Positions 1-34,793 of a DNA stretch of 34,793 nt are shown here, piece after piece. How positions within the stretch are numbered: the first letter of the stretch is position 1; every line of letters starts with the position of its first letter. The translations under genes were made by a program, and so were the position numbers. Source of the stretch: an uncultured Chloroflexota bacterium (lineage in GTDB: Bacteria; Chloroflexota; Dehalococcoidia; Lucifugimonadales; GCA-002694895); the NCBI GenBank assembly GCA_913045935.1, contig CAJWSY010000011.1:1-34793 (forward strand), read 5' to 3'. The notes beneath the pieces were generated by a model, which saw only the letters and a list, made by a program, of their open reading frames with translations, ran no database searches and was not told the origin of the DNA.

Positions 1-2582
<2,582 letters not shown>

Positions 2583-2659
2583 TTACATTAAAAAACTTGT
2601 TTCTCAATTTAAGACTCAAAAATATTCAACTATTAAAGAACGATACTCCAAATTAAAGA

Positions 2660-2678
2660 AACGCATTTCAAATGCGTT
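2660..2678 (-). other. Perfect inverted repeat in the 23S leader
   Basis: A 19-nt perfect palindrome with 9-nt arms around a single central base. In the minus-strand transcript it forms a hairpin of about 7 bp with a TTGAA loop. It is flanked by a weaker CTCCAA/TTGGAG pairing (around 2646-2697) that could close a larger stem. It lies between the promoter and the 23S 5' end, so it may be a leader-processing or antitermination element. It is not followed by a strong U-tract, so a plain terminator is less likely. Confidence 0.5.
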
Positions 2679-2708
2679 AAACAATGAAATTGGAGCTCCA
2701 AGATGAGT

Positions 2709-2737
2709 AGTATATTCAATAGGAAATTTAGGGTCAA
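2709..2737 (-). promoter_or_regulatory. Sigma70-type promoter for the 23S rRNA gene
   Basis: On the minus strand there is a -35 box TTGACC (2732-2737), a spacer of exactly 17 nt, and a -10 box TATACT (2709-2714). It sits about 125 nt upstream of the mature 23S 5' end, with transcription expected to start near 2702. It is one of the closest matches to the sigma70 consensus in the window and explains how the 23S can be transcribed without an upstream 16S gene. Confidence 0.75.
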
Positions 2738-2798
2738 TACTTTTTAGTATTAAATTTAAAATAAAATCAATAATTATAAAATTGGATAGCCGATTAAG

Positions 2799-3392
2799 CT
2801 ATTCTTTTTCATTGTAAATATAATTACTTGGTAATTTGTCTTCAACACCTATTGTTACCATCAATTTCTGTACTATAAAATCATTTATATCATCTATATT
2901 TTTAGGAAATAAATAATATGGTGGATTAGGTGGCAATATTTTCACTCCTAATTGTGCTAATTTGGCCATGTTTTTTAAGTGCAAGGCATTTAAAGGAGTT
3001 TCACGAGGAACTAAAACCAATTCTCTTTTTTCCTTAATCATAACATCGGCAGCTCGTTTAATTAGATTGTCAGTAATCCCATTCGAAATAGATGATATTG
3101 TATTCATGCTTGCAGGAATTACAACCATAGCTTTGGATTTGAATCCTCCACTTGCAATAGGTGAATAAAAATCTCCATTACTAAATAATTTGAATCTTCC
3201 TGAAGAATCCCATTTTTCAATTGATTCACCGAAACTTGGCAATTTCTCGTCTTTCCAAACCATTCTTCCCGCCGAAGAGCAAACTAAAAATACATTTTTT
3301 TGTTTTTCTAAAAGTGAATCAATAAACTTATAAGCGAGAATTACTCCGCTTGCTCCAGTTATGGCAACTATTATAGGGGCGTCTGATTTCAT
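2799..3392 (-). CDS. ubiX: UbiX/MqnM-like flavin prenyltransferase
   Basis: Predicted to attach a dimethylallyl group to FMN, making the prenylated FMN cofactor needed by UbiD decarboxylases. The 197-aa length is normal for the family. The flavin-binding loop GASG is at residues 13-16, a PASMNT segment (family form CSMNT) is near residue 95, and the family signature RETPLN followed by HLKNM spans about residues 130-142, ending in the proline-rich PPNPPYY near 154-160. It is the last gene of a minus-strand operon behind ubiA (8-nt gap) and ubiD, the enzyme that uses its product. In futalosine-pathway organisms the equivalent set is named MqnP/MqnL/MqnM. Which quinone pathway runs here cannot be told from the window. 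Confidence 0.93.
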   Translation of the reverse strand: MKSDAPIIVAITGASGVILAYKFIDSLLEKQKNVFLVCSSAGRMVWKDEKLPSFGESIEKWDSSGRFKLFSNGDFYSPIASGGFKSKAMVVIPASMNTISSISNGITDNLIKRAADVMIKEKRELVLVPRETPLNALHLKNMAKLAQLGVKILPPNPPYYLFPKNIDDINDFIVQKLMVTIGVEDKLPSNYIYNEKE

Positions 3393-3400
3393 GTTTGTTT

Positions 3401-4249
3401 TTAAATTATTGAAATAATACCAAAACTAGAAATTAATAAAGAGAATAATGTATTCCATCTAAAAAATTCTGGTTTTAAATTAATTTTATCAGATTTGGGC
3501 CAATTTCTTAAATATTTTACTATATGAATTCCAAATCCAAGTATACATCCTAAGAAATATAAAAAATTTAAATTAAATAAATATCCACACAAAATAAATA
3601 AAATCATTGAAAAAACATCTAATGCTACTGCAATATAAAAAGTATTTATAATACCAAATTTAGAGCCAAATGATTGCAAGTCGTGTTGTTTTTGAAAATC
3701 ATAATCTTGGGTATGATAAATCATATCAAAACTAGATGCCCAAAACATAATTGCTAAGCTAAATATATAAATATTAAAATTCATGTTCCCATTTGCAACA
3801 ACCCAACCTCCTACTGGGGCTATGGATAATATGAAACCTAAAACAAAACTACAAAAAATTGTAAATCTTTTTGTAAATGGATAGAAAAACATTAATAACA
3901 AAACTAAAGGGCTTGAGTAAAACGCAAACTGATTTATATAAAAACATAAACTCATAAATAAAATTGAAGATATTATTATGACTCCCAATATATATTTCTT
4001 TGAAAGAGCTCCAGATGCCAGTGGTCTAAATTTAGTTCTGATATTTAGTTTATCAATGTCATAATCAATATACCTATTTATAGCCATCCCGAAAGTTCTA
4101 ACTAAAAATAATGCTAAAGACACTAAGCCAACGTCAACAATATTAATTTGGCCTTGGCTTGCCATCAAGCATCCAAAATAAGCAAAAGGTAAACTAAATA
4201 AAGTTTCGTGGATTTTAACTGATTTCGAAATTAATAATATTTTATTCAT
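3401..4249 (-). CDS. ubiA: UbiA-family polyprenyltransferase
   Basis: Integral membrane aromatic prenyltransferase that joins a polyprenyl chain to an aromatic quinone precursor. The first diphosphate/Mg motif is NRYIDYDID (N58, D62, D66), followed by the typical RTKFRPLASG. The second Asp-rich motif, DMIYHTQDYDF, lies near residue 180. The rest is a run of hydrophobic helices, and the 282-aa length is typical. I start at the ATG at 4249 rather than 27 nt upstream, because that ATG overlaps the ubiD stop as TAATG, a classic coupling arrangement, and the protein then begins at the usual place. With UbiD and UbiX in the same operon it probably acts in menaquinone or ubiquinone synthesis; the exact substrate is not resolvable. 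Confidence 0.92.
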   Translation of the reverse strand: MNKILLISKSVKIHETLFSLPFAYFGCLMASQGQINIVDVGLVSLALFLVRTFGMAINRYIDYDIDKLNIRTKFRPLASGALSKKYILGVIIISSILFMSLCFYINQFAFYSSPLVLLLMFFYPFTKRFTIFCSFVLGFILSIAPVGGWVVANGNMNFNIYIFSLAIMFWASSFDMIYHTQDYDFQKQHDLQSFGSKFGIINTFYIAVALDVFSMILFILCGYLFNLNFLYFLGCILGFGIHIVKYLRNWPKSDKINLKPEFFRWNTLFSLLISSFGIISII

Positions 4250-5706
4250 TAATCTTTGAATCCATATTTTCCCCAATTTTGGTCAACATAATCAACAATT
4301 TTTTCATCCATTAGTATTTCTTCAGGCCATTCTCTTACTCTTGGTTCCCCTTTTATCTTTGCAGTCGCATCTATTCCTAATTTGCCACTAAATCTATAGT
4401 ACTCCGATGAATGGTCTAAATCATCAGCCGGACCTTCGGTAATCATAAGATCTCTGTTTGGGTCAATGTTTACGCCTATTCTCCAAAAAACTTCAGATAA
4501 ATCTTGGATATTGACCCATTTATCCACAACTACAACAATTTTAGTTAATGACAACAACCCTAGTCCCCATATTGTATGCATAATTTTTTTTGCCTGACCC
4601 GGGTATTTTTTATTAATTGATACAATTATAAAATTATGAAATATACCTTCTGCTGGCATGTTAACATCTACGATCTCTGATGTGATTTTTTTCAAAGCTG
4701 GTAACATAAATCGTTCACTAGCTTTTCCTAAAAAATAATCCTCTTTAATTGGTCTTCCAACAGTAATAACAGGGAAAAGAGGGTTTTTCTTCATAGTAAC
4801 TGTTTTCAATTTAAAAGTAGGATATTGAGAAACAGGTGAATAATAACCTGTATGATCCCCAAATGGTCCCTCATCTCTATAATCATTTAAATCAACTTCT
4901 CCTTCAAGTACAATCTCTGCATGAGCAGGTACCATAACATCAATTGATTTACATTTTACTAGCTCTACTGGTTTAGATCTTATAAATCCTGACAGTAAAA
5001 ATTCATCTATATCAGGTGGTAAAGGGGCTGAAGCAGACCACATTGAAACAGGGTCACAACCAAGAACAATTGCTACAGGAATTTTATTTATACCTAGTTC
5101 TTTAGCATGATTTTCGTTTTGAGATCCACCTTTATAAGATTGCCAATGCATAATAGCATTATTTTCATCTAATATTTGAATTCTATACATACCAACATTA
5201 CGTTTCTTATTCATAGGATTATTTGAAATTACCATAGCTGCTGTCAGATATTTTCCTGCATCCAAAGGCCAAGATTTAAGTGCTGGCAAATCAGAAAAAT
5301 TAAACTCACTCTTTTCATACACCAATTCCTGTGAAGGAGCCCTTTTTACGGTTTTGGGTTTTATTTTCCTCATATTTAGAACGGTAAATAACATATCAAT
5401 TTTTTCTTTCATTGAATTGTTTTCTTTATCAATCAAAGAAATGATTTGATCTGACATGTTATATAATTCATCTAAATTTTTAACACCGAGTGCATTAGAA
5501 ATATGAGATTCTGAGCCAAACAAATTAGCTACAACTGGAATTTTATTATCATCTACATTTTCAAATATTACAGTATGGTCTTTTTTTTCAATAAGTTTAG
5601 TTACAATTTGTGTTATTTCTAATTCCGAAGAAACTTTTTTTTCTACAACATTTAGTAATTTTTGTTCATTCAGCCAATTCACATACTGCCTTAGGTCATC
5701 AAACAT
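4249..5706 (-). CDS. ubiD: UbiD-family prenyl-FMN-dependent decarboxylase
   Basis: Cytosolic UbiD decarboxylase acting on aromatic or unsaturated acids with the prenylated FMN made by UbiX. The 485-aa length is normal. The prFMN/metal-binding segment NVGMYRIQ is at about residues 170-177, and the catalytic acid region DEGPFGDHTGYY at about 278-289. A conserved stretch before it contains GCDPV and PLPPDIDE (217-235). The start ATG lies 1 nt after the stop of the upstream nucleotidyltransferase gene, and its stop overlaps the ubiA start, so the genes are almost certainly cotranscribed. In the futalosine route the equivalent enzyme (MqnL) decarboxylates a naphthoate intermediate; in the ubiquinone route it is a hydroxybenzoate. 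The substrate is inferred from context only. Confidence 0.93.
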   Translation of the reverse strand: MFDDLRQYVNWLNEQKLLNVVEKKVSSELEITQIVTKLIEKKDHTVIFENVDDNKIPVVANLFGSESHISNALGVKNLDELYNMSDQIISLIDKENNSMKEKIDMLFTVLNMRKIKPKTVKRAPSQELVYEKSEFNFSDLPALKSWPLDAGKYLTAAMVISNNPMNKKRNVGMYRIQILDENNAIMHWQSYKGGSQNENHAKELGINKIPVAIVLGCDPVSMWSASAPLPPDIDEFLLSGFIRSKPVELVKCKSIDVMVPAHAEIVLEGEVDLNDYRDEGPFGDHTGYYSPVSQYPTFKLKTVTMKKNPLFPVITVGRPIKEDYFLGKASERFMLPALKKITSEIVDVNMPAEGIFHNFIIVSINKKYPGQAKKIMHTIWGLGLLSLTKIVVVVDKWVNIQDLSEVFWRIGVNIDPNRDLMITEGPADDLDHSSEYYRFSGKLGIDATAKIKGEPRVREWPEEILMDEKIVDYVDQNWGKYGFKD

Positions 5707-5707
5707 T

Positions 5708-6346
5708 CTATTTACTCTTTTTTTGATTTCTTATTTTATTAGAAGCAAATTCAGATTCAAATACATCTCTAGGTATTTGAATAAACATTTCTTGTAAATT
5801 ATTGGGAATCATCATACTTTCAACATCTATAAATTTATTATCTACTTTTCTTCCTCCGACTATAAATTTTGTTCCTTTTATCTTTAAATTAAATAAACAA
5901 TCGTATATTTCAGAACTTTTATTTATATCATCATAAAATTTGGTATCAAAAAGTCTTACTAAAGTGTCACCTCCAATTAAAAAATCCGAACCAACAAAAA
6001 TTTCTGCTTTTTCAAAAAATGTGGATTTATTTGTTATAAGAACAGGAAACTTTTGGTTAAATTGATTAATTCTTTTAGATAATTCTATTTCTGTTAAATT
6101 TGATTTTGCTACATTGGAAACTGAAATTTCAAAAATTGGTTTTTTATTGCTAAATTGCATTCCATATTTAATAAGATCCAAATGACCAGGATGCAAAGGG
6201 TTAAAACTACCTGGGAAAATCAGGAAATCACTAAAAAATTCATAATCAAAATTCTTTGAACTATAAAAATCCTTTAAATCTGAATTTATATCAAAATAAA
6301 GAAATTTATATTCGTCGTTTATAATTTTTTTTAAATACTCAGTCAC
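5708..6346 (-). CDS. HxGH-type nucleotidyltransferase, partner of CinA-like protein
   Basis: A 212-aa protein with a Rossmann-type nucleotidyltransferase core. The (H/T)xGH signature GSFNPLHPGH is at residues 46-55, and the C-terminal ISSTxIR-type motif is degenerate (SNKIR). It also shows EKAEIFVGSDFLIGGDTL and a KFIVGGRKVD segment. These match, from memory, the C-terminal half of a larger CinA-like plus cytidylyltransferase-like protein known in plants and some bacteria, rather than plain NadD. About 40 N-terminal residues precede the core. The CinA-like half is encoded immediately upstream with an 8-nt gap, so the fused protein appears split here. NMN/NaMN adenylylation is a plausible activity but the substrate is unproven. 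Confidence 0.75.
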   Translation of the reverse strand: MTEYLKKIINDEYKFLYFDINSDLKDFYSSKNFDYEFFSDFLIFPGSFNPLHPGHLDLIKYGMQFSNKKPIFEISVSNVAKSNLTEIELSKRINQFNQKFPVLITNKSTFFEKAEIFVGSDFLIGGDTLVRLFDTKFYDDINKSSEIYDCLFNLKIKGTKFIVGGRKVDNKFIDVESMMIPNNLQEMFIQIPRDVFESEFASNKIRNQKKSK

Positions 6347-6354
6347 AAAATTCC

Positions 6355-6915
6355 TTAGATACTTACTAAACTAACATTATCTAAATCTAAATCTAAACTA
6401 GAAAAATTTAATGAATTATTTAATTGAATAATTTTTAAAACACTAAAACTAATGATAAAATCTTGTTGAGTTCTACTGAATTCATCTGCGATAAATTCTA
6501 TATGATAATTAATTGATTGCTTACCATTGTAAGTTGATATGTAACTACCATCATCAGATCTCTTATGTTTTTTAGTTTTCAAAGAAGAACTTACTGCTAT
6601 TGACAACAGATCATCATTTGATGAATTTAGTAGTGAAAAATCATCAAATTTGTTTTTACTAACTTTCGAAGTTAGTTGCAAATTAACATAGCTAGAAGAA
6701 TTACATTGTGTATAATCATTAATTGCTTTTCTAGAATATGGCATATATATTCCAATTAAATTTTTAGATATTCCTTCTTTATCCAAAAACCATTTAACTA
6801 ATCTTTGGCAAGATCCAAATAAGGAAAAAACAAATTTTTTATCAGAAAAATTTATTTCTTGTATAATTGCTTCCGTTTCTTTTTTTGAAACGTTGTAAAA
6901 TTCGTCATATTTCAT
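6355..6915 (-). CDS. CinA C-terminal-like (PncC-like) domain protein
   Basis: A 186-aa divergent protein resembling the CinA C-terminal domain, a family that includes NMN deamidases. Visible marks are a Gly/Ser-containing segment LFGSCQRLVKWFL (32-44), followed by YMPYSRKAI (58-66), and SIAVSSSL with KTKKHKRSDDGSY further on (about 105-125). The latter corresponds to the family's G-V-T-x-x-L and KRGEH-like stretch. The standard ESCTGG motif of PncC is not present. It is the first gene of the minus-strand operon and is directly followed by the nucleotidyltransferase to which it is fused in other organisms. It may act in pyridine nucleotide salvage or repair, but the family assignment rests on pattern memory and the activity is not established. 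Confidence 0.6.
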   Translation of the reverse strand: MKYDEFYNVSKKETEAIIQEINFSDKKFVFSLFGSCQRLVKWFLDKEGISKNLIGIYMPYSRKAINDYTQCNSSSYVNLQLTSKVSKNKFDDFSLLNSSNDDLLSIAVSSSLKTKKHKRSDDGSYISTYNGKQSINYHIEFIADEFSRTQQDFIISFSVLKIIQLNNSLNFSSLDLDLDNVSLVSI

Positions 6916-6945
6916 GATTTACATACAATTTCATATATATAAACT

Positions 6946-6951
6946 ATTATA
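6946..6951 (-). promoter_or_regulatory. Probable -10 element in the trkH / CinA-like divergent region
   Basis: The 61-nt region between the two divergent genes (6916-6976) is nearly pure A/T. It contains a perfect TATAAT on the minus strand, 31 nt upstream of the CinA-like start codon. The -35 position is weak (TGTTCT at 17 nt). The plus-strand promoter for trkH must lie in the same short stretch or just before it, but I cannot single out its boxes. Confidence 0.4.
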
Positions 6952-6976
6952 TATAGTTATATCTTATTAGAACATA

Positions 6977-8431
6977 ATGAATAAAAGAAAAAACAACCAA
7001 AAACCTGGTTCAAATATTGTTAGAATATCAAGACTAGAGTCAATAAAACCAATTGATATATCTATAAAGAATTTTGATTTTAAAAAACAATTCTACAACC
7101 CTTCTCTAACATTATTTTTATTATATGTGTCAATTATAATAATAGAAACATTTTTACTTCTTTTACCACAATCATCGGTTGACCCAGGAGAAAACTCATT
7201 TGTAAAATCATTATTTACTGCTACATCGTCTTTCACATTGACAGGACTTATAGTAGAAAATACCAATGAATTTTGGACACCTGTTGGAAAAGCAATTATT
7301 GTGTTTTTCATTTTCATCGGCGGAATAGGGTTTATGACATCTAGTTCGTTTATATTAAAACTTTTTGGTCAAAAAATTTCTCTTACTCAGCAAATTTTAT
7401 TAAGAGAATCTATAGCTGATTCACGATCTTTGGGTAATTTGCAGATTGGGAATATTATGTCAATACTTGGTCTGATTGTTTCATATAGTGTTTTTGTACA
7501 AATTATTATAGCAATATTATTAACTCTTATTTTGATACCTGATATGAATGTAAGCAACGCTATATTCCAAGGAATTGCTCATTCAATTTCTTCATTTAAT
7601 GGGGCAGGTTTTATATTTTTCAAAAACGAAGGATTGTTAGGTGGGTATGAAAACAACTCAAAAATACTTTTAACAATAGGAACAGGTCTTTTCTTAGGAA
7701 GCCTAGGTTATTTAGTGTTTTTAGATTTGTTCAAAAATTTAAGATGGCAAAAATTTTCATTGAATTCTAAAATTGTTTTATCATCAACAATATTCCTAAA
7801 CATTATTGGAACAATAATGTTTTTAATATTAGAATCAAGCTCAAATACTGGGGTACTAAATCATTTTTCTACTGGTGATTCTATCAAGCATTCTGTATTC
7901 AATACTATTAGCGGAAGAACTGCCGGATTTTCTTCTGTACCTTTTAATTTAATAAATCCATCTACTGTTATATGGTGTTCTGCTTTAATGTTTATTGGCG
8001 GAGCATCGGCATCTACTGCAGGTGGAATTAAAGTTAATACATTCATGGTAATATTTGCATTTATTAAAAGTACAATTACTGGATCTTCTAATACATCTAT
8101 TTTTGGTCGTAAAATTCCAGAAGAGCAAGTTAAAAGGTGCATTACCATAGCAACACTAGGAATATTTACAATTATATTTTCTTTAATTTTAGTTTCATTT
8201 ATCGAAAAGAATGGAGATACAAATAGTATTATTTTTGAAATTTGTTCAGCATTCGGTACAGTAGGACTTTCTTCAGGTTTTATCAAAGTAGCTACTAATA
8301 CATCAAAAATAATCCTTACGTTGTTAATGATTTTAGGAAGGATAGGTCCAATATCAATGATTTTGGCTTTGGGTAATATAAATAATCCGAAATTGTTCAA
8401 ATATGCAGAAGAAAGAGTTACAATAGGTTAA
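6977..8431 (+). CDS. trkH: TrkH/KtrB-family potassium transporter subunit
   Basis: Membrane-embedded K+ (or Na+-coupled K+) translocating subunit. The 484-aa protein shows the four-repeat pore plan. Selectivity-filter glycines are in SFTLTGL (G90), FNGAGF (G211), GRTAGF (G317) and FGTVGLSS (G430), and are separated by hydrophobic membrane helices. A polar, basic N-terminal tail of about 40 residues precedes the first helix. The gated loop region around GGASASTAGG (341-350) is also typical. The cytosolic RCK partner follows 10 nt downstream with a clear ribosome binding site, so they form a standard Trk/Ktr system. The presence of Gly at all four filter positions suggests K+ selectivity; whether it is Trk or Ktr type is open. 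Confidence 0.94.
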   Translation: MNKRKNNQKPGSNIVRISRLESIKPIDISIKNFDFKKQFYNPSLTLFLLYVSIIIIETFLLLLPQSSVDPGENSFVKSLFTATSSFTLTGLIVENTNEFWTPVGKAIIVFFIFIGGIGFMTSSSFILKLFGQKISLTQQILLRESIADSRSLGNLQIGNIMSILGLIVSYSVFVQIIIAILLTLILIPDMNVSNAIFQGIAHSISSFNGAGFIFFKNEGLLGGYENNSKILLTIGTGLFLGSLGYLVFLDLFKNLRWQKFSLNSKIVLSSTIFLNIIGTIMFLILESSSNTGVLNHFSTGDSIKHSVFNTISGRTAGFSSVPFNLINPSTVIWCSALMFIGGASASTAGGIKVNTFMVIFAFIKSTITGSSNTSIFGRKIPEEQVKRCITIATLGIFTIIFSLILVSFIEKNGDTNSIIFEICSAFGTVGLSSGFIKVATNTSKIILTLLMILGRIGPISMILALGNINNPKLFKYAEERVTIG

Positions 8432-8441
8432 GGAAAAAATA

Positions 8442-9101
8442 ATGAAAAAACAAGTTGCAGTAATAGGAATAGGAAGATTTGGCAGGAGTGTTGCTACTGA
8501 ATTATACAATTTAGGACATGATGTACTGGCCATTGATAAAATCGAAGACAGAGTTCAGGATATGCTTGGAAAAGTAACTTATCCTGTTTCAGGAGATGCG
8601 ACTAATGAGTCTACATTAAGAGAATTAGGTATCGCTTCTTACGATGCTGCTATTGTAGCTATTGGATCAGACACAGTTTCAAGTCTTATGACTTCAGTTT
8701 TACTTAAATCAATTGGAGTGCCATATGTTGTTGCAAGAGCTCAAGATGAATTGCAAAGAAATGCTCTAAAAAGAATACAAGTTGATAAAACACTATTAGC
8801 TGAACAAGAAATGGGAGCTCAATTAGCTCACAATTTATTTAATCCCAATGTTATAGAATATATGGGCATGACTTCTAATTACGGAATAAGCAAAGTTGAA
8901 GTCTCAGAAATTCAAAAAGGTAAGTCTCTTAAACAATTAAACATTGGTACCTCTAGGGATAAATATAATCTTACAGCTTTGGGAATAATCAGATCCAAGA
9001 ATATCATACTTAATCCTGATATTAATGAAATAATAAAAAAAGAAGATATTTTAATTCTAGCTGGTAATAACGAATTAATTGACAAAATGTTTGGAGAATA
9101 A
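8442..9101 (+). CDS. trkA: TrkA/KtrA RCK-domain potassium uptake regulator
   Basis: Cytosolic gating subunit of the TrkH channel, 219 aa, made of an N-terminal RCK/Rossmann domain and a C-terminal RCK_C domain. The nucleotide-binding motif GIGRFG is at residues 9-14, with the acidic end of strand two (AIDK) near residue 34. Motifs SGDATNESTL and AIVAIGSD, conserved in KtrA, follow. The RCK_C part covers about 135-219 and contains GKSLKQLNI. It is the single-RCK KtrA type rather than the double TrkA of enterobacteria. The spacing behind trkH (10 nt, AAGGAAAA site) supports co-expression. It is the only one of the three TrkA-like proteins in this cluster with an intact GxGxxG. Confidence 0.94.
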   Translation: MKKQVAVIGIGRFGRSVATELYNLGHDVLAIDKIEDRVQDMLGKVTYPVSGDATNESTLRELGIASYDAAIVAIGSDTVSSLMTSVLLKSIGVPYVVARAQDELQRNALKRIQVDKTLLAEQEMGAQLAHNLFNPNVIEYMGMTSNYGISKVEVSEIQKGKSLKQLNIGTSRDKYNLTALGIIRSKNIILNPDINEIIKKEDILILAGNNELIDKMFGE

Positions 9102-9109
9102 ATAATATT
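9093..9109 (+). promoter_or_regulatory. Shine-Dalgarno and inferred AUU start of the universal stress protein
   Basis: GGAG (9093-9096) lies inside the last codons of trkA, and an in-frame ATT (9107-9109) follows 10 nt later, just past the trkA stop. Between the upstream in-frame stop (9080-9082) and codon 9191 there is no ATG, GTG or TTG in the reading frame. The next codons nevertheless encode the conserved first strand of the USP fold. The spacing is slightly long, so the exact start is uncertain. Confidence 0.45.
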
Positions 9110-9544
9110 TTTCGCGCTGATAAACAGTCAACAAATCCCAAGACAAATAAAATTATAGTAGGAATTTCAGGCTCCTATCTCGACGAAGGGTTGATTAAAA
9201 GAGCCATGGAAATAGCTGATGACCAAACAGAAATTTGTATGTTGTATGTAATAATCATCCCAAAATCTAAAGCATTAGATATAGAAGATAAAAACTCATT
9301 TTCAAGAGCAGAAAATGTTTTAAAAAAACTAGAAGAAAAATTTCAAAATAAAGTAAATATATATGGAGAAATCATTCAATCAAGACATGCCGGAGCAGCT
9401 ATAATTGAAATTGCTCATATTAATAACCCAAGTCTATTATTAATAGGAGTAAACGAAAATTCAAATTCAGATTCTATAATTGGGTCGAATGCTTCATATA
9501 TACTAAAGAATACAACCTATCCCACTTTAATATATAAAAAATAA
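9107..9544 (+). CDS. Universal stress protein (UspA family)
   Basis: Small cytosolic alpha/beta USP-fold protein, probably nucleotide-binding. The first strand KIIVGISGSY (about residues 15-24 from an ATT start at 9107) matches the family's K-I-L-V-A-V-D-G-S start, with Gly-Ser in place of Asp-Gly-Ser. The C-terminal end has LLIGVNENSNS, then GSNASYIL and PTLIYK, the usual G-x2-G-x9-G(S/T) ATP-binding region in degraded form. A TTG start at 9191 would remove strand one, so I prefer the longer form of 145 aa, a normal family length, although no standard start codon is available. It sits 5 nt after trkA in the K+ cluster, where USPs often act as regulators of transport. Confidence 0.8.
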   Translation: MFRADKQSTNPKTNKIIVGISGSYLDEGLIKRAMEIADDQTEICMLYVIIIPKSKALDIEDKNSFSRAENVLKKLEEKFQNKVNIYGEIIQSRHAGAAIIEIAHINNPSLLLIGVNENSNSDSIIGSNASYILKNTTYPTLIYKK

Positions 9545-9550
9545 ATTAAC

Positions 9551-9979
9551 ATGAATAAAACATCTAAAAATAATATTTTAATAATTGGAGTTTCAGATAT
9601 TTCTATCTATATACTTGAATCATTGCTAAATTGTAATAAAAATTACAATATTACCCTTGTTTTAGATCAAAACGTAATAGAAGAGAAATTGATTGAAATT
9701 AAAAAATTTTCAAATTTAATCAATATAATCCCTGAAATCCTACCAGAATCTAACATTTTCAAATCCAAAGAACGTGCTAATAATTTACTCACAATTTGTG
9801 CATCAAATGATTATAAATTGAATATTTTATATTCCGCCATGTTCAAATCAACAACCAAGAATGATAATGTGTTTTGTTACATTAATAAAAACAAATATGA
9901 AAATCTATTTAATACAAAAAAAATTATTATATTTAATTCTTGGGATATACCTTCAAATCTCAGTTCATTTTGGAAATAA
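9551..9979 (+). CDS. Degenerate TrkA-N-like Rossmann protein
   Basis: A 142-aa protein that resembles a single RCK/TrkA-N domain. It has a first strand NILIIGVSD (8-16), a second strand NITLVLDQN (33-41), and a later strand LLTICASND. The glycine-rich NAD loop is missing (GVSDIS instead of GxGxxG), so dinucleotide binding is doubtful. No RCK_C domain is present. It lies 6 nt behind the universal stress gene and 6 nt before another TrkA-like gene, so the two together look like a split, diverged two-lobe RCK protein. It could be a structural or regulatory subunit of the TrkH system. Family assignment is moderate and function is inferred from position. Confidence 0.6.
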   Translation: MNKTSKNNILIIGVSDISIYILESLLNCNKNYNITLVLDQNVIEEKLIEIKKFSNLINIIPEILPESNIFKSKERANNLLTICASNDYKLNILYSAMFKSTTKNDNVFCYINKNKYENLFNTKKIIIFNSWDIPSNLSSFWK

Positions 9980-9985
9980 CATATT

Positions 9986-10645
9986 ATGTATGTAATTATT
10001 GTAGGAGCAAATAATCTAACAAAAAGCCTCGTTGAATGGTATTCAGAATATGAAAACGAAATAACAATAATTGAAAAAAAATTAGACAAATGTCTCTATT
10101 TTGACCAATTATTTGGACCAATATGCCAAAATGGAGATGCATGTGATATTGAAACTCAAACACTTGCTGGAATGAATAGAGCTGATGTTTTAATTACAAC
10201 AACAAAATCTGATAAAGATAATTTTTTAATTAGTCTTATAGCAAAAACACAATTTAATGTTGGCAAAGTCATTAATATAGTGAACGATTCTAATTTTACA
10301 AGTACTTTTTCAAATTTTGGTATAGAATCAATAATCAATCTAGAATCATTAATACTTAAATCAATTGAAAAAGAAACAGCTGTTTTAGCTCCTTGGACAG
10401 TAACTGAACTAAATACAAATCCAAAAAAAATTATAATGGCTATTAAAATTGATAACGAAAGTAAAGTTATTGGAAAAACTATCGAAAATCTAAAACTTCC
10501 AAGAGATACTTCGATTATTTTAATTATTAGATCAAACGGGATGACAGAGATACCATCAAACGAAAAAACAATTCACCCTAACGATGAGTTATTAATAATA
10601 ACCAAAGAACAAAATATGAATAAAATGTTAGAATATCTTCTATGA
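9986..10645 (+). CDS. TrkA-like protein with RCK_C domain, altered nucleotide loop
   Basis: A 219-aa RCK protein with an N-terminal Rossmann-like domain (YVIIVGANN at 2-10, TIIEKK near 27-32 and GDACDIETQTL near 50-60). A C-terminal RCK_C domain (about 140-219) includes GKTIENLKLP and NDELLIITK. The N-terminal loop reads GANNLT, so the GxGxxG signature is lost, although the GDACD element and the AGMNRADVLITTT strand remain TrkA-like. It is the last gene of the potassium cluster. It may gate TrkH as a heteromer with the intact TrkA upstream, or it may bind a different ligand through RCK_C, such as a cyclic dinucleotide as reported for some KtrA/KtrC domains; the latter is speculative. Confidence 0.75.
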   Translation: MYVIIVGANNLTKSLVEWYSEYENEITIIEKKLDKCLYFDQLFGPICQNGDACDIETQTLAGMNRADVLITTTKSDKDNFLISLIAKTQFNVGKVINIVNDSNFTSTFSNFGIESIINLESLILKSIEKETAVLAPWTVTELNTNPKKIIMAIKIDNESKVIGKTIENLKLPRDTSIILIIRSNGMTEIPSNEKTIHPNDELLIITKEQNMNKMLEYLL

Positions 10646-10668
10646 TAATTATATTCTCTGAGTGAAAA

Positions 10669-11502
10669 ATGAAAAGCATAGCATATTTGGGGCCATCAGG
10701 ATCATACTGTGAACAAGCTACTATAACAAAATATCCCGATCAAAAATTATTCCCTATGGCAACTATTCCAGCCGTTATAGAATCCGTTCAGGACGGAATA
10801 ACTGATTATGGTATAGTACCAATTGAAAATAGTATAGAAGGATCTGTTACTTTTACCTTAGATGCATTAATTCATGATTATAAAGTAAATATAAATTCAG
10901 AAATCATGTTAAATATTTCTCACTCACTTATTACAAATAAAATCATCGAGATGAGTAAAATTGAAAAAATTTATTCACATCCACAAGCTTTAGCTCAATG
11001 CAAATTATATTTATCCAAAAACACTCCACAGGCTCAATTGATAAATACCTCAAGTACGTCCGCAGCCCTAAAACAAATCATAGATGATGGAATTACATCG
11101 GCAGCTATAGCACACGCTAGAAATGCCAAACTTAACAACCTGAATATTATAGAAGAAAATATCCAAGATGAAAAAATCAATATCACAAGATTTGTAGTTT
11201 TAGGAAATGAAATTGCTCCAAAAACAGAAAATGATAAAACTTCATTTTGCTTTGATTTTTCAGATATAGACAAACCAGGGCAATTGATAAATGTAATGAA
11301 ATTATTTTCAGACCAAGAAATAAACATTACTAAAATAGAATCCAGACCATCAAAAAAAGAATTAGGTAAATATATTTTTTGGATGGATATAACCGGACAT
11401 ATTGAACAGCAAAAGTTGTCTGGAATATTTGTTCAGGTAAAAAAGATTACAAGTATGTTAAAAATTATTGGTTCTTACCCAGTCGAAACAGAAATAATTT
11501 AA
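10669..11502 (+). CDS. pheA: Prephenate dehydratase
   Basis: Converts prephenate to phenylpyruvate in phenylalanine biosynthesis. This is the stand-alone 277-aa form with no chorismate mutase domain. The catalytic domain begins with YLGPSGSYCEQA (5-17) and contains PIENSIEGSV (51-60). The essential TRF motif is in NITRFVVLG (171-179). A C-terminal ACT domain (about 190-277) carries the phenylalanine-binding ESRPSKK (224-230), so feedback inhibition by phenylalanine is likely. It starts 23 nt after the potassium cluster on the same strand. Its stop overlaps the stop of the convergent gene downstream by 4 nt, leaving no room for a separate terminator. Confidence 0.95.
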   Translation: MKSIAYLGPSGSYCEQATITKYPDQKLFPMATIPAVIESVQDGITDYGIVPIENSIEGSVTFTLDALIHDYKVNINSEIMLNISHSLITNKIIEMSKIEKIYSHPQALAQCKLYLSKNTPQAQLINTSSTSAALKQIIDDGITSAAIAHARNAKLNNLNIIEENIQDEKINITRFVVLGNEIAPKTENDKTSFCFDFSDIDKPGQLINVMKLFSDQEINITKIESRPSKKELGKYIFWMDITGHIEQQKLSGIFVQVKKITSMLKIIGSYPVETEII

Positions 11503-11780
11503 TCTTCTTCATTTCGTTTATTTTTCTTATTAATTAATCTATCTATATCATCAAAAATATCTTTAGAAGGTTCTATTCCAAGATTATCAAGATAATTTCT
11601 TAAAGATTCTATAACATCTAAAGTAGCATCTCTCATATTTAAAGCGAAAAGTTTAATTTTCTCACTTTCAGTTAATTCAGTTTGTTTTAATTTTCTTACT
11701 AGTTTAGGCCCAAGATACATTCCTAAAGCGAATCCTAAAAATAAATTACTTAATTTACTTTGCTTTTTATCATCACTCAT
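11499..11780 (-). CDS. Small protein with one N-terminal hydrophobic segment, YtxH-like
   Basis: A 93-aa protein I cannot assign firmly. It has a charged start (MSDDKKQSK), a short Gly-rich hydrophobic stretch LFLGFALGMYLGP (13-25), then a basic, helical, charged C-terminal part. The plan resembles YtxH-like or gas-vesicle-like small membrane-anchored proteins. Its start overlaps the preceding gene by 8 nt, so it is translationally coupled to the membrane-anchored gene upstream. It is the last gene of the aldolase/MfnB-TusA operon. Its 3' end overlaps the pheA stop by 4 nt. Confidence 0.65.
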   Translation of the reverse strand: MSDDKKQSKLSNLFLGFALGMYLGPKLVRKLKQTELTESEKIKLFALNMRDATLDVIESLRNYLDNLGIEPSKDIFDDIDRLINKKNKRNEED

Positions 11781-12084
11781 TTTTTTTTCTCCTTATCTTT
11801 GCAGACGCTGATTTTGTTGCTTTTTTTGCTTTGTTAGTAGCTTTTTCAATGTCAATAGATTTAAAATATTTGACTATCATTTCTATAGATTTAGAATTTA
11901 TTTTATCAATCGGTGAGACAATATAACCAATTAATGACCAAAGTTTTTGTGAACTATCCACCAAAGAATCAACCTTGGAAAATATCTTATTTAATTTCAT
12001 GTAACTCAAGATCACTAATACAGTTAAAACAATTATAAAGCCAATTATTAATATATCTTTTATTACAGATGTTATTTCTTGCAT
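11773..12084 (-). CDS. Single-pass membrane protein, DUF948-like
   Basis: A 103-aa protein with one strong N-terminal transmembrane helix (DILIIGFIIVLTVLVILSY, about 10-28). An amphipathic segment (KIFSKVDSLVDSSQKLWSLI) and a very basic, Lys/Ala-rich tail follow. This layout is like the DUF948/YtxG type of small membrane proteins, which often neighbour YtxH-like proteins, and a YtxH-like gene does follow with an 8-nt overlap. It lies 9 nt behind the MfnB-TusA gene. The topology probably leaves the basic tail in the cytoplasm. Function unknown. Confidence 0.7.
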   Translation of the reverse strand: MQEITSVIKDILIIGFIIVLTVLVILSYMKLNKIFSKVDSLVDSSQKLWSLIGYIVSPIDKINSKSIEMIVKYFKSIDIEKATNKAKKATKSASAKIRRKKNE

Positions 12085-12093
12085 AAAAACCTT

Positions 12094-13086
12094 TTATGGT
12101 TTTACTAATATCCTTAGATTACCATTACCATCTTTTTGTTGATCCATTATACTGTGATTGTCATTTTTTGCCCATAGCAAAACATCATATGTATTTAACT
12201 CATCAGGAATAATGACTTCTACAATAGATTTACTATCATTCTTTATTTGTTTGGCCAAAGCAGCAATAATTCCTGAACAAGACTTACCTTGACCATCAAT
12301 AATAACGTCACCATTAGAAAAATACTTGTCAGATGTTTTAAATTCATTATCTAAAGATTCTCTGACTTTTAATTCCCCTGATTTTCTTAATTCTAATTGG
12401 TCCTTAAAATGTCTTACTGCTTCCCAATATACTCCTTCATCACGATCACCTTTCGCGCACACAGCTCCTCGAACACCTACTATATCAGGATTAATTCTTG
12501 CTAGTTCATCTAAATCACTTAATTTCAGATGGCCAGATAAAGCAGTACTCAATCCTCTAGATTTTGCCTCTATAACCATTTCTTTTAATTCTTCTTCAGG
12601 CATAAAATCAAAAAGATTACGCCCATCTTTAACTAATGTGTCTATAAGGAATCCATCACATTTACCTTCTACTGCAAGGTCAACCATAAGAGAAGGGTTC
12701 AAGCCGTTTTCATATAGTAAATTATCGGCGAATAAAGAACCAATCAACAAAGTATTAGAACCTTGCAAAGCTTCTCTGCATGCCAATAAAGTTTCAAGAG
12801 CATGATTGTATTCATCATGCATAAAACCAACTTTTACTGAAGTAGCATCTAACAAACCTGCTGCGTGAACTGCCATTGCAACTGTTCCGATTTGATTTGG
12901 AACAACTCCCAAAGTAAGGCTAGAATGAATTGGATCTGGGGCTATAGCTTTAACTTCTTTAAAAGTAACTGGATGCGCAGAGCCCACAAGAGCTTCTTGT
13001 AGATTTTTCACGTCCACAATATCTGCACCACCTTTTATTGCTTGGTGTGCTTCTTTAACGTTTTGTACACTAACTAATAATAACAT
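12094..13086 (-). CDS. MfnB-like (5-formylfuran-3-yl)methyl phosphate synthase fused to a TusA-like domain
   Basis: The N-terminal part (1 to about 235) matches MfnB/DUF556, a TIM-barrel enzyme that condenses two glyceraldehyde-3-phosphates into the furan precursor of methanofuran. Lysines sit where the family's active-site lysines are expected: DVKN (K27), SVKVG (K85) and LVKDG (K153, near the K155 of the archaeal enzyme). VGVRGAVC and GDRDEG near 203-217 are also typical. The C-terminal 75 residues look like a TusA/SirA sulfur-carrier fold. They have IDGQGKSC with C270 at the TusA cysteine position, then VEVIIPDELNTYDVLLWAK, NHSI and a final strand RILVKP. The CPxP motif reads CSGI. The strong AAGGAG site and operon position behind a DapA-like aldolase suggest a pathway, but no product can be named. 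Confidence 0.82.
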   Translation of the reverse strand: MLLLVSVQNVKEAHQAIKGGADIVDVKNLQEALVGSAHPVTFKEVKAIAPDPIHSSLTLGVVPNQIGTVAMAVHAAGLLDATSVKVGFMHDEYNHALETLLACREALQGSNTLLIGSLFADNLLYENGLNPSLMVDLAVEGKCDGFLIDTLVKDGRNLFDFMPEEELKEMVIEAKSRGLSTALSGHLKLSDLDELARINPDIVGVRGAVCAKGDRDEGVYWEAVRHFKDQLELRKSGELKVRESLDNEFKTSDKYFSNGDVIIDGQGKSCSGIIAALAKQIKNDSKSIVEVIIPDELNTYDVLLWAKNDNHSIMDQQKDGNGNLRILVKP

Positions 13087-13098
13087 TCAAGCTCCTTA

Positions 13099-14073
13099 TT
13101 AATTTATATTGAATTTATTTAAATTTTTTAATTGATTTTTCAATTTTGCTTTGTCTGAATTATTCATATCTTTCACAGGCGGTCTTGGACCTCCACTACT
13201 CATACCTACAATTTCACCCCAATATTTACATAGGGCAACTGGTAAAACACCTCCGGCATCAGATACAATTTTCCCCCACCACTCATCTGAAATAGATTTG
13301 ATTTCTTTAATTTCAGAATTATATAAGTTATCATCAATATTGCCATTACAAGCATTTTGAACAAAAGTTGTATAACTATTATTTTCTGGAGTATCAAATC
13401 TCCAATCAGAAGTGTTTGCAAACATCACAGTTTGTTGAAAACCTGATTTTTTTCCCTCCCAAAAAATCCATTCGTCTGGAGTGCTTATAATTGCTTTTTC
13501 TCCAAGATTAACATGAGATTTGATGGATATTTCAGGATTAAAACTTGCTTCTTTAACGCCTACAATGTTTTCTATATTTACAATTTTTTCTAATTCAGTT
13601 TCATCTAGAAGTGTTCCAAATTGAGGAGAATTGTAATACATTATAGCCAAATTAGTTTTACTTGAAATATATTCTACAAAATCAATTACTTGCGAAGCTT
13701 TTCTTGTTGCAAAATAAGGCGCGCCAAGAATTAATAATTCATATCCTATATCTTCACAAAATCTAGCCAATTCTAATATATCTGTTACAGACGTATGTGT
13801 TATATGAGCTGCAACAGGCCAATCATTTGCATGGTCTTTTACTATTTGCATAAGGTTTTTTCTTTCATATGTAGACATGCTCCAAAATTCACCCATTCCC
13901 CATGAGCACCCTGCTCCATTTGAACCTAAACTTTTAACATAATCAATGTTTGACCTAAGTCCAGATTCATCTAATTGCCCTGATTCATCAAAAGGAGTAA
14001 CAAGAGTTGACCATTGTCCGTTTAAAAATTCTTTTGCCCATAATTTTGAGTCTGATTTTTTATAAGAAATCAT
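13099..14073 (-). CDS. DapA/NanA-superfamily aldolase, substrate unknown
   Basis: A class I TIM-barrel lyase/hydratase of the dihydrodipicolinate synthase superfamily, 324 aa. The Schiff-base lysine is in GVKEAS (K174) and the catalytic tyrosine region is IMYYNSP (144-150). The C-terminal GGPRPPV (about 294-300) is also family-typical. The usual GTTGE pyruvate-carboxylate motif near residue 55 is replaced by a segment reading CSWGMGEF, so true DapA activity (lysine synthesis) is doubtful. The region 238-260, rich in Asn/Asp/Tyr, looks like a lineage-specific insertion. It is the first gene of a four-gene minus-strand operon, 12 nt before the MfnB-TusA fusion. A role with that enzyme is inferred from position only. 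Confidence 0.85.
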   Translation of the reverse strand: MISYKKSDSKLWAKEFLNGQWSTLVTPFDESGQLDESGLRSNIDYVKSLGSNGAGCSWGMGEFWSMSTYERKNLMQIVKDHANDWPVAAHITHTSVTDILELARFCEDIGYELLILGAPYFATRKASQVIDFVEYISSKTNLAIMYYNSPQFGTLLDETELEKIVNIENIVGVKEASFNPEISIKSHVNLGEKAIISTPDEWIFWEGKKSGFQQTVMFANTSDWRFDTPENNSYTTFVQNACNGNIDDNLYNSEIKEIKSISDEWWGKIVSDAGGVLPVALCKYWGEIVGMSSGGPRPPVKDMNNSDKAKLKNQLKNLNKFNIN

Positions 14074-14154
14074 AATATCAATGAGAGTTAATAAAAAATT
14101 TCACGATCTTATTTTACATTAATTTGAAGTAAAAAAAATACAAGAATTTCTTTT

Positions 14155-16620
14155 CTAATTTAACTTCCCTTCCATTTGATCCTTAATTTCGTAAATTTTT
14201 TTATATAATTTTTTATTACTAAGTAATTCTTTGAAATCATTTTCTATAAAATTTTTAGCAATAATTCTTGACGATTCCTGGATCTCCTTATCATCAATCA
14301 AATTAGCAACTTTAAACATGGGGATTCCGCTCTGTTTAGTGTTGGTCACGTCGCCTTCTCCTCGTATACGCAAATCTTCTACAGACAATTGAAAACCATT
14401 AGTTATTCTTTCAAAAATTTTCAATCTTTCTTTTGTTTGTTCATTTTCGTTGTCAGACACTAATATACAATAACCTTCATGTTCCCCTCTCCCTACTCTT
14501 CCTCTAAGTTGGTGTAATTGTGATAATCCAAAACGATCCGCACTAAGGATTAACATTACACTTGCATTAGGAATGTCAACGCCAACCTCGATCACAGTAG
14601 TACTAACTAAAACGTCAATGATTCCATTTCTAAAATCCTGCATGATTTTTTCTTTTTGAGCTAATTTTAGTCTGCCATGAATTAATCCGACTCTATATTG
14701 CTTAAAAGTTGTTAAATTTAATTCTTTGAAAATATTTTCAGCTGAAGCAGAGTTCAATTTTTCAGATTCTTCAATAAGTGGACACACAACAATAGCTTGT
14801 CTACCTTTTTGAATTTCTTTGCTTATATGACTATATCCAGATTTAAGTCTTGAAGAATTGATATATTTAGTCTTAACTTTTCTTTCACCAAACGGTAAAT
14901 CAGTTAATTCAGACAAGTCTAGATCTCCGTATGCTGTTAAAGCTAGGCTTCTAGGTATAGGAGTCGCTGACATAGTCAAAGTATGAGGATATATACTCTT
15001 AGAAGATTTGATAGATGATCTTTGTAAAACTCCAAATCTATGTTGTTCATCTACAACATTTAATGCCAATTTAGGGATTTTAATATTTTCTTGTATTAAG
15101 GTATGTGTTCCGATAATAAGGTCAATTTCGCCGTTATTAATTTTGCCTGCCATTTCCAATTTGTCTTTTTGAGGCATACTTCCTAAAAACAATCCTATAT
15201 TTATATTTGTTGAATTCTCATCTATTTTTATAATAGAGTGGTAATTGTTTAAATTAGATTTATTTGAAAATAAATCTAATGTTTTAATGTAATGTTGTTC
15301 CGCTAAAATTTCAGTAGGAGCCATTACAGAAGCGTTATAACCCTGATGTATCACTGACAATGCTGTGACTATAGCAACAAGAGTTTTCCCACTTCCAACC
15401 TCCCCTTGTAACAATCTAGTCATAGGATGATTTTTATTTAAATCTTTGGCTATTTCTCTAATTATATCTATTTGTGATTGAGTTGGTTTAAATTTTAAAG
15501 AATCAAAAAATCCATCTATGAAATTCCACGATATACGTATTTTATTTGCTTTGTTTTTTGTTTTTTCTTCTTTCTTCCTTAAAAGCCAAGCACAATGCAA
15601 AAAGAAAAATTCATCAAATACTATTCTTTTCCTAGCCTGATGGTATTTATTCAAATCATCTGGATAGTGAAATTGTTTTATAGCTTCGGATAAATTAATT
15701 AAGTTTAATTTTGAAATTATTGATTCAGGCAATAAATCCTCAACTTTATTACCAACTAAGTTAATGGTTTTTTTAACGATTTGCCGGATTGTACGTTGAT
15801 GTATTTGTCCTGAAAGAGGATATACCGGGACAAATCTTCCAACATGAGTTAAATCAGTTTTTAAATCAGTATCAATAATTTCATATTCAAAATTTCCAGA
15901 AAATATATTACTTCCTCTAAAAACATTGACTTTACCACTAATTATCACTTTTACGCCTGGTTTTAATTGATTAACAAGCCAAGTCCGGCCAAACCATTGT
16001 ACTTTTACATTCCCTGTTTCATCTCCCAAGATCCCTACTGTTGCATTTACACCATTTCTGTATCTTATAGTTTTTGCTTCCCAAACAGTTAAAACCACAG
16101 TTTGAATTTCTTCTGGTATTAATTGATTTACTTTTTTTATATCATTAAAATCTCTATGTCTACGCGGATAAAAACTTAAAACATCAGACAAACTTTCCAC
16201 ACCTTGTTTTCTGAACATATTTATTACTTTTGTAGATACTCTTCCAAGTGATTTGAGATTAGAGTTAAGAGTAATTTCTTTGTTTTTAGATATTAAATTT
16301 TTATTTTTTTGGACATTGGATTTGAGTTTGATTTTTCTATCAATTAAAAGTTCATTGATTTCTTTTAGTAATCGATCGCAAAAGATTTTTCGTGCGGAAA
16401 CTTTCAGTGTTGAATAAACTGGTTTGTTTCCATATTTATCCTGATAATTACGAATTAAAATAGAAAAGTATTGAGCGTTGGTTTCAAAATACCCATCTAA
16501 TCCTTCGCCAACCACAGATTTATTATCATAAGATTTAGATATTTCAAGATTAATAATTTTTTTTAAAATATTTAAATTTTCATTAACTATATCTTTGTTT
16601 GATTGAAAGTTTGAATTCAT
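14155..16620 (-). CDS. recG: ATP-dependent DNA helicase RecG
   Basis: Branch-migration helicase that remodels stalled replication forks and Holliday junctions. The 821-aa protein is longer than E. coli RecG (about 690). An extra N-terminal domain of about 120 residues precedes the wedge/OB region, which starts around SLGRVSTKVINMFRKQG (124-140) and continues with FYPRRHRDF. Walker A is GEVGSGKT (406-413), the Walker B/DEAH equivalent is DEQHRFG (524-530), and helicase motifs TMSATPIPR and QLRGRVGRGEHEGY follow. Such N-terminal extensions occur in several Gram-positive, Chloroflexota and Thermotogota RecG proteins. It lies 6 nt behind fakA and shares its promoter; the recG-fakA-rpmB neighbourhood recalls Bacillus. 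Confidence 0.96.
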   Translation of the reverse strand: MNSNFQSNKDIVNENLNILKKIINLEISKSYDNKSVVGEGLDGYFETNAQYFSILIRNYQDKYGNKPVYSTLKVSARKIFCDRLLKEINELLIDRKIKLKSNVQKNKNLISKNKEITLNSNLKSLGRVSTKVINMFRKQGVESLSDVLSFYPRRHRDFNDIKKVNQLIPEEIQTVVLTVWEAKTIRYRNGVNATVGILGDETGNVKVQWFGRTWLVNQLKPGVKVIISGKVNVFRGSNIFSGNFEYEIIDTDLKTDLTHVGRFVPVYPLSGQIHQRTIRQIVKKTINLVGNKVEDLLPESIISKLNLINLSEAIKQFHYPDDLNKYHQARKRIVFDEFFFLHCAWLLRKKEEKTKNKANKIRISWNFIDGFFDSLKFKPTQSQIDIIREIAKDLNKNHPMTRLLQGEVGSGKTLVAIVTALSVIHQGYNASVMAPTEILAEQHYIKTLDLFSNKSNLNNYHSIIKIDENSTNINIGLFLGSMPQKDKLEMAGKINNGEIDLIIGTHTLIQENIKIPKLALNVVDEQHRFGVLQRSSIKSSKSIYPHTLTMSATPIPRSLALTAYGDLDLSELTDLPFGERKVKTKYINSSRLKSGYSHISKEIQKGRQAIVVCPLIEESEKLNSASAENIFKELNLTTFKQYRVGLIHGRLKLAQKEKIMQDFRNGIIDVLVSTTVIEVGVDIPNASVMLILSADRFGLSQLHQLRGRVGRGEHEGYCILVSDNENEQTKERLKIFERITNGFQLSVEDLRIRGEGDVTNTKQSGIPMFKVANLIDDKEIQESSRIIAKNFIENDFKELLSNKKLYKKIYEIKDQMEGKLN

Positions 16621-16626
16621 AAAAAA

Positions 16627-18243
16627 TCATTCCAAAACCAACGATGCTACAAAATTTTGTTGCCCACCCTTTTGAAATTCAATATCTATATTTCCATAGT
16701 GAGATGACAATTTTTTTTCTACTATATTGGTATCCTCAATATTACCCCAATAAATTGTTAGATAACTGTCTGTAACTGGTTTCATAAATTCAATCGATTT
16801 TGTTATAGAATTAAACAAATCAGATTCAGAGATAACAATATCTCCATCTGAAATTGTTATATAATCACCTTCGTTATAAATTATATTATTCATTGAACCT
16901 GAACGAGATGAAGTGGAAATAGAAGTAAATCTAATATCTTTGATATATTCCAGCATACTTTCAATATTTAAAGAAATATCTACCTCATTATTAAATACAA
17001 TCATTGAAGTTAGCCCTTCTGATACGGATAAAGTTTTAATTAAGCTTACATTTTTTTGACTTTTCTGAATTGCAATCTCACAAGACATGATTGCATTTTT
17101 ATCGTTCGGAAGAAGTATAATATCAGAAGAGTTGCATTTGTCTATCTTATCTAATATTTCTTCTACACTAGGATTAATGGTATTCTTACAGGACACGATA
17201 GCATCGACTCCAATATTCATAAATAATTCATCGAAACCCTTACCGTTTGATATAGCCACAACTGAAGTTATTTGATTTTCATTTATTTCTTGTTCGGGTA
17301 TTTTAGAAAATTCTTCAAATTGTTTATCCATATTTTCAATATTTATTTCCATTAAATCACCGAAAGTAATACATGATGTTAAGATACTTCCAGGATCTTC
17401 CGAATGAGTATGAACTTTAACATAATTGTCAATTCCGGTAATTACTGTTGAACCTCCATTTTTGTTAACTTCATTCTTAACTAAATCATGAGACAAATTG
17501 GATCCGTTTATTACAAATTGTACACAATATCCCCATTCTTCATCTGAGTGTTCATCAACAAATGATTTCAATGATATTTCAGAGGAATTTGGGATGTTCA
17601 TTATATTTTCAATATCTGCTTCTTGTTCGCAAAGATAACTTTTCATAGCTTCAAAAATAACAATTAATCCTTGCCCCCCTGCATCAACCACTCCTGCTTC
17701 TTTCAATATTTTTAGCATATTGGGAGTATCTAATAATACTTGTTGTGTGCGTTCACAAACTTGTGGAATAATAGAAGAAAATGAGTCTGATTTTTCTTTT
17801 GTTTGATTCCAAGAATCAGAAAAAGCTTTGATTATAGTTAGCATAGTACCTTCTACAGGCTTACTAACAGATTTATAACTTGCATTTACCGCACTTTCAA
17901 GAGAACTTCCGAATTGATTAACATCGCACTGTTTTATATCGTTCAATCCATTAGACAATCCCTGTAGTATTTGAGAGAGAATAACGCCACTATTACCTCT
18001 TCCTCCTAAAACTGCATTTTTAGCTACATATCTACTTACTTGATCTATGCTTTGTTGTTTGATGCCATCAACATTCTTTAAAGCAGATTCCAAAGTTAAA
18101 TACATGTTAGTTCCAGTGTCTCCGTCAGGAACTGGGAAGACGTTCAATTGATTTATCTGATCTTTATGTTTATATATCAAGTCCTTAGCTAAAACTAATA
18201 TTTCCAATAAATCTGATCCGTTAAGTTTTTTTATAGTTTTCAT
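16627..18243 (-). CDS. fakA: FakA-like fatty acid kinase (DhaL + C-terminal FakA domain)
   Basis: DegV/DhaL-related kinase that, with a FakB lipid carrier, phosphorylates fatty acids for phospholipid synthesis. The 538-aa length is close to the 548 aa of Staphylococcus FakA. The N-terminal DhaL domain has NVFPVPDGDTGTNMY (34-48), with D40 and D42 as Mg/ATP ligands, then GGRGNSGVILSQIL and GQGLIVI. A middle domain (YCVQFV, VHTHSEDPG) and a C-terminal part (NDKNAIMS, SGSMN) follow the FakA plan. No FakB gene is visible in the window. It begins 107 nt from the divergent rpmB and is followed 6 nt later by recG. Older annotations call such proteins DAK2-domain proteins. Confidence 0.9.
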   Translation of the reverse strand: MKTIKKLNGSDLLEILVLAKDLIYKHKDQINQLNVFPVPDGDTGTNMYLTLESALKNVDGIKQQSIDQVSRYVAKNAVLGGRGNSGVILSQILQGLSNGLNDIKQCDVNQFGSSLESAVNASYKSVSKPVEGTMLTIIKAFSDSWNQTKEKSDSFSSIIPQVCERTQQVLLDTPNMLKILKEAGVVDAGGQGLIVIFEAMKSYLCEQEADIENIMNIPNSSEISLKSFVDEHSDEEWGYCVQFVINGSNLSHDLVKNEVNKNGGSTVITGIDNYVKVHTHSEDPGSILTSCITFGDLMEINIENMDKQFEEFSKIPEQEINENQITSVVAISNGKGFDELFMNIGVDAIVSCKNTINPSVEEILDKIDKCNSSDIILLPNDKNAIMSCEIAIQKSQKNVSLIKTLSVSEGLTSMIVFNNEVDISLNIESMLEYIKDIRFTSISTSSRSGSMNNIIYNEGDYITISDGDIVISESDLFNSITKSIEFMKPVTDSYLTIYWGNIEDTNIVEKKLSSHYGNIDIEFQKGGQQNFVASLVLE

Positions 18244-18350
18244 ATTTTTATAACAATAGATATAAATGACAAATTATTCATTGAATGATAGAATAACTCA
18301 TCTAAATTACTAATATTATAAGAAATATACCGTATAAGATAAAGGCAGAC

Positions 18351-18623
18351 ATGGCAAAATGTGAATTAACTGGCAAAATTTTTCAATCAGGAAATAATGT
18401 CAGTCATGCAAAAAATAGAAATAAAAGAAGATTTAACCCAAACTTGCAAAAAATGTCATTTTGGAGTGGTAAATTAAACAAAAAAATAAGCGCAACTGTG
18501 GCTACAAGCGCAATAAGAGACATTGATAAAGCGGGTAGTTTTGATTCATATATAATTAAAGCTAAAGATACTAACCTATCTTCAAATATAATCAAAATAA
18601 AGAAAGAAATAATTTCTAAGTAA
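18351..18623 (+). CDS. rpmB: 50S ribosomal protein L28
   Basis: A 90-aa ribosomal protein of the large subunit. It has the typical L28 start MAKCELTGK, SGNNVSHA (13-20), and KRRFNPNLQ (24-33). A C-terminal extension of about 25 residues rich in Lys/Ile follows. Only one cysteine (C4) is present, so this is the zinc-free form. A ribosome binding site AAAGG lies 6 nt before the ATG. It is transcribed divergently from fakA-recG, and its stop is separated by 1 nt from the end of the convergent aconitase gene. Confidence 0.96.
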   Translation: MAKCELTGKIFQSGNNVSHAKNRNKRRFNPNLQKMSFWSGKLNKKISATVATSAIRDIDKAGSFDSYIIKAKDTNLSSNIIKIKKEIISK

Positions 18624-18624
18624 A

Positions 18625-21273
18625 CTATTTATTCAACAATTTTCTTAATACAAATTGTAGCAATCCACCATTGGTAAAATAATTTACTTCTGCGTTTGTA
18701 TCAATTCTTGATTTAACTTCAATAGTTTTAGAAGTATTATCATCGGGATTTTTCAAAGTTACATTTAAAGCTGCCCCAGGTACTTTTGTTGCCTCAATAT
18801 CGTCTAAAGAAATAATTTCATTCCCTTTTAGTTTTAGAGATTGAAAATCATCATTATTAGTAAATTCTACAGGTAGAATTCCCATTCCAATTAAGTTAGA
18901 TCTATGTATTCTTTCATAGCTTTTAGCTATAACAAGCTTTACTCCCAACAAATACGGTCCTTTAGCCGCCCAATCTCTGGAACTTCCGCTACCGTATTCT
19001 GAGCCTGCAATAAGTACAAGTGGTGTATTTGTTTCTTTATACTTCTGTGAAGCGTCGAATATACTCATTCTTTCTTCAGATGGAAAATGAATTGTATACC
19101 CTCCCTCTACATCTGTTAGTAAGTTTTTTAATCTTACATTTGCAAATGTACCTCTGATCATTACATTATCATTACCTCTTCTAGAGCCATAAGTATTAAA
19201 ATCAATAGGGCTTATATCTTTTTGTTGCAGGTATTCCGATGCAGGGGAGGATTTACTAATATTTCCTGCTGGAGATATGTGATCAGTAGTAATGCTGTCA
19301 CCTAATACAGCTAATACTCTGGCTTGATTAATATTTTTTAATTCAGGTAAATCTTTAGTGAAATCATCAAATATAGATAAAGGTTGAATATATGTTGAAA
19401 ATTCATCCCAATTATACAAATCTCCATCAGGCACTTCTAATTCTTTCCAATTATCATCTCCATCAAAAACTTCGTCATAACGTTTTTTAAACATTTCTGG
19501 ACTTAAGGAAAAACCAACTGTATTTTCAATTTCATCTTTTGTTGGCCAAATATCTTTTAGAAAAATATTTTCTCCTTGTTCGGTTTGGCCAATAGGATCT
19601 TTTTCAAAATCAATATCTATTGTTCCTGCCAACGCATAAGCTACAACTAATATTGGTGATGCAAGGTAATTTGCTTTTACTTGTTGATGAACTCTGGCTT
19701 CAAAATTTCTATTTCCACTGAGAACTGCACATGTGATTAAATCATCATCATCAATTTTGTTTCCCACATCTTCAGGTAATGGGCCGCTATTGCCAATACA
19801 AGAAGTGCAACCATGTCCAACTATATGAAATCCTAATTTTTCTAATGGATCGATTAATTCTGCTTTTTCTAAATAATCATCTACAACTTGTGATCCAGGT
19901 GCCAAACTTGTTTTTACCCAAGGTTTAGTTTTCAGTCCAAATTTAACTGCATTTTGCGCTAATATTCCTGCTCCAACCATAACGTCAGGATTTGAAGTAT
20001 TAGTACAACTTGTTATTGCAGCAATAACAACCGAACCATGATCAAGGGAGCTGGAATCTGTGATATATTCCTGAGATTCTGATAAAAAATCAGAGAAATT
20101 TGTTCTTACTTCTGATAGCTTAACTTTATCCTGTGGCCTTTTTGGTCCCGCCATACTTTGCTCAATTTCACTTAAATCGATTGTTATGGTGTCATCAAAT
20201 GTTTTTTGATTATCAACTCCATATAGACCTTGCATTTTAGCATATTTTTCTACCAATTCAATTTGATCATTTTCTCTCCCAGTTAACTCTAAATAATCCA
20301 AAGTTTTTGAATCAATAGGAAAAAGAGAGGCGGTAGCGCCGTATTCTGGAGCCATATTTGAAATAGTAGCTCTATCAGGCAAAGATAACTCATCAAAACT
20401 TTCACCAAAAAATTCTACTATTTTTCCTACTACGCCATATTGTCTTAATTTTTGTGTTATTGTTAAAACCAAATCAGTAGCTGTGACTTGTCTAGATAAA
20501 GATCCAACCAAATTTACACCGACCACTGAAGGGATTTTCATGTAAACTGGTTGCCCAACCATAACAGATTCTGCTTCAATACCTCCTACTCCCCAAGCTA
20601 AAACTCCCAAGCCATTTACCATGGGTGTATGAGAATCAGTGCCAATTACAGTATCAGGTATAACTATCGATATATTATCGTAATCTTTAACAGAAACAAC
20701 AGGTGATAAATACTCTAAATTTACTTGGTGAACAATGCCCGCTCCAGGTGGCACCACTTTCATGTTGCTAAAAGATTTTTGGCCCCATTTAAGCAAAGAA
20801 TATCTTTCGCTATTTCTTTCATATTCTTTTTCCACATTTCCCATAAAAGCATTTTTTGTCCCAAAAAAATCTACCTGAACACTATGATCAATTACTAAAT
20901 CAACAGGAACCATTGGATTAACAATGGAAGGATCTCCATTATTTTTTTTCACCGCATCACGCATACTTGCCAAATCTACAACCACAGGCACACCGGTAAA
21001 ATCTTGCAACAAAACTCTAGAGGGATAATATGGTATTTCTTCTGAATTTTCAAAATCTGACCATTTATTTAAATCAGTTAGATTAAATTCTTCATTGCCA
21101 CTTAAAGATGTATTCCTAATAATACTTTCAGTCATTATTTTGACTGCATTTGGCATTTTACTAATTTGAAGGTCCGGATTTAATGCATCCAGTTTATCTA
21201 AACTGCAGAAATTAAATTCTTTAGATCCAATACTAAATGAATCTATTATTTTATATTTGTCTTCAAAATTCAT
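18625..21273 (-). CDS. acnA: Aconitate hydratase (AcnA type)
   Basis: TCA-cycle enzyme interconverting citrate and isocitrate through a [4Fe-4S] cluster. The 882-aa protein is the AcnA/IRP type. The three cluster cysteines are C423 (ITSCTNTS), C489 and C492 (GCTSCIGNSG). Other conserved stretches are TDSHTPMVNGLG (212-223), DHSVQVDFFG (129-138) and GSGSSRDWAAKG in the swivel domain. A good Shine-Dalgarno GAGGGG lies upstream. It follows the ferredoxin gene by 37 nt on the same strand, so they may share a transcript; no direct functional link is known. AcnA proteins can moonlight as RNA-binding iron sensors, but nothing here shows that. Confidence 0.97.
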   Translation of the reverse strand: MNFEDKYKIIDSFSIGSKEFNFCSLDKLDALNPDLQISKMPNAVKIMTESIIRNTSLSGNEEFNLTDLNKWSDFENSEEIPYYPSRVLLQDFTGVPVVVDLASMRDAVKKNNGDPSIVNPMVPVDLVIDHSVQVDFFGTKNAFMGNVEKEYERNSERYSLLKWGQKSFSNMKVVPPGAGIVHQVNLEYLSPVVSVKDYDNISIVIPDTVIGTDSHTPMVNGLGVLAWGVGGIEAESVMVGQPVYMKIPSVVGVNLVGSLSRQVTATDLVLTITQKLRQYGVVGKIVEFFGESFDELSLPDRATISNMAPEYGATASLFPIDSKTLDYLELTGRENDQIELVEKYAKMQGLYGVDNQKTFDDTITIDLSEIEQSMAGPKRPQDKVKLSEVRTNFSDFLSESQEYITDSSSLDHGSVVIAAITSCTNTSNPDVMVGAGILAQNAVKFGLKTKPWVKTSLAPGSQVVDDYLEKAELIDPLEKLGFHIVGHGCTSCIGNSGPLPEDVGNKIDDDDLITCAVLSGNRNFEARVHQQVKANYLASPILVVAYALAGTIDIDFEKDPIGQTEQGENIFLKDIWPTKDEIENTVGFSLSPEMFKKRYDEVFDGDDNWKELEVPDGDLYNWDEFSTYIQPLSIFDDFTKDLPELKNINQARVLAVLGDSITTDHISPAGNISKSSPASEYLQQKDISPIDFNTYGSRRGNDNVMIRGTFANVRLKNLLTDVEGGYTIHFPSEERMSIFDASQKYKETNTPLVLIAGSEYGSGSSRDWAAKGPYLLGVKLVIAKSYERIHRSNLIGMGILPVEFTNNDDFQSLKLKGNEIISLDDIEATKVPGAALNVTLKNPDDNTSKTIEVKSRIDTNAEVNYFTNGGLLQFVLRKLLNK

Positions 21274-21310
21274 AATTTAAATCCCCTCATAAATTTAAAT
21301 TTTATAAATG

Positions 21311-21559
21311 TTATCTTTGCAAATTAAAGTAGTTGTAATTTTTATCAATATATTCTTGCTCATCCTTTGGAACATCTTCTTCTGCATATATAGCTTCTAC
21401 TGGGCACACTGGCTCACATGCAGCACAATCAATACATTCCTCGGGATTAATATAAAATTGATCATCATTGTCTGTTGTATAAATACAATCAACAGGACAG
21501 ACATCTACACAAGAAGCATCTTTTAATCCAACGCAGGCTTTAGAAATAATATAAGTCAT
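21311..21559 (-). CDS. fdxA: 7Fe ferredoxin ([3Fe-4S][4Fe-4S], FdxA type)
   Basis: Small soluble electron carrier, 82 aa from the ATG at 21559. A longer TTG start at 21589 is open, but the ATG has a Shine-Dalgarno (GAGGAAAA) at the right distance and gives the usual MTYIISKAC start. Cysteine spacing is C-x7-C-x3-CP in the first half and C-x2-C-x2-C-x3-CP in the second (ECIDCAACEPVCPVEAIY). The middle cysteine of the first motif is Leu (CVGLKDASC), which fits one [3Fe-4S] plus one [4Fe-4S] cluster as in Azotobacter FdI. It is divergent from polA, with overlapping promoter regions. Confidence 0.92.
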   Translation of the reverse strand: MTYIISKACVGLKDASCVDVCPVDCIYTTDNDDQFYINPEECIDCAACEPVCPVEAIYAEEDVPKDEQEYIDKNYNYFNLQR

Positions 21560-21582
21560 ACAATTTTCCTCGAAGTTTTTTT

Positions 21583-21610
21583 TTGACAAATTTAATAGTA
21601 TATTTATACA
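21583..21610 (+). promoter_or_regulatory. Promoter of the polA-greA-like operon
   Basis: Plus-strand -35 box TTGACA (perfect, 21583-21588), a 16-nt spacer and a -10 box TATACA (21605-21610). Transcription is expected near 21617, giving a leader of about 40 nt before the inferred polA start. On the opposite strand a possible TTGTAA...TATACT pair for fdxA overlaps the same bases, so the two promoters may compete for RNA polymerase. Confidence 0.6.
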
Positions 21611-21645
21611 TTTAACCTTACAATATATTTTGCAGGATATTTTCT

Positions 21646-21665
21646 AAAGGATTCTAATTATAATA
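21646..21665 (+). promoter_or_regulatory. Shine-Dalgarno and inferred AUU/AUA start of polA
   Basis: AAAGGA (21646-21651) is followed in the polA frame by ATT (21657), ATA (21660) and ATA (21663), at spacings of 5, 8 and 11 nt. The frame has an upstream stop at 21645-21647, and no ATG, GTG or TTG occurs before 21714. The first TTG/ATG (21714/21717) lies inside the conserved polymerase N-terminus. Confidence 0.5.
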
Positions 21666-24461
21666 AGCAAAAATAAAAATAAAAATAAATTTTTATTAAT
21701 TGACGGCCATTACTTGATGTTCAGATCGTGGTACGGCATACAAGCTCCGATGATAAATAGTTCTGGTATAGAATTAAGTGCAATTTATGGATTCTTCAAT
21801 ACCATACTTAAATTATTAAATTCACTTGAACCTTCACATTTTGCTATCGCATTTGATACAAAAGGTCCCACATTTAGAAATGAAATTTATTCAGATTATA
21901 AAGCAAACAGATCAGAAGCTCCGGATGAACTTAAAATTCAGCTAAACTTAATAACTGAGAAATTACCAAAAACAAAAATCACATCATTTTCAGAAAATTT
22001 TTATGAAGCTGATGATGTTCTTGGTACATTAAGTAATAATTTAAGCAAAAACCTTGATAATCATGTGTATATATATTCAGGTGATTCAGACCTACACCAG
22101 CTAATAAAGCAGAATGTGTTTATAATAACCACATCTAGGTCAGGTGATCTGAAACTATTTAATGAAAAAGAAATAAAAAATACATACGAAGGTTTAGCCC
22201 CAAATCAAATTATAGATTTCAAATCATTAACAGGAGATACATCAGATAACATTCCAGGAATACCCGGAGTAGGAAGAAAAACTGCAATCAAATTACTTAA
22301 CGAATACAAAACTCTAGAAAACTTATTTAAAAACATCGAGCAAATCAAACAACAAAAATTAAGAAATAATTTAAATGAATACAATCAAAATTCGATTAAA
22401 GCCAAAGAACTTGTAACGATAAATCAAAATTTAAATATCGATATAGAAACATATAAACTTTCAATTGAACAAATCAATCAATCAAATTTAATTAATCTTT
22501 TTAAAGAATTTGAATTCAATTCCTTAATCGACAGATATCAGAAATCATTTTTCAAAACTTCAAAAATTGAATCAGAAAAAAATAAACCAAAAAAAATCAG
22601 ACTACACATTGTCGATGATTTGAATAAATTGGATGATTTAATTACAAATTTAAATTCACAATCAGAATTTGCGCTAGACACTGAAACAGATTCTTTAAAT
22701 TTGATAGATAATCCTATAGTGGGGATTTCGATTTGCTTTAATGATTCTGACGGATATTACTTACCTTTTCAGCATAAAGATGATAAAAATCTGGATATCA
22801 TCGCTGCATTAACCAAAATTAAGCCAATATTAGAATCAGAAAATATACTCAAATTTGCGCACAATGTAAATTTTGACTATTCGGTTTTAGTTGACCAGTA
22901 TAAAAAATTAAATTTAGATTTAACTATCAAAAATTTCAATTTTGACACTTTGTTAGCTGCCCACATATTAAATTATCCAAACCTAGGGTTAAAAAATATT
23001 GTAAAAGATTTATTCTCAATAGATCTAAAACCAATAACTGCAATAATAGGAAGTGGAAAAAATCAGGATAAAATGTCAGCAAAAAAAATACACGAAGTCG
23101 CAGAATATGCAATTCATGATGCATATTACACCTATAAATTAAAAAAAATATTAGAAAGCGAACTTATTGAAAATAATTACCAACATCTTTTCGAAGAAAT
23201 TGAAATGAAATTGATTCCTGTTTTGATCGAAATGCAAAATAACGGAATGCCTCTTAATACAAACTATTTAAACGATTTAGACCAAAAATTCACTATAAAA
23301 ATCAAGGATATTGAATCTAAAGCTAAAAACATTACAAACAAAGAAATAAATCTTAATTCTCCTAAACAATTAAGTGAAATCTTATTTGAAGATTTAGATT
23401 TACCTAAAAGTAAAAAAACAAAGTCTGGATATTCCACAGACTCTCAATCTATTTCTGATTTGAAAAATAAATTGTACGACAAATTAAAATCCACAAAAAA
23501 TTACAACCCTACTCTTGAAGATTCAAGAAATATTCAATTTTTAACTCTAATACAAGATTATAGAGAAATATCAAAACTGCTTTCGACTTACATAAAAATA
23601 TTACCTGAACTTGTTAATAAAGATACAAAAAGAGTTCATACAAAATTCAATCAATCGGCTACAGCAACAGGAAGACTTTCAAGTACAGAACCAAACTTGC
23701 AGACTATTCCTAAAAAATCGGAACTTGGTAAGCTTGTAAGATCGTCTTTTGCTATTAAAAACGAAGATCAAGAATTGGTTTCAGCAGACTATTCACAAAT
23801 AGAGTTAAGAGTTTTGGCACACTTTTCTAAAGATGAAAATCTTATTAATGCGTTTAATGATGGAGAGGATATTCATAACTTTACAGCTGCAATGATGTAC
23901 AACTGTAAAAAAGAAGATGTTACATCGCAAATGAGAAGAATATCAAAAATTCTTAATTTTGGAGTACTTTATGGATTAAGTCCCTACGGAATATCCAGGC
24001 AAACAGATTTAAGTGTGCAACAAGGGAAAGATTTTATAGAAATGTATTTTACAAGATTTCCTTCAATATTAAATTACATCAACAACATCAAAGAAGATGC
24101 TAAAAAAACAGGATACGTAAGTACTTTCTTTGGTAGAAAAAGATATATACAAGAACTGAAATCAAATGACAAAAGAATTCAAGCACATGGCGAAAGGATG
24201 GCTATAAACATGCCCATTCAAGGAACAGCAGCTGAAATCATAAAACTAGCGATGATCAAAATTTCAAATGAAATTTCAAATTCAAAAATCAGCGCTAAAA
24301 TGTTACTTCAAATACATGACGAACTTGTTTTTGAATCTAATAAATCTGATTCAAAACAACTAGTTAATATGCTTAGCAATATTATGACTAATGTAGTACA
24401 ATTGTTAGTTCCTTTGGAAATAAATATTGAAATAGGTAACAATTTAGGAGAAATGGAATAA
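21657..24461 (+). CDS. polA: DNA polymerase I with 5'-3' and 3'-5' exonuclease domains
   Basis: Repair and Okazaki-fragment polymerase of about 934 aa. The 5' nuclease domain begins at FLLIDGHYL, which precedes the first ATG at 21717; its first Asp is a metal ligand, so the true start must lie upstream. The best candidates are ATT/ATA codons at 21657-21663 behind AAAGGA. The flap nuclease has YEADDVLGTL, GDSDLHQL and GDTSDNIPGIPGVG. The 3'-5' exonuclease looks intact: DTETDS, HNVNFDYSVL and YAIHDAYYTYKL. The polymerase domain has motif A DYSQIELR, motif B RRISKILNFGVLYG with Phe at the nucleotide-selecting position, and motif C QIHDELVFE. The GreA-like gene follows after 19 nt. Confidence 0.95.
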   Translation: MIISKNKNKNKFLLIDGHYLMFRSWYGIQAPMINSSGIELSAIYGFFNTILKLLNSLEPSHFAIAFDTKGPTFRNEIYSDYKANRSEAPDELKIQLNLITEKLPKTKITSFSENFYEADDVLGTLSNNLSKNLDNHVYIYSGDSDLHQLIKQNVFIITTSRSGDLKLFNEKEIKNTYEGLAPNQIIDFKSLTGDTSDNIPGIPGVGRKTAIKLLNEYKTLENLFKNIEQIKQQKLRNNLNEYNQNSIKAKELVTINQNLNIDIETYKLSIEQINQSNLINLFKEFEFNSLIDRYQKSFFKTSKIESEKNKPKKIRLHIVDDLNKLDDLITNLNSQSEFALDTETDSLNLIDNPIVGISICFNDSDGYYLPFQHKDDKNLDIIAALTKIKPILESENILKFAHNVNFDYSVLVDQYKKLNLDLTIKNFNFDTLLAAHILNYPNLGLKNIVKDLFSIDLKPITAIIGSGKNQDKMSAKKIHEVAEYAIHDAYYTYKLKKILESELIENNYQHLFEEIEMKLIPVLIEMQNNGMPLNTNYLNDLDQKFTIKIKDIESKAKNITNKEINLNSPKQLSEILFEDLDLPKSKKTKSGYSTDSQSISDLKNKLYDKLKSTKNYNPTLEDSRNIQFLTLIQDYREISKLLSTYIKILPELVNKDTKRVHTKFNQSATATGRLSSTEPNLQTIPKKSELGKLVRSSFAIKNEDQELVSADYSQIELRVLAHFSKDENLINAFNDGEDIHNFTAAMMYNCKKEDVTSQMRRISKILNFGVLYGLSPYGISRQTDLSVQQGKDFIEMYFTRFPSILNYINNIKEDAKKTGYVSTFFGRKRYIQELKSNDKRIQAHGERMAINMPIQGTAAEIIKLAMIKISNEISNSKISAKMLLQIHDELVFESNKSDSKQLVNMLSNIMTNVVQLLVPLEINIEIGNNLGEME
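21669..21690 (+). repeat. Hexamer tandem repeat in the polA 5' end
   Basis: Three perfect tandem copies of AAAAAT plus a partial fourth, just after the inferred polA start. They encode alternating Lys/Asn residues before the first strand of the exonuclease domain. Gains or losses of whole hexamers would keep the frame. Confidence 0.7.
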
Positions 24462-24480
24462 TTTTTAAATAGGAGTCAAG

Positions 24481-25365
24481 ATGTCTACCGATAAAGTAAA
24501 ACCAACAGAAAATCTCATCAAAGCTGTAAATTTATATACCAACCGTATGAGAAAATCTCGTAAAGAAAGCATCAAAAATGATTTGTCGTCATTTGTTCAA
24601 TGGCTATCTCAATGTCTAGATAGTAAATCTTACAATGAAGATCAAAATACAAATAACATTGATTTAAATTTGATAGAACCGAGTTTTATCGAGCAATATG
24701 TTCAAATTACTAATGTAAAACATTCAAATTTTAACGCCTCAAAAAAATTAACAGTAGCTAGAGATTTCTTGGGTTTCCTTCATAATCCAGACCCAAATGA
24801 TGAGTCTATAACATTCACAGAATCAAACCTAGGTAATCACATTAGGAACAAGAAAGGTAGAAGAGCGGGTTCACTAAGTTTGAAATCAAGATTGCATGAA
24901 GAAGAATCAATTGAGATATCTCAAGAATACCATGATACTTTGAAAAAAGATTTAGAAGAAAAATTCAAAGAAAGAGAAGAAGTTGTTATAGAAATAAATA
25001 AAGCTGCTGCAGATAAAGATTTCAGGGAAAATGCCCCTTTGGAAGCAGCCAGAGAAAAACAAGGTCTTATTGAATCTCAAATTAAAACCATTGAAGAAAC
25101 TATTAGAAAGTCGGTCATCATCAATACCAAAAAAAATTCCAAGACTAACAAGTTAGCAAAAATCGGATCAAAAGTAACAATGATTCAAGATAAAAATCGA
25201 GTTAAAATCAGTTTGGTATCATCTCCGGAAGCTGATGTGAGTTCCTCAAAAATATCGGTAGATTCACCACTGGGTCAGGCAATAGTTGGTAAAACCGAAA
25301 ATGACGAAGTAATTGTAGAAGCTCCTGCAGGTGAAATGAACTATAAAATAATAAAAATTACTTAA
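24481..25365 (+). CDS. GreA-like transcription factor fused to an integrase-type SAM-like N-terminal domain
   Basis: The 294-aa protein has two parts. Residues about 8-103 resemble the core-binding (SAM-like) domain of tyrosine recombinases (LYTNRMRKSRKESIKNDLSSFVQWL, then FIEQYV and KKLTVARDFLGFL), without a catalytic domain. A basic linker (RNKKGRRAG, 122-130) follows. Residues about 147-294 are GreA-like. A coiled coil carries the tip acids in ADKDFRENA (D180, E183), which place Mg2+ in the RNA polymerase active site for transcript cleavage. The C-terminal FKBP-like domain has ISVDSPLGQAIVGK and EVIVEAPAGE. The protein should therefore rescue backtracked polymerase. The extra domain may bind DNA. 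It follows polA by 19 nt with an AGGAG site. Whether it is the organism's only GreA is unknown. Confidence 0.85.
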   Translation: MSTDKVKPTENLIKAVNLYTNRMRKSRKESIKNDLSSFVQWLSQCLDSKSYNEDQNTNNIDLNLIEPSFIEQYVQITNVKHSNFNASKKLTVARDFLGFLHNPDPNDESITFTESNLGNHIRNKKGRRAGSLSLKSRLHEEESIEISQEYHDTLKKDLEEKFKEREEVVIEINKAAADKDFRENAPLEAAREKQGLIESQIKTIEETIRKSVIINTKKNSKTNKLAKIGSKVTMIQDKNRVKISLVSSPEADVSSSKISVDSPLGQAIVGKTENDEVIVEAPAGEMNYKIIKIT

Positions 25366-26783
25366 CTTAAATCAATACATTTTATTAAATTAGCTATCAT
25401 GATATCTGCTGTTTCTTGATTAATAGATTCTGAATAAATTCTAATTAAATTTTCAGTCCCAGAAATACGAATTAAAATCCAACTTCCGTCGTTGTATGAA
25501 AATTTAAGACCATCCCGCTCATCTACATAGCTTAAACCAAAATCATAAATATCATTTGCTTTTACATTTTTTAATGCGTTAATCAAATCTGATCTGTTTC
25601 TTGAATTAAACTCTAAATCTTTTCTACCAATATACGTAGGTCCTGTAATTTTATTGATACTTTCTAAAATCTGACTTATAGAAAGACCTGACTCAATAAT
25701 TAAATGTATTATATAAATACTACTAACAATCCCGTCTCTGTCATTATAATCAAGGAATCCAAAACCACTACTTTCCTCGCCTGCAATCATAGCTTCTGCA
25801 TTCAGTAAATATTTACTCAAATATTTAAAACCAATCGGAGTTTCGACTACTGGTACTTTATAATGTGCTGCAAGACTAGAGATTGTATTACTAACAGATA
25901 TGCTTTTCACAACTGGAAGACGTTCATTTTGATGCTCAAGAAGATAATATAACAATAATAAAAATATTTGATAAGTTTCAAGTATTTCTCCATTTTCATC
26001 CACAATACCAACTCTATCTCCATCCAAATCAAAAGCTAAACCCAATGTGTAATTTTCATTTTTTATTCTTTGGGAAAGTTTGCTGAGGTTTTCTTTAATC
26101 GGTTCAGGTTTTTTAATACCAGGAAATGAAGGATTAACATAATTATTAATAGAGTCAATTACAACAGGCGACCCCTTAACGTCAATTAAATCTTCAATGT
26201 AATCAGCAGTTGTACCGAACATATTATCAACCAAAATTCGTATACTAGACTTGGAGATATCAGATATTGGTAATTTATCTCTTAAATCTTCTAAATATCC
26301 TTCTTTTGGAGATATTTCAGTTAATAATCCTTTAATGTTTCTAGCATATTTTTCTGAAATTTCCTTACTTTTTGTTATTGAGATATTAGATTCAATAAAA
26401 TCTAATTCATCTTGTAAAAGAGCAGTCCCATTAGAATTACGTAGTTTTATACCATTCCATTTGAAATCGTTATGGCTGGCTGTGATAATAATCCCCAAAT
26501 CGCATCCTCTTGAAATAACTTCACTTGTTAAAACAGGTGTAGGAGTAGGTTCGATTGCAAGATATGTATCAATACCTGAATCTAATAATATACGAGATAT
26601 ACGTTGAGCAGTTTCCTTGGAATTAAATCTTGTATCATAGCCAATAATAACTCCTCTTTCGTTAGACAATTTTTCTTTTACAAAAGCTGCAATACTCCAA
26701 GCGATCAGATCAATATTTTCATATTTAAAATCATCTGCAATGATTCCTCTCCACCCATCAGTGCCAAACTTAATATGTTTCAT
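25362..26783 (-). CDS. Phosphoglucomutase/phosphomannomutase family protein
   Basis: Alpha-D-phosphohexomutase interconverting sugar 1- and 6-phosphates, 473 aa. The four family signatures are present: FGTDGWRG (6-13), the phosphoserine loop TASHND with S103, the metal loop DLDGDRVG (about residues 250-257), and the sugar-binding GEESSG. The C-terminal phosphate-binding loop RISGTENLIRIY follows. GEESSG with a Ser rather than GEMSGH-type context is typical of glucose/mannose mutases rather than GlmM, but I cannot choose between PGM and PMM. The gene is convergent with the GreA-like gene and overlaps it by 4 nt. It is separated from metK by 20 nt and may be cotranscribed with it. Confidence 0.92.
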   Translation of the reverse strand: MKHIKFGTDGWRGIIADDFKYENIDLIAWSIAAFVKEKLSNERGVIIGYDTRFNSKETAQRISRILLDSGIDTYLAIEPTPTPVLTSEVISRGCDLGIIITASHNDFKWNGIKLRNSNGTALLQDELDFIESNISITKSKEISEKYARNIKGLLTEISPKEGYLEDLRDKLPISDISKSSIRILVDNMFGTTADYIEDLIDVKGSPVVIDSINNYVNPSFPGIKKPEPIKENLSKLSQRIKNENYTLGLAFDLDGDRVGIVDENGEILETYQIFLLLLYYLLEHQNERLPVVKSISVSNTISSLAAHYKVPVVETPIGFKYLSKYLLNAEAMIAGEESSGFGFLDYNDRDGIVSSIYIIHLIIESGLSISQILESINKITGPTYIGRKDLEFNSRNRSDLINALKNVKANDIYDFGLSYVDERDGLKFSYNDGSWILIRISGTENLIRIYSESINQETADIMIANLIKCIDLS

Positions 26784-26803
26784 ATTTAACTTTTAAATTT
26801 ATA

Positions 26804-28003
26804 TTATAAAAGGTTTTGTATTTCTTGAACTTTATCTAATTTTTCCCAAGGTAAATCTAAATCAAGTCTACCAAAATGTCCATAAAAACTTGTTGGTGAA
26901 TATATTGGGGAACGTAAGTTTAATTGATCAATAATAGCTGCGGGTCTTAAATCAAAAACCTGCTCTATAATTTCAATTATTTTGTTGTAAGGCAATTTAC
27001 TTGTTCCGTAAGTTTCAACTGACACAGACACAGGTTCTGCCATTCCAATTGCATAGGCAATTTGTACTTCACATGCTTCAGCTAAATCTGCAGCAACGAT
27101 ATTCTTTGCAACGTATCGGGCAGCATAAGCGCCTGATCTGTCAACTTTAGTTGGATCTTTACCTGAAAAAGCTCCGCCTCCATGTCTTGCAAATCCTCCG
27201 TAAGTATCAACTAATATTTTTCTACCAGTCAAACCAGTGTCTCCGTTAGGTCCTCCGATGACAAATCTACCTGATGGATTTACATAATATTTTGTTTTTT
27301 CATCAATTAAGTTTTCTGGAATGATTTCATTAATTACATGTTTCAATATATCATTATAAATCTGATTTTGATCTACATCTGGTTCGTGTTGAGTGCTAAT
27401 TACAACTGTATCAACTCTTTGAGGTTTTCCGTTTGAATACTCTATAGTTACTTGAGATTTCCCATCCGGTCTTAGGTAAGGTAATACGTTTTTGTTTCGA
27501 ATTTCTGATAATTTTTGAACTAATTTATGAGATAAAGTTATAGGTAATGGCATCAACTCTTCTGTATCCTTGCAAGCATACCCAACCATCATTCCTTGAT
27601 CTCCTGCTCCTATTGTAGATTTTTCATCTTGAACATTTGATCTTTTTTCTAATGATTCAGATACTCCTTGAGAAATATCTTGCGATTGTTCGTTGATCGA
27701 AAGCATAATTCCACAAGATTTAGAATCAAATCCCAATTCAGGGTCATTAAACCCAATATCTGAAATTACTTTTCTAACAACAGATGGAATATCAACATAT
27801 GCCTCGGTACTTATCTCGCCCATAATGACAACTAATCCTGTTGTTATAGCTACCTCGCAGGCAACACGTGCTTTTTTGTCTATTGAAAGAATACTGTCTA
27901 ATATTGCATCTGAAATTTGATCACAGATTTTGTCTGGATGTCCTTCAGTAACCGATTCAGACGTAAACAAATATGAATCTGCATTTATAAAATCATAACT
28001 CAC
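26804..28003 (-). CDS. metK: S-adenosylmethionine synthetase
   Basis: Makes SAM from methionine and ATP. The 399-aa protein carries the signature stretches [16 protein letters not shown] (21-36), [12 protein letters not shown] and [14 protein letters not shown]. The P-loop-like [20 protein letters not shown] follows. The start is a GTG at 28003 with a strong Shine-Dalgarno AAGGAG at the end of ahcY, 13 nt upstream. It is downstream of ahcY in one operon, so SAM synthesis and breakdown of SAH are co-expressed. No SAM or SAH riboswitch is visible upstream. Confidence 0.97.
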
Positions 28004-28016
28004 TTTGTACCTCCTT

Positions 28017-29282
28017 TTATGTTCCTATGTCCCAACTATTAAGATATTTTTCTTGTTCCTCAGATAATATATCTATATCAACACTCATTCCTTGGAGTTT
28101 TAGTCTAGCAATTTCTTTGTCTAATTCAGTTGGAAGAGAATGAACACTATTTGATAATTGAGAATTATTGTTTTTTATAAATTCTGCTGCAAGGGCTTGG
28201 CCTGCAAAACTTAAATCCATTACTCCGGAAGGATGTCCTTCAGCAGCTGCTAAGTTAATCAATCTTCCTTCCCCTAGTAAGAAAATCTGCCTTCCGTCAT
28301 ATAATGTATATTGTTTGACAGAATTCAAAATTTGTTTACTTGAATCTGATTCTTTTTCTAATGATTCAATATCTATTTCAACATTAAAATGCCCACTGTT
28401 TGCTATAATTGCACCAGATTTTAAATTTTTGATTGCATCGATACCCACTGCATTCATGCCCCCTGTAACGGTAATAAATACATCGCCTATTTTTGCTGCA
28501 TCTTCCATTTTCATAACTCTATATCCATCCATCACAGCTTCCAACGCTCTAACAGGATCAACTTCTGTCACTATGACGTGAGACCCCATTCCATCAGCTC
28601 TCTGAGCAATACCTTTTCCGCACCATCCATATCCGGCAACAACCACAGTTTTACCTGCCCATAAAATATTTGTTGCTCTTGTTATCCCGTCTAAAGTACT
28701 TTGTCCCGTTCCATATCGATTGTCAAATAAATGTTTTGTATCAGCGTCATTGACTGCGATAACTGGATACATTAACTTGTTCTGCGAAGCCAAACTCCTA
28801 AGTCTAATTATTCCTGTTGTTGTTTCTTCACTACCTCCAATTATATTATCAATTAACGATGTTCTTTCTTGATGTATCATTGCTACCATATCAGCTCCGT
28901 CATCCATAGTCATATTTGGTTCGAAGTCACAAATTTCTGACAAATGTTGGTAGTAAGTATTGTTATCTTCACCTCTAATAGAGAATGTCGGTATTTCATA
29001 TTCAGAAACTAATGCTGCCGCCACATCGTCTTGTGTACTGAGTGGATTGCTAGCACACATCGCAACTTCTGCCCCGCCATCTTTTAATATTTTAGCCAAA
29101 TAAGCAGTTTCTGTAGTAACATGTAAACAGGCTCCTATTCTCATTCCACTTAGAGGTTTTTCCTTAATAAATCTTTTGTGAATTTGTCCCAAAACAGGCA
29201 TTTCTTTTTGTGACCATTCAATTCTTCTAATGCCTTCTGATGCAAGTCCTAAATCTTTTACATCATATTTCAATTCAGTCAT
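28017..29282 (-). CDS. ahcY: S-adenosylhomocysteine (or S-inosylhomocysteine) hydrolase
   Basis: NAD-dependent hydrolase of S-adenosylhomocysteine to homocysteine and adenosine, 421 aa. Key segments are MDDGADM (126-132), EETTTG (152-157), [18 protein letters not shown] (178-195) and the NAD loop GYGWCGKG (217-224). The enzyme is the short form without the roughly 40-residue insertion of many bacterial AhcY proteins. The TGQS motif resembles the archaeal/Thermotoga type, some members of which prefer S-inosylhomocysteine, so adenosine deamination before hydrolysis is a possibility. It leads the ahcY-metK transcript. Confidence 0.95.
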
Positions 29283-29368
29283 ATACTACACCTTATATTT
29301 ATGTATGATTAAAAATTCAATCAAAATAACTTATAAAAACTCAAGTTAAGTATTAATTGACCCGAGTA

Positions 29369-29377
29369 ATTCTAGCA
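29369..29377 (-). promoter_or_regulatory. Extended -10 promoter of ahcY-metK
   Basis: On the minus strand TGC directly precedes TAGAAT (29369-29374), an extended -10 arrangement that needs little -35 help. It lies in the 131-nt gap between the PfkB kinase and ahcY, with an expected leader of about 80 nt. The leader has only weak A/T inverted repeats and no recognisable riboswitch. Confidence 0.45.
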
Positions 29378-29413
29378 CATTTAATTTAAATAGATAATAC
29401 AATTATGATCTGC

Positions 29414-30370
29414 TTACAAATTTAAATAATCTTTAAATCGAGTTTCATCAAGTATAAAACTATAACCAATTGATTTAATATAAGCTATATATCTTTTGTA
29501 TATCATATTCATATCTAGTTCGATCAAAGCTTTAACTCCGAAATCTTCTACCATAAATGATGCGACTACTGTTCCAATTACTCCTGCCATAAAAATATCT
29601 TTCGAGTTATAAGAATTAACTCTATCTAACATTCCGAAGAACGCTCCGGCAAATGAATCTCCAGCCCCAGTTGGATCTTTTACATTATTAGTTAAAAATC
29701 CAGGTAAAGCATAATATTGAACTGGAGTAAATATTAGTGACCCATGTTCTCCTTTTTTTATAACTACATTTTTTGAAGTTAGTTCCATTATTTTAAAACC
29801 AGCGTCTTTAAGATTGTTAAAACCTGAAATCATTCTTGCTTCTGATTGATCTATCATAACGACATCAGAATTTTTAATTACTTTATGCAAAACATCATTT
29901 GAAGTGTTAATCCATAAATCCATAGTATCAAGGCCAACAAATGATTTCTTATTTTCCTTTTTTACTTTTTTAAGCACGTCTAATTGTAATTCGGGATTGA
30001 TATTTGCCAAAAAAAGAATATTAGACTTTTTTGCTAAATCATTCAGATCAGGTTTGAAGTCTTCAAAAACATTTAACTCAGTTGTTATTGTCTCTCTATT
30101 GTTCATATTATTTTTTTCATACTCTCCTTCCCAAAAAAACGTTAACCCCTTTTCTTGATGCATATTAGAAAGGTTAATAGAGTTGGCTTCCAACAAAGAC
30201 AAATCGCTATCCTTAAAATCTTGGCCATATACCCCGACTGGAATAACTTCAGTAAATTTTGAAGCAGCAAGGCTAAAATGTATTGCCGATCCTCCTAACT
30301 GTCTTTCACTTTTACCATATAAGGTTGTAACTGTATCGTAAGCTACCGAACCAACAACTGTAATTGCCAT
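29414..30370 (-). CDS. PfkB-family kinase, possible adenosine/nucleoside kinase
   Basis: Ribokinase-fold kinase of 318 aa that phosphorylates a hydroxyl of a sugar or nucleoside. The N-terminal glycine pair QLGGSAIHFSLA (24-35) and the C-terminal signature DPTGAGDSFAGAFFG (232-246), with catalytic D238, are clear, together with VVIKKGEHGSL (202-212). Substrate residues cannot be read with confidence. The gene is upstream of ahcY-metK, so salvage of adenosine released by AhcY is a reasonable but unproven guess. It follows the rhodanese gene after 14 nt. Confidence 0.88.
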   Translation of the reverse strand: MAITVVGSVAYDTVTTLYGKSERQLGGSAIHFSLAASKFTEVIPVGVYGQDFKDSDLSLLEANSINLSNMHQEKGLTFFWEGEYEKNNMNNRETITTELNVFEDFKPDLNDLAKKSNILFLANINPELQLDVLKKVKKENKKSFVGLDTMDLWINTSNDVLHKVIKNSDVVMIDQSEARMISGFNNLKDAGFKIMELTSKNVVIKKGEHGSLIFTPVQYYALPGFLTNNVKDPTGAGDSFAGAFFGMLDRVNSYNSKDIFMAGVIGTVVASFMVEDFGVKALIELDMNMIYKRYIAYIKSIGYSFILDETRFKDYLNL

Positions 30371-30384
30371 ATTAAAAACTCACT

Positions 30385-30723
30385 TTATTCAATTTCAAAT
30401 CCATTAATAATCCAATCATTCATTCCGCCTTCTAAGTTAAATAATAAATTATCATCTACTCCATAAGCAGAACTAATTTCGCAAGCCAGAGCACTTCGAA
30501 CTCCCATTTGACAAACAAAAATAACTTTTTGTTCGATCTTATTTTTAGCAACCCATCCTTCAACTTGATGAAGAGGAATCAATTCAGATGACCTGATATG
30601 ACCTGTTTCATATTCCTCTAATTCTCTAACATCAATGATTCTTGGTTGCTCATCTTTTATTAGCTGGCTTAGTTCAGAAGAATTAATTTGATTAAATGGT
30701 TCTCCGTCATTTTTTCTTGGCAT
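30385..30723 (-). CDS. Single-domain rhodanese-like sulfurtransferase
   Basis: A 112-aa GlpE-like rhodanese domain. The active-site loop is CQMGVRS with C71, which would carry the persulfide. The CH2A-like motif is IIDVRELEEYETGHI (29-43), and the C-terminal LEGGMNDW is standard. The first 10 residues are a polar tail without a signal peptide, so the protein is cytosolic. It starts the pfkB transcript. Sulfur donors and acceptors are unknown; thiamine thiazole synthesis genes lie 2.5 kb away on the other strand. Confidence 0.92.
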   Translation of the reverse strand: MPRKNDGEPFNQINSSELSQLIKDEQPRIIDVRELEEYETGHIRSSELIPLHQVEGWVAKNKIEQKVIFVCQMGVRSALACEISSAYGVDDNLLFNLEGGMNDWIINGFEIE

Positions 30724-30768
30724 TATGATTTCCTAAATTTATAATTTTTTATTTTAAAATACGATTTC

Positions 30769-30774
30769 ATTATA
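30769..30774 (-). promoter_or_regulatory. -10 box of the rhodanese-pfkB transcript
   Basis: A perfect TATAAT on the minus strand, 45 nt before the rhodanese ATG, in the 102-nt divergent region 30724-30825. The -35 at 17 nt is poor (ATAGAA). The plus-strand promoter for the aminotransferase genes must lie in the same region but I see no clear boxes. Confidence 0.4.
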
Positions 30775-30825
30775 AACTAGTAATATGTTATTCTATTTTC
30801 TCTTATTCTAAATTAATATATCACT

Positions 30826-31788
30826 ATGGTTAAAAAAGAGAACGTCAAACGTAATACCTTTGAAGTAAATACCGACCCTGAATATGTTTGGAAATCAGGC
30901 GAAATATTAAAGTACACAGATGCTAGTTTCCCATTATCAATGTTAGGTTGGAGTTCAATTAACATGGTATTTGAGGGAATAAGAGGATATTACAATAAAT
31001 CTGATGATCAAATCTATATCCTTCATTTAAACGAACATCTCTCAAGATTTATGGAATCTATGAAAATGATGAGAATGCATCCCTTTGCAAGCCCAGATGA
31101 ATTAAAAGCCGTCATTATTGATCTAATAAAATTAAATAAATACAAAGAAGACATTTATATGCAACCGCTAGGTTACTTTGGGGATGGGCCTCCTGGTTTT
31201 CTGGCATCTGGAGAAAGAAAAGGTGATATGACAATCATGGTAAAACCAATAGACTCTTTACTCAACTCAGATAATATGTTGAATGTAAATGTTAGCTCAT
31301 GGAGAAGAATTTCTGATGATGTTATGCCACCTAGGATTAAAACAATAGCTAATTATCAAAATTCAAGATATGTAGCTGAAGAAGCAAAGCTAAATGATTA
31401 TGACCAATCATTAATTTTAAATAATCAAGGTAAAGTTTCAGAATCGACATATACTTGCGTGTTCATGGTAAAAAACGAAAAATTAATCACTCCGAATGTA
31501 ACTTCAGGAATATTGGACAGCATAACAAGAAAATCAATCATTGAACTTGCTAGAAACGAACTGGGATTGAAAGTAGAAGAAAGAGAAATTGATAGAACTG
31601 AATTTTATGTTGCTGACGAATCATTTATCTGTGGAACAGGAGGAGAAATTCAATTTATAGGTAAAATTGACGGGTATGTTATTTCAGAAAAACCTGGAAA
31701 TATATCTAAAGAAATTCAAAATTTATACCATAATATTGTTAGAGGAGTCGACAAAAGGTATAATCATTGGAGAACAAAAACATTTTAA
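30826..31788 (+). CDS. Fold-type IV PLP aminotransferase (BCAT-like)
   Basis: A 320-aa enzyme of the branched-chain aminotransferase/D-amino acid aminotransferase fold. The catalytic lysine is in PRIKTIANYQNSR (K172), preceded by SSWRRISDDVMPP. FEGIRGYY (49-56), GILDSITRKSIIELA and FICGTGGEIQ are also family marks. The usual E-x-x-G-x-N-(I/L)-F motif after the lysine reads ESTYTCVFM, missing the conserved Gly and Asn, so the substrate range may differ from ordinary IlvE. It is the first gene of a plus-strand operon with a class III aminotransferase and thiamine genes. It could supply branched-chain amino acids, but a different amino donor pathway is possible. Confidence 0.87.
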   Translation: MVKKENVKRNTFEVNTDPEYVWKSGEILKYTDASFPLSMLGWSSINMVFEGIRGYYNKSDDQIYILHLNEHLSRFMESMKMMRMHPFASPDELKAVIIDLIKLNKYKEDIYMQPLGYFGDGPPGFLASGERKGDMTIMVKPIDSLLNSDNMLNVNVSSWRRISDDVMPPRIKTIANYQNSRYVAEEAKLNDYDQSLILNNQGKVSESTYTCVFMVKNEKLITPNVTSGILDSITRKSIIELARNELGLKVEEREIDRTEFYVADESFICGTGGEIQFIGKIDGYVISEKPGNISKEIQNLYHNIVRGVDKRYNHWRTKTF

Positions 31789-31811
31789 TTTAATCAAAAA
31801 GGAGAAATCAC

Positions 31812-33176
31812 ATGTCAAACGCACCGTTGTCAGGATCTGAATTAGAAGATATAAAATTAATGGCACAAAAACATTTTTGGCCTCATGCAAAACCAGCAGG
31901 TGATGTATCTTCAGAAACTGGATTGAAAACCATAACTAAAGGTGAAGGTGTTTGGCTTTTTGATGAAAACGATCAACCTTGGTATGATACAACTTCTTGT
32001 CTATGGCTAGTAAATTTAGGACACGGAAGAACTGATATTGCCGATGCTGCATACGAACAAATGAAAGAAGTGAGTTTCACTCCTATGGGGTCATTCAGTC
32101 CACCAACTGCAAAATTATCAGGTAAGATCGCATCCTATGCTCCTGATAAAGAGTCAAGAGTATTTTTTGTATCCGGAGGAGCAGAAGCAAATGAAACCGC
32201 TCTTAAAATGGCAAGAAAATTTCACATAAACAATGGTGAAGGAACAAGATATAAAGTTATAAGCAGAAGAAATTCATATCATGGGGCTACATATGCCACT
32301 ATGAGTATGGGTGGTGGAACCAGGCCTCCATACGAATTTGAACCATTGATGCCAGGTAGCATAAAAATTGCAAATTATGATAGTTACAGATTGGGTTTTG
32401 GAACAAAATCTGAAGAGCAAGCAAGTGAGGAATATGCAAATGACTTGGAAAGAGCAATATTAGGGCAAAACCCTTCTACGGTTTCTGCGTTTATTGCTGA
32501 ACCTATTTCTACAGCAACTGGAATTCATGTTCCCAACAAAGCATATTTTCAGATGATCAGAGAAATATGTGACAAATATGGTGTTTTAATGATCTCAGAT
32601 GAAGTTATTACAGGATTTGGAAGAACAGGTTCATGGTTCTCAATCAATCAATGGGATGTTACACCGGATATAATTACTTTTGCAAAAGCTTGTACTAGTG
32701 GATATTTACCTATTGGTGGAGCAATTGCAACTAAAAAAGTATCAGATGCATTCATCGGTGATGAAAGCAAAACTTTCACACATTTAATGACATTTGGAGG
32801 AAATCCTGCTTCTAGTGCAGCCGGTGTCAAAACCATTGAAATTATGGAAAATGAAAAAGCTGTTCAAAACAGTAAAGAAATGGGTGATTACCTAATGGGC
32901 AAACTTGAAGATTTATACAAATATAATATTGTTGGACATGTACGAGGTGGCAAGGGCTTATTAAACGCCGTAGAACTAGTATCTAACAAAAATACTAAGG
33001 AACCTTACCCTGATCTTCCTAAAAAATTAGGTGGTTTGTACAATAAATATAACATGATCGGGTTACCATCTCCAGTGGGCGTTACCCTTGCGCCACCTAT
33101 AACAGTGAACAAAGATGAAATTGACGACTTGGTAGAAAGAGTAGAAAACATAATTAAAGATCTAGAAACAAATTAG
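31812..33176 (+). CDS. Class III PLP-dependent (omega-)aminotransferase
   Basis: A 454-aa aminotransferase of the class III (ornithine/omega-amino acid) group. PLP-binding features are SGGAEANETALKMAR (121-135), SYHGATYATMSM, DEVITGFGRTG (D263) and the catalytic lysine in FAKACTSGYLPIGG (K292). The FGGNPASSAA segment contributes a phosphate-binding Thr/Asn. The sequence suits omega-aminotransferases acting with pyruvate on beta-alanine, taurine or similar amines, but I cannot decide among them. The Shine-Dalgarno AAGGAG is strong and the gene is 23 nt behind the fold IV aminotransferase. It is followed 25 nt later by thiG. Confidence 0.9.
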   Translation: MSNAPLSGSELEDIKLMAQKHFWPHAKPAGDVSSETGLKTITKGEGVWLFDENDQPWYDTTSCLWLVNLGHGRTDIADAAYEQMKEVSFTPMGSFSPPTAKLSGKIASYAPDKESRVFFVSGGAEANETALKMARKFHINNGEGTRYKVISRRNSYHGATYATMSMGGGTRPPYEFEPLMPGSIKIANYDSYRLGFGTKSEEQASEEYANDLERAILGQNPSTVSAFIAEPISTATGIHVPNKAYFQMIREICDKYGVLMISDEVITGFGRTGSWFSINQWDVTPDIITFAKACTSGYLPIGGAIATKKVSDAFIGDESKTFTHLMTFGGNPASSAAGVKTIEIMENEKAVQNSKEMGDYLMGKLEDLYKYNIVGHVRGGKGLLNAVELVSNKNTKEPYPDLPKKLGGLYNKYNMIGLPSPVGVTLAPPITVNKDEIDDLVERVENIIKDLETN

Positions 33177-33201
33177 TATTAATTATTTTTATTTTTAGAC
33201 T

Positions 33202-33987
33202 ATGCCAAACAATGATTTTTTAACTATTGACGGGAAACAATTTAAATCAAGATTAATGGTCGGGACTGGGCGACATAGGTCTAACGACGAAATGGTTAGT
33301 TCTATAAAATCTTCAAATGCAGAAATAATCACAATTGCTATTGGAAGAATAAATTTAAATAATGTTAATGAAAAATCAATACTTGATTTTTTCGATTGGA
33401 ATAAATATACACTTCTACCAAATACAGCTGGAGCAAAAAATATTAAAGAAGCTATTTATATTGCAGAATTAGCAAGGGAGTTGACAGGCTCTAATTGGAT
33501 AAAATTAGAAGTCATCCCTGATTCTACATATTTACTTCCTGATCCGGTAGGGACTTATGAAGCTGCAAAATATCTAGTCAAAAATGGATTTACAGTACTT
33601 CCTTATATAAACGCTGATCCCGTTCTTGCAAAAAAATTAGAAGATGTAGGTTGTGCAACTGTCATGCCATTAGGATCATCAATCGGTTCCGGTAACGGGA
33701 TTCACACATTAGAAGAAATTAAAATCATAATTGAGCAATCTGAAGTGCCCGTAGTAGTAGATGCCGGTCTTGCAGTACCATCTGATGCGTCGCTTGCTAT
33801 GGAAATAGGAGCTGATTGCGTGTTAGTAAATACTGCCATAGCACAAGCTGAAAATCCATCTTTAATGGGAACAGCTTTTAAATTAGGTGTAGAAGCAGGA
33901 AGAAAAGCATTTTTAGCAGGAAGAATACCAAAAATAAATCAAGGATATACAAGTAGCCCACAAAGTGGGATAAATAATGACAAATAA
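33202..33987 (+). CDS. thiG: Thiazole synthase ThiG
   Basis: Builds the thiamine thiazole from deoxyxylulose phosphate, dehydroglycine and ThiS-thiocarboxylate. The 261-aa length is usual. The Schiff-base lysine is in NWIKLEVI (about residue 95), with PNTAGAK before it and [21 protein letters not shown] and [13 protein letters not shown] after it. Its end overlaps the ThiE/TenI-like gene by 11 nt, and thiS follows that gene, so the three are translated from one message. No TPP riboswitch is evident in front of the operon. Confidence 0.96.
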
Positions 33988-34645
33988 TAATAAATTAAAC
34001 TTTAAATACTACTTAATGCTAGTAACTGACATATTTAAAGATTTTCCCAACCTAAATGAAGCAGAACTTTTTATTTCCATGTCAATAAAATATGGAGTTA
34101 ATATGGTTCAATTAAGAGATGACTCAAAATTTGATAAGGAGAAAATTTTTTTTATTAATAAAATCAAAAACAAATTTCCCAACGCATTAATCATCATCAA
34201 TACACACTACAAATTGGCACAACAATCAAATGCTGATGGAATTCATATAAAAGAATCTAAGTGGAATAAAACAATCAAAAATATGAGTACAGATATGATT
34301 ATTGGTAAATCAGTACATTTAGATGAAAGCACATTAAAACCTAAGAACTTGAGTGATTCGAATGAATTCCCCATTCCGAATTACATAATTTTTGGAACTA
34401 TATTTAGTTCAAGCACACATCCTGAAATCAAACCCATTGGAATAAATTATTTTAGAAAAATAAAAAAGATATATAATGATTCGATTATTCTAGCCATAGG
34501 AGGAATAAACGAAAAAAACACTAAACAAATAATTAAGGCAGGAGCTGATGGTGTTGCTATAAAATCAGGTATAATTAATAGTATAAATCCTGAAAAAATA
34601 ATAAGATTAACTAAAAATGCTCTGTTAAAAAATGATTACAATTAA
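33977..34645 (+). CDS. ThiE/TenI-family protein, more TenI-like
   Basis: A TIM-barrel protein of 222 aa in the thiamine phosphate synthase/TenI family: LMLVTDIF, NMVQLRDD, IIINTHYKLA, GIHIKES, IGKSVH, GTIFSSST and AIGGI. The metal-binding Asp expected in the ThiE motif N-D is Thr here, and the second Asp after GIH is replaced. The Lys of the pyrophosphate-binding T-K motif is His (STHPE). The ending GVAIKSGI is like TenI. These changes favour TenI, the thiazole tautomerase that finishes the ThiG product, over ThiE. The gene sits between thiG and thiS with overlaps of 11 and 14 nt, which fits either role. Confidence 0.8.
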   Translation: MTNNNKLNFKYYLMLVTDIFKDFPNLNEAELFISMSIKYGVNMVQLRDDSKFDKEKIFFINKIKNKFPNALIIINTHYKLAQQSNADGIHIKESKWNKTIKNMSTDMIIGKSVHLDESTLKPKNLSDSNEFPIPNYIIFGTIFSSSTHPEIKPIGINYFRKIKKIYNDSIILAIGGINEKNTKQIIKAGADGVAIKSGIINSINPEKIIRLTKNALLKNDYN

Positions 34646-34793
34646 TAACGAACATAACACAAAAATAGTTACACCACTTAGCATTAACGATTTGATAAAA
34701 ACACTAAATATAAAATCTGGAAATATTGCCGTAGCTGTGAATGAAAAAGTTATCAGAAAATCTGATTGGGACCAATTTGAAATACACAAAAAT
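34632..34793 (+). CDS. thiS: ThiS sulfur-carrier protein, 3' end cut by window
   Basis: The first 54 residues of a ubiquitin-like sulfur carrier are visible from the ATG at 34632, which overlaps the preceding gene by 14 nt. The segment VAVNEKVIRKSDWDQFEI matches the usual ThiS core V-A-V-N-x-x-x-V-x-R-x-x-W. The C-terminal Gly-Gly that receives the thiocarboxylate lies beyond the window. ThiS delivers sulfur to ThiG. Confidence 0.88.
   Translation, partial: MITINNEHNTKIVTPLSINDLIKTLNIKSGNIAVAVNEKVIRKSDWDQFEIHKN

Follow-up and report, generated by a model that had tools for sequence, protein, structure and literature searches.

A furan synthase of the MfnB type with its own TusA-like domain, and a DHDPS/NAL-fold partner encoded directly upstream of it, were identified in the genome of a SAR202 bacterium (Chloroflexota). 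Together with the TusA-like domain as a cysteine carrier, they are proposed to form one unit that makes a compound other than methanofuran, a reading to which a probability of about one half is assigned. The gene pair connects a furan-ring synthase of the kind used for methanofuran both with a TusA-like domain and with a second enzyme, of class I-type aldolase fold. Each of the three components, MfnB, TusA and the NAL fold, has been known on its own. The link of a furan synthase to TusA was not known to be described according to the original prediction, and a literature search with limited coverage of subscription papers agreed, as no paper was found in which PF04476 occurs with TusA, or in which furan synthesis or DHDPS is treated in SAR202. 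The whole stretch of DNA that was analyzed, 34,793 nucleotides in length, is referred to as the window.

The MfnB-TusA gene and its MfnB domain

The open reading frame at 12094-13086, for which the original prediction had named no strand, was found at exactly this position on the minus strand and encodes a protein of 330 aa. It is composed of an MfnB (4-HFC-P synthase) domain (residues 1-236, 12379-13086, minus strand), a variable linker of low conservation (residues 237-259, 12310-12378, minus strand) and a TusA-like domain (residues 260-330, 12097-12309, minus strand). The linker is also modeled with a lower pLDDT of 62-73 per block. Upstream of the start codon, a ribosome-binding-site-like AAGGAG (13092-13097, minus strand) is located within the 12-base intergenic gap to the next gene. 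An assembly artefact as the source of the fusion was ruled out, since the fusion was found again in independent assemblies.

Residues 3-227 match PF04476 (4-HFC-P synthase, also named (5-formylfuran-3-yl)methyl phosphate synthase) with an E-value of 5.5e-54 and 183.8 bits in the Pfam scan, where the cut-off is 22.4 bits. By sequence search, the sole solved relative is MJ1099, the MfnB of Methanocaldococcus jannaschii (PDB 4rc1/4u9p; E 4.3e-39). The AF2 model of the MfnB-TusA protein (mean pLDDT 89) aligns with 4rc1 over 231 residues (Z 35.6, rmsd 1.4 Å), and the MfnB assignment that had been made for the N-terminal part is upheld by both the Pfam match and the fold match.

The three lysines that had been named as characteristic of MfnB were recovered as K27 in a DVKN motif (codon 13006-13008), K85 in a VKVG motif (codon 12832-12834) and K153 in DTLVKDG (codon 12628-12630), all on the minus strand. 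They align with lysines of MJ1099, of which Lys155, the counterpart of K153, is catalytic and Lys27 and Lys85 are active-site lysines. Together with D25, R206, R215 and C270, all three are invariant in 81 homologues, which are 60-91% identical to the window protein. R215, unchanged in 81 of 81 sequences, corresponds to Arg217 in the capping loop of MJ1099, and the motifs around the invariant residues of the domain are likewise unchanged and align with MJ1099. As all tested catalytic positions are kept, the MfnB domain most likely still makes 4-HFC-P, judged by homology in fold and conserved active site.

It is improbable that the domain has come to catalyze a different aldol condensation that yields no furan product. 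Such a drift would agree with the unusual chemistry of the partner described below and with the score of 183.7 bits, which is far under the NCBIfam equivalog cut-off of 341 bits (NF002573), so that by this score the domain is a relative and not a called equivalog. However, a drifted enzyme is hard to reconcile with the invariant D25, K27, K85, K153, R206 and R215 and their MJ1099-aligned motifs, or with the close superposition of the model.

The TusA-like C-terminal domain

Based on sequence, profile comparison and predicted secondary structure, the C-terminal part is in all probability a TusA-like domain that has diverged. In the Pfam scan, residues 262-329 match PF01206 (TusA) with an E-value of 1.6e-4 and 21.9 bits, under the cut-off of 28.6 bits, which was exceeded by one relative (28.8 bits). 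When the C-terminal domains of different genomes were scanned singly, 29 of 29 matched TusA, all with E < 1 and the best with 1.7e-7. The comparison of the domain profile with genuine TusA proteins by hhalign resulted in a probability of 95.5% over 68 columns, the reference consisting of ten proteins, of which nine come from genomes belonging to the same order. In the AF2 model, residues 261-329 are arranged in the order β-α-β-α-β-β with a block pLDDT of 85-90, and C270 opens the first helix, as in TusA. The TusA-like pattern of the original prediction is thereby supported, and a chance resemblance was ruled out by the 29 matches and the profile comparison. The search of the C-terminal profile against solved structures returned nothing at E 1, for which reason less weight is given to the assignment by sequence alone. 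The rows of the fold search with the AF2 model cover almost only residues 1-238, so that the TusA-like part is barely included.

Cys270 (codon 12277-12279, minus strand) is the only cysteine among the last 75 residues and is accompanied by the segment D301-V-L-L-W305-A, both as first described. In the 81 homologues C270 is invariant, as are D301, W305 and H311 at the conserved D, W and H positions of TusA; the sulfur reading, which would have been removed by a variable cysteine, is not removed on that ground. The CPxP motif is absent. In its place stands G-K-S-C-S-G-I, the cysteine being kept and both prolines being gone in all homologues examined, which have A, S or Q at position +1 after C270, G or S at +2 and I or V at +3, whereas the TusA proteins of the same order retain CPxP. 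In TusA proteins, sulfur is accepted by the CPxP cysteine, and helix 1 is capped by the motif (PMC11073785). Because CPxP is reduced to its cysteine, normal sulfur transfer may have been lost along with the prolines, and the domain is no more than a possible sulfur carrier. No sulfur donor or thio-product was found linked to MfnB-TusA. Of the possible sulfur carrier in the original prediction, the TusA-like domain and the invariant C270 stand, while the missing CPxP and the missing link to a sulfur donor speak against it.

The main rival to a carrier role of Cys270 is a structural one, in which the domain has lost its sulfur chemistry and acts only in docking, in oligomerisation or as a lid for the MfnB/DHDPS complex. 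The loss of both prolines from a motif whose cysteine takes up sulfur and which caps helix 1 in TusA proteins (PMC11073785) would be explained by it, as would the lack of a linked sulfur-transfer gene. Nevertheless, a purely structural domain would have no need to preserve a single cysteine where helix 1 begins, and Cys270 is invariant along with D301, W305 and H311 in the 81 sequences of 60-91% identity. A purely structural role is considered possible, though less likely than not.

The partner gene, its neighborhood and the distribution of the pair

Directly upstream on the same strand and separated by 12 bases, a DHDPS/NAL-family gene with a class I aldolase fold was annotated (13099-14073, minus strand, 324 aa). 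In the original prediction this gene was overlooked, though it is the strongest functional clue. It matches PF00701 in the Pfam scan (E 6.2e-25), and the nearest folds to its model (pLDDT 93) are N-acetylneuraminate lyases (TMq 0.76). Of 110 loci, 109 have the partner directly upstream of MfnB-TusA and in the same orientation, a count drawn from two locus sets that overlap partly, with some genomes fetched twice. The lone exception is a UBA1123 MAG (L076, 8953-10966), in which MfnB-TusA has no upstream DHDPS-like gene, due to either loss or misassembly. MfnB-TusA was detected in 34 of 60 relatives, and exactly these 34 contain an orthologue of the partner (47-73% identity); the remaining matches in the 60 genomes are distant paralogues with an identity of about 23-33%.

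In 30 of the 109 loci, one continuous open frame encodes both the partner and MfnB-TusA, joined by a variable linker. The resulting DHDPS-like/MfnB/TusA-like polypeptide of about 700 aa is confined to one clade and appears as one change on a tree of 82 sequences (support 89), so that a single origin of the fused form suffices. All three Pfam domains were called in one such fusion (L031), and in another (L029) the DHDPS and MfnB domains were called and TusA misses the threshold of 0.01. That the partner and MfnB-TusA act on one pathway is strongly indicated by their pairing, their shared presence and their fusion taken together.

In the active site of the partner, Lys174 (GVKEAS; codon 13552-13554, minus strand) at the Schiff-base lysine position, Tyr147 (YN-x-P) and the GE of GxxGE are invariant among 74 homologues. 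In the NAL/DHDPS superfamily, the Ser/Thr pair of G-(S/T)-T-G-E binds the carboxylate of pyruvate. In the partner this motif is replaced by W58-G-M-G-E62 (13888-13902, minus strand), followed by Phe63-Trp64; W58, G61 and E62 are invariant, position 59 is G or N, and M60 is present in 73 of the 74 homologues. The replacement of the Ser/Thr pair by Gly-Met suggests that the substrate is something other than pyruvate, possibly an aromatic compound.

A different role would be that of a KDG/KDPG-type aldolase, by which glyceraldehyde-3-phosphate is fed to MfnB and the furan chemistry stops at 4-HFC-P. The fold, Lys174 and Tyr147 are those of the NAL/DHDPS family, in which KDPG aldolases are included, an archaeal KDG aldolase is among the NCBIfam matches of the partner, and its fusion to a triose-phosphate-using enzyme agrees with channelling. 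But the change from G-(S/T)-T-G-E to W-G/N-M-G-E is found in nearly all of the 74 homologues, whereas the DapA-like paralogues of the same order retain GTTGE, and little likelihood is given to this supply of triose phosphate.

In the wider neighborhood, no functional partner other than the DHDPS-like gene is consistently linked. RecG, FakA, prephenate dehydratase, TrkH/TrkA and UbiA/D/X-like neighbors are syntenic in some members of the group and change elsewhere. Downstream of MfnB-TusA, two small ORFs of 103 and 93 aa (11499-12084, minus strand) are conserved in the genus and not clearly order-wide. Elsewhere in the window, a partial bacterial 23S rRNA gene was identified at the contig end (1-2582, minus strand, 2238.9 bits); the ORFs 699-956 and 1513-1944 lie inside this gene and are spurious. 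Two ORFs of 186 and 212 aa (5708-6915, minus strand), seen in the genus of the window, match the two halves of one protein that in other SAR202 genomes measures about 380 aa and includes a nucleotidyltransferase-like part; the gene is split in this lineage. A GreA/GreB-type elongation factor (24481-25365, plus strand) has about 144 extra N-terminal residues, for which no Pfam family match was obtained.

The original prediction had proposed a search for the same domain pairing in other genomes. When 250 genomes of the order (SAR202, Chloroflexota) were searched, it turned up in 118 of them, corresponding to 52 of 97 genera, and no MfnB without TusA was seen in the 250. The homologues are nearly all full-length; complete matches span residues 1-330, and the few partial ones are explained by contig ends or by one gene in two pieces. 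In the sampled Chloroflexota outside the order no MfnB-TusA was found, and a weak match there was rejected as an ordinary CPxP TusA. Named records with MfnB-TusA are MAGs of the SAR202 cluster, the Dehalococcoidia and the Chloroflexota; one record labelled Actinomycetota is placed within the Chloroflexota clade on the tree. The genome assembly of the window has a size of 1.33 Mb and a completeness of 76%, and the window has a GC content of 31%, which fits the genome-streamlined SAR202 bacteria described previously (PMC11994032). SAR202 bacteria, which are difficult to culture, rank among the most abundant groups in the ocean, and about half of the sampled SAR202 genomes, including streamlined ones, retain the MfnB-TusA unit.

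Proposed function and comparison with known systems

MfnB is known from the methanofuran/methylofuran route of methanogens and methylotrophs (PMC8141765, PMC11365854), which speaks for a role of MfnB-TusA in this biosynthesis for C1 metabolism. In bacterial methylotrophs, MfnB (Orf22) is located within an archaeal-like cluster (PMC8141765), as it likewise is on a Phyllobacterium plasmid, and in neither setting does it lie beside a DHDPS gene. Around the SAR202 MfnB-TusA, no archaeal-like C1 cluster was seen. As had been noted before, the window contains no further recognizable methanofuran gene, and the absence extends to FTR and MCH, two enzymes of the methanofuran/tetrahydromethanopterin C1 route, each found in 0 of 60 relatives with positive controls, although 34 of these carry MfnB-TusA. 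Since FTR and MCH are absent from the 60 relatives, methanofuran synthesis in the carriers of MfnB-TusA is very unlikely, and a role in methanofuran-dependent C1 metabolism was rejected. A furan compound other than methanofuran is likely in SAR202, as the sampled relatives are without the methanofuran C1 pathway.

For the proposed unit of MfnB domain, own TusA-like domain and dedicated DHDPS/NAL-fold partner, the following course is the preferred one. The MfnB domain would convert two glyceraldehyde-3-phosphate to the furan aldehyde 4-HFC-P, as fold and conserved active site indicate. The partner would most likely perform Schiff-base chemistry on this furan aldehyde or on a triose precursor rather than on pyruvate. 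Cys270 may act as a covalent carrier or nucleophile between the active sites, with a persulfide or the aldehyde, bound as a thiohemiacetal, as its cargo. The end product would be a furan-derived compound of SAR202 bacteria other than methanofuran. Homology gives good support to the 4-HFC-P step; the roles of the partner and of Cys270 are hypotheses. More tentatively, the three-domain DHDPS-like/MfnB/TusA-like enzyme could define a new SAR202 route to a cofactor or metabolite that derives from a furan, may contain sulfur and has no relation to methanofuran, in which the proline-less TusA domain would serve as an in-line covalent carrier. The fused three-domain form, being a single gene, is convenient for in vitro testing.

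MfnB-TusA is an MfnB by fold and active site, stands apart from methanofuran synthesis and has a TusA-like domain without CPxP. It resembles MJ1099 over the whole N-terminal 236 residues by fold and in K27, K85, K153/155, R215/217 and the motifs DTxxKDG and GVRGAxC. It differs from MJ1099 by an identity of only about 37%, by the fused TusA-like domain and by its pairing with a DHDPS-family gene, and the searched relatives are without FTR and MCH. With the TusA/YeeD/YedF family (PF01206), the C-terminal domain shares the predicted β-α-β-α-β-β order, a cysteine before helix 1, a D-x-x-G-K-x-C-like start, the D-x-x-x-W-A and H positions and the matches in 29 of 29 homologues, but it lacks both CPxP prolines, scores weakly as a single sequence and is always located C-terminal to MfnB.

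The partner has the fold of the NAL/DHDPS superfamily (PF00701), the Schiff-base Lys174, Tyr147 in YN-x-P, the GE of GxxGE and the D-E pair. Unlike other members it contains Gly/Met in place of the Ser/Thr carboxylate pair as well as the invariant Trp58, Trp64, Trp202 and Phe152, and it is near-obligatorily paired or fused with MfnB. Among plasmids, the MfnB matches stop before the TusA part. On the Phyllobacterium plasmid (L135, 6992-8164), MfnB carries a fused FolB (dihydroneopterin aldolase) domain, and its gene shares a cluster with fae and other archaeal-like genes. In two Streptomyces plasmids (L133, 8001-12263; L134, 7980-12350), the MfnB gene is part of a conserved series with genes for an aldehyde dehydrogenase, an alcohol dehydrogenase and a SAM methyltransferase. 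These operons differ from the SAR202 pair in having neither a TusA domain nor a DHDPS partner, and they resemble it as settings of a bacterial MfnB away from an archaeal-like C1 gene cluster.
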